64,000 nucleotides of DNA from Brevundimonas sp. NIBR11 (GTDB lineage Bacteria; Pseudomonadota; Alphaproteobacteria; Caulobacterales; Caulobacteraceae): assembly GCF_027912535.1 (NCBI RefSeq), contig NZ_CP115465.1, positions 3,102,260-3,166,259 on the forward strand. The letters run 5' to 3'. Below are positions 1 through 64,000 of this stretch, one piece after another. The first letter of the stretch is position 1. Every line of letters starts with the position of its first letter. The position numbers and the translations under genes are program-made. The notes under the pieces were generated by a model. The model made no database searches and was not told the origin of the DNA. It saw only the letters and a list, made by a program, of their open reading frames with translations.

Positions 1-219
1 GAGAATACCGCAGACAACACCGCCACCCTGGCGCTCTGGGGCTTCCTGACCATGCTGCTCAGCGGCGCCGCGGCCGTGTTTGGCGGTCTGTACGGCACAC
101 GCAACCACCGCTGGCTCTCCAAGGCCGGGCTGGACGGTCGTGTCGAAGCGGACGCCTCGCGGGACACGACGATCGAGCCGCGCGAGCCGCACAAGGTCTA
201 TCCGACGCCCCGGAGCTAG
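1..219 (+). CDS. C-terminal fragment of a small membrane protein (5' end outside window)
   Basis: An open frame runs from the first base to a TAG at 217-219 and gives 72 residues with no start codon inside the window. It contains one strongly hydrophobic stretch (about residues 10-32, starting LALWGFLTMLLSG) followed by a charged tail ending VYPTPRS. This reads as the last transmembrane segment and cytoplasmic tail of a membrane protein. No family is recognised. It converges on ctpA, with a perfect hairpin between the two stop codons. Confidence 0.6.
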   Translation, partial: ENTADNTATLALWGFLTMLLSGAAAVFGGLYGTRNHRWLSKAGLDGRVEADASRDTTIEPREPHKVYPTPRS

Positions 220-238
220 GCGTCCCGCGCCGTGCTGC

Positions 239-267
239 GAAGGCCGGCCGCGATGCTGCCGGCCTTC
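239..267. terminator. Hairpin between convergent genes
   Basis: A perfect 10-bp stem (GAAGGCCGGC at 239-248 against GCCGGCCTTC at 258-267) with a 9-nt loop lies between the stop of the partial plus-strand gene and the stop of ctpA. There is no clean T-run on either side, so it is best read as a weak or bidirectional terminator. Confidence 0.5.
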
Positions 268-277
268 GTGTGTCCGC

Positions 278-1642
278 CTATTCCTCTTCCGTCGTGTCCT
301 CGGCGGCAGGGGGCGGGGTGGTCCCGTCGCTGACGACGATGCCGGCGGGCGGGGCGACGAGACGGCTGAGGTCCCCGCCGGCGCGCAGCACGTCGAGTGC
401 GCGCTGCAGCTGGTAGTCGGCGTCCTTGTCGTAGTCTTCGCCGGGCGCCTCGTGAGGGGTGTGGGCGCCCTTGCGTTCGGCGCCGATCGAGGCGTCCAGA
501 GCCGTGGCGTAGGCGGCTTCGGAGTAGATGAAGCTGGAGCGGGACACGATCCGGGCCTCGGCCTGGGTGCGGGCGACCTCCAGATCGGGCTCGATGCCGA
601 TCTTCTGGATCGAGGCGCCGGAGGGGGTGTAGTAGCGCGCCGTCGTGATCGACAGGGCGCCGTCGCGGCCGCCGTTCATTGGGATGACCGTCTGGACCGA
701 CCCCTTGCCGAAGGAGGTCAGGCCGACCAGCACCGCCCGCTCCTGGTCCTTCAGGGCACCGGCGACGATCTCGGACGCCGAGGCCGAGCCGTAGTTGATC
801 AAAACCACCAGGGGCAGGCCGCCGGTCAGGTCGCCGGGACGGGCGGCGTAGCGTTCGATCTGTTCGGGCTTGCGCCCCCGCTGGCTGACGATCTCGCCGC
901 GCTCGAGGAAGGCGTCGGACACGTCGATGGCCGCCGTCAGCAGCCCGCCGCCGTTGTTGCGCAGGTCGAGGACGAAGCCCTTCACGTCCGGGTGGTCGCG
1001 CTTGATCTTCTCGATGGCGCTGGTCAGCTCGCGGCCGGTGTTCTCGTTAAAGGTCGAGATCCGCAGATAGCCGAAGTCGCCCTCCATGCGGCTGGTGACG
1101 CTCTCGACCTTGATGACCTCGCGGGTCAGGGTCACCTCGCGCGGCTCCTCGCCGTCGCGCAGGAAGGTGACGGTGACCGTGGTGCCCATGGCGCCGCGCA
1201 GCTTCTCCGAGACCTGGGTCACGGTCAGGCCGGCGGCGTTCTGGCCTTCGATGGCGGAGATGACGTCGCCGGCCTGGACGCCGGCGCGCGCGGCGGGACT
1301 GTCGTCCATCGGCGAAATCACCTTCACCAGGCCGCCCTCTGCCGTGATGGTCAGGCCGACGCCCGAGTATTCGCCCGAGGTCCGCTCCTGCAGGTCCTCG
1401 TAACCCTGGGGCGGAAGGTAGTTGGAGTGGGGATCCAGCGCGGTCATCATGCCCGCCAGCGCCGCCTCGATCAGCTTCTTGTTGTCGACGGGGACGACAT
1501 AGGCCTGTTCGATCACCGCCAGCACGTCGCCGAACAGCTGCAGCATGCGGAAGGTTTCATTGCGCGGCGTCTGGGACGCCACGGTCATGCCGCTGAGGCC
1601 AAGGGCCGCCACGGCGGCGCCGGCGATGAGCAGTTTACGCAT
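278..1642 (-). CDS. ctpA: S41-family C-terminal processing peptidase (CtpA)
   Basis: 454 residues. An N-terminal signal peptide or anchor (about 1-22) is followed by a PDZ domain (about 95-165) and an S41 serine-protease core. The Ser/Lys dyad is visible: GSASASEIVAGAL places the nucleophile at about Ser288, and TSFGKGSVQ supplies Lys313, 25 residues later as in the family. Such proteases cut C-terminal tails of envelope proteins in the periplasm. It is last in the minus-strand run obgE-nadD-rsfS-rlmH-envC-ctpA, where linkage to an EnvC-like hydrolase activator suggests cell-wall remodelling. A repeat element separates it from envC. Confidence 0.95.
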   Translation of the reverse strand: MRKLLIAGAAVAALGLSGMTVASQTPRNETFRMLQLFGDVLAVIEQAYVVPVDNKKLIEAALAGMMTALDPHSNYLPPQGYEDLQERTSGEYSGVGLTITAEGGLVKVISPMDDSPAARAGVQAGDVISAIEGQNAAGLTVTQVSEKLRGAMGTTVTVTFLRDGEEPREVTLTREVIKVESVTSRMEGDFGYLRISTFNENTGRELTSAIEKIKRDHPDVKGFVLDLRNNGGGLLTAAIDVSDAFLERGEIVSQRGRKPEQIERYAARPGDLTGGLPLVVLINYGSASASEIVAGALKDQERAVLVGLTSFGKGSVQTVIPMNGGRDGALSITTARYYTPSGASIQKIGIEPDLEVARTQAEARIVSRSSFIYSEAAYATALDASIGAERKGAHTPHEAPGEDYDKDADYQLQRALDVLRAGGDLSRLVAPPAGIVVSDGTTPPPAAEDTTEEE

Positions 1643-1670
1643 TCGGTCTCTTTCGGGCCGCCCAAGGGCG

Positions 1671-1837
1671 GAGGGCTTAGTGAGCAGGGCTGGTGGTAGG
1701 TCTTAGTGAGTAGGGCTTAGGGCTTGGGACCACACGCGCAAATCGTGGCGGTCACGCGTTCACCGGATAAAATCAGTGTCATGGAGGCTTGGGAAGCGGT
1801 TTCGCCCCAAGACCCAAGCCCTACCTCCCGAGCCCTC
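1671..1837. repeat. Inverted-repeat element, copy A of the TAGGGCTTAGGGCTT family
   Basis: This fills most of the envC-ctpA gap. The left side (about 1698-1729) contains GTAGG and TAGGGCTTAGGGCTTGGG; the right side (about 1805-1837) contains CCCAAGCCCTACC and CGAGCCCTC, the reverse complement with few changes. A second, weaker GAGGGCTTAG unit starts at 1671. The TGA stop of envC (1836-1838) overlaps the right end. Related copies are at 17906, 54200 and 60126. Confidence 0.75.
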
Positions 1838-2885
1838 AAAGATACGGTGTCGGATCCACCGCCCGTTCGTCGCGGCGGAGTTCGAAATAGACCTCGCCGC
1901 CGCGTTCGGCCGAGCCCAGGGCCTGGCCGTCGGCGACGCGCTGGCCGGTTTCCACGGTTACGGCGTCGAGGCCGGCGACGACCGCGCGCCAGCCGCCGCC
2001 GAGATCGAGAATGATCACCTCGCCCCAGCCGCTGAGCGGGCCGGCGTGATCGACGCGGGCGCCGGCGGGGGAGGCGACGGGACCGGCGGGAGCGGCCCAG
2101 AGTACGCCCTGTCCCGACTTCGTCGCGGCGCCGCCGACCGGAGCCGTCAGGCGCGCGCGGCCGCCGGGCAGGCGGGTGGCCGGCGTCGGCGCGTCGGCGG
2201 CGGAGGCGGGGCGACCGCCGAGGTTGCGGATGCGGGTCTCAAGCGCGGCGGCGGCGCGCTCGGCCCGGGCGGCGTCGGCGCGGAGTACGGTCAGGAGGGC
2301 GGTTCGGCGCGTGGTCAGGTCCTCGATCTCGGCGCGGCGGTCGCCTTGCGCGCTCTCGGTCGTCAAGAGGCGTTCGGAGGACAGGACGGCCAGACGGCGG
2401 ATGCGGACGACCTCCGCCTGACGGTCGGCGAAGGTCGCGGCGCGGCGCTGCATTTCCGGGGCCATGGCCTTCATCAGGATGGCGGCGCGGACGGTGTCGA
2501 CGGCCTCGTCCGCCGGGATCAGGAGCGGCGGCGGGGGCTTGCGGCTCATCATCTGCAGCGCCGAGAGCAGGCGGCCCTGACCGTCGCGGGCGCGGGCCAG
2601 TTCGGCGATGATCGCGGCCTCGCGCTGGCTCAACTCACGCAGACGCTGGCGCTGGGACGCGATCTGCATGTCGTCGGCGGACTGATCGGTGCGGAGCGTC
2701 GCCAGTTCGCGGTCCAGGGCCGTGATCTCGGCCTGGGCGTCGCGGGCGTCGGCGCGCAGACGCCGGGCGCGGACCTGTTCGTCGCGGTACTGGGCCTGAA
2801 GCGAGGACAGGTCGTCCTGAACCGACGCGGAGGCGGGCAGAGCCGCGAGAGCGATCAGGACGGCGGTGGCGGCGGCGCGGTTCAT
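1836..2885 (-). CDS. EnvC-like murein hydrolase activator (degenerate LytM/M23 domain)
   Basis: 349 residues. A signal peptide (about 1-21, ending ASA) is followed by a long charged coiled coil (about 22-215) and a C-terminal M23/LytM-like domain (about 240-349, ending VYFELRRDERAVDPTPYL). The zinc-binding HxxxD and HxH motifs of active M23 enzymes are absent; the usual HxH position reads ELR. This fits EnvC-type proteins, which activate cell-wall amidases at division rather than cutting peptidoglycan. The ATG overlaps the rlmH stop (TGATG), implying coupled translation. The assignment rests on architecture and neighbourhood. Confidence 0.88.
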   Translation of the reverse strand: MNRAAATAVLIALAALPASASVQDDLSSLQAQYRDEQVRARRLRADARDAQAEITALDRELATLRTDQSADDMQIASQRQRLRELSQREAAIIAELARARDGQGRLLSALQMMSRKPPPPLLIPADEAVDTVRAAILMKAMAPEMQRRAATFADRQAEVVRIRRLAVLSSERLLTTESAQGDRRAEIEDLTTRRTALLTVLRADAARAERAAAALETRIRNLGGRPASAADAPTPATRLPGGRARLTAPVGGAATKSGQGVLWAAPAGPVASPAGARVDHAGPLSGWGEVIILDLGGGWRAVVAGLDAVTVETGQRVADGQALGSAERGGEVYFELRRDERAVDPTPYL

Positions 2886-3349
2886 CAGTCGCGATGATAA
2901 GGTGATCCGTTCAGGATCGTCACGGCGCGATAGAGCTGTTCGGCCAGCATCGCCCGGGCCAGGGCGTGGGGCCAGGTCTGGGGACCGAAGGCCAGGGTCG
3001 ATCCGGCGGCAGCGAGGACGCTGGCGTCCAGCCCGTCGGCCCCGCCGATGACGAAGACCAGCCGCCGCTCGCCCCGGTCGCGCAGCGCGGCGATATGGTC
3101 GGCGAAGGCGCGGCTGGAGTAGGTCCTGCCGCGCTCGTCGCAGGCGATCAGGTGCGCGCCCTCGGCGGCGGCCAGCAGGAGTTCGGCCTCGGAGGCCTTG
3201 CCGGACTTGCGGGGCTCGAGATCGATCAGGTCGAGCGGGCCGAGGCCCAGTGCGCGACCGGCGGCCGTGGCGCGGGCGGCATAGTCGGCGGCGAGAGCGG
3301 CCTCGGGGCCACGGCCCGGCTTGCCGATGGCGGCGATGGCGAGTTTCAA
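2885..3349 (-). CDS. rlmH: 23S rRNA (pseudouridine1915-N3)-methyltransferase RlmH
   Basis: 154 residues, the normal family length. The SPOUT-class SAM-binding knot is clear: LVFVIGGADG at about 97-106 and a C-terminal stretch containing AMLAEQLYRAVTILNGSPYH. RlmH methylates pseudouridine 1915 in helix 69 of 23S rRNA. The only start that keeps the family N-terminus (MKLAIAAIG) is a TTG at 3347-3349, preceded by GAAGGG. A palindromic repeat begins only 9 bp upstream of this start, so its insertion may have shaped the unusual initiation region. Confidence 0.95.
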   Translation of the reverse strand: MKLAIAAIGKPGRGPEAALAADYAARATAAGRALGLGPLDLIDLEPRKSGKASEAELLLAAAEGAHLIACDERGRTYSSRAFADHIAALRDRGERRLVFVIGGADGLDASVLAAAGSTLAFGPQTWPHALARAMLAEQLYRAVTILNGSPYHRD

Positions 3350-3357
3350 CCCTTCAC

Positions 3358-3499
3358 CCGCTCATCCCCGCGAAAGCGGGGATCCAGTGCTTTGGGCGAT
3401 AAACTCATGCGAGGAGCGATACCTGCGACCAGCGCACGATCAGATGACCGACCGTGCCTCACGAAAGACCTGGGTCCCCGCTTTCGCGGGGATGAGCGG
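3358..3499. repeat. Dispersed palindromic element (CATCCCCGCGAAAGCGGGGA type)
   Basis: Two 29-nt arms at 3358-3386 and 3471-3499 are reverse complements with a single mismatch. Each carries the core CCCCGCGAAAGCGGGG, itself a small palindrome. The 84-bp centre shows nothing coding. It lies between rsfS and rlmH. Spurious translations of this repeat type give strings such as HPRESGDP and WVPAFAGM, which occur widely in alphaproteobacterial gene predictions. A degenerate half copy occurs at the 3' end of the acyltransferase gene near 55.9 kb. Confidence 0.85.
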
Positions 3500-3508
3500 A
3501 CGTGGGTG

Positions 3509-4117
3509 TCAGACCGACGCCGGCGTGCGGTGGGCGCTGTCGACGGCCCAGATCTTCTCGATGTTGTAGAAGACGCGGACCTCGGGGCGGAACAGGTGGA
3601 TGATCACGTCGCCGGCGTCGATCAGGACCCAGTCGCAGTGCGGCAGCCCCTCGACCTTCGAGCGACCCAGCCCGTTGTCCTTCAGCGTGCGCAGCAGGTG
3701 GTCGGCCAAGGCGCCGACGTGACGGTGCGAACGGCCGGAAGCCACGATCATGCTGTCGGCCATCGGGGATTTGCCCTTCAGGTCGATCAGGACAATGTCC
3801 TGGGCCTTGTCGTCGTCCAGCTTGGCCAGGAGGGCGATCTCGAGCGGCGTCGTGCCGGTCGGGACGACGCCCTGGCGGTCGAAATTCGTCTCGTCGTCTT
3901 CGCCGTCATCCTCGCTGAACAGCGGGAAGTCTTCGGCGGAATCGTCGGAGAGGTCCTCGTCGTCGCCGTCTTCGGCGTGGATCGGCGCGATCGGGTCCAT
4001 CTCGTGGGCCGTGTTGGAGACGGCCCCCTCTTTGATGGGAGTGTCTTGCGCATCGTGCGCGGGCGGGGGGGTCAGCGGAGAGCTCCGGGCGGGTTCACTA
4101 AACACGTTCCCTACCAC
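3509..4117 (-). CDS. rsfS: Ribosomal silencing factor RsfS
   Basis: The C-terminal half (about 90-200) is a typical RsfS/Iojap domain: KAQDIVLIDLKGKSPMADSM, then HCDWVLIDAGDVIIHLF and VRVFYNIEKIWA. RsfS binds ribosomal protein uL14 and blocks subunit joining in poor nutrition. The frame opens with GTG at 4115-4117 and has an unusual very acidic N-terminal extension of about 85 residues (DDEDLSDDSAEDF, EDDGEDDET). Start codon choice is uncertain; a second GTG follows 12 nt later. It lies 28 nt after nadD in the same operon. Confidence 0.92.
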   Translation of the reverse strand: MVGNVFSEPARSSPLTPPPAHDAQDTPIKEGAVSNTAHEMDPIAPIHAEDGDDEDLSDDSAEDFPLFSEDDGEDDETNFDRQGVVPTGTTPLEIALLAKLDDDKAQDIVLIDLKGKSPMADSMIVASGRSHRHVGALADHLLRTLKDNGLGRSKVEGLPHCDWVLIDAGDVIIHLFRPEVRVFYNIEKIWAVDSAHRTPASV

Positions 4118-4145
4118 GGACAGGTCGAAACGTCACGCAACCGGG

Positions 4146-4799
4146 TCAAGGCCTTTTCTGGGCGCGCAGGGCCGTGGACGAACTGGGGTTCAGCGGCGCC
4201 GTCAGATAGGTCCACGCCGGGGCCTTCATGGTCGGCAGCAGGCGAGCCTCGTTGGACGAGACGCGGTTGCCGGCGAAGCGCCTTGCGGCCGGGGCGGCGC
4301 GGCTTTCCAGCAGGCTGCCGGGGCGAGCGATCACGGCCACGGGCATCATCCGCATGATGTCGGTCCAGCCGCGCCAGCGATGGAAATTCTCCAGATTGTC
4401 CGATCCCATCAGCCATACGAAACGCACGCCGGGATGACGCGCCTTGAGCGCCCGCAGGGTGTCGATGGTCCAGGTCGTGCCGACGCGGGTCTCGAAGTCC
4501 GAGACGATCATCTGGGGACCGCGCGCGAAGGACCGGGCCGAGGCCATCCGCTCGGCCAGGGGCGCGGTCTGGCGGCTGTCCTTCAGCGGGTTCTGGGGCG
4601 AGACCAGCCAGACGACGCGGTCGAGGTCGAGGCGCTGAACCGCCGTCTCGGCGACATGGGCGTGGCCGTCGTGGGCGGGATTGAAGGAGCCGCCGAAGAG
4701 GCCGACCTTCATCCCTGCGGTCAGGTTCAGCCCGTCCCGCAGCGCCCCGGATCGGGGGCCTGTCGCCTGGGGCGCGGGTCCGGCGTGGAAGAAGGACAA
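4146..4799 (-). CDS. nadD: Nicotinate-nucleotide adenylyltransferase NadD
   Basis: 217 residues. The nucleotidyltransferase signature GGSFNPAHDGH is at about 36-46 and WLVSPQNPLK follows; the C-terminal SSSTALR matches the family ISSTxxR motif. The enzyme adenylates nicotinate mononucleotide in NAD synthesis. An internal ATG at 4710-4712 (MKVGLFGG) would give a shorter form starting just before the motif; the longer form is kept because it stays open and resembles the extended N-termini of Caulobacteraceae homologues. It lies upstream of rsfS, the usual alphaproteobacterial order. Confidence 0.93.
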   Translation of the reverse strand: MSFFHAGPAPQATGPRSGALRDGLNLTAGMKVGLFGGSFNPAHDGHAHVAETAVQRLDLDRVVWLVSPQNPLKDSRQTAPLAERMASARSFARGPQMIVSDFETRVGTTWTIDTLRALKARHPGVRFVWLMGSDNLENFHRWRGWTDIMRMMPVAVIARPGSLLESRAAPAARRFAGNRVSSNEARLLPTMKAPAWTYLTAPLNPSSSTALRAQKRP

Positions 4800-4878
4800 G
4801 GCGGAGCGCGCTCGGGCTTATGCTCACGGTTGAGCAAACGAAAGCCCAGCTAACACGTCCGCGCGGGACTTGTCGCGT

Positions 4879-5061
4879 TCAGCCGCCCGTCTTCTTGAAA
4901 GTCTCGCCGATGACCCCGGCGTCCGGGCCGTCGGGGCCGGCGGCCTGACGGGCGCGCTCGCCGGTCTTCTTCACCTCGGCGGACGAGGTCGAGGCGTCGG
5001 GCTTGCCCGCCGGATGGGCGCCGTTCTTCTCGCGGCCTTCGGTCTGGTCTCGGTCGGTCAT
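4879..5061 (-). CDS. Small hydrophilic protein of unknown function
   Basis: 60 residues, rich in charged residues, Gly and Ala, with no hydrophobic stretch and probably disordered. A good Shine-Dalgarno (GGGAGA, 8 nt upstream) precedes the ATG. It lies between obgE and nadD on the same strand, where proB is often found in relatives. No family is recognised. The ribosome-binding site and operon position are the main support. Confidence 0.55.
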   Translation of the reverse strand: MTDRDQTEGREKNGAHPAGKPDASTSSAEVKKTGERARQAAGPDGPDAGVIGETFKKTGG

Positions 5062-5112
5062 CGCGGTCTCCCTTTCGGGATCAGCGGACGGGCGCGACCA
5101 TCGGTTCCCTGA

Positions 5113-6223
<1,111 letters not shown>

Positions 6224-6330
6224 CGGCCTATAGCCCAAGAGAGCGGCGATTTACAGGCGGGACCGCTTAAGCGGGTCGGTAGCGAGCGCCGGAGATTTCG
6301 GGTTCGCCAAGGGGGGTGACGGCCTGACCC

Positions 6331-6527
6331 TTCCCCCTTGCGGGAGAAGGAGGCGGCGCACGAGAGCGTAGCGATCGTCCTTGCGCCGGCGGGTGAGGAG
6401 TCACGCCGGCGGTTATAGCTGGGTTGTGCGAACCCGGTCAGGGCCCGTGTCACCCCTCACCCGATTTCGCCGGAACGACGGCTGCGCCGGCGTGCAAAAT
6501 CTCCCTCTCCCGCAGGGGGAGAGGGAG
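6331..6527. repeat. Inverted-repeat element downstream of ald
   Basis: The outer arms TTCCCCCTTGCGGGAGAAGG (6331-6350) and about 6503-6522 (CCTCTCCCGCAGGGGGAG) are imperfect reverse complements. An inner pair is GGGTGAGGAGTCAC near 6391-6404 with GTGTCACCCCTCACCCG near 6448-6464. No gene is seen in 6224-6534. The right arm also forms the ald terminator hairpin. Composition resembles the elements at 9935-10082 and 28281-28304. Confidence 0.65.
6494..6527 (-). terminator. Intrinsic terminator of ald
   Basis: Read on the minus strand, a 10-bp perfect stem (CTCCCTCTCC with GGAGAGGGAG) is followed by ATTTTGC, 8 nt after the ald stop codon. It is formed from the right arm of the repeat element. 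Confidence 0.7.
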
Positions 6528-6534
6528 AGTGAAG

Positions 6535-7653
<1,119 letters not shown>

Positions 7654-7802
7654 CAGATCTCTCCGGTTCAGACGAGCCCCGCGAGACCAACGGCTTGCGG
7701 AAGCGGTTGACTGCATCTTCTAGCGGCGACGCCTGTGCAGGTTCCTGTTCTTTTCGCTGGGTGATCGACGTAAAGTCGCAGAACCTTGCGTCTGGAGTCG
7801 AC

Positions 7803-8279
7803 ATGAAGACCGTTTCCGCCGTCACATTGGATGCGACTGACAGAAAGATGCTCCGCGCCCTGCAACAGGACGGGCGCATGACGAACGCCGATCTGGCCAA
7901 GACGGTCGCCCTGTCCGAGAGCGCCTGCCTTCGTCGATTGAGGGCGCTGGAGGGGGCGGGGGTGATCAGCCGCTACGCCGCCATCATCAACGAGCGCGCC
8001 GTGGGCCTGCCGATCTCGGTTTTCGTCACCGTGACCCTGTCGTCCCAGGCCGAAAGCGCCCTGACGGCGTTCGAGACGGCCATAACCTCCGTGCCCGAGG
8101 TGGTGGAATGCTATCTGATGACCGGCGGGTCCGACTATCTGCTTCGGTTGGTGGTGCGGGATGTCGATGATCTGGAGCGGGTCCACGCCAAGGCCCTGAC
8201 CACCATTCCGGGGGTGACGCGGGTGTCGTCCAGCGTCGCCATGCGCACGGTGGTCAAGCGTGGGGCCTTGCCCGTCTGA
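7803..8279 (+). CDS. Lrp/AsnC-family transcriptional regulator
   Basis: 158 residues from the ATG at 7803, preceded by GGAG; the frame continues upstream but lacks an RBS. An N-terminal winged helix-turn-helix (LDATDRKMLRALQQDGRMTN through SESACLRRLRALEGAGVI) is followed by a RAM ligand-binding domain (ISVFVTVTLSS, PEVVECYLMTGGSDYLLRLV). It is divergent from ald across about 150 bp, so it probably activates alanine dehydrogenase in response to alanine or a related amino acid. A GAGTC CcrM-type site is at 7795-7799, just before the start. Confidence 0.93.
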   Translation: MKTVSAVTLDATDRKMLRALQQDGRMTNADLAKTVALSESACLRRLRALEGAGVISRYAAIINERAVGLPISVFVTVTLSSQAESALTAFETAITSVPEVVECYLMTGGSDYLLRLVVRDVDDLERVHAKALTTIPGVTRVSSSVAMRTVVKRGALPV

Positions 8280-8466
8280 AAACGCGGACCAGACCGAAGA
8301 TCAGCCAGACGACCGCGATCAGCAGCACCAGATCGCTGACCAGCTTGACCATCCCGTAAAGGGTCACGGTTTCGACCGACCGCGCCATCGCCTCGGACAG
8401 AAGCGCCGTGAGGCCGCCCGCTATGAGGAGGGCGAACGGCCAGACGAGCGGCTCGAGGCGTTTCAC
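8254..8466 (-). CDS. Small two-helix inner-membrane protein
   Basis: 70 residues with two predicted transmembrane helices (about 8-28 and 40-62) and a basic C-terminus (RVFRRARPHA). The start is a GTG overlapping the TGA of the upstream dehydrogenase (GTGA), so translation is probably coupled. Its 3' end overlaps the convergent Lrp gene by 26 bp. No family is recognised. Confidence 0.65.
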   Translation of the reverse strand: MKRLEPLVWPFALLIAGGLTALLSEAMARSVETVTLYGMVKLVSDLVLLIAVVWLIFGLVRVFRRARPHA

Positions 8467-9917
8467 TTGAGCGCCAGGGTGATCTGTTTGATGTCGACAT
8501 ATTCCTCGATGCCGTGGGTCGAGCCCTCGCGGCCGTAGCCGGACTGCTTGACCCCGCCGAAGGGGGCGACGGCGGTGGAGATCAGGCCGGTGTTGACCCC
8601 GATCATGCCCGCCTCGATACGGCGGCCGATGCGCATAGCGCGGTCGAGGTCCCTGGTGAACAGGTAGGAGGCGAGACCGAACTCGCTGTCATTGGCTTTG
8701 GTCAGCGCCTCTTCTTCCGTGTCGAATGAGAAAACAGGGATCAGGGGGCCGAAGGTCTCCTCGTGGCGGAACAGTTCGTCGTCGCCGCCAAGCGTGACAG
8801 TCGGCTGGAAGAAGCGGCCGCCCAGTTCGTGACGCGCCCCGCCGGTCAGGACCTTGCCGCCCGAGGCCTGGACGCGTTTCAGGTGGTCCTCGACCTTGGC
8901 GATGGCCTTGTCCTCGATCAGGGGGCCGACCTTGACGCCATCCTCGAAGGCGGGCCCGACGGGAATCTTCGCGACCTCGGCGGCGAGCTTCCGGGCGTAC
9001 GCCTCGGCGACCGAGGCCTGGACGTAAACGCGGTTGGGACAGACGCAGGTCTGGCCGGAGTTCCTGAACTTGCCCTTGATCGTCTCGGCCACGGCGAGAT
9101 CGAGGTCGGCGTCCTCGAACACCATCAGGGGTGCGGCGCCGCCCAGCTCCATCGACACCCGTTTCAGGGTCGGGGCGGACTGTTCGGCCAGCTTGCGACC
9201 GACCGGGGTCGAGCCGGTGAAGGACAGTTTGCGGATCAGGGGCGAGGCGGTCAGGACCCCGCCGATAGTCGCCGCGTCGCCGGTGACGACGCTCAGCGCA
9301 CCCTTGGGCAGACCGGCCTTGTAGGCGAGCTCGGCGAGCGCAATGGCGGTGAAGGGGGTCTGGCTGGCCGGCTTGACCACGGCCGTGCAGCCGGCGGCGA
9401 ACGCGGGGCCGAGCTTGCGCGTCAGCATGGCCGCCGGGAAGTTCCAGGGGGTGATGAGGGCGCAGGGGCCGACCGCCTCGCGGAACGTCAGGATCACGTG
9501 ACCGAGAGGGCTGTCCTGCGTCTCGCCGATCAGGCGTTCGGCCTCTCCGGCGAACCATTTGATGAAGCCGTTGGCGTAGGTGACCTCGCCCTTGGCCTCC
9601 TCGAACGGCTTGCCGTTCTCCAGCGCCATCAGGGCGCCGAGGCCCTCGGTGTTCTCCTCGATCAGGCGGGCCCATTCGCGCAGGAAGGCGGCGCGCTTGT
9701 GCGGGTCGGAGCGGGACCACTCGGGGAAGGCGTCGTGGGCCGCCTGGATGGCGCGTTCGGTCTCGGGCGCGCCGAGGTCGGGGATGTGACCGATGATCTC
9801 GCCCGTCGCGGGGTCGTCGACGGCGATGCCCTTTGAGCCGGCGGGGATGGCCTCTCCGGCGATGAAAGCGTGTTCGCGCAGGAGCTTCAATCCGGCGTCG
9901 CGGGCGGCGGTGTTCAT
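8463..9917 (-). CDS. gabD: NAD(P)-dependent succinate-semialdehyde dehydrogenase (GabD-type)
   Basis: 484 residues from the ATG at 9915-9917; the longer open frame reads into a repeat. Typical aldehyde dehydrogenase features are present: TPWNFPAAMLTRKLGP, the cofactor loop FTGSTPVGRKL, general base Glu257 (MELGG) and nucleophile Cys291 (SGQTCVCPNR). GQTCVCPNR and overall similarity favour succinate-semialdehyde or glutarate-semialdehyde as substrate, though the exact substrate is inferred. It follows an MHS transporter and is coupled to a small membrane protein. Confidence 0.9.
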   Translation of the reverse strand: MNTAARDAGLKLLREHAFIAGEAIPAGSKGIAVDDPATGEIIGHIPDLGAPETERAIQAAHDAFPEWSRSDPHKRAAFLREWARLIEENTEGLGALMALENGKPFEEAKGEVTYANGFIKWFAGEAERLIGETQDSPLGHVILTFREAVGPCALITPWNFPAAMLTRKLGPAFAAGCTAVVKPASQTPFTAIALAELAYKAGLPKGALSVVTGDAATIGGVLTASPLIRKLSFTGSTPVGRKLAEQSAPTLKRVSMELGGAAPLMVFEDADLDLAVAETIKGKFRNSGQTCVCPNRVYVQASVAEAYARKLAAEVAKIPVGPAFEDGVKVGPLIEDKAIAKVEDHLKRVQASGGKVLTGGARHELGGRFFQPTVTLGGDDELFRHEETFGPLIPVFSFDTEEEALTKANDSEFGLASYLFTRDLDRAMRIGRRIEAGMIGVNTGLISTAVAPFGGVKQSGYGREGSTHGIEEYVDIKQITLALK

Positions 9918-9934
9918 GGGAAGACCTTCAGCGT

Positions 9935-10082
9935 CTCCCTCCCCCTGCGGGGAGGGTGGTCGCGCAGCGACCGGGTGGGAGGGCAAGGCGATGCAACGAC
10001 GGATATAGGGGCTGGGTTGCCTTGCCGCCCCCACCCGGTCTCCGCTTCGCTACGAACACTCTCCTCCGCACGGGAAGGGAGA
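9935..10082. repeat. Inverted-repeat element between transporter and dehydrogenase
   Basis: The left half has a CTCCCTCCCCC/GGGGAGGG hairpin and GGGTGGGAGGGCAAGGC (about 9973-9989). The right half has GCCTTGCCGCCCCCACCC (about 10019-10036) and a degraded CTCCTCCGCACGGGAAGGGA. The inner arms are near-perfect reverse complements. No gene is present. It is related in composition to 6331-6527. Confidence 0.65.
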
Positions 10083-10095
10083 AATCAGGAACGCC

Positions 10096-11760
10096 TCACT
10101 CGCCGATCGTATGCAGGTCGCGGCCCTTGGTTTCCGGCAGGAAGATCAAGGCGACGATCGCCGCGACCGCCGTGAAGGCGACCGAGTACCAAAGGCCGAA
10201 GTAGATGTTTCCCGACCAGGCCACGAGGGCGAAGCTGGCGGCGGGCAGCAGGCCTCCCACCCACCCCGTTCCGATATTGTAGGGCAGGCTCATCGCTGTG
10301 TAGCGCACCCGCGTCGGGAACAACTCGACCAGCGCGGCCGCCTGGGGGCCGTAGACGGCGGTGGCGGCGACCATGAAGACCATCAGGATGGCGAAGGCGG
10401 CCGGCCAGTTCAGCCGCTTCGGGTCCGCCCTGGTCGGATAGCCGGCCTCGGTCAGGGCCGCTTTCACGCTGGTCTCGACATCGGCGCGGGCGGCCTTGAG
10501 GGCGTCGGTGTCGAGGCCGGTTCCCTCGACCGAGGCGATCTCGACCGTGCCGATACGGACGGCGGCGACCGAACCCGGCTCGGCGGCGAGGTTGTCATAG
10601 CTGACGCCCGCGTTCGACAGGACGGTCTTGGCAAGGTCGCAGGAGGAGGCGAAGGCGCCCTTGCCCACCGGATCGAACTGGACCGCGCACGCAGCCGGGT
10701 CGGCGATGACGGTGACGGGGGCGTTCGTCTGGGCCTCGGCCAGGGCCGGGTTGGCGGCCTGGGTCAGGGCGTGGAAGCCGGGGAAGAGGGCGATCAGGAA
10801 CAGGACCATGCCGCCGATCATGACGGGCTTGCGCCCGACCCGGTCCGACAGCCAGCCGAAGAAGACATAGAGGAAGGCCGACGCGACGGTGATGGCCAGG
10901 ATCAGGCCGTCGACGGTCGAGACCTCCACCTTCAGGACCCGCTCCATGAAGAACCGGGTGTAGAAATAGCCGCAGTACCAGACGGCTCCTTGGGCGAACA
11001 TGATGCCGACCAGGGCGATCAGGACGAAGCGGCCGTTCTTCCAGGTCAGGAAGCTTTCCTTGAAGGGCGCCTGACGGACCTTGCTCTCGGCCGCCATCTT
11101 CACGAAGGCGGGGCTTTCGTGCAGGCGGACGCGGATCCACAGCGATACGCCGAGCAGGAGGGCCGAGAGCCAGAAGGGGATGCGCCAGCCCCACGCGTCG
11201 AAGGCCTCGGTCCCGACGATCATCCGGGTCGTGAGGATGACGACGAGGGCGCCGATCAGGCCGAGAGCGGCGGTGGTGTTGATGTAGGAGGTCAGAAGGC
11301 CCCGCTTCTTGGGCGGCGCGTGCTCGGCGACATAGATGGCCGCGCCCCCATATTCGCCGCCCAGCGCGAAGCCCTGGATGATCCGCATCAGGATCAGCAG
11401 TATCGGAGCCAGGATCCCGGCCTGGGAATAGTCGGGCAAGAGACCGATGGCGACCGTGGCGACACCCATCAGGGTGATGGTGACCAGGAAGGTGGTCTTG
11501 CGGCCCGTCCGGTCGCCGAACCAGCCGAAGGCCAGGGCGCCCAGAGGCCGCACCACGAAGCCGACGCCGAAGGTCAGCAGCGCAAGGATGTAGGCCGTCG
11601 CCTCGCCCACCTCCGCGTAGAAGTGGCGGGCGATGATCGTCGCCAGTGAGCCGAAGATGAAAAAGTCGTACCACTCGAACGCAGTGCCTGCGGCCGAGGC
11701 GCCGACGACGGTGCCGAGACCGGGGCCCCTGTCGTCGTGTTCGGTGGTCGCGTCGGTCAT
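10096..11760 (-). CDS. MFS transporter, metabolite:H+ symporter (MHS) type, with a periplasmic insertion
   Basis: 554 residues, about 12 transmembrane helices. MHS/MFS signatures are present: AGTAFEWYDFFIFG near the N-terminus, motif A GWFGDRTGRKTT between TM2 and TM3, its repeat GWLSDRVGRKP, and LMRIIQGFALGGEYGGA. Relatives (ProP, KgtP, ShiA) carry osmolytes, dicarboxylates or shikimate; substrate here is unknown. An extra soluble segment of about 120 residues (about 331-450) with two cysteines (358, 374) lies between TM9 and TM10, which should be periplasmic. Typical members are about 430-450 residues. Confidence 0.9.
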   Translation of the reverse strand: MTDATTEHDDRGPGLGTVVGASAAGTAFEWYDFFIFGSLATIIARHFYAEVGEATAYILALLTFGVGFVVRPLGALAFGWFGDRTGRKTTFLVTITLMGVATVAIGLLPDYSQAGILAPILLILMRIIQGFALGGEYGGAAIYVAEHAPPKKRGLLTSYINTTAALGLIGALVVILTTRMIVGTEAFDAWGWRIPFWLSALLLGVSLWIRVRLHESPAFVKMAAESKVRQAPFKESFLTWKNGRFVLIALVGIMFAQGAVWYCGYFYTRFFMERVLKVEVSTVDGLILAITVASAFLYVFFGWLSDRVGRKPVMIGGMVLFLIALFPGFHALTQAANPALAEAQTNAPVTVIADPAACAVQFDPVGKGAFASSCDLAKTVLSNAGVSYDNLAAEPGSVAAVRIGTVEIASVEGTGLDTDALKAARADVETSVKAALTEAGYPTRADPKRLNWPAAFAILMVFMVAATAVYGPQAAALVELFPTRVRYTAMSLPYNIGTGWVGGLLPAASFALVAWSGNIYFGLWYSVAFTAVAAIVALIFLPETKGRDLHTIGE

Positions 11761-11836
11761 GATCTTCCCCAGAGACGGGCGTCTCTGCGGACGCCTCGCG
11801 ATCAGCCTAGCGACGCCTGCGAAGAGGGCAAGCGAA

Positions 11837-11862
11837 AGCCCCGCCGGCGGACCGACGGGGCT
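11837..11862 (-). terminator. Terminator after the entericidin-like gene
   Basis: AGCCCCG pairs with CGGGGCT and inner CCG/CGG pairs extend the stem. On the minus strand the hairpin is followed by TTCGCTT. It lies 26 bp downstream of the entericidin-like stop codon. The rest of 11761-11887 shows nothing else. Confidence 0.55.
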
Positions 11863-11887
11863 GACGTAAAGATAACGGCCCGGAGCC

Positions 11888-12025
11888 TTAGTTCTTGGCT
11901 TCCTCGGCGGCGCCGGTGACGGCGTTGCCGGCGGCGGCGGTGTCGCGGCCCACGCCCGAGATGGTGTTGCAGGCGGCCGTGGTCAGGGCGGCGGCGGCGG
12001 CGATCAGAACGAAAACCTTGCGCAT
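11888..12025 (-). CDS. Entericidin A/B-family lipoprotein
   Basis: 45 residues. A lipoprotein signal (MRKVFVLIAAAAALTTAAC) has a lipobox with Cys19, followed by NTISGVGRDTAAAGNAVTG. The NTxxGxGxD..AGxA pattern is that of the entericidin family, small cell-envelope lipoproteins linked in enterics to stationary-phase lysis control. A GGAG Shine-Dalgarno precedes the ATG. It lies beside the stress-response locus, although no EcfG-type promoter is visible in front of it. Confidence 0.88.
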   Translation of the reverse strand: MRKVFVLIAAAAALTTAACNTISGVGRDTAAAGNAVTGAAEEAKN

Positions 12026-12077
12026 GGGAGCTCCAATAAACTTCGGGGGGCGAGGGGAGGTCCCGCCTTGTGGAGGA

Positions 12078-13925
12078 TCAACGCGATGTGCGGCTGAGGG
12101 TTCCGGGACGGACCTTTTCCGCGCTGGGCTTCAGATCGTCCGGATTGATCGGCACGACGGCCTCCGGGGTGGCGAAGACCATCCGGGCGATGGTGCCGCC
12201 GCCGGGGGCGGTCAGAAGCTCGACCTCGCCGCGCAGCTGTTTGGCGAAGGCGCCCATCAGGGTGCGGCCCACGCCGGCGCGGACGGCCTCGTCGGATGAG
12301 CCCGGCCCGTCGTCCTGGACTTCCAGCGTGCTCCGGTCGCCATGAACGCGGAAGCGGACCTGAAGCGCGCCGCCCCGACCGGCGAAGGCGTGCTTCTGGG
12401 CGTTGGTGATGGCCTCCACCAGCCAAAGCGCCAGCGGCGCCAGCTTGTCGGGATCGACCACGAGACTGTCGGCATCGACGGAGGAGGTGACGGCGTAGCC
12501 GCGTCCGGCTTCGGAGGCGACCATCTGGCCCACCAGTTCGGTCAGGAAGACCTGGGCGTCGGCGTAGCGGATGTCGTCGGACTGGTAGAGGGTGCGGTAG
12601 ATGAGGGCGAGGGCCGATATGCGCTGGCGCGTGTCGCCCAGCGCGGCCTTGGCCGGTTCGTCCTTCAGGGCCCTCTGCTGCATCGACAGCAGCGACGAGA
12701 TGATCTGCAGGTTGTTCTTCACCCTGTGGTGGATCTCGCGCATCAGCGCGTCCTTCTCCGACAGGCTCTCGTTCAGGGACTTGTCGCGGGTGGCGATGGC
12801 CTCGGCCAGTCCATCCAGCGTCTGGGCCAGAAGGCGGATTTCGGCGGGGGCATGGGCGGCCTGGACCGGACGCACCGAATAGCGGCCGCGCGCATAGAGG
12901 GCGGCGATCCGTTCCAGATAGTCGAGCCAGCGCACCACGATGCGCTCGGACACCAGCATGACGGCGGCGAAGGCCGTGACCCAGGCCGCCAGCGGCAGAA
13001 GAAGCACGCCGATGGGGTTCAGCCGCGCCCAGGACAGCAGGCCAGGCGAAGGAGCGGAAATGACGACATAGACGTCGCGTCCGGCCAGGGCGGCGCCGGC
13101 ATAGTCCCGGTGCTCTCCCGAGGCGTTGTCGGCGTCGAAGACCGACGACTGTCCGCTCCGCGCGCGTTCGACCCAGCCGAGCAGACCGTGGCCTTCGCCT
13201 TCCTGGAAGGTGAAGGCGTCGCCGTCGGTGGAGACAAGCACCCGCCCTTGCGCGTCGGTCAGGGCGGCCTGGGCGTCGTCGGGCAGGGCGGGGTCGTTGA
13301 TGTCGGGCTGCAGCTCACTCAGCGGCAGGACGGCGGCCATGGCGCCGGCGAAGACGCCGCGCGGTCGTTCCCATCGGACGCCGATGACCAGGGCGGGCGT
13401 GTCGGTCAGATCGCCGGAGGCGCGGGCCAGGGCGACGTCCTCGCCCGACTTCAGCCGCTGGAACCAGGGTTCGTCGGCGAAGACCGAACCGCTACCGACC
13501 TGAGCCGTGGGGCGGGAATCGCAGACGCTCTGGCCGCCCGCGCCGATCCGGTAGAGGGCGCCGTAGTCGTCGAGGCGCTGGACGAGGTCGGCCAGGCGCG
13601 GGCCGCAGATCGGGGCGGACGCCTCCGGCGCGAGCGCGGACAGCAGGACGGCGGCGGCGTCGAGCCGAAATCTCGCCGCCTCGGCCGTGCGCTCGGCGGC
13701 GAATTGCAGGTCGGCCCGGCGGTCCTCGGCCTGACGCCGAAACTCGACCTGGGCCTGGAAGGCGCCCAGCAGCAGGATGGGCAGAAGGGCGATGGCCATG
13801 GCCAGGCCCAGCCGGAAGCGGATGCCCTGGACGCGGGGGGTCGACACGCCCCGCGCCCAGAATCGGCTGAAGGTGGAGGCCGCGCGCCGGGTGATGCGAC
13901 CCCGCGCGGGCCTAGCGGACTCCAT
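12078..13925 (-). CDS. phyK: Stress-sensing histidine kinase, HisKA_2/HWE type (PhyK-like)
   Basis: 615 residues. One membrane helix near 38-57 and a second near 303-327 bracket a periplasmic sensor of about 245 residues (Cys107 and Cys135 lie inside it). A HAMP-like linker leads to the HisKA_2 motif REIHHRVKNNLQIISSLLS (phospho-His at 399 or 400) and an ATPase domain with an EAITNAQKHAF N-box. This architecture and its position 2 bp after ecfG match PhyK, the kinase that phosphorylates PhyR in Caulobacter. The last 40 residues are probably disordered. Confidence 0.9.
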   Translation of the reverse strand: MESARPARGRITRRAASTFSRFWARGVSTPRVQGIRFRLGLAMAIALLPILLLGAFQAQVEFRRQAEDRRADLQFAAERTAEAARFRLDAAAVLLSALAPEASAPICGPRLADLVQRLDDYGALYRIGAGGQSVCDSRPTAQVGSGSVFADEPWFQRLKSGEDVALARASGDLTDTPALVIGVRWERPRGVFAGAMAAVLPLSELQPDINDPALPDDAQAALTDAQGRVLVSTDGDAFTFQEGEGHGLLGWVERARSGQSSVFDADNASGEHRDYAGAALAGRDVYVVISAPSPGLLSWARLNPIGVLLLPLAAWVTAFAAVMLVSERIVVRWLDYLERIAALYARGRYSVRPVQAAHAPAEIRLLAQTLDGLAEAIATRDKSLNESLSEKDALMREIHHRVKNNLQIISSLLSMQQRALKDEPAKAALGDTRQRISALALIYRTLYQSDDIRYADAQVFLTELVGQMVASEAGRGYAVTSSVDADSLVVDPDKLAPLALWLVEAITNAQKHAFAGRGGALQVRFRVHGDRSTLEVQDDGPGSSDEAVRAGVGRTLMGAFAKQLRGEVELLTAPGGGTIARMVFATPEAVVPINPDDLKPSAEKVRPGTLSRTSR

Positions 13926-13927
13926 GA

Positions 13928-14548
13928 TCAGCCTTGTTGTCGCGCGCCGCTCAGGCGGTCGGCGTCGGCCAGGATCGATCGCATCGCGTCGCCCGCCGCC
14001 CGGCCGTCACGACCGTAGCCGCCGCGTTCGAGCGTGGCCTGAAGCGCCTTTCGAGCCCGGCTGACGCGGCTCTTCACCGTGCCGACGGCGCAGTTGCAGA
14101 TCTCGGCCGCCTCTTCGTAGGCGAAGCCTCCCGCGCCGACCAGGATCAGCGCTTCGCGTTGTTCCTCGGGCAGGGTGTTCAGCGCCTGACGCAGTTCGTC
14201 CAGGGCGACGGGCGCCTCGGGATCGTCGACGGCGACCAGGGTCCGTTCGGCGGCTTCCTGATCCAGCTGAGACGACCGCCAGGAGCGACGCTTTTCCGAA
14301 TAGAACTGGTTGCGCAAAATCATGAAGGTCCAGGCCTTCATGTTCGTCCCCATCTGATACGAGGCGCGGGCGTCCCAGGCCTTCATCATGGCGTCCTGCG
14401 CCAGATCGTCGGCGGCGGTCGGATCGCCGGTCAGTGTGCGGGCGAAGGCGCGCAGATGCGGGATCAGCTGGACCAGTTCACGCTTGAAGCCTTCGTCGTC
14501 GGCGGAAGGCGGCTTGGGCGCGGTCGAGCGGCCAGACGACGCGCTCAC
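13928..14548 (-). CDS. ecfG: General stress response sigma factor EcfG (SigT-like)
   Basis: 206 residues. Sigma region 2 spans about 25-90 (LIPHLRAFARTLTGDPTAAD, then MKAWTFMILRNQFYSE) and region 4 about 125-185 (LNTLPEEQREALILVG, YEEAAEICNCAVGTVKSRVS). EcfG sigma factors read GGAAC/CGTT promoters; several such sites surround this locus. It overlaps nepR by 4 bp (ATGA) and is followed 2 bp later by phyK, so anti-sigma factor, sigma factor and kinase form one transcript. Confidence 0.95.
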   Translation of the reverse strand: MSASSGRSTAPKPPSADDEGFKRELVQLIPHLRAFARTLTGDPTAADDLAQDAMMKAWDARASYQMGTNMKAWTFMILRNQFYSEKRRSWRSSQLDQEAAERTLVAVDDPEAPVALDELRQALNTLPEEQREALILVGAGGFAYEEAAEICNCAVGTVKSRVSRARKALQATLERGGYGRDGRAAGDAMRSILADADRLSGARQQG

Positions 14549-14778
14549 GCCTTGTTCTCGTCGGCGGCGCGTTGGTCGGCGCGACGCAGGATGTCCAGAA
14601 ACTCGTCCGGCACAGGTTCGTTGACGACCTCGTCGAACATGTGGCGCAGCTTCACGCCGATGGCCTGCTGGCGCAGACGCGCTTCTTCCAGCGGCGGTTC
14701 ACCGCTCGCAGACTTGGGCTTGCGCCCGGACTCCGAGGAATCGATCATTAAATATGAGCCGCCAACCGTTGATCTCAT
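14545..14778 (-). CDS. nepR: Anti-sigma factor NepR
   Basis: 77 residues; an internal ATG at 14746-14748 (MIDSSESG) would give 67. The conserved NepR core is visible: IGVKLRHMFDEVVNEPVPDE followed by FLDILRRAD. NepR binds EcfG in unstressed cells and is displaced when phosphorylated PhyR mimics the sigma factor. Position directly upstream of and overlapping ecfG, and divergent from phyR, is the canonical arrangement. Confidence 0.93.
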   Translation of the reverse strand: MRSTVGGSYLMIDSSESGRKPKSASGEPPLEEARLRQQAIGVKLRHMFDEVVNEPVPDEFLDILRRADQRAADENKA

Positions 14779-14831
14779 TCACGCGAACACGCCGGCGCTT
14801 GTACGCGCCTGGCTTCATCGTTCAGGCCGTC

Positions 14832-14856
14832 AACGTCGTTCCACCATCAGGGTTCC
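14832..14856 (-). promoter_or_regulatory. EcfG promoter of nepR-ecfG-phyK
   Basis: On the minus strand GGAAC (14856-14852) is separated by exactly 16 bp from CGTT (14835-14832), matching the EcfG/SigT consensus. Transcription would start near 14826, about 48 nt before nepR. Confidence 0.85.
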
Positions 14857-14898
14857 CACCGACGTCCATTTTATGGTGAAGCTAAAACGCGACGGTAT

Positions 14899-14923
14899 GG
14901 AACCGTGGCCATAGTGCGACGTT
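14899..14923 (+). promoter_or_regulatory. EcfG promoter of phyR
   Basis: GGAAC (14899-14903), a 16-bp spacer, then CGTT (14920-14923). Transcription would start near 14929, leaving a leader of about 57 nt before phyR. With the divergent site it makes both halves of the regulatory circuit targets of EcfG. Confidence 0.85.
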
Positions 14924-14985
14924 TCAATCCAGAAGCCGCTCCACGCATTAGGCGCGGCCACGTCGATTTGTCGGGGAATACCTAA

Positions 14986-15720
14986 ATGAGCCTTCTGGCC
15001 AGACTTGCGCCGCACCTGCCCTATGTCCGTCGCTACGCGCGGGCCCTGACCGGAGACCAGGCGACGGGCGACAACTATGTGCGCGTCGCCCTCTACCACG
15101 TCTTCCACACCATCTGGTCCACGACCGGCGCCCAGCTCGAAGACGGCAGCGGCATTGAGTCTCAAGGCGACGCCTCCAGCCGACTGATGCGGATCGCCCC
15201 GCGCTCGCGTCAGGCCTTCCTTCTGACCGCGCTCGAAGGCTTCACGCCTTCGGAGGCCGCCCAGATTCTGTCCGCCGACGCCCATTCGGTCGAGCGGCTG
15301 ATCGGCGACGCACAGGCCGAGATCGACGCCGAACTGGCCACCGACGTCCTGATCATCGAGGACGAGGCCATCATTTCCGCCGACATCGAGAGCCTGGTGA
15401 AGGAGCTGGGCCACAACGTCAGCGCCACGGCGACCACCCATGACGAGGCCGTCGACGCCGTCGCGCGTCACAAGCCGGGCTTGGTCCTGGCCGATATCCA
15501 GCTGGCCGACGGCTCGTCGGGCATCGATGCGGTCAAGGACATCCTCAAGAAGTTCGACGTGCCGGTGATCTTCATCACCGCCTTCCCCGAGCGTCTGCTG
15601 ACCGGCGAGCGCCCGGAGCCGACCTTCCTCATCACCAAGCCCTTCCAGCCGGAGACGGTGAAGGCGGCGATCTCGCAGGCCCTGTTCTTCCACCCGACCC
15701 GCCAGAAGGAAGCCGCCTGA
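14986..15720 (+). CDS. phyR: Anti-anti-sigma response regulator PhyR
   Basis: 244 residues. A sigma-like domain at the N-terminus (about 1-115) is fused to a receiver domain (about 119-236). Receiver acid residues Glu125/Asp126, phospho-acceptor Asp170 (LVLADIQLADG), Thr198 and Lys218 (ITKPF) are in place. On phosphorylation the sigma-like domain binds NepR and releases EcfG. GGGGAA precedes the ATG. A strong terminator follows 30 bp after the stop. Confidence 0.96.
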   Translation: MSLLARLAPHLPYVRRYARALTGDQATGDNYVRVALYHVFHTIWSTTGAQLEDGSGIESQGDASSRLMRIAPRSRQAFLLTALEGFTPSEAAQILSADAHSVERLIGDAQAEIDAELATDVLIIEDEAIISADIESLVKELGHNVSATATTHDEAVDAVARHKPGLVLADIQLADGSSGIDAVKDILKKFDVPVIFITAFPERLLTGERPEPTFLITKPFQPETVKAAISQALFFHPTRQKEAA

Positions 15721-15750
15721 TCCCAGGCGGTCTCCTCTGACCCATGAAAA

Positions 15751-15785
15751 GCCCCGCCGGATCGCTCCGGCGGGGCTTTTTGGTT
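15751..15785. terminator. Bidirectional terminator between phyR and the convergent membrane gene
   Basis: GCCCCGCCGG (15751-15760) pairs perfectly with CCGGCGGGGC (15767-15776), followed by TTTTT on the plus strand and preceded by AAAA, which serves the minus strand. Confidence 0.88.
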
Positions 15786-15796
15786 CCGATGACCGG

Positions 15797-16132
15797 TCAG
15801 TTGGCCGGAGGGTTGACGTTCGGCTCAGTCCCGGCCGGCGTCGGAGCGGGCTCGCCCGTCGCATTGGTCGGCGCGTCCGGTGTCGGCGGGCCAGAGTTGT
15901 CGAAGGCGGCGGCGTCCACCGTCTGGGCGCCCGTGTTGGCGTTCTGCGAAGCGAAGCCGCCGTTGGAAAGGAACCACATTCCGAGCAGCAGGATCGCCGC
16001 GGCTCCGGCAGAAACGATCAGCAGGACGAGGATGCGCTTTCCGGGCCGGGCGCCGCGCACATACTGGGCGTCGACGGGGCGGCCTTCGTGGACCGCGTCG
16101 GCCGCTTCGGAATGGGGATCGTGATGGGTCAT
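15797..16132 (-). CDS. Single-pass membrane protein, likely EcfG regulon member
   Basis: 111 residues from the ATG at 16130-16132, preceded by GGAAGGA. The upstream ATG at 16171 overlaps the promoter -10 and is rejected. A soluble N-terminus (MTHHDPHSEAADAVHEG) is followed by one transmembrane helix (about 34-54, ILVLLIVSAGAAAILLLGMW) and a Pro/Thr/Asn-rich tail. No enzymatic domain is recognised. Its EcfG promoter and adjacency to phyR suggest a role in stress physiology, but the function is unknown. Confidence 0.75.
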   Translation of the reverse strand: MTHHDPHSEAADAVHEGRPVDAQYVRGARPGKRILVLLIVSAGAAAILLLGMWFLSNGGFASQNANTGAQTVDAAAFDNSGPPTPDAPTNATGEPAPTPAGTEPNVNPPAN

Positions 16133-16169
16133 GGCGGCATCCTTCCGACGGAAAATCTCAGGTCGAGAC

Positions 16170-16194
16170 AACGCCGGGTCAGCGTGGCCGTTCC
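16170..16194 (-). promoter_or_regulatory. EcfG promoter of the membrane protein at 15797-16132
   Basis: Minus-strand GGAAC (16194-16190), a 16-bp spacer, then CGTT (16173-16170). The predicted start of transcription near 16164 gives a leader of about 30 nt to the ATG at 16132. Confidence 0.82.
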
Positions 16195-16239
16195 TTTCGC
16201 GTCAGATTTCGAGACAAGCGAAAAAGTTCGCCGGATCGG

Positions 16240-16264
16240 GGAACGGTTATCGAATGACGCCGTT
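16240..16264 (+). promoter_or_regulatory. EcfG promoter of a candidate small RNA
   Basis: GGAAC (16240-16244), 16-bp spacer, CGTT (16261-16264) on the plus strand. The next gene starts only at 16448 and an intrinsic terminator intervenes, so the promoter most simply serves a short noncoding transcript starting near 16270. Confidence 0.8.
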
Positions 16265-16270
16265 CTCAAT

Positions 16271-16390
16271 CTGCGGAGGCGGCGACGCCCCCCCCGACTT
16301 GGACCGGCCACAGCCGGTCCTGCCGCCTCCGCGCCTCATTCTCGATGATGCCACTAGGCCGGTTCCTTCAGGGAGCCGGCTTTTTCTTTT
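16271..16390 (+). ncRNA. gsrN: Candidate stress-induced sRNA, GsrN-like
   Basis: A transcript of about 120 nt is bounded by the EcfG promoter and a terminator (GCCGGTTCC at 16358-16366 with GGGAGCCGGC at 16371-16380, then TTTTTCTTTT). The 5' part folds into an extended hairpin: GCGGAGGCGGC (16273-16283) pairs with GCCGCCTCCGC (16322-16332), enclosing GGACCGGC/GCCGGTCC (16301-16308 with 16313-16320) around a CACA loop. A run of eight C (16288-16295) lies in the unpaired part. Caulobacter GsrN is a SigT-dependent sRNA with a C-rich 5' target-binding loop, often near the stress locus; the match here is structural and positional, not by alignment. Confidence 0.75.
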
Positions 16391-16447
16391 GCCTTGGTCG
16401 TCGGCTTGGTCATGATGAGGGTCTGCAAAAGAAACCAACCGGAGACG

Positions 16448-17485
16448 ATGACCATGGCCCCCAGTTCTGGAAATACGAATCGCCAATGGGTGCTGCGCCA
16501 GCGGCCGCAGGGCCTGATCAAGGACGGCGATCTGGAACTGGTCTCCAATGTCGTGCCGGACCTGAAGGACGGCGAGGTTCTGGTCCGCACCATCTATCTG
16601 TCGCTGGACCCGACCAACCGAACCTGGATGAACGACGCGGTGGGCTATCTCCCCCCGGTAGGCCTGGGCGAGGTCATGCGCGGCCTGACGCTGGGCGTGA
16701 TCGAAGACTCGAAATCCCAGAAGTTCGCGGTCGGGGACTTGGTCACCACAGCGATGGGCGGCTGGTCCGACTACGGAGTGGTGCCGGACACGGGCGTGTC
16801 GCGCGTCCACCGCGCGCCGGGGCTGCCACTGACGGCCAACATGTCGGTGCTCGGCATGACGGGCCTGACCGCCTGGGCGGGCGTCACCGACGTCCTGCGT
16901 CCGGAGCCCGGTCAGGTCATGGTCATCTCGGCCGCCGCCGGCGCCGTCGGCTCCATCGCCGGTCAGATCGCCAAGCAGAAGGGCGCCCATGTCATCGGCA
17001 TCGCCGGCGGCCCGGAGAAATGCCGCTGGCTGACCGAGGACCTCGGGTTCGACGCCGCCATCGACTACAAAAACGAGGACGTCGGCGAGGCGCTGGACCG
17101 TCTGGCCCCGAACGGCGTCGACCTCAATTTCGAGAACGTCGGCGGCGACATCATGGTGGCGGTCTGGAACCGGCTGAACATCCACGCCCGCATGGCCGTC
17201 TGCGGCATGGTTTCGGCCTACAACGCCACGAAGCGCCCGCCCTCGCCAGACCTCAGCCGCCTGATTACCCACAGAATGACGATGCAGGGCTTCCTGGTCA
17301 TGGACTATTCGCCGCGCGCCAAAGAGTTCGTGGCCGAGGTCGGTCCGTGGCTGGCCTCGGGCAAGGTCCAGTGGAAGGTTCACGTCGACAACGGTCTGGA
17401 AGGCGCGCTGACGTCGCTGAACCGCCTGTTCACGGGCGACCACGACGGCAAGCTTCTGGTACGGGTGTCCGAAGAACCCGCCTGA
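16448..17485 (+). CDS. Zinc-independent NADP-dependent oxidoreductase (MDR superfamily)
   Basis: About 345 residues. Start at ATG 16448 or 16454; CCGGAG just upstream fits either. It has the MDR fold without catalytic zinc ligands: N-terminal WVLRQRPQGLIKDGDLEL, SLDPTNRTWM, then the cofactor loop AAAGAVGSIAGQIAKQKG and YKNEDVGEAL. This is the leukotriene B4 12-hydroxydehydrogenase/CurA-like group, which reduces the double bond of enones with NADPH. It lies 58 bp after the sRNA terminator and shares a short gap with the MaoC-like gene. Confidence 0.9.
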   Translation: MTMAPSSGNTNRQWVLRQRPQGLIKDGDLELVSNVVPDLKDGEVLVRTIYLSLDPTNRTWMNDAVGYLPPVGLGEVMRGLTLGVIEDSKSQKFAVGDLVTTAMGGWSDYGVVPDTGVSRVHRAPGLPLTANMSVLGMTGLTAWAGVTDVLRPEPGQVMVISAAAGAVGSIAGQIAKQKGAHVIGIAGGPEKCRWLTEDLGFDAAIDYKNEDVGEALDRLAPNGVDLNFENVGGDIMVAVWNRLNIHARMAVCGMVSAYNATKRPPSPDLSRLITHRMTMQGFLVMDYSPRAKEFVAEVGPWLASGKVQWKVHVDNGLEGALTSLNRLFTGDHDGKLLVRVSEEPA

Positions 17486-17502
17486 ACCCATAGGGACAGA
17501 CC

Positions 17503-17910
17503 ATGGCCGATCCGCTTCACGTCCATTTCGAGGATCTCGAGACCGGTCAGGTGCTGCAACTCGGCGCCTGTGCGGTGGATGAGGCGGCGATCGAACTGTT
17601 CGTGGCGAACTTCGCGCCGGGGTGGGATGTCGCCTACGGCGCGCCCGACGCCCTCGTCTATGCGCTGTGGAGCCGGCTGGCGTCCGACAAGGCCGCCGGT
17701 TGGGCCCAGTCCAAGCTGCTGGCCGTCGACGGCCTGCGCTTCATGCGCAACCCGCCCGCAGGCGAGCTGCTGCGCGGGCGGATGACGGTGATGGGCAAGG
17801 ACCCCGTGGGCGACGACAAGGGCATCGTCATCGCCCAGCACGACCTGCTCGACGAAGGCGGCCGGCTGGTCTTTTCGTGCCTGACGCGGGGCGTGTTCGT
17901 TCGCAGGTAG
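17503..17910 (+). CDS. MaoC-like (hotdog-fold) dehydratase domain protein
   Basis: 135 residues, 17 bp after the oxidoreductase with a GGGACAG ribosome-binding site. HVHFEDLETGQVLQLGACAV at the N-terminus and a following helix (AAIELFVANFAPGW) fit the MaoC/hotdog fold; the catalytic Asp/His pair of R-hydratases is not clearly present. It may act on a CoA-linked intermediate with the adjacent reductase; this is inference. Its TAG stop (17908-17910) lies inside the repeat element that follows. Confidence 0.7.
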   Translation: MADPLHVHFEDLETGQVLQLGACAVDEAAIELFVANFAPGWDVAYGAPDALVYALWSRLASDKAAGWAQSKLLAVDGLRFMRNPPAGELLRGRMTVMGKDPVGDDKGIVIAQHDLLDEGGRLVFSCLTRGVFVRR

Positions 17911-17976
17911 GTCGTAGGGCTTGGGGCTTAGCAAGCGACGCGCTTCTAAGACCCACGCCCTACACACCGAGCCCTA
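17906..17976. repeat. Inverted-repeat element, copy B of the TAGGGCTTAGGGCTT family
   Basis: Left arm GGTAGGTCGTAGGGC (17906-17920) continuing TTGGGGCTTAGCAAGCG; right arm about 17941-17976 (CGCTTCTAAG, CCCTAC, GAGCCCTAG) is its reverse complement with changes. The first TAG is the stop codon of the MaoC-like gene; the other end abuts the stop of the SapC gene. Confidence 0.8.
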
Positions 17977-17978
17977 GA

Positions 17979-18779
17979 TCAGGCGTTACCCGCCGCGGCT
18001 TCGCCTTCGTTGACGCGCTGGAAGGCCAGGGCGATCAGGCGGTCCCAACCCAGCAGCGACACCAGGTGGGCGTAGATCTGGCCGAGCGCGCCGTTGTCGC
18101 GCAGTTCGGCGAGCTTCTCGGCCGGCAGGGCTTTCAGCTTGTCTTCCGAGACGGCGAAATAGTCGGCCAGCTTCTGGGGCTCGCCGGGCTCGCCGCGCTC
18201 GTTGCGGGGCGTGAAGACGGCTTCACGCACGTCAAACAGGTCCATGTCGGTCAGCAGCTTGACGAAGCTGTCCGTACGCTGGCGTTCCTGTTCGAAGTTA
18301 TTGCAGAACTCCATCGCCTGGTTGACGTAGTCCGAGGGCTTGCCGTCGTTGAACAGCGGCGACTGGCCGCCTTCGACAACGAACGGGGCGTCGCGGTCGA
18401 TGCACAGGATCAGGCGCTGGTTCTGCGGATCGTTGGCGAAGACGAAGGGATAGCGACGGACGTAGGCCGGGATGTAGGCCTCGGGGCGGAAGTCGCCCTT
18501 GGCATTGACGTACAGGTTTTCAGACTGACGCAGGCCCATGACGGCGACCGGCTGCTTGTTGTCGCCCAGGAAGACGACCGGATACGACAGGGCGGCCGGG
18601 GCGAACTCGGTGACGGTCAGCGGCACGACGTGCGACTGGGCCACGAAGGCGTAGGGCTTCTCGACCGGGTTGACGCCCAGCTTGGCGTGCAGGTCGCTCG
18701 AGAGCGGCTCGGGCTTGCTGTAGAACAGGACCTTGCCGTCGAGGTCGCCGGAGTTTTGGGGGGCCGTGGTGTCGGTCAT
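17979..18779 (-). CDS. SapC family protein
   Basis: 266 residues, soluble. The SapC-family pattern is visible: VLFYSKPEPLSSDLHAKLGV, FVAQSHVVPLTVTEFAPAAL, YPVVFLGD, and YIPAYVRRYPFVFAND with LILCIDRD. Members are common in Caulobacterales and Sphingomonadales next to TonB-dependent receptors. Despite the name there is no evidence of peptide transport, and the biochemical role is unknown. A TonB receptor lies directly upstream on the same strand. Confidence 0.85.
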   Translation of the reverse strand: MTDTTAPQNSGDLDGKVLFYSKPEPLSSDLHAKLGVNPVEKPYAFVAQSHVVPLTVTEFAPAALSYPVVFLGDNKQPVAVMGLRQSENLYVNAKGDFRPEAYIPAYVRRYPFVFANDPQNQRLILCIDRDAPFVVEGGQSPLFNDGKPSDYVNQAMEFCNNFEQERQRTDSFVKLLTDMDLFDVREAVFTPRNERGEPGEPQKLADYFAVSEDKLKALPAEKLAELRDNGALGQIYAHLVSLLGWDRLIALAFQRVNEGEAAAGNA

Positions 18780-18862
18780 GGACGCGAGAGCTCTGGAATG
18801 TCGGAAAGGCGGGCCTTCTAGCGGAACCGGCCCGCCGCCGCAAACCGAGGCTCCTGTAGCGG

Positions 18863-20884
18863 TTAGAAGCGATAGGTGACGCCGACGCGCAGGTTCCTGC
18901 CGGGCTGGGGCGCGATGTCCTTCAAAAAGGACGCGTGCTCGCGGGCTTCCTCGTCGGTGATGTTGTGAGCCTCGGCGAAGACGGTGACGTTGCGGTCGGC
19001 GAACGGCCGGATCGATCCCGAAAGGTTGATCATCGTATAGCTGTCAGTCGGCAGTTCGAAGGCGGCGACCTCGTCCTGTTCTCCGACGTGGCGGACTTCC
19101 AACTGGGCGTCCCACTTGGCGTCGGTCCAGGTCACACGCCCGGTCAGGGAGTAGGGCGGGATGCGCGCGGCCGGACCCAGGTCGGTATCGGCCTTCACAT
19201 AGTCCGCGGCGGCGCCGAGCTTCAGGCTGCGCTCGCCGGACTCCCAGAGGGCGTAATCGCCCTCCAGCTCGAAGCCGGTGAAGGTGGCGTCAGTCTGGAC
19301 GTAGGCGAAGATGGGAAAAGGCTCGCCGTCGAAGTCGAAATCGGCGCCGGTCGGGCGCTGGTCGATGAAGCCATCGTATCTGGCGCGATAGACATGCAGG
19401 TCGCCTTCGAGCGGGCCGTGCGCGAGGTGGACCGTGCCCTCGAGGGTCAGGACCTTCTCGGAATCGAGGGTCGGGTCGCCCAGTTCGTAGGCGGCGGTGG
19501 CGACGTGGACGCCGTCGGAGAAGAGTTCGACCTCGCTGGGGGCGCGCTCGCTCGACGACAGGCTGAAACCGAGGAACAACCCTTGCGCCGGCTTGACGAA
19601 GACCGAACCGGAGGCTGACCAGTTGTCGAAATCGCGGGCGACTTCGGACGCGCCGCCGATGGGGGTGGCGGCCAGTTCGCGGCGGTCGTAGCGAAGGCCG
19701 CCCTCGAAGCCGTAGCCGCCCAGATCGACGCGCTGAACGGTGTAGAGGCCGGTTTCCTTGATCGTGGTGGCTGGGACGAAAGCCTCCTCGCCGATGGCGT
19801 CGAAGTCGCGGTCCAGCACCTGGACCCCGACCACGCCCTGCCAGCCGTCGTGTTCGCGCTGGATCAGCTCGGCCCGGCCCTCATAGCCCGAGGACTGGAA
19901 GATGGTGCCGACTTCGGGCCCTTCGAACTCGGTGTGCTCGTAGTCGGCGTAGCCGGCCGACAGGTTGAGCCGCTCGAACCAGGTCGTGTCGAGGTCGCGC
20001 TGGGCCCGAAAGTCGTAGCGGGTCTGTTCGAGGTCGATGGAGACTTCCGGCTCCGCCACGGTGCCGTAGTTGGACTGGGTGTTCTTGATCGAGACGCCGA
20101 CGAATCCGCGGTCGTCGACGTAGGAAGCGCCGGCGCCGACCTGCTGGATTTCGGCGAAGGAGTTGACCACGGTCCCGGCGTTGTCGCGGGCGATCCCTTC
20201 CTGGGTCGCCAGACGCTGGGAAATGGCCGAGCCGGGGATGTCGTAGTCGTCGCTGTCGCGCTTGAAGCCATCGACCGTCAGGACGAACGATCCGACGTTG
20301 GCCGCCAAGCGGGCGCCGAGGCCATAGCCGTCGTCGACGCTGGAATACTGGGTGGAGACATGGCCGTCGACGCCGCCCTCGGCCGCATGGGTCGGGATGC
20401 GCTCATCCAGGATATTGACCACCCCGCCGATGGCCGAGCCGCCGAAGGTCAGGGTCGAGGGACCGCGCACGGTCTCGATCCGGTTGGCTTCGGCCGGGTC
20501 CACGGCGACCTGGTGGTCCGGCGACACGGCGCTGGCGTCGATCATGCCCAGACCGTTGGTCAGGACCTGGACGCGCGGACCGGACAGGCCCCGGATCACC
20601 GGACGGCTGGCGCCGGGGGCGAAGCTGGAGGAGCGCACGCCCGGCAGGCCGGCGACCAGATCGCCGAGCGTCTGCACCGGGGCGACGGCCAGGGCCTGTT
20701 CGTCCAGCACGTCCACGGCGATCAGGCTGGCGTTGTCGGTGACGCCGAACGGCCGGCCCGTGACGATGACGTCGTCGACCGAGTCTTCCTGCGCCGGCGC
20801 CGTCTGCGCGTGGGCGGCGCCGGCCATGGCGGCCACGGAGACGGCGAGACGGAGGGCGGAACGGGACACGGAAACAGGACGCAT
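18863..20884 (-). CDS. TonB-dependent outer-membrane receptor, probable zinc uptake (ZnuD-like)
   Basis: 673 residues. Signal peptide (about 1-26, ending AHA), a TonB box-like DDVIVTGRP, a plug domain (about 45-165: GDLVAGLPGVRSSSFAPG, RPVIRGLSGPRVQVLTNG, ETVRGPSTLTFGGSAIGG) and a 22-strand barrel ending in VGVTYRF with terminal Phe. It is divergent from zur and shares a palindromic Zur-type operator, so it most likely imports zinc when zinc is scarce. Substrate is inferred from that context. Confidence 0.9.
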   Translation of the reverse strand: MRPVSVSRSALRLAVSVAAMAGAAHAQTAPAQEDSVDDVIVTGRPFGVTDNASLIAVDVLDEQALAVAPVQTLGDLVAGLPGVRSSSFAPGASRPVIRGLSGPRVQVLTNGLGMIDASAVSPDHQVAVDPAEANRIETVRGPSTLTFGGSAIGGVVNILDERIPTHAAEGGVDGHVSTQYSSVDDGYGLGARLAANVGSFVLTVDGFKRDSDDYDIPGSAISQRLATQEGIARDNAGTVVNSFAEIQQVGAGASYVDDRGFVGVSIKNTQSNYGTVAEPEVSIDLEQTRYDFRAQRDLDTTWFERLNLSAGYADYEHTEFEGPEVGTIFQSSGYEGRAELIQREHDGWQGVVGVQVLDRDFDAIGEEAFVPATTIKETGLYTVQRVDLGGYGFEGGLRYDRRELAATPIGGASEVARDFDNWSASGSVFVKPAQGLFLGFSLSSSERAPSEVELFSDGVHVATAAYELGDPTLDSEKVLTLEGTVHLAHGPLEGDLHVYRARYDGFIDQRPTGADFDFDGEPFPIFAYVQTDATFTGFELEGDYALWESGERSLKLGAAADYVKADTDLGPAARIPPYSLTGRVTWTDAKWDAQLEVRHVGEQDEVAAFELPTDSYTMINLSGSIRPFADRNVTVFAEAHNITDEEAREHASFLKDIAPQPGRNLRVGVTYRF

Positions 20885-20914
20885 GGCGATCTTTCAGCGA
20901 AGGAAGAGCGAGAG

Positions 20915-20929
20915 TGTTATGAGATAACA
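20915..20929. promoter_or_regulatory. Zur-type operator between the TonB receptor and zur
   Basis: A perfect palindrome TGTTAT-GAG-ATAACA lies in the 104-bp divergent gap, 31 bp before the receptor start and 60 bp before zur. The GTTAT...ATAAC form is typical of alphaproteobacterial Zur boxes. Confidence 0.75.
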
Positions 20930-20988
20930 TCACGAACCGTCAAGTGGCCATGGTTGCGGTGCGCCTCCGGGCGGCTTAGCTCTGGGGC

Positions 20989-21474
20989 ATGGGATCCCAC
21001 TGCGGCCACGACCATCACGACACCGGCCTCAGCACGGTCGAGATCGCCCGCGCCCTGAGTGCGGCCGAGGCGCGCTGCGTGGATCAGGGCGAGCGGATGA
21101 CCGCGCCGCGTCGTCGGGTGCTGGAACTGCTGCTGCAGGCCGGCGAGGCGGTGAAGGCCTACGACCTGATCGCCCGCTATGGCGCGGACGGGGTCGCGGC
21201 CAAGCCGCCGACCGTCTATCGCGCGCTGGAGTTTCTCGAAAAGACAGGCATGGCGCACCGGATCGCCTCGATCAGCGCCTATGTGGCCTGTTCGGTCGGG
21301 GACCGGGCCCACGCCGCCGCCTTCCTGATCTGCGACTGCTGTGGCGCGACCGAGGAGGTCACCCCGCCCGAGGGCGAGGCCCTGACCCGCGCCGCCGAGA
21401 CCGCCGGCTACGTCATCGAACACACGACGATCGAGGCGCACGGCAGATGCCCGGTCTGCCGGGTCTCGGCATAG
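20989..21474 (+). CDS. zur: Zinc uptake regulator Zur (Fur family)
   Basis: 161 residues. His-rich N-terminus (GSHCGHDHHD), a winged helix-turn-helix (PRRRVLELLLQAGEAVKAYD, KPPTVYRALEFLEKTGMAHR) and the structural zinc cysteines ICDCCG and CPVC. This is the Zur branch of the Fur family, a zinc-dependent repressor. Divergence from a TonB receptor with a shared palindrome supports zinc rather than iron. Confidence 0.9.
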   Translation: MGSHCGHDHHDTGLSTVEIARALSAAEARCVDQGERMTAPRRRVLELLLQAGEAVKAYDLIARYGADGVAAKPPTVYRALEFLEKTGMAHRIASISAYVACSVGDRAHAAAFLICDCCGATEEVTPPEGEALTRAAETAGYVIEHTTIEAHGRCPVCRVSA

Positions 21475-21521
21475 GCCGATCAAGGCTGGCGTCGGGGCGT
21501 TCGGCTCACTAGGTTCGATCC

Positions 21522-22409
21522 ATGGACGCCGCCCGGCTCTCCCCGCCTCGCCGCCTGACCGTGCCCATCGACAATCGATGGGGCGCGGGCGATCTGTCGG
21601 TGCTGGACTTCGGCGATCCCAAGCGGCCGGTCGATCTCGTCTTCTGTCACGCCAACGGTTTCAACGCCCAGGCCTACCGTTCCATCCTCGCGCCATTGGC
21701 CTCGTCCCTGCGCATCCTCGCGCCCGACCTGCGCGGGCACGGCGCCACGACCCTGCCCCTGCCAGCGAAACGCAAGGGGTGGCAGGATCATCGCGACGAC
21801 CTGGTCGCCCTGCTCGACAGCATCGACGGACCTCCGGTGGTCTTGGCCGGCCATTCGATGGGCGCGACCAGCGCCCTTCTGGCGACGGCGGAGCGGCCGG
21901 AAAAGGTCTCGCAGGTCGTCGCCTTCGACCCCGTCATCTGGAAACGCTGGGCCGTCGCGGCCCTGAAGCTGCCGCTGATCGACCGCCTGCCGGGTCATAT
22001 CCCGCTGGTAAAGGGGGCGCTCAGACGCCGGGCGCGGTTCGACAGCCGGGAACAGGCTCTAGCCGCCTATCGCAACCGGGGGGCCTTCAGGGGCTGGTCC
22101 GACGTCATGGTGGTCGACTACCTCGGCTCAGGGCTGAAGGCGGAGGGAGACGGCTTTGTCCTGACATGCCCGCCGACATGGGAAGCCTCCAACTACGCGG
22201 CCCAAGGCCACGATCCGTGGAAGGCCATGCGCGACGCCGGCCGTCCGGTCCGAATCCTGAAGGCGGAGAACGGATCCACCTGCGCGGTCGAACCCTCGCC
22301 GCGCGGCCTGCCTCTGGTGACGGTCGAGACCGTGGCGGAGGGCACGCATTTCTTCCCGATGCTGCGCCCCGATATCGCCCGCGACGCCCTGTTCGACGCG
22401 GCGGTTTGA
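21522..22409 (+). CDS. Alpha/beta-fold hydrolase
   Basis: 295 residues, no signal peptide. The nucleophile elbow is GHSMGATSALL (Ser in the centre), the oxyanion region is FCHANGFNAQAYRSIL, the DLRGHG motif follows, and a His near the C-terminus (GTHFFPML) completes a triad. Substrate cannot be told from sequence. It starts 47 bp after zur and converges on a small membrane protein gene. Confidence 0.85.
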   Translation: MDAARLSPPRRLTVPIDNRWGAGDLSVLDFGDPKRPVDLVFCHANGFNAQAYRSILAPLASSLRILAPDLRGHGATTLPLPAKRKGWQDHRDDLVALLDSIDGPPVVLAGHSMGATSALLATAERPEKVSQVVAFDPVIWKRWAVAALKLPLIDRLPGHIPLVKGALRRRARFDSREQALAAYRNRGAFRGWSDVMVVDYLGSGLKAEGDGFVLTCPPTWEASNYAAQGHDPWKAMRDAGRPVRILKAENGSTCAVEPSPRGLPLVTVETVAEGTHFFPMLRPDIARDALFDAAV

Positions 22410-22413
22410 AAGA

Positions 22414-22755
22414 TCAGCGCCCGGTCTTGGCGGCGTAGTCGGCGCGGTCCCGCTCGGTGGCGGCGGCGCGGGCGGCCTTCTCGGCGGCCAGACGATCCTC
22501 GATCTGGAGCAGTTCGCGGTTCTGTTCGTCCGAGGCCTGGGCCCGCGTCACGCCCGCCGGGCGGCCGGTGATGTCGGGCAGGTAGATCGGCTGCACGCAC
22601 TCCCGACCTTCCTCGTACCACCAGCGCCCGCTTCGGGTGCAGGCGTCTTCCGGCGCGACATAGAACCGCTGGTAGGCCACGGCGCCGAGGGCCAGAACGG
22701 CGAACAGCGCGCCGAACAGGATCGACAGGCGACGCATGGTCAGGAAGCGGTTCAT
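22414..22755 (-). CDS. Membrane-anchored small protein, unknown
   Basis: 113 residues. One N-terminal transmembrane helix (about 8-28), then a short domain with a CTRSGRWWYEEGRECVQPIY segment whose two cysteines could form a disulfide, then a charged helical tail. Probably faces the periplasm. No family recognised. It is divergent from etfB across 112 bp. Confidence 0.65.
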   Translation of the reverse strand: MNRFLTMRRLSILFGALFAVLALGAVAYQRFYVAPEDACTRSGRWWYEEGRECVQPIYLPDITGRPAGVTRAQASDEQNRELLQIEDRLAAEKAARAAATERDRADYAAKTGR

Positions 22756-22867
22756 CGAAATCTCATCCCCGGCGACGACCGAAGTTCACGTCGCGTTACG
22801 TTGACAGGCTGTTTCGCCCGTTCCATTCCCTGCCGCAACATTTCGGCGATCCTAAGGACTGGCGCAC

Positions 22868-23632
22868 ATGAAGGTTCTCGTCCCCGTCAAACGGGTGATC
22901 GACTATAACGTCAAGGCCCGCGTGAAGGCGGATCAGACCGGCGTCGATCTGGCCAACGTCAAGATGAGCATGAACCCCTTCGACGAAATCGCCGTCGAGG
23001 AGGCCGTTCGCCTGAAAGAGGGCAAGGAGCATCACGCGGCCGGGACGGTCGACGAGATCGTGGTCGTCTCCATCGGCGTGACCCAGGCCCAGGAAACCAT
23101 CCGCACGGCCCTGGCCATGGGCGCCGATCGCGGCATCCTGATCCAGTCGGACGCCGACCTGGAGCCGCTGGCCGTCGCAAAGCTTCTGAAGGCGGTGGTC
23201 GACGAGGAGAAGCCGGACCTGGTCCTGATGGGCAAGCAGTCCATCGACGGCGACAACAACGCCGTGGGCCAGATGCTGGCCGCCCTCTTGGACTGGCCCC
23301 AGGCCACCTTCGCCGCCAAGATCGAGATCGCCGACGGCAAGGCGACCGTGACTCGCGAAGTCGACGGCGGCATCCAGACCCTGGCCGCGCCGCTTCCGGC
23401 CGTGGTCACCGTGGACCTGCGCCTCAACACCCCGCGCTATGCGTCTCTGCCGAACATCATGAAGGCCAAGAAGAAGGAGATCGCCATGAAGGCGGTCGCC
23501 GACTACGGCGTCGATGTCGCCGACCGTCTGAAGGTCCTCAAGGTCACCGCCCCGCCGACCCGCTCGGCCGGGATCAAGGTGGCTGACGCCGCCGAACTCG
23601 TCTCGAAACTCAAGACCGCGGGAGCGCTGTAA
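22868..23632 (+). CDS. etfB: Electron transfer flavoprotein beta subunit
   Basis: 254 residues starting [20 protein letters not shown], with [23 protein letters not shown] sequence (here [14 protein letters not shown]) and the conserved [22 protein letters not shown] region. With EtfA it carries electrons from acyl-CoA and other dehydrogenases to ETF-ubiquinone oxidoreductase. Adjacent to etfA with no gap. Confidence 0.96.
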
Positions 23633-24562
23633 ATGGCCGTCCTCGTCATCGCCGATCACGACGGTTCGGCCGTCCGCGACAGCACCCACAAGACCGTGAC
23701 CGCCGCAGCCGCCCTGGGCGGCGACGTCGACATCCTGGTCGTCGGTTCGGGCGCCCAGGCCGCCGCCGACTCGGCCGCCAAGATCGCCAACGTCCGCAAG
23801 GTCCTGCTGGCCGAAAGCGGCGAGCTGGGTCACCAGCTGGCCGAGGCCGTGACAGCGACCGTCGTCGGCCTGGCCGGCGGCTACGACGCGATCCTGTCGC
23901 CCGCCACCATGGACGGCAAGAACTTCATGCCGCGCATCGCCGCCAAGCTGGACGTCGCCCCGATCTCGGACATCGTCGAGGTCGTCTCGGCCGACACCTT
24001 CGTGCGCCCGATCTACGCCGGCAACGCGCTGGAGACGGTCCAGTCGTCGGACGCCAAGAAGGTCATCACCGTCCGCGCCACCAGCTTCCCCCCCGCCGCC
24101 GAGGGCGGCTCGGCCCCGGTCGAGACCGTCGCCGGTTCGGACGCCGGCAAGGCCGCCTTCGTCGGCGAGGAGATGGTCAAGTCGGACCGTCCCGAACTGG
24201 GCGCCGCCAAGATCGTCGTCTCGGGCGGTCGCGCCCTGGGCTCGGCCGAGGAGTTCCACGCGGTGATCGAGCCCCTGGCCGACAAGCTGGGCGCCGCCGT
24301 CGGCGCCTCGCGCGCGGCCGTGGACGCGGGCTACGCCCCCAACGACTACCAGGTCGGCCAGACCGGCAAGGTCGTCGCCCCGGCCCTCTACATCGCCGTC
24401 GGCATCTCGGGCGCCATCCAGCACCTGGCCGGGATGAAGGACTCCAAGATCATCGTCGCCATCAACAAGGACGCCGACGCCCCGATCTTCCAGGTCGCCG
24501 ACTACGGCATCGTCGGCGACTACAAGACCGTCGTGCCGGAACTGATGGCCGCTCTCGGCTGA
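23633..24562 (+). CDS. etfA: Electron transfer flavoprotein alpha subunit
   Basis: 309 residues. N-terminal [11 protein letters not shown] and the FAD-binding C-terminal domain ([50 protein letters not shown]). The ATG follows the etfB stop directly, so translation is coupled. A strong terminator begins 24 bp after the stop. Confidence 0.96.
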
Positions 24563-24585
24563 GCGCAACGACCGACTTCGAACGA

Positions 24586-24619
24586 GGGCGCGGGTCGCAG
24601 GGTCCGCGTCCTTTTTTTT
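24586..24619 (+). terminator. Intrinsic terminator of etfBA
   Basis: An 11-bp stem (GGGCGCGGGTC with GGTCCGCGTCC, including G-U pairs) and a GCAG loop are followed by eight T. Confidence 0.92.
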
Positions 24620-24625
24620 GGCTGC

Positions 24626-24657
24626 TTGACTCATTTCGACGTTTAGCTAATTGTCGA
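24626..24657 (+). promoter_or_regulatory. Promoter and autorepressor operator of the ArsR/SdpR-type gene
   Basis: TTGACTC (24626-24632) and GCTAATTG (24646-24653) with 13 bp between resemble the Caulobacter housekeeping promoter. A palindrome with arms TCGAC (24636-24640) and GTCGA (24653-24657) around TAGCTA covers the -10 and ends 3 bp before the ATG, so a bound repressor would block the polymerase. The transcript must have little or no leader. Confidence 0.65.
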
Positions 24658-24660
24658 TTC

Positions 24661-24957
24661 ATGAGCTCGGTGTTCAAGGCCCTGTCCGATCCGACCCGCC
24701 GCAAGGTGCTTCAGCTCCTGCGTCAGGGGCCGATGACGGCCGGCGATCTGTCCGACCGGTTCGACGTCTCCAAGCCGACCATGTCGGCCCATTTCGCCGT
24801 CCTGAAGGAGGCCGATCTGGTCCACGCGGAGAAGGCGGGGAAGTCGGTCGTCTACCACCTGAAGCTCTCGGTGCTCGAAGAGGCCCTTCTGGGCTTCGTC
24901 CATTCATTCGGCCTCGACGCGGAAACGCCGACGCCCTCAGAGGAGCCTGCGAAATGA
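24661..24957 (+). CDS. ArsR-family autorepressor, SdpR-like
   Basis: 98 residues. Winged helix-turn-helix: [20 protein letters not shown], then [20 protein letters not shown] and VVYHLKLS. Metal-binding cysteines of classic ArsR proteins are absent, as in SdpR-type autorepressors. The gene overlaps the downstream membrane gene by ATGA, the same pairing as sdpR with sdpI. A palindrome overlapping its own promoter supports autoregulation. Confidence 0.85.
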
Positions 24958-25328
24958 CCAAAGACCTGACCAACAGCGTGGCCTGGGGTGGCGGCATCGT
25001 CGTTCTCGCCCTGGCCTGCGCTCTCGCCCGCGCCCTCGGCTATATCGATCAGGAGACGACGCTGCGGATCGTGCTCGGCGCGACCGGCCTGATGATCGCC
25101 TCGTTCGGCAACCGCATCCCCAAACGGTTCGTATCCGGCGCCGGAGCCCGTAAAGCCCAGCGGGTCACGGCCTGGTCGATGGTGATCAGCGGTCTCGCCT
25201 ACGCCGCCGCCTTCGTCTTCTTTCCGATCGAAACGGCGGTTCCGGTCGGCGTCGGCGCGATCCTTTTGGGCATGGCGACCGCGTTCGGCTACTGCCTGTC
25301 GCTCAGGAACAAGGCAAAAACGGCCTGA
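24954..25328 (+). CDS. SdpI-like membrane protein
   Basis: 124 residues with four predicted transmembrane helices. [11 protein letters not shown] after helix 2 resembles the GN-x-(I/L)PK motif of SdpI/YhfL proteins. In Bacillus SdpI confers immunity to a toxin peptide and sequesters SdpR at the membrane; no toxin gene is seen here, so the role is open. Translationally coupled to the regulator (ATGA overlap). Confidence 0.72.
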
Positions 25329-25438
25329 TCGCTGCGTCTTACAGGAATGTAATGTTTCCGCCTTTGACGGAGGGCTTGCGACGCTCTTGTAATCCGCCCC
25401 GATCCGCGCCGCCCGGCGCGACAGGAGGGGTTTTGCGA

Positions 25439-26923
25439 ATGATCCGTCACGCCTTGCGGGGGCCCAGCCTCGCCGTCGTCGCCTGCGCGCTCGCGCTTTC
25501 AGCCTGCGCCACTACGGACGGCCCTGCCGCCTCCGCCGATGACGGCGCGTCCAGCCCGCCGCGCGAACGGACCCTGGCGCGCGGCCTCGACTACGCCGCC
25601 AACCCCGATCCCTATCCCTCGACCTACCAGCCCCTGCCGCGCGACAACGTCGCCATCGTCGGCGGCACGGTCCTGACCGGCACGGATCAGCGCATCGAGA
25701 ACGGCATGGTCCTGATGTCGGACGGCAAGGTCGAGGCTGTCGGTCCGGCATCGACGCCCGTCCCCGCCGGCTACCGCGTCGTCGATGCGCGCGGCCGCTA
25801 CGTGACCCCCGGCATCATCGACGTCCACTCCCACCTCGGCGTCTATCCGTCCCCGGGCGTGCAGGGCATGTCGGACGGCAACGAGGCGACCAGCCCGAAC
25901 ACCGCCCAGGTCTGGGCCGAGCATTCCCTGTGGCCCCAGGATCCCGGATTCAACACCGCCCGGGCGGGCGGCGTCACCACCCTCCAGATCCTGCCCGGCT
26001 CGGCCAACCTGTTCGGCGGCCGGTCGGTGACTGTGCGGAACGTCCCTTCGATCTCGATGCAGGGGATGAAATTCCCGGGCGCCCCCTACGGCGTGAAGAT
26101 GGCCTGCGGCGAGAACCCGTCGCGCGTCTATGGCGGCCGCAACCAGTCGCCGGCCACGGGCATGGGCAATGTCGCCGGCTACCGCGCCGCCTTCATCGCC
26201 GCCCAGGACTATCGCGACAAGTGGGACAAGTGGCGCGAGACCGGTGAGGGCTCGCCCCCGACCCGCAACCTGCAGAACGAGACCCTGGCGGGCGTTCTGG
26301 ACGGCTCGATCATGGTGCAGAACCACTGCTACCGCGCCGACGAGATGATGGTGATGCTCGATATCGCCAATGAGTTCGGCTACCGCGTCACCGCCTTCCA
26401 CCACGCCATCGAGGCCTACAAGATCGCGCCCCAACTGGCCGCCGCCGGCGTCTGCGCCGACATGTGGACCGGCTGGTGGGGCTTCAAGATGGAGGCGCTC
26501 GACGCGGTCGAGGAGAACGCCGCCCTCGTCGACGCCCCCGAAGGCTCCTGCGCCGTCATCCACTCCGACGACGCCCAGCTGACCCAGCGCCTCAATCAGG
26601 AGGCCGCCGCGGCCCTCGCCGCCGGTCGTCGCGCCGGGCTGAACATCAGTGACGAGCACGCCATCAGCTGGATCACCTCCAACGCCGCCCGCTCCATCGG
26701 TATCGGCGACGAAACCGGCTCGCTGGAGACCGGCAAGCGCGGCGACGTGGTGATCTGGAGCGCCAGCCCGTTCTCGATCTACGCCCGCGCCGATCAGGTC
26801 TTCATCGACGGGGCCCTGACCTTCGACCGTTTCGACCCGCGCTATCAGCCCGTGTCCGACTTCGAGCTGGGCCAGCCCGGCTTCGGCATCGCCGCCGCCA
26901 ACATCGCTCCGGGAGCCCGCTGA
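25439..26923 (+). CDS. Amidohydrolase-family lipoprotein (metal-binding)
   Basis: 494 residues from the ATG at 25439, which follows AGGAGGGG by 8 nt. A lipoprotein signal ends LSAC (Cys23). The amidohydrolase barrel carries the HxH metal motif at His130/His132 (DVHSHLG), further His in AFHHAIEAYK, and an Asp-rich IHSDDAQLTQR. C-terminal SLETGKRGDVVIWS is typical of imidazolonepropionase-like enzymes. Probably a periplasmic or outer-membrane-attached hydrolase; substrate unknown. Overlaps the next amidohydrolase by TGATG. Confidence 0.88.
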   Translation: MIRHALRGPSLAVVACALALSACATTDGPAASADDGASSPPRERTLARGLDYAANPDPYPSTYQPLPRDNVAIVGGTVLTGTDQRIENGMVLMSDGKVEAVGPASTPVPAGYRVVDARGRYVTPGIIDVHSHLGVYPSPGVQGMSDGNEATSPNTAQVWAEHSLWPQDPGFNTARAGGVTTLQILPGSANLFGGRSVTVRNVPSISMQGMKFPGAPYGVKMACGENPSRVYGGRNQSPATGMGNVAGYRAAFIAAQDYRDKWDKWRETGEGSPPTRNLQNETLAGVLDGSIMVQNHCYRADEMMVMLDIANEFGYRVTAFHHAIEAYKIAPQLAAAGVCADMWTGWWGFKMEALDAVEENAALVDAPEGSCAVIHSDDAQLTQRLNQEAAAALAAGRRAGLNISDEHAISWITSNAARSIGIGDETGSLETGKRGDVVIWSASPFSIYARADQVFIDGALTFDRFDPRYQPVSDFELGQPGFGIAAANIAPGAR

Positions 26924-28275
26924 TGCGCCGTCTCGCAATCGTCTCGCTGACCGCCCTCGCGCTGTCGGCCATGCCCGCTCTGGCTCAAGTGACGGCCATC
27001 ACGGGCGGCCGCGTCCTGACCGGAACCTCGGTCATCGAGAACGGCACGGTCGTCATCGACGGCGGCCGCATCGTCTCGGTCGGGACCGGCGCGGCTCCGT
27101 CCGGCGCCCGCGTCATCGATGCGCGCGGCAAGGTCGTCACCCCCGGCTTCGTCGCGGTCGATAGCGGCCTCGGCCTGACCGAGATCTCCTCGGTCGGCGG
27201 CTCGGAAGACCAGTCCAACGGCGCCAACACCATCTCGGCCTCGTTTGACGTCTCCTATGGCCTCGACCCCTGGTCCATCGCCATTCCGGTGGCGCGTCTG
27301 GGCGGCATCACCCGCGCCATCGTCGTGCCGAACCATCCCGGCGGCTCGGGCGGGCATGAGCATCAGGATGACAGCGACTTCGCCGGCGCCGGCGAGGGCG
27401 GCTTCCAGACGCCCGGCCTGTTCGCCGGCACGGCCTCGGTGATCCATCTGGCCGCCGGGACCGACGTCCTGGTCCAGCCGCGCGTGGCCATGGTCGCCCC
27501 ATTCGGCGAGGCCGGCGCGGGCGTCGCCGGCGGCGCGCGGGGCGCCGAGTTCACCCTGTTCAAGGAAACACTGGCCGAGGTGCGTCTCTATGCCCGCAAC
27601 AAGGCCGCCTACGACCGCGCGGCCCTGCGTGACCTGTCGATCTCGCGCGCCGATCTGGAGGCCCTGATCCCGGTCGCCAACGGGGAGATGCCCCTGATCG
27701 TCACCGTGCACCGCGCCGCCGATATCCAGCAGGTCCTGCGTCTCGGCCGCGAGGAAGGGGTCAAGCTGATCCTGGACGGCGCCGAGGAAGGCTGGCTGGT
27801 CGCCGCCGACATCGCCGCCGCAAACGTGCCGGTGCTGCTGAACCCCATCTCCAACCTGCCGGGCAATCTCGAGATGCGGGCGGCGCGGATGGAAAACGCG
27901 GCGGCCTTGAACGCGGCCGGCGTGGTCATCGCCATCAAGGGCAACGAAGGTTCGGTCCACCGCGCCCGCGAGGCTCGCTACAACGCCGGCAACGCCGTCT
28001 CGCACGGCCTGCCGTTCGAGGCGGCCATCGCGGCCCTGACCGTGAACCCGGCGCGCATCTTCGGCATGGGCGGCCAGTTCGGCGAGCTGCGGGCGGGCGC
28101 GGCGGCGGATGTGGTCGTCTGGTCCGGCGATCCTCTGGAGCCTCTGTCGTCGGTGACGGCGGAGTTCATCAACGGCCAGGAACAGTCCCTGACCAGCCGC
28201 CAGATCCTGCTGCGCGATCGTTACCGCAACGGCGGCCGTGTCGGCGGGGGGATGCCGGTGGCGTACGGGCAGTAA
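26923..28275 (+). CDS. Amidohydrolase-family exported protein lacking the HxH motif
   Basis: 450 residues with a signal peptide (about 1-21, ending ALA). The fold matches its upstream neighbour (ITGGRVLTGTSVIENGTVVI, AGAAADVVVWSGDPLEPLSS) but the HxH position reads DSGLG (Asp80-Ser81-Gly82), so the first metal pair is missing. His residues remain in TVHRAAD. It is translationally coupled to the first amidohydrolase, which suggests a two-subunit complex of one active and one divergent subunit; this is inference. Confidence 0.85.
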   Translation: MRRLAIVSLTALALSAMPALAQVTAITGGRVLTGTSVIENGTVVIDGGRIVSVGTGAAPSGARVIDARGKVVTPGFVAVDSGLGLTEISSVGGSEDQSNGANTISASFDVSYGLDPWSIAIPVARLGGITRAIVVPNHPGGSGGHEHQDDSDFAGAGEGGFQTPGLFAGTASVIHLAAGTDVLVQPRVAMVAPFGEAGAGVAGGARGAEFTLFKETLAEVRLYARNKAAYDRAALRDLSISRADLEALIPVANGEMPLIVTVHRAADIQQVLRLGREEGVKLILDGAEEGWLVAADIAAANVPVLLNPISNLPGNLEMRAARMENAAALNAAGVVIAIKGNEGSVHRAREARYNAGNAVSHGLPFEAAIAALTVNPARIFGMGGQFGELRAGAAADVVVWSGDPLEPLSSVTAEFINGQEQSLTSRQILLRDRYRNGGRVGGGMPVAYGQ

Positions 28276-28280
28276 CAGCA

Positions 28281-28304
28281 CTCCCTCCCCCTCGGGGGAG
28301 GGAG
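28281..28304. terminator. Hairpin overlapping the ribosome-binding site of the YaiI-type gene
   Basis: CTCCCTCCCC (28281-28290) pairs perfectly with GGGGAGGGAG (28295-28304) around CTCG. The right arm is also the only Shine-Dalgarno-like sequence before the next start codon. No T-run follows. Confidence 0.6.
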
Positions 28305-28781
28305 ATGTATACCGACACCATGCCCACCCCCCGCATCTTCATCGACGCCGACGCCTGTCCGGTGAAGGACGAGGTCTATCGCGTGGCCGAACGCTACGGG
28401 TTGAAGGTGTTCGTCGTCTCGAACGGCTGGATCAACACCCGCCGCGACGCCTTCATCGAACAGGCCGTGGTCGACGCCGGGCCTGACATCGCCGACGACT
28501 GGATCGCCGAACGCGCCGGTCCCGGCGACATCGTCATCACCCAGGACATCCCCCTGGCCGACCGCTGCCTGAAATCCGGCGCCCAGGCGCTGAAGTCGAA
28601 CGGGGCCCCCTTCACGGCCGACTCCATCGGTTCGGCGCTGGCGGGGCGGATGGTGGGCGAACATCTGCGCTCCATGGGGGTCGCCACCTCCGGCCCGCCG
28701 CCGTTCGGACCCAAGGACCGCTCCGCCTTCCTCCAGGCGCTGGACCGGGCCGTCGTCATGGCCAAACGGGTCGCGCCGTGA
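28305..28781 (+). CDS. YaiI/YqxD family protein (DUF188, PIN-like)
   Basis: 158 residues; ATG at 28305 or at 28320 (MPTPRIF), the latter fitting family N-termini better. Family motifs: FIDADACPVKDEVYRVAERY, VVSNGW, then DIVITQDIPLADRCL and NGAPFTADSI. The acidic residues suggest a PIN-like nuclease fold, but no activity is established for the family. The stop overlaps the GTG of arfB (GTGA). Confidence 0.88.
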   Translation: MYTDTMPTPRIFIDADACPVKDEVYRVAERYGLKVFVVSNGWINTRRDAFIEQAVVDAGPDIADDWIAERAGPGDIVITQDIPLADRCLKSGAQALKSNGAPFTADSIGSALAGRMVGEHLRSMGVATSGPPPFGPKDRSAFLQALDRAVVMAKRVAP

Positions 28782-29179
28782 CCGTCATCCCCGAAAGCGA
28801 ACTGGAGTTCCGCTTCTTCCGCGCGGGCGGTCCGGGCGGCCAGAACGTCAACAAGGTCTCGACCTCGGTTCAGATGCGGTTCGATGCGAAGAACTCGCCC
28901 TCCCTGCGCGATCCCGTCCGCGAGCGGCTGATGAAGCTGGCGGGCAGTCGGCTGACGCTCGACGGAGTCATCGCCATCACCGCCGTCCGCTATCGCACCC
29001 AGGAGCGCAACCGCGCCGACGCCATCGAGCGGCTGCAGGAACTGGTCGACAAGGCCTCCATCGCCCCGACCTATCGCGTGCCGACCAGGCCGACCCGCGC
29101 CTCCAAGGAACGCCGCCTTCAGGCCAAGTCGGGACGGTCCGCGATCAAGAGCGGCCGCGGCAAGCCCTCGCTGGATTAG
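28778..29179 (+). CDS. arfB: Alternative ribosome-rescue hydrolase ArfB (YaeJ)
   Basis: 133 residues with a GTG start overlapping the previous stop. The catalytic GGQ is at 20-22 (RAGGPGGQNVNKVSTSVQ) and a basic tail (SKERRLQAKSGRSAIKSGRG) matches the ArfB tail that enters the mRNA channel of stalled ribosomes. It releases peptides from ribosomes without a stop codon. Length and tail separate it from RF1/RF2. Confidence 0.94.
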   Translation: MTVIPESELEFRFFRAGGPGGQNVNKVSTSVQMRFDAKNSPSLRDPVRERLMKLAGSRLTLDGVIAITAVRYRTQERNRADAIERLQELVDKASIAPTYRVPTRPTRASKERRLQAKSGRSAIKSGRGKPSLD

Positions 29180-29907
29180 CCGGGCGCGTGGTCCATCATC
29201 TGCTGCAACGGCGTGCGCGGCAGGGTGGCCAGGGTCAGGGCGCCGTCGCGGTCGGTGTCGAGAGCGACGAACCAGCGCTCGGTCGCCTGAGCCCATTCCT
29301 GGGCGGTGACCGTCTGGTTGGTGTCGGTGTCGGCGGCCTTCACCGGTTGCGGATAGTTGAAGAAGCCGGCGGCGGCGATGGGTCCATAGGCCAATGGACC
29401 GGTCGGTGCGCGCTGACGCTGGCGGCGTCCCGCTTCCTGCGGAGGGTTGCCCAGACCCAACTGACGGTCGCCGCCGAAGCCTTCCAGCCGGCGTCCCGGC
29501 GCTCTCGGCCCGCCCTGCATGCCGGGCAGACGCGCGCGGGCGGCGGCCAAGGCCTCCTCGTATACGGCGATCTCGTCGGGCGTCAGCCGGCCGTCGCGAT
29601 CGGTGTCGAGCGCCGTGAATTGACGCCGACCGTCGGCGGTGAACTCATCGGCCGTCACGCGTCCGTCGCCGTCCGTATCGGCGCCCGAGAACCAGACAGC
29701 GACCGGCCAGGGCTCCCCCGGACGCGAGAAGAACAGCTCTCCGAACGGGCTGACGAAGAGACCGGGTCGCGGTCCCTGCGGGCCGCCGGGACCACCTGGG
29801 CCGTGCGGACCTCCGGGGCCTCGCGGACCGGGATCCGAGGCGCAGCCGGTCAGGACGACGCCGCCGAGAGCGCCCACTCCGAGGAGGATGGCGGCGATAC
29901 GCTTCAT
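29176..29907 (-). CDS. EF-hand lipoprotein with a Gly-Pro-rich linker
   Basis: 243 residues. Lipobox LTGC at Cys22, then a collagen-like GPRGPGGPHGPGGPGG stretch (about 27-46). EF-hand loops follow: DTDGDGRVTADEF, DTDRDGRLTPDEI, DTDTNQTVTAQEW and DTDRDGALTL. Probably a calcium-binding envelope protein. Its 3' end overlaps arfB by 4 bp on the opposite strand. Confidence 0.85.
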   Translation of the reverse strand: MKRIAAILLGVGALGGVVLTGCASDPGPRGPGGPHGPGGPGGPQGPRPGLFVSPFGELFFSRPGEPWPVAVWFSGADTDGDGRVTADEFTADGRRQFTALDTDRDGRLTPDEIAVYEEALAAARARLPGMQGGPRAPGRRLEGFGGDRQLGLGNPPQEAGRRQRQRAPTGPLAYGPIAAAGFFNYPQPVKAADTDTNQTVTAQEWAQATERWFVALDTDRDGALTLATLPRTPLQQMMDHAPG

Positions 29908-29940
29908 GGAAAGGTCCGGGGGAGGAGGCGGGAGGGGGGG

Positions 29941-30504
29941 TCAGGCGCCGGGCGCAGCCGACGTGGCCGGCGCGGCGGCCGGATCGGACGATTCGGGAGG
30001 GGCCTCGCGGAAGCGAAGCGCGGCGACCAGACCGCCGTCCTCCAGCCCGACCTGCCACTGGGTCGCGGCGTTGTCGAAGATGACGAGGAACTGGCCCACG
30101 CCGTTGGCGGCGCCCTGAGGCTCGATCGACTGGACCGCGCCATAGCCTCGGATAAGGCGGGAATAGTTGGGCAGCTGGGCGTTCAGCTGGGTCGCCACGC
30201 CGGGGGTGAACAGGCGCTCGTCGATGTCGGCGGCCCGGAACTGGTCGATCACGGAGCGCAGTGCGGCTTCGGCCATCTGGGCGTCCGAGACCTGGGGCGC
30301 GGGCGCGGGTTCCGGCGCCGGCCGGGGCAGGGTCGGCGCGGCGGGCGCGTCGAAGGTGTTGGGAAGGGTGGCCGCGGCCCCGCTGGACGACGGCGCCAGC
30401 GAGCGGCTGCGGTTCAGGTCCTGCGTCGCCTGCTGGGCGAGCACGGGTCCGGCGCAGGCGGTCAGGGCGAGGACGAGGGCGGCGGTCTTGATCGAGACGG
30501 TCAT
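29941..30504 (-). CDS. Exported protein of unknown function
   Basis: 187 residues from the ATG at 30502-30504; the longer frame lacks a signal peptide. Signal peptide MTVSIKTAALVLALTACAGP..LAQ, then a Pro/Ala-rich linker and a small domain (AEAALRSVIDQFRAADIDE, WQVGLEDGGLVAALRFRE) resembling an NTF2-like or DUF3887-type fold. It follows ubiB by 16 bp on the same strand. Confidence 0.7.
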   Translation of the reverse strand: MTVSIKTAALVLALTACAGPVLAQQATQDLNRSRSLAPSSSGAAATLPNTFDAPAAPTLPRPAPEPAPAPQVSDAQMAEAALRSVIDQFRAADIDERLFTPGVATQLNAQLPNYSRLIRGYGAVQSIEPQGAANGVGQFLVIFDNAATQWQVGLEDGGLVAALRFREAPPESSDPAAAPATSAAPGA

Positions 30505-30520
30505 GCGGACTCCGACGGTG

Positions 30521-32086
30521 TCAGCCCACCATCCGGGGCCAAAGCGACACAATGAGGGCGGCGGCGGACAGGCATGTTGCGGCGATGACGCAAACCGCCA
30601 GCCAGACCGGCGTCTTGACCCGTTCGACGACAACGGTCTGAGGCGCGGGCGGATCCTGCACCAGCCGAGACAGGGCGCGGGCCCCGCCCAGCAGCTCGCG
30701 CAGACCGTCGCGGACCTGGGCCCTGGGCCCGAGCTCGCGGGTGATCCACCGCTCAACCACAGGCTGGGATGCCGCCCACAGATCGTGGTCGGGGTTCAGG
30801 CGCCGCGCCACCCCCTCGACCGAGACCATGGTCTTCTGGAGCAGGATCAGCTCGGGCCGCAGGTGCATGTCGAACAAGGCCGTGATCTCGAACAGCTGGC
30901 CCAGCAGGCGGCCCATCGACACCTGCGACGCCGCCCGGCCGATCACCGGCTCGCCCACGGCCCGCAACGCCTGGGCGAAGGCCTCGACGCTGTGATGCGG
31001 CGGCACGTAACCGGCCTCGAAATGGACCCGGGCAATGCGCGGATAGTCCCGCGTCAGGAAGCCCCACAGGATTTCGGCGAGGTATCTCCGCTCGCCCGGG
31101 TTCAGCCGGCCGATGATGCCGAAATCCACGGCCGTCAGCTCCGCCGGCGCCGAGGCGAACAGGTTTCCCTCGTGCAGGTCGGCGTGGAAGGTCCCGTAGT
31201 CTAACGCCTGAACGAGGAAGGCGCGCACCACGTTGTCGGCGAGCGTGTTGACGTCCAGCCCCGGCTGTTCAACCGCCGCCGGATCGGTCATGGGCAGGCC
31301 GGGCGCCCATTCCAGCGTCAGCACCCGCTTGCCGACCCCGTCCCAGACCACCTTGGGCGCTGACATATGGCCGCCGTCGGCGCGGGCCTTGTCCATGATG
31401 TCGTGCAGCTCGGAGGCGGCGGCGGCCTCCAGCCGCATGTCGAGTTCGAGGTACATGGATCGGGCCACGGTTTCGACGAAGGCCTCGGGCTCCAGCCGCC
31501 GCGCAGCCGGGACCATCCGGTGCACCAGACCGGCCGCCAGCCGCATGGCGTCCAGACCCTGCACCACCCGCCGCTCGACGCCGGGCCGCAGCACCTTGAC
31601 CGCGACCTTGCGCCCATCGGCCAGCCAGGCGGGATGCGCCTGGGCGAGGGACGCCGCCCCGATGGGATCGCCGAAGTCGGAGAACAGGCTCTCGACCGGA
31701 CGGCCCAGCGACCGCTCGATCTCGCGGCGCGCCTCTTCGGTCGGGAAGGGCGGCAGCTTGTCCTTCAACCGTCCCAGATCGCGCGCGAACTCGATGCCGA
31801 AGATGTCGGCCCGCGTCGCCATGACCTGACCGAGCTTGATCGCCACCGGGCCCAGGGTCTCGAAGGCCCGGCCCAGACGCTGGCCCGGCCGTCCGTCCCG
31901 CCCCTCGCGCCCGGCGAACAGATGGACGAGCCCGGCGGCGAGCCGCGCCCAGCCGGGCAGCAGGGGCGTGATCTCGCGCGGCATGAGGGCGTCGTGTTTC
32001 GCCAGGGCCGCGCCCCAGCGGATCAGCCGCCAGGTCGCGCCGAGGGGATCGCGCACGGGCACGGTCGGCGGGGCTGCGGGCGCCAC
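30521..32086 (-). CDS. ubiB: Ubiquinone biosynthesis protein kinase-like UbiB (AarF/ABC1 family)
   Basis: About 521 residues. The KxGQ-type motif is AIKLGQVMATRADIFG; ATP-binding and catalytic-loop motifs are AASLAQAHPAWL, KVAVKVLRPGV, YGTFHADLHEGNLF and VDFGIIGRL. Two C-terminal transmembrane helices (near PVWLAVCVIAATCLSAAALI). The N-terminus is unclear; a GTG at 32084-32086 just after the ubiE stop is chosen because further upstream the frame overlaps ubiE. UbiB supports coenzyme Q assembly, fitting the operon with ubiE. Confidence 0.9.
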   Translation of the reverse strand: MAPAAPPTVPVRDPLGATWRLIRWGAALAKHDALMPREITPLLPGWARLAAGLVHLFAGREGRDGRPGQRLGRAFETLGPVAIKLGQVMATRADIFGIEFARDLGRLKDKLPPFPTEEARREIERSLGRPVESLFSDFGDPIGAASLAQAHPAWLADGRKVAVKVLRPGVERRVVQGLDAMRLAAGLVHRMVPAARRLEPEAFVETVARSMYLELDMRLEAAAASELHDIMDKARADGGHMSAPKVVWDGVGKRVLTLEWAPGLPMTDPAAVEQPGLDVNTLADNVVRAFLVQALDYGTFHADLHEGNLFASAPAELTAVDFGIIGRLNPGERRYLAEILWGFLTRDYPRIARVHFEAGYVPPHHSVEAFAQALRAVGEPVIGRAASQVSMGRLLGQLFEITALFDMHLRPELILLQKTMVSVEGVARRLNPDHDLWAASQPVVERWITRELGPRAQVRDGLRELLGGARALSRLVQDPPAPQTVVVERVKTPVWLAVCVIAATCLSAAALIVSLWPRMVG

Positions 32087-32106
32087 GCGATATGACGGCG
32101 GAAAGC

Positions 32107-32892
32107 TCAGACCGCCCACCCGAAATGAATGGCCGCCACCCCGCCCGACAGGTTGGTCACGGCGACGCGGCTGAAGCCGGCGTCCTCGATCATGCCCTTG
32201 AAGATCGACTGGTCGGGGAAGCGGCGGATGCTCTCGACCAGATACTGGTAGCTGTCGCGATCCTTGGCGACCCACTCGCCGATCTTCGGAATGGCGTGGA
32301 AGGACCAGGCGTCATAGGCCTTGCGGATCGCCTCGGCCGGCGGGCGCGAGAACTCCAGGCACAGGAACCGCCCGCCGGGCTTCAGCACACGCCGCGCCTC
32401 CTTCAGGGCCACCGAGATATCGGCGACGTTGCGGATGCCGAAGCTGATCGAATAGGCGTCTACCGAGGCGTCGGGGATGGGCAGGGCCATGGCGTCGCCT
32501 ACGGTCCAGATCATCTCCGGCTCCCCGCCCTTGTGGACGCCCGCCAGGATCATCTCGGCATTGTAGTCCAGCACGATGACCGAGGCGTCCTCGCCCCCGC
32601 GCCGCTCCTGCGCCGCCCGCGCCATCTTCGAATAGCGCCGCGCCATGTCGCCGGTGCCGCCCGCGACATCCAGGATGGTTTCGCCCGGTCGGGGGTTCAG
32701 CTTGGCGGCCGCCGCGTCCTTCCACAGCCGGTGCACGCCCCCGCTCATCAGGTCATTCATCAGGTCGTAGTTCGACGCCACGCTGTCGAAGACGCCGCGC
32801 ACCATCCGCACCTTCTCGCGCGCATCCACGTCGCGGAAACCGAAGGAGGAGGTGTCGCCCGACGAGTGCGGTCCGAATGAAGAGGCGGTCAT
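32107..32892 (-). CDS. ubiE: Ubiquinone/menaquinone biosynthesis C-methyltransferase UbiE
   Basis: 261 residues. UbiE signatures: [40 protein letters not shown], the SAM site [15 protein letters not shown], and [17 protein letters not shown]. It methylates the quinone ring C2 position in ubiquinone synthesis. In many alphaproteobacteria ubiE and ubiB sit next to mutM and dnaA; here they are about 27 kb from mutM. Confidence 0.96.
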
Positions 32893-32901
32893 GGGCGCGG
32901 T

Positions 32902-33579
32902 CTAGCCCTTCGCGGGCGCGGCGTCATCCATGCGCTTGGACGCATCGGGATCAAGCTTCGCCAGCGCCCGATCGTACAGGCTGACGAGCCCCTCCTCGCT
33001 GGCCACGACGTCCCCCAGATGCAACTGGCCGGTGACGATGGCCGCACGGACGCCAGTGCCGTTCTCCAGCGCTGACAAGACACCCGGCGTGCCCGCGATG
33101 AAGCCGTTGCTGAGATCGGCGAGGGTCGTCTGGGCCTTGTAGATATCGGCCAGCAGAAACAGGTCTTTGATCGGCATCTCCCCCAGAAGATCGCCGGTCT
33201 CGGCGCTACGCCATACAGCGTCTCGTAACGGCGGGACATGGATTCCGCTCTGAAAGACCTGGCCATACGCGCGCATGGCTCCCGCCTGGGTCGCTTCGCC
33301 TTCGTTCGCCTCACCGAAGACCGACCGCAGACGGCGATGGTGGGGCAGAATGGGGTCGGAGACGAGGATGGCGCGGTTGGCGCGGATTTCCTCGATGAAA
33401 TAGGCCCGGACCTCGGCGACTTCCGCCGCTGTCCGGCGACGGTCGGCCCAGTCGGCCAACATCAGGGCCAGCACGACCGAGAAGACGATCAGGACGCTCT
33501 CGAACGCCGCGCGGGGCAGCCAGCGCCGCCACCGAATGACGGCCTTTCTGACGGGGTGCGGTGGCTCGGTTTCGGTCAT
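32902..33579 (-). CDS. Single-pass membrane protein of unknown function
   Basis: 225 residues. A basic N-terminus (RKAVIRWRRWLPR) and one transmembrane helix (about 26-46) are followed by a helical periplasmic domain (RRTAAEVAEVRAYFIEEIRA). It lies 9 bp upstream of ubiE on the same strand, so may share its transcript. The layout resembles DUF6090-type proteins, but this is not certain. Confidence 0.7.
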   Translation of the reverse strand: MTETEPPHPVRKAVIRWRRWLPRAAFESVLIVFSVVLALMLADWADRRRTAAEVAEVRAYFIEEIRANRAILVSDPILPHHRRLRSVFGEANEGEATQAGAMRAYGQVFQSGIHVPPLRDAVWRSAETGDLLGEMPIKDLFLLADIYKAQTTLADLSNGFIAGTPGVLSALENGTGVRAAIVTGQLHLGDVVASEEGLVSLYDRALAKLDPDASKRMDDAAPAKG

Positions 33580-33616
33580 GGGGTGACCGTGCTCCGAAAC
33601 GGCGACGCTGAAAAGA

Positions 33617-34324
33617 TCAGGCGTCTGGCGCGCTCGGCCGTGGCACGCCCAAATCCTTCATGACGCCGCGCATGGCGCTGTAACACCCGCAGGACGCCGC
33701 CTCCAGACCCCCGCGATCCAGCACCTCGACCCAGCCGCGACCCCGCCGGATCAGCGCCCTGTCTTCCAGCACGGACCCGACTTCCGACACCGTGGCCCGA
33801 CGCACGCCGAGCATGCCGGCGATGTCGGACTGGGTCAGATCGAACCGGTCGGCATCGGCGCGATCATGCAGGGTCAGCAGCCACCGCGCCAGACGTTCGT
33901 CCAGCCGGTGCTGGGCGTTGCAGGCGGCCGCCTGCTGGATCTGGGCGAACAGACTCTCGGTGAACCGCGCCAGGGCGTTGCGCATTGACGCGCTCTTGCT
34001 CAGGGCATCGGCGAAGACTTCGCCGGGGCAGCACGCGGCCGACCCCTCGATCTGGGCGATGGCGCGCGAGGAAGCGCGGGCATTCATCGGGCCGCAGGTG
34101 ACCCCGACCAGACCTTCCCGACCGATAGCGGCGGTCTCGACCATCTTGTCCTCGGGCAGGACGGTCATCAGGGACACGACGCCGTTCAAGGGGAACCAGA
34201 CCTGATCGACGGCCTCGCCGGCATCGTACAGCATCTGGCCCTGCGCGAACGCCTTCTCCGCCAGGTGCGGTTCCAGCCGCTGGCGGTCGGCGGCGTCCAG
34301 TGAGGCGATCCAGAGATTATTCAA
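33617..34324 (-). CDS. Crp/Fnr-family transcriptional regulator
   Basis: About 235 residues. TTG at 34322-34324 is chosen as start because AGGAG lies 7 nt upstream; a GTG at 34363 also opens the frame but has no Shine-Dalgarno. A cyclic-nucleotide-binding-like barrel (QMLYDAGEAVDQVWFPLNGV) precedes a helix-turn-helix (FDLTQSDIAGMLGVRRATVS). The FNR iron-sulfur cysteine set is absent, so it is not an oxygen-sensing FNR. Regulon unknown. Confidence 0.85.
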   Translation of the reverse strand: MNNLWIASLDAADRQRLEPHLAEKAFAQGQMLYDAGEAVDQVWFPLNGVVSLMTVLPEDKMVETAAIGREGLVGVTCGPMNARASSRAIAQIEGSAACCPGEVFADALSKSASMRNALARFTESLFAQIQQAAACNAQHRLDERLARWLLTLHDRADADRFDLTQSDIAGMLGVRRATVSEVGSVLEDRALIRRGRGWVEVLDRGGLEAASCGCYSAMRGVMKDLGVPRPSAPDA

Positions 34325-34470
34325 GACGATGCTCCTGCCCAACGGCGACGCTTCCCAACGCACCGCGTTCGGTGTGCGTTCCCGTACCGAAATCCTGTGT
34401 CCAATAGCGAGCGCAACGGCGCCTTGCGGCCACGGAGCGAGATCGCTACCCCCGGTCGCAGGAGACTTTC

Positions 34471-34773
34471 ATGGCCCGACCGACCCTCGACCCCGCCGAC
34501 GCCCTGCCGAACCTGACCGGATGGTCGTTCCACGCCGGTGACCGACCGGCCATCGAACGCGCGCTGAAGTTCCAGGATTTCAACACCGCCTTCGCCTTCA
34601 TGACCCGTGTGGCGCTGAAGGCCGAGACGATGGACCATCATCCGGAATGGTCGAACGTCTACAACCGGGTCACCGTCCTGTTGACGACCCACGACGCCGG
34701 GGGCGTCACCGAACTCGATACGACGATGGCGCGCTTCATCGACGAAGCCGCGAAATCCCTGGGAGGAGAATGA
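34471..34773 (+). CDS. phhB: 4a-hydroxytetrahydrobiopterin dehydratase (pterin-4a-carbinolamine dehydratase)
   Basis: 100 residues. Catalytic histidines in [16 protein letters not shown] and the [16 protein letters not shown] helix match the PCD/DCoH family; [20 protein letters not shown] is also typical. The enzyme recycles the pterin cofactor of aromatic amino acid hydroxylases, but no hydroxylase gene is in the window. Strong GGAGA upstream; overlaps the SDR region. Confidence 0.92.
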
Positions 34774-34775
34774 GA

Positions 34776-35564
34776 ATGACGAAGGCAGGACGCGTCGCCG
34801 GCAAGGCCGCTCTGATCACCGGCGGCTCCCAGGGGCTGGGCGAGGCCATCGCCTGGATGCTGGCGCGCGAGGGCTCCAAGGTCGCCCTGACCGACATCAA
34901 CGGCGCGGGCGCGACCGCCCTGGCGGCGCGGATCAATGCCGAAATCCCGGGCGCCGCCTTTGCCTACACCCACGACGTGGCCTCCGAAGACCAGTGGGTC
35001 GAGGTGGTTGCCCAGGCCGCGGCCGACATGGGCGGGCTGTCGATCCTTGTGAACAACGCCGGCGTCGGCGACGTCCTCCTGTTCTCCGAGGACGACACCA
35101 GCGAGAACTGGCAGCGCCAGTACGAGATCAACCTCCGCTCGGTGATGTTCGGCTGCAAGCACGCCATGCCGCACCTGCGCGCCTCCGGCTCGGCCTCCAT
35201 CGTCAACATCTCGTCGATCGCGGGCCTGGCCGGCGCCCCCGGCATGGGCGCCTACAACGCCACCAAGGCGGGGGTCTGGATGTACACCAAGACCGTGGCG
35301 CTCGAGGCCGCGAAGATGGACTGGAACGTCCGCGTCAACTCGGTCCACCCGGTCTTCATCAAAACCGCCATCCTCGATCCCTTCGTCGCCATGGCCAACG
35401 GCGATGAGGCCAAGGCCCACGAACGCCTCGCGCGCGGCATCCCGCTGAAGCGGATCGGCGAGCCGAACGACGTCGCCTACTGCGTCCTCTACCTGGCCTC
35501 GGACGAAGCCAAATTCGTCACCGGCGCCGAGTTCAAGATCGACGGCGGCATGACGGCGCAGTGA
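34776..35564 (+). CDS. Short-chain dehydrogenase/reductase
   Basis: 262 residues from ATG 34776 with GGAGGAGA 6 nt upstream. Classical SDR motifs: cofactor loop ITGGSQGLGEAIAWMLAR, ILVNNAGVGD, the catalytic Ser in VNISSIAGLAG and YNATKAG with Tyr-x3-Lys. The C-terminus EFKIDGGMTAQ is common in this group. It may be coupled to phhB since a second ATG at 34770 overlaps the phhB stop. Substrate unknown. Confidence 0.9.
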   Translation: MTKAGRVAGKAALITGGSQGLGEAIAWMLAREGSKVALTDINGAGATALAARINAEIPGAAFAYTHDVASEDQWVEVVAQAAADMGGLSILVNNAGVGDVLLFSEDDTSENWQRQYEINLRSVMFGCKHAMPHLRASGSASIVNISSIAGLAGAPGMGAYNATKAGVWMYTKTVALEAAKMDWNVRVNSVHPVFIKTAILDPFVAMANGDEAKAHERLARGIPLKRIGEPNDVAYCVLYLASDEAKFVTGAEFKIDGGMTAQ

Positions 35565-35568
35565 TTTA

Positions 35569-35611
35569 GGGCGCTACCGCTCGACGCGGGGCGTCTTGCG
35601 GCTTGAGCGCG
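35569..35611. repeat. 43-bp dispersed repeat, copy 2
   Basis: Begins GGGCGCTACCGCTCGACGCG and ends GCTTGAGCGCG; 39 of 43 positions match 6181-6223. It fills the whole gap between two convergent stop codons. Confidence 0.75.
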
Positions 35612-35612
35612 T

Positions 35613-36896
35613 TCAGTCGATGAGATCGACAGGCAGGATCTGGCTGGCCAGCAGCCGCTCCATCCCGATCCAGTGGCCCGGTCCCTGCCGCTCGACCCAG
35701 GCCTGCACCGTGTCGCGGCCGAGGCCGTAGTTGATGATGTAGCTGCGATAGGTCTCGATGAACCGCACCCGCTGGGCCGCGCGCTCGGGCGTCGTCAGCA
35801 TGTATTTCGACAGCCGGGCGATCGTCTCCTCACGGCTCACACGGCCCGCCAGATAGTCGTCGGCGATCGTGTACTCGGCGCGCGCCAGCTGACGCACCAG
35901 GGCGTTCAACTCGTCCTTCTCATGCACCGGCGCACCCTGCAGACCGGCCAGCGGCAGCAGCACCTCACGCTCGAACCGTTCGGCCTCGTCGCCGGGGAAG
36001 GCCAGGTCGATGCCGTAGTTGGCGCTGCCCTCGGCCACAAAGGACATCGGCGAATAGAGCGGATAGACGCTCATCTCGACCCAGCCGCGATCCACGACGA
36101 AGGTCTTCTCCAGAAGCGCGTTGTAGACGTGGTGGCCAGGGTAGCCCTCGTGGCAGCCCAAATCGATGGCCCGGTCCGTGAAGATCGGCTGGTCGGTGTT
36201 GATCTCGATCTTGGAAGCCGCCCCGCCCTGGAAATAGTTGTAGCCGGACCAGGGCTTGTCGGTGACGAAGGCCAGGGTAAAATTCTCGTTCGCCGGCAGG
36301 CGAATGTGCCGCAGGGTACGCGTTCGGCACTCCGCGATGGCGGCGTCCATGACGGCCTGCAGACGGTCGGTCGGGATCACGAACTGGTTGCGGAAGGTCG
36401 AGACCCGATCCGCCAGAGGGCCGGTCCCCGGAACCAGGGCGTCGATCCGCGCAAGGATCGGATCGTAAGCCGTCAGTGGTTTCAGCTCAGGCCGCACGCC
36501 GAAGAGGGCATAGGCCTCGTCGGCGAAGCTCATCCGCTCCCCGCTGATCATCCGCAGACGGGCCGAGGCCGCCGAGACGTGGGCCAGAAGATAGGCCTTG
36601 CGCTGACGCACCATCGGATCGGCCCGGCTCACGTCCAGCGCGTTCAGCCGCGCGGTCAGGGAGGCCGCGCCCTGGATCAAGGCGGGAACCTCGCGCGGGG
36701 CGGCTTTCGCTTCATCCGCCCATTCCTTCGGCCCGTAGTAGGCGTCGACATAGCCGGGCTCGCGCTCGCCGATCTCCAGGATCAGATGGACATAGTCCCC
36801 CGCCACCGCGTCCAGACTGTCGCCGGACGGGTCCGCCGCCGGGGCCGTGGCGCAGGCGCCCAGCAGACACAGAAGACCCAGAACCAGTGCGCGCAT
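35613..36896 (-). CDS. DUF885-family lipoprotein, putative metallopeptidase
   Basis: 427 residues from the ATG at 36894-36896, chosen because GGAGG lies 5 nt upstream; another in-frame ATG is 12 nt earlier. Lipobox LLGAC (MRALVLGLLCLLGACATAP). The DUF885 zinc signature HEGYPGHH is clear, with PYLSP-like YPLYSPMSFVAEGSANYG downstream. Members are thought to be zinc peptidases; substrate unknown. Envelope-attached. Confidence 0.88.
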   Translation of the reverse strand: MRALVLGLLCLLGACATAPAADPSGDSLDAVAGDYVHLILEIGEREPGYVDAYYGPKEWADEAKAAPREVPALIQGAASLTARLNALDVSRADPMVRQRKAYLLAHVSAASARLRMISGERMSFADEAYALFGVRPELKPLTAYDPILARIDALVPGTGPLADRVSTFRNQFVIPTDRLQAVMDAAIAECRTRTLRHIRLPANENFTLAFVTDKPWSGYNYFQGGAASKIEINTDQPIFTDRAIDLGCHEGYPGHHVYNALLEKTFVVDRGWVEMSVYPLYSPMSFVAEGSANYGIDLAFPGDEAERFEREVLLPLAGLQGAPVHEKDELNALVRQLARAEYTIADDYLAGRVSREETIARLSKYMLTTPERAAQRVRFIETYRSYIINYGLGRDTVQAWVERQGPGHWIGMERLLASQILPVDLID

Positions 36897-37055
36897 CGCC
36901 ACCTCCATCGAACAGCTGCGCGGACGCTAAACCAGCCCGCCGCCGGGGCAAGCCCGCAAATCATCCAGACTGTGCGGGTCGCGTTCGTCCATTCGGGATT
37001 GAGCCCCGCCCGCGCCTGCTGTAAGGCCCTTCGTCCGGCCGCAAGGCCCGCAGAC

Positions 37056-37132
37056 GCACCCGTAGCTCAGCTGGATAGAGTGCTGCCCTCCGAAGGCAGA
37101 GGTCACAGGTTCGAATCCTGTCGGGTGCGCCA
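37056..37132 (+). tRNA. tRNA-Arg (anticodon CCG)
   Basis: 77 nt with an encoded CCA. Acceptor GCACCCG/CGGGTGC, D arm GCTC..GAGT, anticodon stem CTGCC/GGCAG with loop CTCCGAA (anticodon CCG at 37090-37092), T arm ACAGG-TTCGAAT-CCTGT. It reads CGG arginine codons. A TTGAGC (36999) and TAAGGC (37022) pair 17 bp apart could be its promoter. Confidence 0.97.
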
Positions 37133-37145
37133 TCTTTCCCTTTCG

Positions 37146-37409
37146 TCAATCCAGCCCGTCCTCGGTCACAACGAAGGTCCGGCCTTCGGCGTGGGCGGCG
37201 GCGGCCAGCTCGTTCTGGACCAGGTGCCAGCGACGCAGGCGTTCGAAATCGATGGTGTGCTCGGGCGCCGAGTCCAGCCATTCGGCGAAGGCCCGCTTCG
37301 CCTCGTTGTACTGAGGCATGGTCGGGTCCGGGACCGCGGGGACCTTCGGCAACTGGGTGGCGACCTCCGGCGGGATGGGGAAGTCGCCAGAGCTCGTGGA
37401 GAGGATCAT
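37146..37409 (-). CDS. Small soluble protein of unknown function
   Basis: 87 residues, no signal or membrane segment. Pro-rich start (FPIPPEVATQLPKVPAVPDP) then a helical region (EAKRAFAEWLDSAPEHTIDF, RRWHLVQNELAAAAHAEGRT). It converges on the tRNA gene 13 bp away. No family recognised. Confidence 0.6.
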   Translation of the reverse strand: MILSTSSGDFPIPPEVATQLPKVPAVPDPTMPQYNEAKRAFAEWLDSAPEHTIDFERLRRWHLVQNELAAAAHAEGRTFVVTEDGLD

Positions 37410-37563
37410 GGGGCGGACTCGCGGGGGAAGAGTGGGACTCCCCGTCTAGCGCAGGCTGGGGGCCGGGCGCCACCTTTGGGCTTGAACGGCGTTCCGAGAA
37501 TGCGTCGCCCTGATATGGCCAAGCTCCTCAGGCTGGATCGCGGCGGGATCGAGAGGGAACGAG

Positions 37564-38043
37564 ATGATGATCAGGACCCTGGCCTTGGCGGCCTGTCTGG
37601 CGGTCATGGGCGCCGCGCCGGCTGGAGCGGCCCAGATGCGGAAGCCGCCGGCGGATCAGGCGGACCAGCTGCTGCCGGCCCAGCCCGCGCCTGGCAACGA
37701 CGGCGAGGCCTACCATCGCGCCGACGACGCCGAGCAGGACCCGGCCGAGGTCCGCACCACCCGGGCTCTGAACGACGAGATCGCGGCGCAGAACGCCTTG
37801 GCCGAGAACCAGGAACGGGCGGATCGGGAGGCGTTCGAGGCCGAGCGGGCCAGGTACGAAGCCACGGTGACCGCCTCGACCCAGGCCCAGCTGGCCTATG
37901 AGGAGGACGTCCGCCGGTCCAACGCCGCCCAGAGCGACTGGCAGGCGGAACAGGCCCGCTGGCAGGCCGAGCGCGCCCGCTGGGAGGCCGATGTGGAGGC
38001 TTGCCGCCGGGGCGACCGGACCCGCTGCGCCCCCCCGCGCTAG
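37564..38043 (+). CDS. Secreted coiled-coil protein of unknown function
   Basis: 159 residues. Signal peptide (about 1-22, ending AGA) followed by a highly charged Gln/Glu/Arg/Ala-rich helix (QAEQARWQAERARWEADVEA) that should form a coiled coil, ending CRRGDRTRCAPPR with two cysteines. Probably periplasmic. The 3' end overlaps the convergent oxidoreductase by 4 bp. Confidence 0.7.
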   Translation: MMIRTLALAACLAVMGAAPAGAAQMRKPPADQADQLLPAQPAPGNDGEAYHRADDAEQDPAEVRTTRALNDEIAAQNALAENQERADREAFEAERARYEATVTASTQAQLAYEEDVRRSNAAQSDWQAEQARWQAERARWEADVEACRRGDRTRCAPPR

Positions 38044-39071
38044 GGGCCAACCAGCACCTCCTTGCGTGAGGCGGCGCTGCGCAGGCCCGCGTCCAGCACC
38101 GCCATCACCGAAAGCGCCTCCCGGGCCGTGACGGGCGGCGGCCCTTCGCCACGGAGGGCCGAGGCGATCCCGGCGTAGAATGCCTGGTAGCGGCCGGCGG
38201 GGCCGGGCGTGGTCTGACGCTCGCCCGCCTCGCCGTCGATGAAGGTTCCTGGTCGGAGGTCAAGGCCCCAGCCGGTCGCACCGACAGCCATCCCCGCCTT
38301 GGACTGGTCTTCCTGCACGTCGAGGCCGGACTTGAGCCAGCTGCCCTTCGTCCCGTGGACTGCGAAGCGGACATCAGGGGCGGCGCAGACCATGGCCGCG
38401 TTCAGCACGACCCGCTTGTCGGGATAGCGCAGGACGGCGTGGACCCAGTCGGGCGTCAGGCCGCCGGGGCGCTGGATGGCGAGGTCGCAACTGATCGCCT
38501 CGGGTCGGCCGAACAGGGTCAGGATCTGATCGACCAGATGGGGACCCAGATCCATCCAGACCCCGTCGCCGTCGTTCTCGCGCCAGCGGTCGCGGACCAG
38601 GGGGCGGTGGCGGTCGAAGCGGCTCTCAACCGTCACGACCTGACCCAGACGTCCCGAGGCGAGCTCGGCCTGGAGGGCGAGGAAGTCGGCGTCCCAGCGA
38701 CGGTTCTGGAAGACCGACAGGAGAAGGCCCGTCGCCTCCGACAGTTCGACCAGGCGGCGGGCGTCGGCTAGCGTCAGGGCAAAGGGCTTGTCGACGACGA
38801 CCGGCTTGCCAGCCTTCAGCGCGGCCTCGGCCTGGAGCGCGTGGAGGGCGTCCGGGGTGGCCAGGACGATCAGGCCGACAGCCGGATCGGCCAGGACGTC
38901 CTCATAGGCGGGGACCACGCGGACGGCGGGCCAGGCGGCGTGGACCTCGTCGGGGCGGCTGGAGGCGATGGTATGGAGGGCGAGGCCCGCCTGGGCCGCC
39001 ACCAGCGGGGCGTGGAAGGTCCTGCCTGCATTGCCGAAGCCGACGACGGCGACGTTGATCGGCTCCGGCAT
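38040..39071 (-). CDS. Gfo/Idh/MocA-family oxidoreductase
   Basis: 343 residues. Rossmann start NVAVVGFGNAGRTFHAPLVA, the family VDKPFALTLADARRLVELSE motif with catalytic-type Lys in DKPF, and a C-terminal dimer domain (NRRWDADFLALQAELASGRL, MDLGPHLVDQILTLFG). These enzymes oxidise or reduce sugars and related alcohols with NAD(P). It begins 7 bp after the nrdB stop on the same strand. Confidence 0.9.
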   Translation of the reverse strand: MPEPINVAVVGFGNAGRTFHAPLVAAQAGLALHTIASSRPDEVHAAWPAVRVVPAYEDVLADPAVGLIVLATPDALHALQAEAALKAGKPVVVDKPFALTLADARRLVELSEATGLLLSVFQNRRWDADFLALQAELASGRLGQVVTVESRFDRHRPLVRDRWRENDGDGVWMDLGPHLVDQILTLFGRPEAISCDLAIQRPGGLTPDWVHAVLRYPDKRVVLNAAMVCAAPDVRFAVHGTKGSWLKSGLDVQEDQSKAGMAVGATGWGLDLRPGTFIDGEAGERQTTPGPAGRYQAFYAGIASALRGEGPPPVTAREALSVMAVLDAGLRSAASRKEVLVGP

Positions 39072-39078
39072 TCTCGGG

Positions 39079-40125
39079 TCAGCCCGGCACGAGGCTCATG
39101 TCGCGGCGGGCCATCATCTTGTCGAACTCGCCCCAGACGCCGTCGGCGCCGTGCCAGGACCCCTGGGTGGCGGCCTTGGAATACTCGGTGGCGCGGGCCT
39201 CGAAGAAGTTGGCGTGCTCCACGCCCGACAGCAGGGACTGCAGCCAGGGCAGGGGGTTTTCCTTCACGCCGTAGAGCTCCGGCAGCTTCAGCTGGCGCAG
39301 GCGCCAGTCGGCGATGAAGCGGATGTATTGCTTGATGTCGTCCGGCGTCATGCCGTTCACCTCGCCGGCCTCGAAGGCCAGGTCGATGAACTTGTCTTCC
39401 AGACCGACCACGGTGCGGCAGCATTCGACGATGTCGTCGGCGACCGAGGGGGTCACACAGCCCGTCTCGGCGTTGAAGGCGTGGTAGAGCTTGATGATGC
39501 CGTCGCAGTGCAGGCTTTCGTCGCGCACCGACCAGGACACGATCTGGCCCATGCCCTTCATCTTGTTCTGCCGTGGGAAGTTCATCAGCATCGCGAAGGA
39601 GGCGAACAGCTGAAGCCCCTCGGTGAAGCCGCCGAACATGGCGAGCGTCCGGGCGATGTCGGCGTCGGTCTCGACCCCGAACCGGCCCATGTAGTCATGC
39701 TTGTCCCGCATGGCCTCGTATTCCATGAAGGCGCCGAACTCGCTCTCGGGCATGCCGATGGTCTCGAGCAGCAGGGCGTAGGCCGCGATGTGGATCGTCT
39801 CCATGTTGGCGAAGGACGACAGCATCATCTTCACCTCGGTCGGTTTGAACACCCGACCGTATTTTTCCATGTAGTTGTCGGCGACCTCGATGTCCGACTG
39901 GGTGAAGAAGCGGAAGATCTGCGTCAGCAGGTTGCGCTCCTTGTCGTTCAGGTTCGCCGCCCAGTCCTTGCAGTCCTCGCCCAGCGGCACCTCTTCGGGC
40001 ATCCAGTGGACCTGCTGCTGCTTCTTCCACATGTCGAAGGCCCACGGATAGCGGAACGGCTTGTAGGCGGCCGAGGGGGTCAGCAAGCCGGCTTTTGCAG
40101 GCGTGATGATCGTATGGGCGTTCAT
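39079..40125 (-). CDS. nrdB: Ribonucleotide reductase class Ia, beta subunit NrdB
   Basis: 348 residues. Di-iron ligand helices are visible: SDIEVADNYMEKYG, NMETIHIAAYALLLE and RDESLHCDGI. The radical Tyr lies within the IHIAAYALLL helix region. The C-terminal peptide that docks on NrdA ends MSLVPG. With NrdA it makes deoxyribonucleotides. Two NrdR-box-like palindromes spaced 31 bp lie 65-111 bp upstream. nrdA is about 11 kb away on the other strand rather than adjacent. Confidence 0.96.
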   Translation of the reverse strand: MNAHTIITPAKAGLLTPSAAYKPFRYPWAFDMWKKQQQVHWMPEEVPLGEDCKDWAANLNDKERNLLTQIFRFFTQSDIEVADNYMEKYGRVFKPTEVKMMLSSFANMETIHIAAYALLLETIGMPESEFGAFMEYEAMRDKHDYMGRFGVETDADIARTLAMFGGFTEGLQLFASFAMLMNFPRQNKMKGMGQIVSWSVRDESLHCDGIIKLYHAFNAETGCVTPSVADDIVECCRTVVGLEDKFIDLAFEAGEVNGMTPDDIKQYIRFIADWRLRQLKLPELYGVKENPLPWLQSLLSGVEHANFFEARATEYSKAATQGSWHGADGVWGEFDKMMARRDMSLVPG

Positions 40126-40189
40126 GGGACGGAACCGGACTCTGGGCGATGAAAAGGGTTGGGGCCAATGAACCCCAGAATCACGCAGA

Positions 40190-40236
40190 AAGCTACCGGT
40201 TGATGGTTAACGATCCCCAGCATCAACATCTTGTGC
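40190..40236. promoter_or_regulatory. Two NrdR-box-like sites upstream of nrdB
   Basis: CATCAACATCTTGTGC (40221-40236) and AAGCTACCGGTTGATG (40190-40205) are imperfect 16-bp palindromes whose starts are 31 bp apart. NrdR boxes usually occur as such helically phased pairs. The first, on the reverse strand, shares C(A/T)AGATG with the nrdA site. Confidence 0.55.
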
Positions 40237-40522
40237 CGGAACGGGGATAGTTTGGTCCGTCCGGACATAAACTACCGTGATCGGCGCTGCCGCATCGAGA
40301 CTGGGGTCAACGTCGAGGCTGAACAGACTGCGCCCGACCACTGCAACCCAATTCGATCTCGCTGAAGCCGGCTCCGCTGGCGGGGTAGTTATTGTCGCGG
40401 ACCAAGGTCGATAAGAAGACGGACGGCCTGACCCCGGGGTTCAAGACCGCAACCGGAAATAGCGCGTGTTGGTCTTGGGACGCGAGAACTCTTAAGCTTC
40501 TGCGGTCGAGTGCGGGGCTGGA
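40237..40522. other. Gene-free interval between nrdB promoter and AraC-type gene
   Basis: No convincing reading frame, RNA fold or repeat was seen. It should hold the nrdB promoter and the end of the araC-type transcript. Composition looks less GC-rich than the neighbouring genes. Confidence 0.4.
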
Positions 40523-41584
40523 TCAGGTCGGTCCGCCGGTGCGCAGCCAGTCGATGAAGACATCGTGAGCGGCGAAGTCGAGGCGGGCGGCGCCGGCCTC
40601 GTTGAGGGCGGTCTGGACCGGCCTCCGGCGGGACGGCGCGACCTCTCCCGGCGGAAAGCCGAAGCGGTCCCGGAACTCGCGTTCGAGCTGGGCGATCGAG
40701 GAGAAGCCGGTGCGGCCGACGACCTCGGCCAGGGCGCGGGGGTCGGCTTCGCCCGAGCGCAGGGCTGCGTACAGCCGATCAAGGCGGCGGTTGCGCAGAT
40801 AGGTCCGGACCCCGCCCATGTCGTGGAAGGCGCGATAGAGGCTGGAGCGCGAAACGCCGACTGCAGTGGCGACCTGGCTCACGTCCGGGGTCTCTCCGCG
40901 CACCATGGCGATGTCGAACATCTGGATGGCGCGGCGGCGGATGGTGCGCTGGATGGCGTCGTTCTGGAGCGGGGTGGGCCGGGTCTCGCCGCCCATGAAC
41001 CGTTCGGCGATCACGAAGGTGGCGTCGACGGCGGCGATGCCCTGGTCCTCGGAAATCTCGTTCCCGACCAAGGCCAGGGTCTTCAGATGGGAAGCGATCA
41101 GGCGGCCGCCGGCGCTGTCACCCGCCAGAACCAGGCCGTGAAAGGAGCGGTTGAGGAACCAGCTCGGCACGATGTCGCGCGGGCAGATCAGGTTGAGGAT
41201 GTCGACTTCGGTGGTCGATGAACGCGAGGGCCGGGCCAGGTCGCGGAACTGGACCGAGCCGCCCCCCATGACTGCGGACCGGCCGTCGAAATCGCCGACG
41301 CCGTCCGACAGGTTCACCACCACGCTGACGTGATCCAGGCCCGAGCGGCGGATGCGCTCGGCGTCGCGCGTGAACGTCTGACTCGCCGACCGCCCGCGTC
41401 CGAGGATGCTGGAGCCGAAGCGGAAGACGGTGGTGCGGTTCCAGAAGGCGACACCCGGCGTCTGATCGACGTCGCGGATCTCGTAAAGATCGCCGAGCGA
41501 GGCGCGATAGGTTTCCAGCGCCCCGGATTGGCGCTCGGCCGATACGGACCACGCCACGGCGAGCGGGTGAGGGGATACTGCCAA
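40523..41584 (-). CDS. AraC-family transcriptional regulator
   Basis: About 353 residues; the frame opens with TTG at 41582-41584, so the exact start is uncertain. The C-terminal double helix-turn-helix is clear: VSQVATAVGVSRSSLYRAFH and RTGFSSIAQLEREFRDRFGF with PPGEV. The N-terminal part (AraC_binding_2-like, ISQTFTRDAERIRR-type) is the probable ligand domain. No adjacent obvious target. Confidence 0.88.
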   Translation of the reverse strand: MAVSPHPLAVAWSVSAERQSGALETYRASLGDLYEIRDVDQTPGVAFWNRTTVFRFGSSILGRGRSASQTFTRDAERIRRSGLDHVSVVVNLSDGVGDFDGRSAVMGGGSVQFRDLARPSRSSTTEVDILNLICPRDIVPSWFLNRSFHGLVLAGDSAGGRLIASHLKTLALVGNEISEDQGIAAVDATFVIAERFMGGETRPTPLQNDAIQRTIRRRAIQMFDIAMVRGETPDVSQVATAVGVSRSSLYRAFHDMGGVRTYLRNRRLDRLYAALRSGEADPRALAEVVGRTGFSSIAQLEREFRDRFGFPPGEVAPSRRRPVQTALNEAGAARLDFAAHDVFIDWLRTGGPT

Positions 41585-41715
41585 GATAAGCCGGCGCCGT
41601 CTGTTCTGTGGACCTTCACGTAGAGGCTGTTCGGGCTGCGAGGCAAGCGCTGCGGTCGCCGCAGGCCAGCATAGATGCTTGACGGTCCATGTCGGGCGGA
41701 GCGAGGCTGGCGGGC

Positions 41716-42252
41716 ATGAAACACACCCTCGCCATCGCGGCCCTCGTCCTGGGTCTAGCCGCCTGCAAGCCTGCCGAAGAGGCGCCGCCGGCGAAGGCCG
41801 CCGCCGCGCCGGTCGCGCCCGCGCCCGTCCAGACCTTCCGGTTCGGCAACCATGTGCCTCCGGCGGTGATCACGGCGGTGACGGGGACGGACACGGCCTC
41901 GGCGATCCTGGCAGGCCACGTGACGGCGGAGGCCAACCACGCCTATTGCCTGGACATGACCGGCGGCGCCGACTCCTCGGAAGCCGTGACGCAGTGCGAG
42001 GCCGAGAACCGGGATCAGCCGGAGCAGCGGATGACGGCCGATTGCATCGCGCGCACCATTTCGGACGGCTCGGACGCGGTCTGGGTGCGGGACGAGCCGG
42101 CCGAGGGCGGCAAGGTCATGCCGGTATGGCGGGACAGGGCCTCGGGCGACATCCGCGACTATTCCGGCGCCGGAGGCGGCTATGTCCTGACGGCCGCCTT
42201 CCGCATCCTGTGCCCGAAGGCCTCGGCCGACATCGCGCCCGACCCGTTCTGA
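41716..42252 (+). CDS. Lipoprotein of unknown function
   Basis: 178 residues from the ATG at 41716, which places the lipobox LGLAAC (Cys17) correctly; an ATG at 41689 would misplace the signal. An Ala/Pro-rich linker is followed by a domain with Cys residues (CLDMTGGADSSEAVTQCEAE, DCIART, CPKASADIAPDPF). No family recognised. Convergent with map, 3 bp apart. Confidence 0.72.
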   Translation: MKHTLAIAALVLGLAACKPAEEAPPAKAAAAPVAPAPVQTFRFGNHVPPAVITAVTGTDTASAILAGHVTAEANHAYCLDMTGGADSSEAVTQCEAENRDQPEQRMTADCIARTISDGSDAVWVRDEPAEGGKVMPVWRDRASGDIRDYSGAGGGYVLTAAFRILCPKASADIAPDPF

Positions 42253-42255
42253 GGC

Positions 42256-43026
42256 TCAGGCCGCACGGGCCATTTCGTCGGGGCGCAGGGTCAGGACGCG
42301 GACGCCGGCCTTCGTCACGGCCACCGTGTGCTCGAACTGGGCCGAGAGCTTCCTGTCCGCCGTGACCACGGTCCAGCCGTCGTCTTCGGTCCGGACAGAG
42401 CGAACGCCCTGGTTCAGCATGGGCTCGATGGTGAAGACCATGCCTTCGCGCAGGATCATGCCCGAGCCCGCCTTGCCGAAATGCAGGATCTGGGGCTCCT
42501 CGTGCATCTCGCGGCCGATGCCGTGGCCGCAGTAGTCGCGCACGACCGAGTAGCCCGAGCGTTTGGCGTGCTGTTCGATGGCGTGGCCGATGTCGCCGAG
42601 GCGGGCGCCGGGGCGGACGGCGCGGATGCCCTTCCACAGGGCCTCGTAGGTGGTGCGGACCAGCTTCTTCGCGGCCGGAGCGACCTCGCCGACCAGATAG
42701 GTCTTGGAACTGTCGGCGATGAAGCCGTGCTTCTCCAGCGTGATGTCGAGGTTGACGATGTCGCCGGCCTTCAGGATTTCGCCGGCGGAGGGGACGCCGT
42801 GGCAGACGACCTCATTGATCGAGCAGTTCAGGACGAAGCCGTAGCCGTACTGGCCCTTGGACGCCGGGCGGGCCTCGAGCTCCTCGACGATGAAAGCCTC
42901 GACCCGGTCGTTGACCTCCAGCGTCGACAGGCCGGCCAGGTCCATGCCGTCCAGCCAGGTGAAGACCGAGGCCAGCAGGCGTCCGGCCTCGGCCATCAGT
43001 TCGATCTCTTCCGGGGTCTTGGTCAT
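42256..43026 (-). CDS. map: Methionine aminopeptidase type I
   Basis: 256 residues from the ATG at 43024-43026. The metal ligands are present: DITLEKHGFIADSS with paired Asp, CGHGIGREMHEEP with His, TIEPML with Glu and a final Glu in SAQFEHTVAVT. It removes the initiator methionine. The start overlaps the stop of a ParD-like gene (ATGA), an arrangement that couples it to that small protein. Confidence 0.95.
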   Translation of the reverse strand: MTKTPEEIELMAEAGRLLASVFTWLDGMDLAGLSTLEVNDRVEAFIVEELEARPASKGQYGYGFVLNCSINEVVCHGVPSAGEILKAGDIVNLDITLEKHGFIADSSKTYLVGEVAPAAKKLVRTTYEALWKGIRAVRPGARLGDIGHAIEQHAKRSGYSVVRDYCGHGIGREMHEEPQILHFGKAGSGMILREGMVFTIEPMLNQGVRSVRTEDDGWTVVTADRKLSAQFEHTVAVTKAGVRVLTLRPDEMARAA

Positions 43027-43226
43027 GCAGCGACCGGGGAAGTGTCGACACCCGCGGCCCTGAGCTCGCGCGCCATCAGCTCCTGGAAGGAGACACCCGG
43101 ATTCAGCTCGCACAACATGCCCAATCTAATCCAGAAGGCGGCCTGGGCGTTGATCGAGCGGCACGAGGCCTTCGACGCGCGCCGCAGCTGTTCGTGTAGT
43201 TCGTCCTCGATATTGACGATGCCCAT
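43023..43226 (-). CDS. ParD-like antitoxin-family protein coupled to map
   Basis: 67 residues: GIVNIEDELHEQLRRASKAS, CRSINAQAAFWIRLGML and a C-terminal helix (FQELMARELRAAGV). This resembles the ParD-like (PF11903) group with a ribbon-helix-helix DNA-binding N-terminus. It overlaps map by 4 bp. Palindromes in its promoter suggest it represses its own operon. No toxin gene is adjacent. Confidence 0.78.
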   Translation of the reverse strand: MGIVNIEDELHEQLRRASKASCRSINAQAAFWIRLGMLCELNPGVSFQELMARELRAAGVDTSPVAA

Positions 43227-43243
43227 CGAGACATCCCTGAAAG

Positions 43244-43271
43244 TACGTTACGTATACGAATCATATATTCG
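43244..43271. promoter_or_regulatory. Palindromic operators upstream of the ParD-like/map operon
   Basis: TACGTTACGTA (43244-43254) and CGAATCATATATTCG (43257-43271) are perfect inverted repeats, 18 to 45 bp before the start. The second includes a GAATC CcrM-type site. They fit binding by the ribbon-helix-helix protein encoded just downstream. Confidence 0.55.
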
Positions 43272-43394
43272 ACCATCTGCCAGCGCAAGTGCGGATGTCA
43301 CGCCGGGAACCGCACGCGGCGAACGCGGGTTTTCCCACATGCCGGCCGAGCGTCGGGGGTCTCGGTTTGCTGAGCGCCCTGCAAGGCCCGCTCG

Positions 43395-43427
43395 CCCCGC
43401 CGTCCCCCTCCGGACGGCGGGGCTTTT
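43395..43427 (+). terminator. Strong orphan terminator
   Basis: CCCCGCCGTCC (43395-43405) pairs perfectly with GGACGGCGGGG (43412-43422), followed by CTTTT. No plus-strand gene lies in 43272-43394, so it either ends a short unrecognised RNA or stops read-through before the GST gene. Confidence 0.85.
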
Positions 43428-43458
43428 CGTCTATGGGATCAGAAAGGATGTAGCGCCG

Positions 43459-44118
43459 ATGGCGGACGGGTATCTGGTCTATGGCGCGGAGGGCTCGGGT
43501 TCGATCCCGGTCGAGGCGGCCCTGACGCTGATCGGCGCGCCCTACCGTGTCGAGGAGATCGTCACCTATGCGTCCGAGGAGGAGCGCCGGAAGATGGCGC
43601 CGCACAATCCGATGCGTCAGGTCCCGGTGCTGGTGACGCCCGAGGGAGAGACGATCACCGAGAGCGCGGCGATCCTGATCTGGCTGGCGGAGCGGCATCC
43701 GGACGCGAAACTGGCGCCCTCGCCGGGCGATCCGATGCGGGCGCGGTTCCTGAGGTGGATGTGCTTCATCCCGGCCTCGATCTATTCGATGTACTGGGTG
43801 CGGGATGTGCCCGCGCGGCTGGTCGGCGACGACAGGGCCGCGCAGGCCGAGATGGATCGGCGAACGTTGGCGCGCATTGCCGACTGCTGGGCGGTGATGG
43901 AGAGCCACATCGCGCCGGCGGGCGACTTTCTACTGGGCGATCAGGTATCGGTGCTCGATCTCTACATGGCGGTGGTCAGTCGCTGGCGGCCGCTGAGGCC
44001 CCGGTTTCACGAAGTCGCGCCGAGGCTGGGCGAGGTCGCCCGACGGGTCGACGCCCTGCCGGCGCTGGCCGCGTTTTGGTCGAAGCGGTTCCCCTTCGAG
44101 GGCGATTACGCCGACTGA
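43459..44118 (+). CDS. Glutathione S-transferase family protein
   Basis: 219 residues from ATG 43459; the frame is open far upstream only as a shadow of map. Thioredoxin-like N-terminus (GSIPVEAALTLIGAPYRVEE, NPMRQVPVLVTPEGETITES with the cis-Pro in QVPVL and the glutathione-contacting ESAAI) and a helical C-terminus with FLLGDQVSVLDLYMAVVSRW. Substrate unknown. Confidence 0.9.
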   Translation: MADGYLVYGAEGSGSIPVEAALTLIGAPYRVEEIVTYASEEERRKMAPHNPMRQVPVLVTPEGETITESAAILIWLAERHPDAKLAPSPGDPMRARFLRWMCFIPASIYSMYWVRDVPARLVGDDRAAQAEMDRRTLARIADCWAVMESHIAPAGDFLLGDQVSVLDLYMAVVSRWRPLRPRFHEVAPRLGEVARRVDALPALAAFWSKRFPFEGDYAD

Positions 44119-44192
44119 GGCGGAACCCCGCGGCAAGGAACTCCGGGCGAGGGCGGCCGTTTTCAGACCCTTGATTTCAGGGTGCTGTTTGA

Positions 44193-44972
44193 ATGTCCGA
44201 CACCGTCGCCGATCCGACCTTCCATCCGCCGGAGGATGCGGTCGCCTTCTATGACGAATCCTTGCGTCTGCTGAAGGAGAGCGGGATTCCCTTCCTGTTG
44301 TCCGGCACCTATGCCGTGACAGCCTATACGGGGATCCGCAGGCCGACCAAGGATCTGGACGTGTTCTGCAAGCCCGGCGACTACCCGCGCATCCTCGCCT
44401 TCTTCCAGGCGCGAGGGTACCGGACGGACGTCGAGGACGAGCGCTGGATCGCCAAGGTCTGGAAGGACGACAAGCATTTCTTCGACGTGATCTTCGCCAT
44501 GTCGAACGGGACGATCGCGGTGTCCGACAGCTGGTTCGGCCAGGATACCATCGAGGTCTATGGCCACGAGGTGACCATCACGCCGCCGACGGCCCTGATC
44601 CTGTCCAAGGTCTTCATCCAGGACCGCTATCGCTACGACGGCGCGGACGTAAACCACATCATCCTCAAGCAGGCCGGGGCGATCGACTGGAAATCGCTGC
44701 TGGATCAGATGGACCTGTACTGGGAGGTGCTCATGGCGCACCTGCTGAATTTCCGTTTCGCCTATCCGACCGAGCGGGACAACATCCCGGCCTGGCTGAT
44801 GACCGAGCTGGCCCAGCGGCTGGAGGCCCAGGTCAACCTGCCGGCGCCGCGGGTGAAGGTCTGTCGCGGGCGGCTGTTCTCGGCACGGGACTATGTGTCC
44901 GACGTCGCCGAATGGGGCTTCGGCGACGTGGTCGGCAAGGGCCTGGAGGAGCGCCATGACCCCGTTCATTGA
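44193..44972 (+). CDS. Nucleotidyltransferase-fold protein (AbiEii/MNT-like)
   Basis: 259 residues. The nucleotidyltransferase core is visible: FLLSGTYAVTAYTGIRRPTK followed by DLDVFCK, giving the G[G/S] turn and the DxD metal pair, and a third acidic strand in HFFDVIFAMS. C-terminal helices follow. Such folds occur in AbiE-type toxins and in housekeeping enzymes; no cognate antitoxin is adjacent. It is followed 36 bp later by a metallophosphoesterase on the same strand. Confidence 0.75.
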   Translation: MSDTVADPTFHPPEDAVAFYDESLRLLKESGIPFLLSGTYAVTAYTGIRRPTKDLDVFCKPGDYPRILAFFQARGYRTDVEDERWIAKVWKDDKHFFDVIFAMSNGTIAVSDSWFGQDTIEVYGHEVTITPPTALILSKVFIQDRYRYDGADVNHIILKQAGAIDWKSLLDQMDLYWEVLMAHLLNFRFAYPTERDNIPAWLMTELAQRLEAQVNLPAPRVKVCRGRLFSARDYVSDVAEWGFGDVVGKGLEERHDPVH

Positions 44973-45008
44973 CGCCTTCTGTTCCTACTCCGTCCGGGGT
45001 GGAATGCG

Positions 45009-45779
45009 ATGACCGACGCTCAGCCCCAGACCCCTCAGCCCGGTCTCGACGCGGGTCCGAAGGCGAAGCTGCGCGTGGCCGCCGTCGGCGATCTGCATGT
45101 CGGGGAGGCGTCGGACAAGCCGTACCGCGAACTGTTCGAGCGGGTACACGAGGACGCCGACGTCCTGTGCCTGTGCGGGGACATGGTCAATTTCGGCAAG
45201 ACCCGCGAGGTCGAGATCCTGATCGAGGACCTGAAGCTGTGCCAGATCCCCGTCGTCGGGGTCATGGGCAACCACGAGCACGAGTGTGGTCAGCCCGAGC
45301 ATGTCATGGAAATGATGTGCGACGCCGGAGTGAAGATGATCTCGGCCGGGCGCAGCTACGAGATCGAAGGCGTCGGCTTCGCCGGCGGCAAGGGGTTCGT
45401 CGGCGGGTTCGGCCGCTACATGCTGAGTCCCTTCGGCGAGAGCTCGATCAAGACCTTCGTGCAGGAGGCGGTCGAGGACGCCAACCAGATCGAGACCTCC
45501 ATCCGGTCGCTGAGGACCCAGCGATCGGTGGTGCTGCTGCACTATTCGCCAATCGTGGACACGGTGGTCGGAGAGCCGCCGGAGATTCACGCCTTCCTCG
45601 GCTCGTCGCGATTGGCCGAAACGATCGACCGCTACGAGAACGTCAAACTGGTGGTGCACGGCCATGCGCATCGCGGGGCGCCGAAGGGCGCCACCCATCG
45701 CGGGGTGCCGGTCTACAACGTCGCCCTGCCGGTGCTGCGGACGCTGGGCGACAGGCCTTACCGGGTGTTCGAGGTCTAG
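45009..45779 (+). CDS. Calcineurin-like metallophosphoesterase
   Basis: 256 residues. All five motif blocks are present: VGDLHVGE, LCGDMVNFG, MGNHEHE, LLHYSP and VHGHAHRG. Cytosolic (no signal). Probably cotranscribed with the nucleotidyltransferase-fold gene before it. Target could be a nucleotide or a modified RNA/protein end; sequence does not decide. The stop overlaps the convergent kinase gene by 4 bp. Confidence 0.9.
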   Translation: MTDAQPQTPQPGLDAGPKAKLRVAAVGDLHVGEASDKPYRELFERVHEDADVLCLCGDMVNFGKTREVEILIEDLKLCQIPVVGVMGNHEHECGQPEHVMEMMCDAGVKMISAGRSYEIEGVGFAGGKGFVGGFGRYMLSPFGESSIKTFVQEAVEDANQIETSIRSLRTQRSVVLLHYSPIVDTVVGEPPEIHAFLGSSRLAETIDRYENVKLVVHGHAHRGAPKGATHRGVPVYNVALPVLRTLGDRPYRVFEV

Positions 45780-47905
45780 GCCGCCGCCTCGCTCGCCGGC
45801 TCGTCGTTCGCGTTCATGACGGCGTCGATGGCGGCGAAGAGGCTGGCGTGGGTCAGGGGCTTTGCGACATGGCCGTCCATGCCGGCCGCGAGGCAGCGAG
45901 CCGCGTCCTCGGGCATGGCGTCAGCGGTGACCGCCAGGATGGGGGTGCGGGAAAAATCGTCATCCAGGGCGCGGATCGCCTGGGTCGCGGCCAGACCGTC
46001 CATGCGCGGCATTCGCACGTCCATCAGTATGAGGTCGTAGTGGGCGGACGAGGCCATCTCGACCGCCTCCACGCCGTCGACCGCCTCGAAGATGTCGCAG
46101 CCCAGCGGGGCCAGCATCAGGCGGGCGACCTCACGGTTGGTCGGGTGGTCGTCGACGATCAGAATGCGGGCCGGACCCCCGACACCGGCCTCGACCAGGT
46201 CGGATACGCGGTCGGCGTCGTCTGTTTCGGCCAGGGGCAGAGGCAGGCGGACGACGAAGGTCGAACCGCTTGAGGACGTGCTCTCCAGAGCGATCTCGCC
46301 GCCCATGGCGCGGGTCAGGCGATGGGCGACGGCAAGGCCAAGGCCGGCGCCGACATGGGTGCGGCTGATGGTGTCGTCGGCCTGGACAAAGGCCTGGAAC
46401 AGGGTGGGGACCAGATCGGGCGCGACCCCTGGGCCGGTGTCGGAGACGCGGAAGACCGTCAGGGCGCCCTCGCGCGCGACGCTGACCGCGACCTCGCCCT
46501 CGGTCGTGAATTTGACGGCGTTTGAGACCAACCGGTGGAGAATCTGGCGCAGACGACGGTGGTCGGCCCGCACCGGAGCCTCGGCGCCAGGCAGGACGCT
46601 TACGTGGATCGGCAGGGCCTTGGCCGCGGCGCAGTCGCCGCTGGCGGCCACGACCTGGGCCAGGAGACCGGCGGGGAGGATGGCGTCCGTGCCGACGACA
46701 GCGTCGCCGCGCGATACCTCCAGCACGTCTTCGACCAGGGTCAGCAGGGCTGCGCCGGACTTCTGGATCTCATCGACCTCACGGCGGGCCTCCTCGTCCA
46801 GACCGGGCCGGCGCGACAGGATCTCAGCATAGCCGACGACACCGTGCAGAGGGGTGCGCATCTCGTGGCTCATCAGGGCCAGGAAGCGGGACTTGGCCGC
46901 GTCGGCGGCCTCGGCCTGACGGCGGGCGATCTGGGCTGCGAGCGTTCGGGCTTCCAGCTTGTCCATCATGCGACGACGCTCGGAAACGATGGTCGAAACC
47001 GGCAAGGCCACGGCGATCAGGGCCAGAAGGAAGCCGTAGAAGACGTTCAACTGACGCACGATGGTCGGCACGTGGGCCAGTTCGGGATCGACGGCCAGAC
47101 GTTGCAGGGTCACCGGACCGTGCCCGGTGATGGTCGCCACCCCGCCGACCAGGGTGACCAGCAGGACCGCGAGGGCAGACCCCGTGGTCGAGACGCGGAA
47201 GACCAGCAGCAGCAGGGCCGGGAAGATCAGATAGGTGATCGGCACGCTGGACTGACAGAAGACAACGAGGGCGACCGCCGTCAGCAGGCTGAACAGGGCG
47301 ATGCTTTCCTTCGGCCCGGCGACGGCCTTGGTGTCGCTGAACCGGTGGCGGCGCGCCAGGAGGAGCAGCGGCGGGGTAACCGTGAGCAGGCCCAGGGCTT
47401 CCATCGCGAAATAGCGTTGGAAGGTGAATGCGTAGAGGTCCGCCGAATAGGTCTGCAGGACCGCCGCCACGGTGACGATGGTGACCGTGCAGAAGAGGAC
47501 GGCCGGGGTGACGGCGGCGACCGCGAACATCACCAGACGTCTCGGACGACGCAGGTTCAGCGCGGCGCCGCAGAGCCTGCGCGCCAGGACGCCGGCGATC
47601 AGCACTTCGGCCAGGTTGAGTACGGCGTTGAGCCACAGGAAGGGCATGGGGTCGCCGCGCACGACGTTGGAGGCCAGGTTGATGACGAGACAAGCGGCCA
47701 GGACGGTGACGGCCTTACGACGGTGCAACTGCAGGAAGGCGGCCAGCAGGATGCCGTTGGCGGGCCACATCACGACCGCCCCGAACTGGCGCGCGCTCCA
47801 CACGCCGATCAGCAGGCTGGCGCAGAAGAGGGCCACATAGGCCCAGCCCGCCGGTCCCGCCTCGCGTCCATCTTCGTGGCGGAAGATCCGCCAGCGACCC
47901 TGCAT
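45776..47905 (-). CDS. Hybrid sensor histidine kinase with MASE1 membrane domain
   Basis: About 709 residues from the ATG at 47903-47905 (AGGGGACC upstream); another ATG at 47947 lacks an RBS. N-terminal MASE1-like domain of about eight helices (about 22-305), HisKA with SHEMRTPLHG (phospho-His about 347), HATPase (DTGPGVAPD, GAGLGLAVAH) and a C-terminal receiver with acceptor Asp in LILMDVRMPRMDG and Lys in AKPLTH. Signal and partner are unknown; no phosphotransferase is nearby. Confidence 0.92.
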   Translation of the reverse strand: MQGRWRIFRHEDGREAGPAGWAYVALFCASLLIGVWSARQFGAVVMWPANGILLAAFLQLHRRKAVTVLAACLVINLASNVVRGDPMPFLWLNAVLNLAEVLIAGVLARRLCGAALNLRRPRRLVMFAVAAVTPAVLFCTVTIVTVAAVLQTYSADLYAFTFQRYFAMEALGLLTVTPPLLLLARRHRFSDTKAVAGPKESIALFSLLTAVALVVFCQSSVPITYLIFPALLLLVFRVSTTGSALAVLLVTLVGGVATITGHGPVTLQRLAVDPELAHVPTIVRQLNVFYGFLLALIAVALPVSTIVSERRRMMDKLEARTLAAQIARRQAEAADAAKSRFLALMSHEMRTPLHGVVGYAEILSRRPGLDEEARREVDEIQKSGAALLTLVEDVLEVSRGDAVVGTDAILPAGLLAQVVAASGDCAAAKALPIHVSVLPGAEAPVRADHRRLRQILHRLVSNAVKFTTEGEVAVSVAREGALTVFRVSDTGPGVAPDLVPTLFQAFVQADDTISRTHVGAGLGLAVAHRLTRAMGGEIALESTSSSGSTFVVRLPLPLAETDDADRVSDLVEAGVGGPARILIVDDHPTNREVARLMLAPLGCDIFEAVDGVEAVEMASSAHYDLILMDVRMPRMDGLAATQAIRALDDDFSRTPILAVTADAMPEDAARCLAAGMDGHVAKPLTHASLFAAIDAVMNANDEPASEAAA

Positions 47906-48292
47906 CAGAATGGTCCCCTGCCGCACGAATTGGTCATGCCACAACAAGGGTTAACGCACGGTAGTATGGCTATCCGTAGTTCCCCTTATCCGAGGGTATC
48001 GAAGGTGGCCGGCGTGGGGTCGCCTCCAGGGTCATGGCCCGGGCCAGCCCCGAGTCTCCTCCCCGATTGCCGACAGAGGGCCGCACGACGCAGATCGGAA
48101 AAGGTTGCGCGGCGCCGGAGGGAATCGGGCGGTGCGTGGAGGGGCGGCCACAGTGAGGCTTAAGCGCGACTGTGGATGGTAGACAGGTCCAAAAGGTTAA
48201 GATAACGCTGATTACGCGGCTCGTAGGGCTCGTTTCAGGTTCGCCTGAGAGGGGAAAAACGAGGTCTCGCAAGGACTTAAGGGGAGCTGACC
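47906..48292. other. Divergent intergenic region
   Basis: This gap of almost 390 bp lies between the hybrid kinase and the secreted repeat protein. No convincing gene was found. Short inverted pieces occur, but none forms a strong terminator. It should hold both promoters; AAGGGGAGC at about 48281-48288 is the ribosome-binding site of the following gene. Confidence 0.4.
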
Positions 48293-48748
48293 ATGGATCC
48301 GATTACTTCGATCGCGGCGGCCATGCTGATCTCGGGCGCTGCCGCCCCGGACGGCCATGGTTGTCCTGAAGCGCCACACTACGGCGACGTCCCGTGCTCG
48401 TGCACGCGCGTCGTTGATTTCTACGGCCCGTGGACCGGCGGCGGCCACGGCTGGCCGGGACCGGGGGGCTGGGGCCCGCCGATCAACAACCCGGGAGCCC
48501 CGATTCACGTGGCGTCGCCCGGCGTTCGCGTGATCGGTCGCCCGATCAACGTCGCCGCTCCGGCGATCTACATCGACGGACCTCCGGTCTATGTCGATGC
48601 GCCGCCGATCCGCATCGCGCCGGCCCAAATCTACGTCCAGCGTCCGGACGTGGTCGTCCGTCCGTCGGAAATCCTGGTCGAGCCGCCGGAAGTCCACTTC
48701 GCGGACTGCCCCGACGGCACGACCTGCGAGCCCGTCGGCGGTCACTGA
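48293..48748 (+). CDS. Secreted Pro/Val/Ile-rich repeat protein, unknown
   Basis: 151 residues with a short hydrophobic N-terminus (PITSIAAAMLISGAAA), Cys-containing CPEAPHYGDVPCSCTR, a Gly/Pro/Trp segment and then an alternating series such as GRPINVAAPAIYIDGPPVYV and DAPPIRIAPAQIYVQRP. The P-x-(I/V)-x-(I/V) spacing repeats about every 7-8 residues through residue 138, suggesting a beta-rich solenoid or surface fibre. Well-placed GGGGAGC ribosome-binding site and a strong terminator after it. Confidence 0.75.
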   Translation: MDPITSIAAAMLISGAAAPDGHGCPEAPHYGDVPCSCTRVVDFYGPWTGGGHGWPGPGGWGPPINNPGAPIHVASPGVRVIGRPINVAAPAIYIDGPPVYVDAPPIRIAPAQIYVQRPDVVVRPSEILVEPPEVHFADCPDGTTCEPVGGH

Positions 48749-48771
48749 GACCCAAACCGATTGAATGCCGA

Positions 48772-48805
48772 GGGCCGCTTCCGAGAGGAAGCGGCCCTTT
48801 CGTTT
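48772..48805 (+). terminator. Intrinsic terminator of the secreted repeat protein gene
   Basis: GGGCCGCTTCC (48772-48782) pairs perfectly with GGAAGCGGCCC (48787-48797) around GAGA, followed by TTTCGTTT. Confidence 0.92.
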
Positions 48806-48846
48806 GAGGACGTGCTGGTGGCCCTGTTTGCTCGACCGTCTCGAAA

Positions 48847-49257
48847 CTACCGAGGTATGACCGCGAACTCGGGCGGAACAGCCGTCAGGACGTCGAGACA
48901 ACCTCCGCCGGTAACGAAGCAATAGTGGCTGGCAGGGCCAAAAATTTCGGACCATAGCCTTGCCGCAGCGCTGTCGGAGAACAGAGACCCCTCGACGCGA
49001 TAAGCGAAATGATGCGGAACCAACCCACGGTCGACGCCCGGAGCGGTCTCGATGCTCAGCGTCATCTCGTCGAGCATTCTAGAGACGCCCACCAAGGCGA
49101 AACGCACACGGAGGGCGCGCCGGCTGTCTTGCGGAATGACGAAATCAGCGGTCCCGGCCAGCCAGTCGAAGCCGATCAGATCGCTGTTAACGCAATCGAA
49201 CTCAACTCCAGCATCGATGGGGAAATAGGTCGCCACTGCGATGTCTCTATGAGTCAC
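48847..49257 (-). CDS. Hypothetical protein
   Basis: 136 residues; start is a GTG at 49255-49257. No signal or membrane segment. Sequence reads as a plausible globular domain (FDWLAGTADFVIPQDSRRAL, RMLDEMTLSIETAPGV, RLWSEIFGPASHYCFVTGGG). Codon choice looks less GC-extreme than the neighbours, so it may be a recent arrival. No family recognised. Confidence 0.6.
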   Translation of the reverse strand: MTHRDIAVATYFPIDAGVEFDCVNSDLIGFDWLAGTADFVIPQDSRRALRVRFALVGVSRMLDEMTLSIETAPGVDRGLVPHHFAYRVEGSLFSDSAAARLWSEIFGPASHYCFVTGGGCLDVLTAVPPEFAVIPR

Positions 49258-49350
49258 CGACCAGGGGTCGGCCAGCCTCTGCTCAAACGGATCTTGCGGC
49301 CCGTCTATGGCGAGTAACCGCGCCGGTTGAGAGCGCGGCTCGGAAGAAGC

Positions 49351-50103
49351 CTAGCCCTCGAGCAGGTCGTCGGCGGCGTCTTTGGACACGACCTCGTCGG
49401 GTTGTTCCGCCGCGACGGTCGGGCGGGTCGTCGTCGCGCCCGCGCTCGGTTCAACGGTCGGACGGGCAGCGGCGGCCGCCGTCGGGGCGGCGCAGTAGTC
49501 GCGGGTCTCGCGCGCCAGGGCCAGGTAGCCGCCGTCGAGGGCGGCCTTGACCGCGGCGTCGCAGTCGTCGTCGCCGATCAGGCGGGTGACCTCCCGGCGA
49601 ACGGCCAGATAGGCCGTCTGCTTGTCGCGCAGGGTGCGGGCGGCGCGACGGTCGTCGGGCAGGCACAGCGACATCCAGCCGGCGTCGGCGCAGCGGCTGA
49701 CCAACTGGCTTTCGCGCTCCGTCAGGACGCCGGCGTCGATCGGCTGGATCGGTCCGGGATCGACGGCTGCAGCCGTCGTCGTGGCGGCGGCGAGCCGCGC
49801 GGGCGACGAGACCGGCGGACCCGCCGGGGGCGAGACGGGCGGCTCGGCGACCGTCATCTCGGGCGCCGGCGCGAGCGTGTCGGGCGACGGCGCCTCGGTC
49901 GAGGACGCATTGGGGCCCAGCACCACTGCGGGGGCGTCGGCGACGATGTTGGAGCCTGGAACCGGCACGATCATGATGTCCGGCACGGCGTAGCGGCAGA
50001 CATAGCGGCCGTTCTCGACGGCGCAGCCCTGAATCGTGGCCTGGATAGCCTGGGCCTCCACCGCGGCGGGGCTGGCGAGCAGGGCGAACATCAGTCCGAT
50101 CAT
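49351..50103 (-). CDS. Secreted protein with Pro/Ala/Thr-rich linkers, unknown
   Basis: 250 residues. Signal peptide (about 1-17), an N-terminal segment with CAVENGRYVCRYAVPD, a long low-complexity Pro/Ala/Thr linker, then a Cys-containing helical domain (SRCADAGWMSLCLPDDRRAA, DDCDAAVKAALDGG, YCAAP) and a second linker. Probably periplasmic with disulfides. No family recognised. Confidence 0.68.
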   Translation of the reverse strand: MIGLMFALLASPAAVEAQAIQATIQGCAVENGRYVCRYAVPDIMIVPVPGSNIVADAPAVVLGPNASSTEAPSPDTLAPAPEMTVAEPPVSPPAGPPVSSPARLAAATTTAAAVDPGPIQPIDAGVLTERESQLVSRCADAGWMSLCLPDDRRAARTLRDKQTAYLAVRREVTRLIGDDDCDAAVKAALDGGYLALARETRDYCAAPTAAAAARPTVEPSAGATTTRPTVAAEQPDEVVSKDAADDLLEG

Positions 50104-50199
50104 GAGGGGCCTCCTGCCGCAGGACCGGAGACGGGGGACTCCGGGCGGTCGGTCAAAGTGGACATTAACTCTTTTGGTCGTGCCGGGCCTAGTGAAATC

Positions 50200-50973
50200 T
50201 CAGGCTTCGGCGACCGGCGGTTCGCCGGAAACAGCCGGCTCATCGACCAGATGGGCCTGGTGGCGCGTCTGACGGCGTTCCACCGCATAGCTGACGAGCC
50301 ACAGGGCCATCGCCCAGGCAGCGCCGACGCACCATCCGGCCATGACGTCAGAAGCCCAGTGCGCGCCCAGATAGATGCGGGTCAGACCGACGATCAGGGC
50401 GAAGGTCATGCCGACACCGAGCACCCAGGCCTTCACGCGCTTCCTTGGAAAGGCCCGCGTGAGCATCACGGCGACCGTCAGGTAGAAGACCGTCGAGAGC
50501 AAGGCATGGCCGGAGGGGAAGCTGGCGTTCAGCGTCTCGACCGCCTGATAGACCGCCGGCGGGCGTTGGCGTTCGAAGAGGGCCTTCAGCCCCTCGCTGA
50601 GGCCCACGCCACCGGCCAGGCCGACGATCAGCAGAAGCGCCGAGAGTCGTTTGCGAAGGATGAGCAGAAAGACGAGCGCCACGATGGCGAAAAGAGTCAG
50701 CACCGATATGCCGCCCAGAGAGGTCAGATCGGCCGCGGCCTCATGCAGCCACCACGGACCGCGCGGCTGGCCGGCGACCGGCTGCATCCAGTGGAGCACC
50801 ATCTGGTCGAAGGCCTGGCCGTCGGCCTCGGTCATGTCGTCGGCTATCTCGACGAAGGTCATGATCCCCAGGGTGACGATGGCCAGGGCGCCCAGGGCGG
50901 CGAATTCGGCGCGCGCGACGGTCAGGGCGCGGCGAAGGAACGGGACGAGTTCGGAAGTCTGCACCCGCCGCAA
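50200..50973 (-). CDS. PAP2-family membrane phosphatase
   Basis: 257 residues; the start is TTG at 50971-50973 or the GTG at 50964. About six membrane helices. The three phosphatase motifs are visible: KALFERQRPP, SFPSGHALLST and a third motif with TRIYLGAHWASDV. The family dephosphorylates lipid phosphates such as undecaprenyl diphosphate or phosphatidate at the outer face of the inner membrane. Confidence 0.9.
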   Translation of the reverse strand: MRRVQTSELVPFLRRALTVARAEFAALGALAIVTLGIMTFVEIADDMTEADGQAFDQMVLHWMQPVAGQPRGPWWLHEAAADLTSLGGISVLTLFAIVALVFLLILRKRLSALLLIVGLAGGVGLSEGLKALFERQRPPAVYQAVETLNASFPSGHALLSTVFYLTVAVMLTRAFPRKRVKAWVLGVGMTFALIVGLTRIYLGAHWASDVMAGWCVGAAWAMALWLVSYAVERRQTRHQAHLVDEPAVSGEPPVAEA

Positions 50974-51135
50974 ACGGCCAAGCTGGCAGGCCGTTCCCGA
51001 TCACGGCTTCGTGAATCCTGTCACAGACGACCGTCGTACGGCCGTCGCGGCTTTTGCACAGGCTCATCCCCCGACGACACGTGATTCGACACGAATTCCG
51101 ACGTCAAGCCCGTTGACCATTGGTTAGGCATCTGC

Positions 51136-51182
51136 GCCCCATATGTTGGTTCGGGGCGCGCTTCGGCCACTAGATGCAGTGG
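51136..51182. promoter_or_regulatory. Two NrdR-box-like sites upstream of nrdA
   Basis: GCCCCATATGTTGGTT (51136-51151) and the palindrome CCACTAGATGCAGTGG (51167-51182) begin exactly 31 bp apart, the tandem phasing expected for NrdR. They lie 42-88 bp before the nrdA start and downstream of TTGACC (51113-51118), so binding would block initiation. Confidence 0.6.
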
Positions 51183-51223
51183 TTGGGGCGCAGGCGGCTC
51201 AACTTTGATTTTTGTTCAGGGCG

Positions 51224-53116
51224 ATGACGATTATGGCTGGCGGCGAAGCGTTGAAGACTGTGGAATTCGAGGCCGTTGAGGCTGCGCCCGCCCATGAGAA
51301 GCCCCATCTGACTGTGGTGCGCAGCCTTGAACTCGACCGGTCGCGCGACGACCTTCTGACCGACTTCGGCAAGAAGACGCTGGAGGATCGCTACCTTCTG
51401 GCCGGCGAAAGCTACCAGGACATGTTCGCGCGCGTCTCGACGGCCTATGCCGACGACGCCGACCATGCCCAGCGCGTCTACGACTACATGTCGAAGCTCT
51501 GGTTCATGCCCTCGACGCCGGTGCTGTCGAACGGCGGCGCGAACCGCGGCCTGCCCATCTCCTGCTTCCTGAACTCGGTGCAGGACTCGCTCGACGGCAT
51601 CCAGCGCGTCTGGAACGAGAACGTGTCCCTGGCCTCGAACGGCGGCGGCATCGGCACCTACTGGGGCGGAGTCCGCTCCATCGGCGAGAAGGTGAAGGGC
51701 GCGGGCCAGACTTCGGGCATCATTCCCTTCATCCGCGTGATGGACTCTCTGACTCTAGCGATCTCTCAGGGGTCGCTGCGTCGCGGATCGGCGGCGGTCT
51801 ACCTCGACGTGCACCACCCGGAGATCGAGGAGTTCCTGGAGATCCGGAAGCCCTCGGGCGACTTCAACAGGAAGTCCCTGAACCTGCACCACGGGCTGAA
51901 CATCACCGACGAGTTCATGGAGGCGGTGAAGAGCGGTTCCCTGTTCGCCCTGCGCTCGCCCAAGAACAACGAGGTGATGCGCCAGGTCGACGCCCGCTCG
52001 CTGTGGCAGAAGATTCTCGAGATCCGCCTGCAGACCGGCGAGCCCTATCTGATCTTCTCCGACACGGTGAACCGCCAGATGCCGAAGCACCAGCAGGAGC
52101 TGGGGCTGAAGGTGAAGCAGTCGAACCTGTGCTCGGAAATCATGCTGCACACGGGCCCCGACCACCTGGGCATCGATCGCACCGCCGTCTGCTGCCTGTC
52201 GTCGGTCAACGCCGAGAAATTCCTGGAGTGGCGCGAGGAGCCCCGCTTCATCGAGGACGTGATGCGCTTCCTGGACAACGTCCTGGAGGACTTCATCACC
52301 CGCGCCCCGCCGGAAATGGCCGCCGCCGTCTATTCGGCCAAGCGCGAGCGCTCGGTGGGCCTGGGCCTGATGGGCTTCCACTCCTTCCTGCAGTCGCAGG
52401 GCGTGGCGTTTGAATCCGCCATGGCCAAGTCGTGGAACATGCGGCTGTTCAAACACCTGCGTCGCGAGGCCGACAAGGCCAGCGTCAAGCTGGCCGAGGA
52501 GAAGGGGCCCTGCGCCGACGCCGAGGAGCGTGGCGTGATGGAGCGGTTCTCGCACAAGCTGGCCATCGCCCCGACAGCCTCGATTTCGATCATCTGCGGC
52601 GGGACGTCGGCGGGCATCGAGCCGATCCCGGCGAACATCTACACCCACAAGACCCTGTCGGGCTCCTTCGCGGTCAAGAACCCGTATCTGGAGCAACTGC
52701 TGGAAGGCTACGGCGCCAACACCGACGCGGTGTGGAGCTCGATCCTGGAGCACGAGGGCTCGGTCCAGCACCTGACCATGCTAAACGACGACGAGAAGGG
52801 GATCTTCAAGACCGCCTTCGAACTGGACCAGCGCTGGGTCGTGGAACTGTCGGCCGACCGCTCCCCGGAAATCTGCCAGGCCCAGTCAATCAACCTGTTC
52901 ATCCCGGGCGACGTCAACAAGTGGGATCTGCACATGCTGCACTGGAAGGCGTGGGAGACCGGCGTGAAGTCGCTCTACTACCTGCGTTCCAAATCGGTGC
53001 AGCGCGCGGCCTTCGCCGGCGCCGAGGACAAGGAAGCGGTCGAGCCCGATCCGAACCAGCCGGACCTCTTCTCGGCCGCCCCCACCGACTACGACGAGTG
53101 CCTAGCCTGTCAGTAG
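51224..53116 (+). CDS. nrdA: Ribonucleotide reductase class Ia, alpha subunit NrdA without ATP cone
   Basis: About 630 residues from ATG 51224 (another ATG at 51233). The catalytic triad is NLCSE (Asn301, Cys303, Glu305), a redox Cys sits at 114 (PISCFLNS) and the C-terminus ends in a CxxC tail (DECLACQ) that takes electrons from thioredoxin. The usual N-terminal ATP-cone domain that senses ATP/dATP is missing: the barrel begins within about 40 residues. Two NrdR-like boxes precede it. Confidence 0.95.
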   Translation: MTIMAGGEALKTVEFEAVEAAPAHEKPHLTVVRSLELDRSRDDLLTDFGKKTLEDRYLLAGESYQDMFARVSTAYADDADHAQRVYDYMSKLWFMPSTPVLSNGGANRGLPISCFLNSVQDSLDGIQRVWNENVSLASNGGGIGTYWGGVRSIGEKVKGAGQTSGIIPFIRVMDSLTLAISQGSLRRGSAAVYLDVHHPEIEEFLEIRKPSGDFNRKSLNLHHGLNITDEFMEAVKSGSLFALRSPKNNEVMRQVDARSLWQKILEIRLQTGEPYLIFSDTVNRQMPKHQQELGLKVKQSNLCSEIMLHTGPDHLGIDRTAVCCLSSVNAEKFLEWREEPRFIEDVMRFLDNVLEDFITRAPPEMAAAVYSAKRERSVGLGLMGFHSFLQSQGVAFESAMAKSWNMRLFKHLRREADKASVKLAEEKGPCADAEERGVMERFSHKLAIAPTASISIICGGTSAGIEPIPANIYTHKTLSGSFAVKNPYLEQLLEGYGANTDAVWSSILEHEGSVQHLTMLNDDEKGIFKTAFELDQRWVVELSADRSPEICQAQSINLFIPGDVNKWDLHMLHWKAWETGVKSLYYLRSKSVQRAAFAGAEDKEAVEPDPNQPDLFSAAPTDYDECLACQ

Positions 53117-53219
53117 GGGGCCGGGGGCTTCAGAACCAGCAATCTGACGAGCGGCTTCTGCAAAGGCGCCGCTCGTTTCGTGTCGGCGCCCCTTAACCCT
53201 CCTGAACACCCCTGATCGG

Positions 53220-53245
53220 GGAACCTGGGCCGTGAAAGTCGCGTT
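53220..53245 (+). promoter_or_regulatory. Candidate EcfG promoter of an outer-membrane protein gene
   Basis: GGAAC (53220-53224), 17-bp spacer, CGTT (53242-53245). The spacer is one longer than at the stress locus but within the accepted range. The start would be near 53251, about 80 nt before the gene. Confidence 0.5.
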
Positions 53246-53328
53246 GGGCGCTCATGTCGGGGAGATGTCGCAAAATCGCGGTTGGACTCCTTTCGATTCC
53301 GGTGCAGGGTGACAGCTGTTAACGGACT

Positions 53329-54204
53329 GTGAGGGGACCGTTGATCTTTCTGAGACCTCTTGTCCTGGGCGTAGTGGCGCTGGCGGCGATGGCCGTTCCG
53401 GCGAGCGCGCAGACGTGGGTCAATCAGAACTGGTCCGAGAGCCAGCAGCAGAGCTCCGCCAGCATCACCGCCCAGCTGAATCGCCAGGCCAGTTTCAACG
53501 CCGCGGCCGGGCGCGAATTCGGGCCCGCGGTGGAGTTCGCCTCCGACTACGAGCCGATCGCGGCCCAGAACGCCTTCGCCGCCACCACCACGCGCGACAT
53601 CTGGCATGAGGGCGACGGCTATTCGGACCGTCTGCGTCTTCGGACGCGCGGGGAACTGCGTCGGGCCGACGGCTCGCCGGTTCCGCCGACGCCCATGGAC
53701 GCGGCCATGTTCGATCCCGACGGCTACGAGTTCAGCTACACGCGCGGCTGGGCCGCGGCGCGCGGCTATACCGAGAACGGCCTCGAAGTGACCCTGACGC
53801 CCCACGTCGGCATCGGCGCGGGGGACCGGGGCGGGACCGCCGAGGCGGGCGCCACCCTGCGCATCGGATCGGCCGCCGACCGTATCCTGCCGGAAGGCTC
53901 CGCCGCCTTCGGCGAGCGGGCGCGGTGGTACATCTATGCGGCCGGGTCGGGCACGGCGGTCGGATACAATTTCGCCCGCACTCGCGATGGCGAATACCAG
54001 CGGTCCGGCTACAGCCGCGACAGCGGCGCCTTCCTGGGCGACGCCTCGGTCGGCGTGGCGATCCGCAAGGGCGACATGCAGGGCTCGTTCGGCCTCGTCT
54101 ATCGCGAGATCGAGGCGGAAGGCATCTGGGGCGGTCGCGGCGTCGACAACGACGTAAGCGAGGGGCTGGTGGCGTTCCAGCTGTCGATCAAGCCGGAGTG
54201 GTAG
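53329..54204 (+). CDS. Outer-membrane beta-barrel protein, LpxR (lipid A deacylase)-like
   Basis: 291 residues from a GTG at 53329; a TTG at 53341 with GAGGGG upstream is an equally good start. Signal peptide ends ASAQ. The body has alternating hydrophobic strands (FGLVYREIEAEGIW, VGVAIRKGDMQG, RARWYIYAAGSG) and ends with aromatic W, as for barrels. It resembles the DUF2219/LpxR group, which trims lipid A acyl chains, but key residues were not verified. Its TAG stop lies inside the following repeat. Confidence 0.65.
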   Translation: MRGPLIFLRPLVLGVVALAAMAVPASAQTWVNQNWSESQQQSSASITAQLNRQASFNAAAGREFGPAVEFASDYEPIAAQNAFAATTTRDIWHEGDGYSDRLRLRTRGELRRADGSPVPPTPMDAAMFDPDGYEFSYTRGWAAARGYTENGLEVTLTPHVGIGAGDRGGTAEAGATLRIGSAADRILPEGSAAFGERARWYIYAAGSGTAVGYNFARTRDGEYQRSGYSRDSGAFLGDASVGVAIRKGDMQGSFGLVYREIEAEGIWGGRGVDNDVSEGLVAFQLSIKPEW

Positions 54205-54277
54205 GTCGTAGGGCCTAGGTCTCAGGGAAGTTGAGGCTGGCTTCTCCAGGCCTTAAGCCCTGCTCGCTAAGCCCTCC
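54200..54277. repeat. Inverted-repeat element, copy C of the TAGGGCTTAGGGCTT family
   Basis: Left arm GGTAGGTCGTAGGGC (54200-54214) is identical to copy B; it continues CTAGGTCTCAGG. The right arm (about 54248-54277) has CCAGGCCTTAAGCCCTG and CGCTAAGCCCTCC. The TAG stop of the preceding gene is at 54202-54204 in the repeat and the corA stop abuts the other end. Confidence 0.8.
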
Positions 54278-54278
54278 G

Positions 54279-55244
54279 CTAAATCCAGCCCCGCCGCTTG
54301 AAATAGATCAGGGGCGCGATGGCCGAGATGATCATCAGGCCGAGCGCCATCGGGTAGCCTTCGACCCAGCGCAGCTCGGGCATGTGCTCAAAATTCATGC
54401 CGTAGATGGCGCCGATCAGGGTCGGGGGCATCAGCACCGCCGTGAAGATCGAAAACATCTTGAAGATCGACGACTGCTGGATGTTGATCAGGCCCAAGGC
54501 GGCCGAAAGCTGGAAATTGATGCCTGCTGCGACCGCCTGATTGTGGGCGATCAGGCTGGCGGCGTCGCGGCTGAGCGAGCGGAGATGTTCGCGCGGCTCT
54601 TCCTTGTGCTCGAACCAGTCGTCGACGCCCACGAAGGAGAAAACGCGCGACAGGCCGGCCAGGCTCTGTTCGATGCGGGCGTTGGCGATATGCGCGCGGC
54701 CCAGTTTGGTGATCAGGTGCTGGAATCCGACGGGCTTGCCCTCGGAGAAGACATGGACGCCGAAGCCCTCGACCTTGCCGGCCAGACCGGACAAGACGTC
54801 CGAGGCGCGATCAATGATCGCCTCCATCAGGTTCAGGAACATGTCCGCCCCGGTCTGACAGAGGGCGGGTTCGCGCTCGAGCTTGTCCATGAACATGGTG
54901 AAGGGGCGGGGGTCGAAATACCGGATCGTGACCATGGGACCCGAGGTCAGGACGAAGGTCACCGGATCGATGCCCGGCAGGTCGTCCTCGCCCCGATGCA
55001 GGATGTCGGCGGTGACGTAGGAGGCGCCGTTCTCGCGATAGAGGCGGCTGGAGGCCTCCAGTTCGCTCATCTCGGCGCGGGTGGGGATGGAGATGCCCAG
55101 CGCCTTCTCGACTGCGGCGTCCTCGCCGTGGCTGGGGTCGATAAGGTCGATCCAGAGCGTGTCGGGCGGCATGTCCCAGCCGCCGATGACGTCGATCTCG
55201 ACGGCCTCGCAGGCGGCGCAGCCCGAACGATAGAGGCGGATCAT
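54279..55244 (-). CDS. corA: Magnesium/cobalt transporter CorA
   Basis: 321 residues. The large cytosolic N-domain (WIDLIDPSHGEDAAVEKALG) is followed by two C-terminal helices; the signature YGMNFEHMPEL lies between them in the pore loop. Further helix sequence FTAVLMPPTLIGAIYGMN and a basic C-terminus (KRRGWI). It moves Mg2+ down its gradient as a pentamer. Confidence 0.95.
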   Translation of the reverse strand: MIRLYRSGCAACEAVEIDVIGGWDMPPDTLWIDLIDPSHGEDAAVEKALGISIPTRAEMSELEASSRLYRENGASYVTADILHRGEDDLPGIDPVTFVLTSGPMVTIRYFDPRPFTMFMDKLEREPALCQTGADMFLNLMEAIIDRASDVLSGLAGKVEGFGVHVFSEGKPVGFQHLITKLGRAHIANARIEQSLAGLSRVFSFVGVDDWFEHKEEPREHLRSLSRDAASLIAHNQAVAAGINFQLSAALGLINIQQSSIFKMFSIFTAVLMPPTLIGAIYGMNFEHMPELRWVEGYPMALGLMIISAIAPLIYFKRRGWI

Positions 55245-55274
55245 TCGGGACGGCTCGTGAAGGGGCGCGCGGGC

Positions 55275-55799
55275 CTAGTTCTGGGCGGTGTTGGTCGCGT
55301 TCGCCGCCACCTGGCGACCGGCGTCGTAGGCGTCGCGCGCGCCCTGATAGATGAAGCCGTAGGTCGGATAGACGGTGGTGCCGAGGTCGTGGATCGGATT
55401 GTACCAGACCTTCACCTGCGACCAGTCGTTGGCGCCCGAGACGTCGACGACGGTGACGTTCTCTTCCACCCGGCCGCGGCTGCCGCCCCAGTTGGCGTGG
55501 GTCACGCGGATCACCCGGTCGGTCAGGATGTCGGAGACGACGGCGACATGGCCCCGGCTCATTCGGCCTTCCGGGCGGAAGACCAGAACCGAGCCGGTCT
55601 CAGGCGCGCGGCCGGTGCGGAAACGGTCCACGGCCTGGTTCCACCAGGTCCAGGCGTCGCCGAAGATGTTGATGCCCGAGAACATGCGGGCGAACGTGAC
55701 GCACTGCCAATACGGATCCTCGGCCTTGGCGGGGGCGGGCGACAGGGCGAAAAAGCCCAGGCAAGCGGCAACCAGCGCGGCGGTGATCCGTTTCGTCAT
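55275..55799 (-). CDS. CHAP-domain amidase/peptidase, secreted
   Basis: 174 residues with signal peptide (about 1-26, ending AKA). CHAP catalytic Cys33 (YWQCVTFARMFSG), His84 (RGHVAVVSD) and the HANW segment (His101, Asn103) are present. Such domains cut peptidoglycan peptide cross-links or amide bonds. A predicted disordered C-terminus ends VAANATNTAQN. Confidence 0.85.
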   Translation of the reverse strand: MTKRITAALVAACLGFFALSPAPAKAEDPYWQCVTFARMFSGINIFGDAWTWWNQAVDRFRTGRAPETGSVLVFRPEGRMSRGHVAVVSDILTDRVIRVTHANWGGSRGRVEENVTVVDVSGANDWSQVKVWYNPIHDLGTTVYPTYGFIYQGARDAYDAGRQVAANATNTAQN

Positions 55800-55871
55800 G
55801 CTCGATATGTTTCCGACTGTTACGCCCGCACTCTTCCTAGACGATAGTGAACGCGGGGTAAAAGCCTCTTA

Positions 55872-56987
55872 TCAGGCGAGCTGTGGATCGCCCGAGCCCG
55901 CTTTCGCGCGGATGGCTCGACGGTGTGCGATGCCGCGCAATGCCCGCCGCGCGGGGAATTCCACCAGGTGGTACGAGACCGCCGCGACGACCGGCAGCGT
56001 CAGGACGACGGCCAGCCACACGAAAAGTTGAAGCTTGTCGCCGCCGCCGGTGATCTTCGACGCCGCATTCACGGCCAGCAGCTTCCAAGGCACCACGACC
56101 ATATAGACCGAGTAGCTGATCTCCCCGAGATAGACGGCGGGCTTGGACGCCAGCCATCCGGCGCGTTCGTTCGGCAGGGCGGCGAGGCTGAGGATCAGGG
56201 CGCCGCACAGGGGCACGATCACCGCGTCGGGCGCCGACAGGGAGGCCGCGACGGCGATGGTCACGGCGATGCCCGCCGACAGAAGGGCAGGTTGCGGCAC
56301 TTTGATCTTGCGGTGCATCAGGTAGAGGGCGCAGCCCAGCGCAAAGCAAGGGACGATGCGCAGCGCGCCCCACAGGATCGTCGCCTTGGTCAACTCGAAC
56401 CCGGCCAGCAGCGGGAAGACGATGTAGAGGCCCACGAGGAGAGCCACGGCCCCGATGACGGCGGCGATCGGCCGCTCGCGCAGCTTCCAGGCGACGAAGG
56501 CGAAGACGGGGAAGCTCAGATAGGCGAACCACTCCGCCGAGATCGACCAGGACGGATGGTTCCAGCCGGCCACGGGCGCGAAGCCCCAGGCGTGGACCAT
56601 CAGGATGTTGGCGGGCAGGGCGGACCAGCTGAGGATATTGCTGTTGACGTTCATCCCGGCGGCGAGCGCGCCGAATGCCAGGAGGCCGATGCCGACCAGG
56701 GTGGCGATATGCAGCGGATAGACCCGCGCGATCCGCGCCCACAGGAAGGAGCCATAGCTGAACCGCTTCTCGCCGTGCGCCGCCAGATAGACGTGGCACA
56801 GGATGAAGCCCGACAGGACGAAGAAGAGCTCGACCCCCAGATACCCCTTGGCCACCAGGTTCGGCATCCAGTTGACGTCGAGGTCGGGCCAGAAGGCGAA
56901 CAGGGCCACCCAGATGGCGGCGCCGAAGCGAAGCGCGGTGAGAGGACGCAGGTCCTGCGGCGTTTCAAGCTGGGTCATACGCCCCAT
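55872..56987 (-). CDS. Acyltransferase_3 (OafA/YrhL) family membrane protein
   Basis: 371 residues with about ten membrane helices. RPLTALRFGAAIWVALFAFW, ELFFVLSGFILCHVYLA, ARVYPLHIATL and SWSISAEWFAYLSFPVFAF (catalytic His region in the first helices) fit acyltransferase_3 proteins that O-acylate surface sugars. Start at ATG 56985-56987 or 56976-56978. The last codons (RAIRAKAGSGDPQLA) read through a degenerate half of the palindromic repeat at 3358-3499. Confidence 0.85.
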   Translation of the reverse strand: MGRMTQLETPQDLRPLTALRFGAAIWVALFAFWPDLDVNWMPNLVAKGYLGVELFFVLSGFILCHVYLAAHGEKRFSYGSFLWARIARVYPLHIATLVGIGLLAFGALAAGMNVNSNILSWSALPANILMVHAWGFAPVAGWNHPSWSISAEWFAYLSFPVFAFVAWKLRERPIAAVIGAVALLVGLYIVFPLLAGFELTKATILWGALRIVPCFALGCALYLMHRKIKVPQPALLSAGIAVTIAVAASLSAPDAVIVPLCGALILSLAALPNERAGWLASKPAVYLGEISYSVYMVVVPWKLLAVNAASKITGGGDKLQLFVWLAVVLTLPVVAAVSYHLVEFPARRALRGIAHRRAIRAKAGSGDPQLA

Positions 56988-57025
56988 ATGCAGCCGACGC
57001 GGTTCCAGAACAGTTAAGTGAGCCT

Positions 57026-57478
57026 ATGAAAGATTCCGACGTGACCCCACCCGCCCTGACCTTCGACGCCATCGCCGCCTCGGCCGCCGCCGCTGCGGGC
57101 CTGACCGAGGCGCAGGGCCAGGTCGCCCTGACCGGAGCGCTGGGCCTGCTGGATCGGCATGCGGGGCGCGAGCCGCTGGCTGCCCTTTACGCCGCCCTGC
57201 CGGGCGCCGAGACCGCGGCGCGGTCCAAGGCGGCCGAGCGGCCAAAGCGCGGCCTGTTCGGCGGACTTATGGCCTCGGCCGGCGGGGTGTCGGGCAAGGC
57301 GGTGGCGGAAGCTATGGGGCTGCTGGAGCAGTTCAAGGCCGAGGGCGTGGGCAAGGACGACCTCAAGCGGCTGCTGCCAGCCGCGCGCGAACGGGTCCGC
57401 GCGGCGACGGGGCGCGACCTGCTGGGCGAGGCTGTGAAGAGCGTGCCGGGCGTGGGGCCGCTGCTCGGCGATGGGTAG
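57026..57478 (+). CDS. Small Ala/Gly-rich protein of unknown function
   Basis: 150 residues, no signal peptide. Helical, with LTEAQGQVALTGALGLLDRH, RGLFGGLMASAGGVSGKAVA and LLEQFKAEGVGKDDLKRLLP. The pattern resembles DUF2267 or DUF2780-type proteins but is not assigned. Ribosome-binding site weak. Followed by a strong hairpin shared with the convergent gene. Confidence 0.65.
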   Translation: MKDSDVTPPALTFDAIAASAAAAAGLTEAQGQVALTGALGLLDRHAGREPLAALYAALPGAETAARSKAAERPKRGLFGGLMASAGGVSGKAVAEAMGLLEQFKAEGVGKDDLKRLLPAARERVRAATGRDLLGEAVKSVPGVGPLLGDG

Positions 57479-57509
57479 TCGCGACGTCTCTGGGTGGAAG
57501 CAGACGTGA

Positions 57510-57539
57510 AAACGGCTCCGCCTTCACCAGCGGAGCCGT
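57510..57539. terminator. Bidirectional terminator
   Basis: AACGGCTCCGC (57510-57520) pairs perfectly with GCGGAGCCGTT (57529-57539) around an 8-nt loop, between two convergent stops. GAAAA on the left gives a U-run in minus-strand transcripts. Confidence 0.82.
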
Positions 57540-57561
57540 TCGCGAGTCAGGCTTGGGACAG

Positions 57562-58119
57562 TTAGGCGACGGGGCGACGACGCTGGACGTACAGCGCAGC
57601 GCCGCCTGCGAGGACCGTGCCAAACAGGATCAATGCCCATTCGCTCATCGTCGGCACGGGGGCGGTGACCGTCAGTGTCGGGTTTGCTCCGGCCGTCAGC
57701 GGCTTCGGAGATGCTCCATCGGCGCCCGCATAGCTCAAAGTCGACGGGGACAGCGGGTAAATGCCGGCGTTGTTAGGCCTGAAGCTGAAGTTCAGGACGC
57801 AGGTGGCGCCAGCGTTCACGGCGAGATTCGACAGCGTCACGGTCGAGCTGCCGCCGTTGCTGTTGATGGTGCCTGTACAGCCGGATCCCCCCGTGTAGTT
57901 CCAGTTTCCCGCCGGGAAGGTGTAGTTGAACGTGCCGGCCGAGAGCGCCGTGACAGTCGCATTGGGGACCGACAGGGTGACGGTCGTGCTGCTGCCGAGC
58001 GCGATTTGGTTCGGATTGTATGACCCGGTGAAAGACACCTGGGCGCTCGCCGTACCCGCGAAAGCCAAGCTGCCGAAGATGACCGCGCCGAGCAGCGCGG
58101 GGCGGAACTGGTTAAACAT
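57562..58119 (-). CDS. IPTL-CTERM-type secreted protein
   Basis: 185 residues from the ATG at 58117-58119 with GGGGGC upstream. Signal peptide (about 1-27, ending ASAQ), an Asn/Thr/Ser/Gly-rich immunoglobulin-like beta domain (DUF11-like), then a C-terminal sorting signal: PTMSEWA, a hydrophobic helix and RRRPVA. This matches the IPTL-CTERM tail processed by an exosortase-like or rhombosortase-like system, which is not in the window. Its codon use looks AT-richer than the neighbours. Confidence 0.82.
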   Translation of the reverse strand: MFNQFRPALLGAVIFGSLAFAGTASAQVSFTGSYNPNQIALGSSTTVTLSVPNATVTALSAGTFNYTFPAGNWNYTGGSGCTGTINSNGGSSTVTLSNLAVNAGATCVLNFSFRPNNAGIYPLSPSTLSYAGADGASPKPLTAGANPTLTVTAPVPTMSEWALILFGTVLAGGAALYVQRRRPVA

Positions 58120-58427
58120 TAAGCCCCCATCGGATACTGGCGCCCAAAATCGCTCAGCGCCCCGCCAAGAGCGGGTCGAATGGCAATTAGTCAAGCCTAA
58201 CAGAGGTTTGTGGCCCCCTCGTCAGGTATAGTCAGGACTTGTGGAGAGCCGCGAGGTTGCCACGACGGTCCATTCTCGGTCTGCACAAACTTGTCAGGGG
58301 CCAACTCCACCGTGCAGCGAGCGCCCACCGGCCGATCTGACCCATCGTGGCCGTCTCTGCAGTTGACTCTGCCATGGACCAGATCAAGTGCCAGCTGGGT
58401 CGGGAGCCGATGCCAGCGCCTGTGCTC
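58120..58427. other. Intergenic region with an undecided reading-frame trace
   Basis: Over 300 bp without a confident gene. A minus-strand frame without a clear start runs from about 58429 down to TAG at 58197-58199, translating to a plausible mixture (ALDLVHGRVNCRDGHDG, APDKFVQTENGPSWQP). It may be a remnant of a gene. Composition is less GC-rich than average. Confidence 0.35.
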
Positions 58428-58868
58428 TTAGGGCTGAGGCTGGCTTTCCAGGAAAGCGACCGAGGCCGCGCAGCCGTTCAGGGTCTGGGAGCCCCGTTCG
58501 ACGCGGGCGGTCAGGGGATAGACCCGGTCGCTCATCCCGTCGGAACACTCCGTCGCGATCAGGGTGACGACGAGGGCCGTGCCGTTCGAGGTCGTCGCAT
58601 AGACGGCCGTGGTGCCCTGGATCGTCGGCCCGGGGTTGGGGGCGCTGACGCCGGGATCGTCAGGCGCCGAATAGATCAGGGTCTGGGGCGTGATGTCGAC
58701 GGCCCAGAAGGGCTCGGTGCCGATGGCGCGCACGGGCTGGGTCAGGTCGACGCCGGCGAGAACCGGGGGCGGGGCGGGTGGGGCCGTGTTGTCGGCGGGC
58801 GGCGCCTCGGGGGCGTTGTTACAGGCCGCGAGCGCGAGGCCGGCGAGAAGGATCAGGGTCAGGCGCAT
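58428..58868 (-). CDS. Lipoprotein of the COG3650 type
   Basis: 146 residues. Lipobox LALAAC (Cys16), a Pro/Ala linker, then RAIGTEPFWAVDITPQTLIY and TECSDGMSDRVYPLTARV, the hallmarks of the COG3650 predicted membrane-protein group often linked to META-domain proteins. Function unknown, envelope-attached. Confidence 0.8.
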   Translation of the reverse strand: MRLTLILLAGLALAACNNAPEAPPADNTAPPAPPPVLAGVDLTQPVRAIGTEPFWAVDITPQTLIYSAPDDPGVSAPNPGPTIQGTTAVYATTSNGTALVVTLIATECSDGMSDRVYPLTARVERGSQTLNGCAASVAFLESQPQP

Positions 58869-58923
58869 CGACAGGCTCCACGAACGGGCATTTCGCCGAC
58901 CATGCAGGCCGGCGGGTCGGGCT

Positions 58924-59208
58924 TCAATACAGGAGGTCGTCGTCCCGCTCCGACTCGCGGCCGGGATCCATGGAGTTGTCGACCCGCTCGTCCCAGCCTT
59001 CCCGATGCGACTTGAAGGCCAGGGCCATCAGACCCCAGGTCAGTCCGACCGTGCCCGAGACGCCCAGCGCCATGGCGATCCAGCCGTGCAGCGGCAGGTC
59101 TCCGCCGCCGATGGCGACCCAGAACAGACCCAGCCCCCAGGTCGCCGCCGCCGACAGGACGAGGGCGATCAGAAGGTACAGACCAAAGCGCAGCAGACGG
59201 GCGACCAT
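58924..59208 (-). CDS. Small two-helix membrane protein
   Basis: 94 residues from the ATG at 59206-59208 with AAAGGGA upstream. Two transmembrane helices (about 6-33 and 42-65) and an acidic tail (DDDLLY). Divergent from mutM by 57 bp. No family recognised. Confidence 0.7.
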   Translation of the reverse strand: MVARLLRFGLYLLIALVLSAAATWGLGLFWVAIGGGDLPLHGWIAMALGVSGTVGLTWGLMALAFKSHREGWDERVDNSMDPGRESERDDDLLY

Positions 59209-59265
59209 GCCGATCCCTTTAGCACGGTTCTTCACCCGTTCGCGGCGACGGGCTAGACGAAATCC

Positions 59266-60129
59266 ATGCCTGAACTTCCCGAGGTCGAGACGGTCCGACG
59301 CGGCCTGGAGCCGGTGCTGGTCGGGGCGCGGCTGACCCGCGTGCGACAGAACCGTCCGGACCTGCGCTTTCCCTTCCCCGAGCGGTTCGTGGAGCGACTG
59401 GAGGGCGCGACCGTCGAAGGCATCGACCGGCGGGCCAAATATATGCTGGCGGCCCTGTCGACCGGCGAGACCTGGGTGACCCATCTGGGCATGACCGGCC
59501 GGTTCACCGTCGACGGCGAACAGCTGGGCGAGTTCGAGGAGCCGGCGCCCATCGCGGGCAAGCACGAACATATGAGCTTCTGCGCCGTGCGCGGCGGGAA
59601 GGCCACGCGAGTCGGATTCGCCGACGCCCGCCGGTTCGGCTTCATGGGGCTGATCCCGACCGATGCGGTCGAGAGCCATCCGTGGTTTGTGGGCATGGGG
59701 CCGGAACCGCTGGGCAACGGCTTCTCCGCCGCCCATCTGGCCGAGGCCTTCGATGGCAAGAAGCAGAACATCAAGGTGTCGCTGCTGGATCAGCGGATCG
59801 TGGCCGGGCTGGGCAATATCTATGTGTGCGAGGCGCTGTACCGGGCGCGCATCTCGCCCCTGGTCGCGGCGGGCAAGCTGACCCGGCCCCGGCTGGAGGC
59901 TCTAACGGGCGTCATCCGCGACGTGCTCAACGACGCCATCGCGGCGGGCGGTTCGACCCTGAAGGATTTCGCCAACGCCGAGGGTGGTCAGGGCTATTTC
60001 CAGCACCGGTTCGACGTCTACAGCCGCGAGGGCCAGCCGTGCCTCGGCGACGGCTGTACGGGCGTGGTGAGGCGCATCGTCCAGGGCGGGCGCTCGACCT
60101 TCTACTGTCCGAGCTGTCAGAGGAAGTAG
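59266..60129 (+). CDS. mutM: Formamidopyrimidine-DNA glycosylase MutM/Fpg
   Basis: 287 residues. N-terminal catalytic PELPEVE with Pro2/Glu3, Lys58 (RRAKYML), the helix-two-turns-helix region with QRIVAGLGNIYVCE and a C-terminal zinc finger C-x4-C-x16-C-x2-C. It excises 8-oxoguanine and formamidopyrimidines. Its TAG stop (60127-60129) is provided by the repeat that follows. Confidence 0.97.
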   Translation: MPELPEVETVRRGLEPVLVGARLTRVRQNRPDLRFPFPERFVERLEGATVEGIDRRAKYMLAALSTGETWVTHLGMTGRFTVDGEQLGEFEEPAPIAGKHEHMSFCAVRGGKATRVGFADARRFGFMGLIPTDAVESHPWFVGMGPEPLGNGFSAAHLAEAFDGKKQNIKVSLLDQRIVAGLGNIYVCEALYRARISPLVAAGKLTRPRLEALTGVIRDVLNDAIAAGGSTLKDFANAEGGQGYFQHRFDVYSREGQPCLGDGCTGVVRRIVQGGRSTFYCPSCQRK

Positions 60130-60220
60130 GGCTTAGGGCTTAGGGTTTAAGCGACTCGACCGAGCGACGCCCCCGACTAAACTTCTGCACGATCCCTAAG
60201 CCCTACTTACCAAGCCCTAA
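60126..60220. repeat. Inverted-repeat element, copy D of the TAGGGCTTAGGGCTT family
   Basis: Left arm GTAGGGCTTAGGGCTTAGGG (60126-60145) pairs with CCCTAAGCCCTAC (60193-60205) and CCAAGCCCTAAG (about 60210-60221). The mutM stop codon is in the left arm; the next ATG begins at 60226, 5 bp after the right arm. Here the element sits between two genes in the same direction. Confidence 0.8.
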
Positions 60221-60225
60221 GACCC

Positions 60226-60759
60226 ATGACCCACCGCATCATCCTGTTTCGCGGCATGAACACCGGCGGCGTCCGCGCGCCGGTCGGCGAGCAACGGGCC
60301 ATGGCCGAGGCGATGGGTCTGGGTAATCCGCGCACGCTTCAGGCCAGCGGCAATCTGGTGGTCGAGAGCGACATGCCGACGGACGAACTGGAGGCGGCGA
60401 TCGAGGCGGAGATGGACAAGACTTTCGGCGTGAGGATCGCCGCCATGGCCCGCACGCAGGAGCAATGGTCGAAACTGATCGCCGCCAACCCCTTCCCGAC
60501 CGAAGCCGCCGACCACCCGTCGAAGGTCGTGGCCATGGTGATGAAGGACGGGATCAAGGCCGGGGCGCTGGAGGCCGTCCAGGGCCTGTGTCGCGACGGC
60601 GAGGCGGTCGAGGCGATCGACGGCGTTCTCTATTTCTGGTTCCCGCGCGGCCAGGGCGACAGCGAGATCTTCAAGAAAGCCACGCCGAAGATCCTCGGCA
60701 TGGGCACTGGTCGGAACTGGAACACGGTGCTGAAGATCGGCGAAATGGTCGGCGTCTGA
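60226..60759 (+). CDS. DUF1697 family protein
   Basis: 177 residues. RIILFRGMNTGGVRAPV and GNPRTLQASGNLVVESD match the N-terminal DUF1697 signature; TQEQWSKLIAANPFPTEAAD is also typical. Soluble, function unknown. It begins directly after the repeat element with no visible Shine-Dalgarno, so the repeat may supply its upstream region. Confidence 0.88.
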   Translation: MTHRIILFRGMNTGGVRAPVGEQRAMAEAMGLGNPRTLQASGNLVVESDMPTDELEAAIEAEMDKTFGVRIAAMARTQEQWSKLIAANPFPTEAADHPSKVVAMVMKDGIKAGALEAVQGLCRDGEAVEAIDGVLYFWFPRGQGDSEIFKKATPKILGMGTGRNWNTVLKIGEMVGV

Positions 60760-60765
60760 AATATC

Positions 60766-60799
60766 GGACGTGATGTAAAAAATAATGGACATGATGTCC
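60766..60799 (+). promoter_or_regulatory. Tandem operator-like sites before the membrane/XRE pair
   Basis: GGACATGATGTCC (60787-60799) is a perfect odd palindrome, and GGACGTGATGT (60766-60776) is a half-conserved copy starting 21 bp earlier, two turns of the helix. They are likely sites for the XRE regulator encoded downstream. Confidence 0.6.
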
Positions 60800-60846
60800 G
60801 TATCATGCGACATGGTCTTCGCCGCCTGTCGCGGCGGGAGGCCGTC

Positions 60847-61335
60847 ATGTCTTTTCGCGAGAAACATCTCTGGATCAGCATCTTTTCGGCGGTTGTCGTC
60901 TGGGGAGTCTATTTCCGGGAGCTGATCGACCGGGTGCTGAAGGGCGGGCTGCATGACGAGAAATTCGTCGGCGCCATGGGGATCGCCTTCGCCGGCGCCG
61001 TCTTCGTCGTCGCCGTGATCGAGGTGGCCCTGACCCTGATCGCGACCCTGACCACCCCCAAGGCCGAGCGAAACACGCGCGACGAACGCGAGATCCACGC
61101 CTCGCTGAAGGCCAGCCACGTCGCCCTGATGGTGCTGATCGCGCTTCTGTTCTGTGTTTGCGCAGGGGCCTATTTCGCCGGCCTGCTGGACGACAATCTC
61201 GTGGGCGGCACGCTGGCCTTCTCGGTCACCGGAGAGATGATGGTGCTTCTGGCCAATGTGCTGCTGGCCTGTCTGATCCTCACCGAGATGGTGCGCGCCG
61301 GGGTCACCTTGATGCTGCTGAGGGCGCTCCGTTGA
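60847..61335 (+). CDS. Four-helix membrane protein of unknown function
   Basis: 162 residues from ATG 60847 with GGGAGG upstream; an earlier in-frame ATG at 60805 has no RBS. Four predicted transmembrane helices (about 7-26, 41-65, 89-113, 126-151). It overlaps an XRE-type regulator by TTGA, the usual arrangement of a small membrane protein with its repressor. Confidence 0.78.
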
Positions 61336-61550
61336 CTAAGGGGCCGCCGCCGATCCGGAACCGCATCCGCGAGCTGCGCTTCCACGCCGGAGAGATGACC
61401 CAGGCCGATCTGGCGACGCGGATCGGCATGACGCGCCAGACCATCGTCGCCATGGAGCAGGGCAAATACTCGCCCAGCCTCGAGGCAGCCTTCCGCATCG
61501 CCGCCGTCTTCGACGTGCCGATTACCGAGGTGTTCCAGTGGGAGGGCTGA
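61332..61550 (+). CDS. XRE-family helix-turn-helix regulator (YgzD-like)
   Basis: 72 residues with TTG start (61332-61334) overlapping the preceding stop. The HTH is [40 protein letters not shown], and ends [13 protein letters not shown], the pattern of short YgzD/YozG-type repressors. It probably controls the operon through the tandem sites at 60766-60799. Confidence 0.87.
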
Positions 61551-61557
61551 CCGCCGG

Positions 61558-62226
61558 TCAGTGACTGCCGCAGGCGCCGAAATTGGCCAGGTAGCCGGCG
61601 TAGTCGGGCCAGCGGAATCCCATCGGCGCGCGCCGCTCCTCCAGCCGCTCCGGGTCCTCGGTCGGGAAGGGGCGCATGAAGCCATCCACGCACTGCATCT
61701 GGGTGCCCCACCTTTGCGGCCGGCCCTCGGCGACGGCGACCCGGTCCCACATCATGGCGTAGAAGGATTTGCTGGCCTCGCCCCGGTTCGCCATCGCCTC
61801 GATGGCCGGCAGGAAGCGTTTCTGCAGCGCGGTGTCGGCGTGCTGGACGATCAGGAAGGCGCTCGTCGCCGCCTCCTCGCCATAGACGGCGATCGAGAAC
61901 CAGCCCTCGGCCGGGACCATGGTCAGCAGGGCCTCGACATTCTCATCGCTCAGCCGATCGATCTCGGCGTCGACCAGCGCCCGGGCCTCACGCCGTTCCG
62001 CCTCGGGCAGGCCCGACAGATCGATCTCATGGCTGGCGATCGACATCGGCCGCTGGTCCCGCACCAGCAGCGCCTCAAGCCTTTGCCGGTCAGTGGCGTC
62101 CGCGCCCAGCCCGTCATAGGCGCGGCGGCTTTCGGCCACCGCCCTGTCGAAGGCCGCCAGTCGGGCCCGCGCCTCAGGGCTCAGATCGCCGGTCATCAAG
62201 AGAGCGGTCAGGATCCAGATCGACAT
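61558..62226 (-). CDS. DUF6624-type protein
   Basis: 222 residues with a short hydrophobic N-terminus (MSIWILTALLMTGDL) that may be a signal. AEGWFSIAVYGEEAATSAFL, IVQHADTALQKRFLP, and RWGTQMQCVDG match the DUF6624 pattern. Function unknown. Convergent with the XRE gene. Confidence 0.75.
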   Translation of the reverse strand: MSIWILTALLMTGDLSPEARARLAAFDRAVAESRRAYDGLGADATDRQRLEALLVRDQRPMSIASHEIDLSGLPEAERREARALVDAEIDRLSDENVEALLTMVPAEGWFSIAVYGEEAATSAFLIVQHADTALQKRFLPAIEAMANRGEASKSFYAMMWDRVAVAEGRPQRWGTQMQCVDGFMRPFPTEDPERLEERRAPMGFRWPDYAGYLANFGACGSH

Positions 62227-62338
62227 GGCGTTCTCCCGAAGATTGTGGCCACCCTAACCGCACGGCCGTCGTCGGCAATCCGGGTTTCGTCCGTCAGAGC
62301 AGACCGGTATGCAGGCGGTGCATAAGAGGAACAACGCC

Positions 62339-63127
62339 ATGGCCGACACCTATTCCAACATCCTGATCGACCGGCACGCCGACGGGTATGCCCTGGTGAC
62401 CCTCAACCGGCCCGAGGCGCTGAACGCCCTGAACTCGGCCCTGTTCGAGGATCTCGCCGACTTCCTCGACGCCGTCGAGCATGACGACGCGGTGCGCTGC
62501 CTGATCCTGACCGGGTCGGGAGAGAAGGCCTTCGCCGCCGGCGCCGACATCAAGGAGATGTCGGACCAGTCCTATGCCCAGATGTACACGAGCAACTATT
62601 TCGCCCTCGGCCACGACCGGATCACCCGGTTCCGCAAACCCATCATCGCGGCGGTCAACGGCTTCGCGCTCGGCGGCGGCTGCGAGCTGGCCATGCTGTG
62701 CGACTTCATCGTCGCCTCGGACAAGGCCAAGTTCGGCCAGCCGGAGATCAACCTGGGCGTCGCCCCCGGCATCGGCGGCTCCCAGCGCCTGACGCGCCTG
62801 GTCGGCAAGTCCAAGGCCATGGACATGTGCCTCACCGGCCGGATGATGGATGCGGCCGAGGCTTTGGCGTCGGGGCTGGCGTCGCGGGTCGTGCCGCACG
62901 AGACCCTGCTGGACGAGGTCAGGACGATCGCCGCCAAGATCGCCTCCCAGAGCCCGCTGGCCGTCATGGCCAACAAGGAGATGGTCAACGCCGCCCTGGA
63001 GACGACCTTGACGCAAGGAGTTCAGTTCGAACGCCGCCTGTTCCACTCCCTGTTCGCATTCGAGGATCAGAAGGAGGGGATGGCCGCCTTCGTCGAGAAG
63101 CGGAAGCCGGAGTTCAAGGGACGCTGA
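62339..63127 (+). CDS. Enoyl-CoA hydratase/isomerase (crotonase family)
   Basis: 262 residues from ATG 62339 with AGAGGAA upstream. Oxyanion-hole residues in AAGADIKEM and NGFALGGGCELAMLCDFI; catalytic Glu pair region FGQPEINLGVAPGIGGSQRL. Typical short-chain enoyl-CoA hydratase of beta-oxidation. It precedes rpsT, the order seen near dnaA in Caulobacter. Confidence 0.94.
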   Translation: MADTYSNILIDRHADGYALVTLNRPEALNALNSALFEDLADFLDAVEHDDAVRCLILTGSGEKAFAAGADIKEMSDQSYAQMYTSNYFALGHDRITRFRKPIIAAVNGFALGGGCELAMLCDFIVASDKAKFGQPEINLGVAPGIGGSQRLTRLVGKSKAMDMCLTGRMMDAAEALASGLASRVVPHETLLDEVRTIAAKIASQSPLAVMANKEMVNAALETTLTQGVQFERRLFHSLFAFEDQKEGMAAFVEKRKPEFKGR

Positions 63128-63232
63128 GACTCCGCTTGCTCCAGCAGGACCATTCCGCTATAGCCGCCCGCTCTTGAAGATTTCCACGCCGTGGGCAGGG
63201 TGTCCGCGGCGTTTCCGTTGATAGGTTTGACG

Positions 63233-63502
63233 ATGGCCAACAATCCCGGCGCGAAGAAAGCGATCCGCAAGATCGCCGCGCGCACCGAAGTGAACAAGTC
63301 GCGCCGCACCCGCGTCCGCACCTTCCTGCGCAAGTTCCAGGAGGCCGTCGCCGGTGGCGACGCCGCCGCCGCCAAGGGCGCTTTTGTGGAGGCCCAGTCG
63401 GAGCTGATGCGCGCCGTGACCAAGGGCGTGGTTCACAAGAACACCGGCTCGCGCAAAGTCTCGCGCCTGCACGCGCAGCTGAAGAAAATGTCCGCCGCCT
63501 GA
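63233..63502 (+). CDS. rpsT: 30S ribosomal protein S20
   Basis: 89 residues starting [20 protein letters not shown], basic helical protein of normal S20 length ending [12 protein letters not shown]. Binds 16S rRNA. ATG 63233; the longer frame is not needed. It is immediately upstream of the probable dnaA leader. Confidence 0.97.
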
Positions 63503-63591
63503 CACAGGATTCTTGGCTGCGGCCAAGCCTGAAAAAGGTTGCGCCACGGATCGGAATTTTTCGAACCGTCGTACTAAAGTTATAGGATTTC

Positions 63592-63625
63592 AACGGCGTG
63601 GGTGCGACAGCTCCCGCGCCGTTTT
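63592..63625 (+). terminator. Intrinsic terminator after rpsT
   Basis: AACGGCGTGGG (63592-63602) pairs with CCCGCGCCGTT (63613-63623) with one wobble, followed by TTTT. It lies 90 bp after the rpsT stop. Confidence 0.8.
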
Positions 63626-63971
63626 GCTGTCTGCCGCTAACTGAGCTGGCGACTGTCACGCTTCGCCGGATAGGCGAAACCGAGATTTTCCCAAGCGGGA
63701 TTTGGCTTTAGCGGAGTCAAACAATTTAACTGCAATTCGGCTCGCGAATCAGCGTTGACCCATGACGTTCGGGGCGTAAGTTTTGGCCTCTAACGCACTT
63801 CCATCCCCACACGGATGAAGACGGAGCGGGGACGGATCCCTGCGCCGGCGGGAGACGTCTGTCCGCGAGGCCGCACCCATTTCTGAAGCACCCGCTTCAG
63901 GGATCAGGAGAATGCGTCCCTGAACAGGCCGACCCGGCGTCTGGCCGGAACGAGAAGGGTTCCGGTTGGCA
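63626..63971 (+). promoter_or_regulatory. Probable dnaA promoter and long structured leader
   Basis: Contains two CcrM-type sites, GAGTC (63714-63718) and GAATC (63746-63750), then TTGACC (63755-63760) as a possible -35. The downstream leader forms several hairpins: GAAGC/GCTTC near 63887-63899 and CCGGAAC (63945-63951) with GTTCCGG (63959-63965) around GAGAAGG, a Shine-Dalgarno-like loop. In Caulobacter, methylation of GANTC and the leader both control dnaA. Confidence 0.55.
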
Positions 63972-63982
63972 GTGACCTTTTT

Positions 63983-64000
63983 ATGGCGGGTGAACGGACG
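63983..64000 (+). CDS. dnaA: Possible start of dnaA (cut by window end)
   Basis: ATG at 63983 opens MAGERT to the window edge; a GTG at 63972 in another frame opens VTFLWRVNG. Gene order (enoyl-CoA hydratase, rpsT, then this gene) suggests dnaA, but six codons cannot confirm it. Confidence 0.3.

Follow-up and report, generated by a model that had tools for sequence, protein, structure and literature searches.

A probable gsrN small RNA gene with a loop of eight cytosines at the GSR locus of Brevundimonas

The closest described relative of the RNA considered here is GsrN (ccna_R0081) of Caulobacter crescentus. According to PMC5869019, GsrN depends on sigma-T for its transcription and is then processed into a stable 5′ isoform, and it activates katG by pairing of its C-rich loop with GUCGGGG at the extreme 5′ end of the mRNA, a contact proven by compensatory mutations. 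The 3′ half of GsrN is dispensable for peroxide survival, 27 of its 67 predicted interactions run through the 3′ exposed region, and its osmotic-stress target is left open in the sections of that paper used here (PMC5869019). Homologues found by BLASTn in Brevundimonas and Phenylobacterium, typically proximal to ecfG-nepR-phyR, are reported by Tien et al. 2018, hence a Brevundimonas gsrN in this neighbourhood is already known. The same report describes EcfG-dependent GsrN-like RNAs of Rhizobiaceae and other groups, which are located near the general-stress-response (GSR) locus and have an EcfG site and a C-rich 5′ loop (Tien et al. 2018).

The window is the whole stretch of DNA that was analysed, 64,000 nucleotides of Brevundimonas sp. 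NIBR11 (NZ_CP115465.1, positions 3,102,260 to 3,166,259 of the forward strand), and all positions below are counted from its first letter. A preliminary description had pointed to a candidate GsrN homologue in it; the observation is confirmed as a whole and the interpretation as GsrN is supported. Like GsrN of C. crescentus, the window RNA has an EcfG-type promoter, a length of about 106 nt, a nested 5′ hairpin whose C-rich loop reads GACGC(n)GACUUG, a presumed further exposed region on the 3′ side and an intrinsic terminator, and the complements of the published C. crescentus target sites fit a loop of the window type (PMC5869019). The C-run, however, has eight residues in the window RNA and six in C. 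crescentus GsrN, and the gene is at the GSR locus in the window, whereas C. crescentus is named as an exception with gsrN distal from this locus (PMC5869019). The Brevundimonas homologue reported by Tien et al. 2018 is in effect the RNA described here, possibly from a different species. We consider it highly probable that the window RNA is the gsrN of Brevundimonas, an EcfG-driven stand-alone sRNA which would act by pairing of its C-loop.

The covariance check, set beforehand as the point at which the homology could be refuted, returned a match over the full length of the model RF01529/CC3552 (model positions 1–106) at 16275–16379 on the plus strand, scoring 82.3 bits where the cut-off is 50, with an E-value of 1.3e-11. 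This is the single match in the whole genome of the window species, and among 14 control genomes only Caulobacter vibrioides has one. At E 0.001 the model matches 84 of 149 genomes of the family, 79 of them above the cut-off; a second match in one genome (G078) is weak, at 35.4 bits below the cut-off, is absent with our own model R1 and was left out of the counts. R1 matches 85 of the 149 genomes. At the order level 36 of 200 sampled genomes match, every one in the window's own family. The class-wide draw yields three R1 matches in 385 genomes, one in the genome of the window and two in congeners, under strict filters with which weak matches could be lost.

The identity of RF01529 with GsrN was tested through target sites, since the name CC3552 was not found in the literature examined. 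The GsrN-interacting sequences GUCGGGGGGCGUC and UCAAGUCGGGGC of Table 1 in PMC5869019 are exact complements of the RF01529 loop GACGCCCCCCGACUUGA, which has six C. The GsrN deletion names in PMC5869019 number up to nt 106, and the RF01529 model has 106 positions, equal to this numbering. Furthermore, in two Caulobacter genomes (G130 and G096) gsrN is located about 83–85 kb from phyR on the same contig, which fits the stated C. crescentus exception and thus supports the identity. The target-site complements, the length and the distal Caulobacter gene together indicate that RF01529 is very probably GsrN.

For comparison of loci, at least 120 loci were picked by a pattern of the 5′ loop, and 114 were counted after L044, L073, L075, L083, L118 and L139 had been dropped as chance matches. 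In the window, the GSR locus comprises the HWE/HisKA_2 histidine kinase (12078–13925), ecfG (13928–14548) and nepR (14545–14778, with an EcfG-type site at 14832–14856), all on the minus strand, and phyR on the plus strand (14986–15720, with an EcfG-type site at 14899–14923). The RNA had been placed beside phyR; it does belong to the GSR locus, but phyR is not its immediate neighbour, as a small ORF (15797–16132, minus strand) is situated between them. This ORF is divergent from gsrN, has an EcfG-type site at 16170–16194 on the minus strand and encodes a small predicted membrane protein without a Pfam match, its membrane segment being judged by eye from the sequence. Relatives of the protein are found upstream of the RNA in 45 of the 114 listed loci (tblastn, E 1e-3), with the strongest matches in Brevundimonas and weaker ones in Caulobacter and others. 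A further GGAAC-N16-CGTT element at 12080–12104 (minus strand) lies within the 3′-terminal part of the histidine kinase gene and points outward, and a tRNA gene is found by Rfam at 37056–37129.

The association with the locus is conserved. Among the loci listed, PhyR is encoded upstream of the RNA in 78 of the 82 that extend 2 kb or more in that direction, the other four having no PhyR within the upstream DNA covered, and PhyR, NepR and EcfG are all present in 68 of the 70 with at least 2.6 kb. Over the 149 genomes of the family, 83 have both GsrN and PhyR, 2 only GsrN, 22 only PhyR and 42 neither; the Fisher value of 2e-18 ignores kinship and overstates the evidence, as the genomes are related, yet the direction is plain. 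Hence 22 of 105 PhyR-bearing genomes are without a GsrN match. A relaxed terminator scan of these 22 gave, in the author's judgement, no convincing GsrN-like RNA beyond G107 and G127, which are discussed below; some of the contigs scanned end near phyR, and second PhyR copies of G018, G027 and G040 were left out.

The promoter described beforehand as a perfect GGAAC-N16-CGTT is indeed present at 16240–16264 on the plus strand, as read directly and by a whole-genome pattern search, with GGAAC at 16240–16244 and CGTT at 16261–16264. A single match of this type carries little weight, because the genome contains 70 GGAAC-N15-18-CGTT sites versus 40 for the reversed control pattern. It is the kept position that outweighs the motif match itself. 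GGAAC precedes the hairpin motif by 38–40 nt (38 nt in the window) in all 112 listed relatives with at least 60 nt of upstream sequence, 2 of the 114 having less, and strict GGAAC-N15-17-CGTT is found upstream of the RNA in 64 of the 112. By homology the RNA starts near 16275, and the transcript probably runs on to about 16388, so that its length is about 105–114 nt rather than the about 120 nt from 16270 proposed originally. It ends, as had been claimed, at an intrinsic terminator with a U-tract (16356–16388), formed by a hairpin at 16356–16382 and a T-rich tail, which was found by a terminator scan and by folding; the scan gives 4 such sites in 2.5 kb versus 1.4 expected.

A gene for a zinc-type oxidoreductase, running from about 16448 to 17485, follows on the same strand about 60 nt past the terminator, and the RNA might be the leader or attenuator of this gene with no free sRNA being made. 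This is very improbable. The terminator stands between the two, the RNA has its own promoter element GGAAC in 112 of 112 listed relatives, and the oxidoreductase accompanies just 31 of the 114 listed RNA-bearing loci and none of those titled Caulobacter or Phenylobacterium, although a few of these span less than 1 kb downstream. The leader reading is rejected, as the synteny with the oxidoreductase is not kept. A protein-coding reading is rejected as well. Mechanically called ORFs do overlap the stretch, which had been described as lacking coding potential; however, the C-run varies from 6 to 10 residues across the 114 listed loci, a variation incompatible with any reading frame through it.

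The 5′ half of the stand-alone RNA folds, by prediction, into the nested hairpin anticipated with stems of 11 and 8 bp. The outer stem pairs 16273–16284 with 16321–16332 through 11 Watson-Crick pairs and one G-U, and the inner hairpin GGACCGGC-CACA-GCCGGUCC (16301–16320) has 8 pairs, 16301–16308 with 16313–16320. The minimum free energy is −66.5 kcal/mol (z −6.06), equalled by none of 200 shuffles. Between the two stems on the 5′ side lies a 16-nt loop, 16285–16300, presumed from sequence to be the target-pairing loop homologous to that published for GsrN, and inside it the run of eight C at 16288–16295, which is exposed as described (mean predicted unpaired probability 0.94). Downstream of the outer stem, the conserved 3′ segment CTCATTCTCGATGATGC (16335–16351), delimited by comparison of loci, presumably corresponds to the other exposed region of GsrN, the one on its 3′ side. 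Among the 31 other Brevundimonas loci listed, the C-run has six residues in 11 and seven in 20, so the eight of the window are unusual for Brevundimonas in the set counted.

Covariation was evaluated in an alignment of 60 of the 126 distinct sequences (A1), with the window standing in for L001. In the two helices 97.5% of cells are paired versus 93.0 in shuffles, and 66 cells have both sides changed versus 17.3 in shuffles and 0–10 in slid controls. Double changes are found in 7 of 17 pairs versus 4.4 in shuffles, a number that 7 of 500 shuffles reach; further pair types are not above shuffles in this alignment (17 versus 16.8). The inner helix carries most of the change, with 6 of its own 7 pairs in A1 changed on both sides. 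The loop and its flanks are near-invariant in the 60 aligned sequences; most of these were picked by that very loop, so that its conservation comes partly from selection of loci, whereas the 3′ segment played no part in the picking.

C-rich motifs are found in several other sRNA systems (PMC5869019), and an unrelated EcfG-driven sRNA might have come to resemble GsrN by chance or convergence, as might be the case for Rhizobiales candidates recognised by synteny only. The Rhizobiaceae RNAs are likened to GsrN by description and synteny, and all three R1 matches in the 385 class genomes, obtained with strict filters, are Brevundimonas. For the window RNA such chance likeness is extremely improbable, being contradicted by the full-length RF01529 match, by the covariation and by the shared locus, as well as by the near-invariant loop and flanks, even with most of those sequences picked by the loop.

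For the gsrN of the window we suggest the following mechanism, modelled on Caulobacter. Under stress the PhyR-NepR-EcfG switch would free EcfG, which would transcribe the stand-alone RNA up to its intrinsic terminator. The 5′ half would fold so that the loop ACGC8GACUU is presented single-stranded. Cleavage where the outer stem ends would probably leave a stable 5′ isoform; the cut at nt 51–54 of GsrN (PMC5869019) corresponds by homology to about 16325–16328. The loop may then pair with G-rich stretches of mRNAs and alter their translation or stability. We take C-loop pairing as the working mechanism, the anatomy being the same as in Caulobacter GsrN.

The choice of targets, however, seems to differ. 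Pairing with katG as in Caulobacter had been implied, and by sequence comparison this route, through the Caulobacter site, does not extend to the window species. Its own katG (G000:C1, from 16081) has no GUCGGGG within 60 nt upstream of the start codon, where the longest complement of the loop is 4 nt, and the best duplex with the loop is no better than in shuffles (0.29 of them being as good). The search for G-rich sites complementary to the loop, proposed at the outset, gave no enrichment: in the own genome there are 7 exact 10-mer complements, one of them the gene's own antisense, versus 11 for a reversed control, and across 31 Brevundimonas genomes 211 versus 404, the control keeping base content and not all word content. 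Inspection by eye of the six other own-genome sites named no target. A 13-nt complement, CAAGTCGGGGGGC, is found within K-S-G-G codons of a reading frame at L218 near 1500 (G000:C1:405961), which we take to be TonB-dependent-receptor-like, and is probably codon-driven.

We lean slightly towards the view that the Brevundimonas RNA is GsrN by descent but retargeted: its C-loop would act on other G-rich messages, such as those of osmotic-stress genes, and not directly on katG; this view is compatible with the assignment as gsrN. GUCGGGG is found in none of 21 Brevundimonas katG leaders and in 3 of 19 of Caulobacter, and loop complements 6 nt or longer in 2 of the 21 versus 9 of the 19 (Fisher p 0.012, kinship ignored). 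The comparison covers all 19 Caulobacter leaders (g22) and 21 of 22 Brevundimonas ones (g1), as G135 was dropped with its match at a contig end, and the start codons of G077 and G096 were reset by hand. A wider run drew 60 leaders from the 85 KatG-positive genomes; those of g6 (Phenylobacterium) and g17 are outside the genus comparison, and one of these, the G136 leader, contains GTCGGGG. Against retargeting, single Caulobacter sites of 6 or more nt are within shuffles (fractions 0.06–0.24), Brevundimonas katG may have a longer leader than the 60 nt upstream of the start codon that were taken here, and in Brevundimonas a control stretch of equal length from the coding region gives longer matches than the leader (mean 6.2 versus 4.6, and as many as 9 nt in 5 of the 21). 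Short katG complements are thus weak evidence either way. KatG has no hit at E 1e-15 in 23 of the 85 GsrN-bearing genomes, some of which are incomplete, and katG is therefore unlikely to be the sole reason to keep GsrN; the two do nevertheless co-occur, with 62 genomes having both, 23 and 23 one only and 41 neither (Fisher 1e-5, kinship ignored).

The 3′ half presents another picture. Among the 31 Brevundimonas loci listed, which were picked by the 5′ loop, CTCATTCTCGATGATG is found in 30, and the mean top-letter frequency of the 24-nt 3′ region is 97.9% versus 71.5% in the terminator stem. Of the loci listed, 30 of 31 in Brevundimonas, 26 of 31 in Phenylobacterium and 6 of 28 in Caulobacter carry the segment TCTCGATGATGC; this sets Brevundimonas apart from Caulobacter and means that the 3′ segment is not universal. 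Two of the 24 Brevundimonas genomes in the family draw, G127 and G107, are without a GsrN match. Downstream of phyR both keep an EcfG-type promoter, TTCTCGATGATGCGACT and the terminator, with a different 5′ module in place of the usual one (L258:2912–3061 in G127 and L257:3399–3548 in G107, both on the minus strand). Neither passed in the whole-genome search with R1; on the extracted loci R1 gives 31.9 bits (E 3.4e-4) for G127 and 17.9 bits (E 0.19, not significant alone) for G107. G127 keeps the nested shape and a loop, UAUUCCCCGG, still with four C, and in the G107 locus the nested shape is not seen. The reverse is found in a third Brevundimonas genome, G092, in which the C-loop is kept and the conserved 3′ segment lost (L282:4040–4189). 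KatG, too, gave no hit in G092 and G127, alone among the 24 Brevundimonas genomes.

These variant loci, from three genomes and with one below significance, suggest that targets turn over and that the 3′ half is under selection separately. We put forward, as a tentative and rather doubtful proposal, that GsrN consists of two modules kept or lost separately, with UCUCGAUGAUGC selected independently of the C-loop and C-loop targets turning over between genera. As parts of the same tentative proposal, UCUCGAUGAUGC might pair with, or be read by, a partner independent of the C-loop, and katG might be targeted in part of Caulobacter and not in Brevundimonas. Simple decay of the gene in G127, G107 and G092 is a possible alternative to separate modules, and the lack of the 3′ segment in most Caulobacter loci (kept in 6 of the 28 listed) also speaks against them. 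To our knowledge, RprA of Escherichia coli is unrelated to GsrN in sequence. It provides an analogy for two modules, as a stress sRNA that undergoes processing and pairs through a second region as well, though its stable isoform is the 3′ one, unlike the 5′ isoform of GsrN (PMC5869019).

The case confirms that a genuine regulatory RNA can be recognised, and named, from raw sequence. General searches for GsrN in the open-licence literature leave the impression that the absence of the katG site and the exchange of modules are not in print, and these are the parts that deserve a second look. katG, the best-studied target of GsrN, should not be taken for granted in Brevundimonas. The natural variants, with the 5′ module changed and the 3′ half kept and the reverse, would allow one to ask directly for the role of each half. 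If the two-module proposal is true, the half that is dispensable for peroxide survival would have a role of its own, perhaps in osmotic stress.
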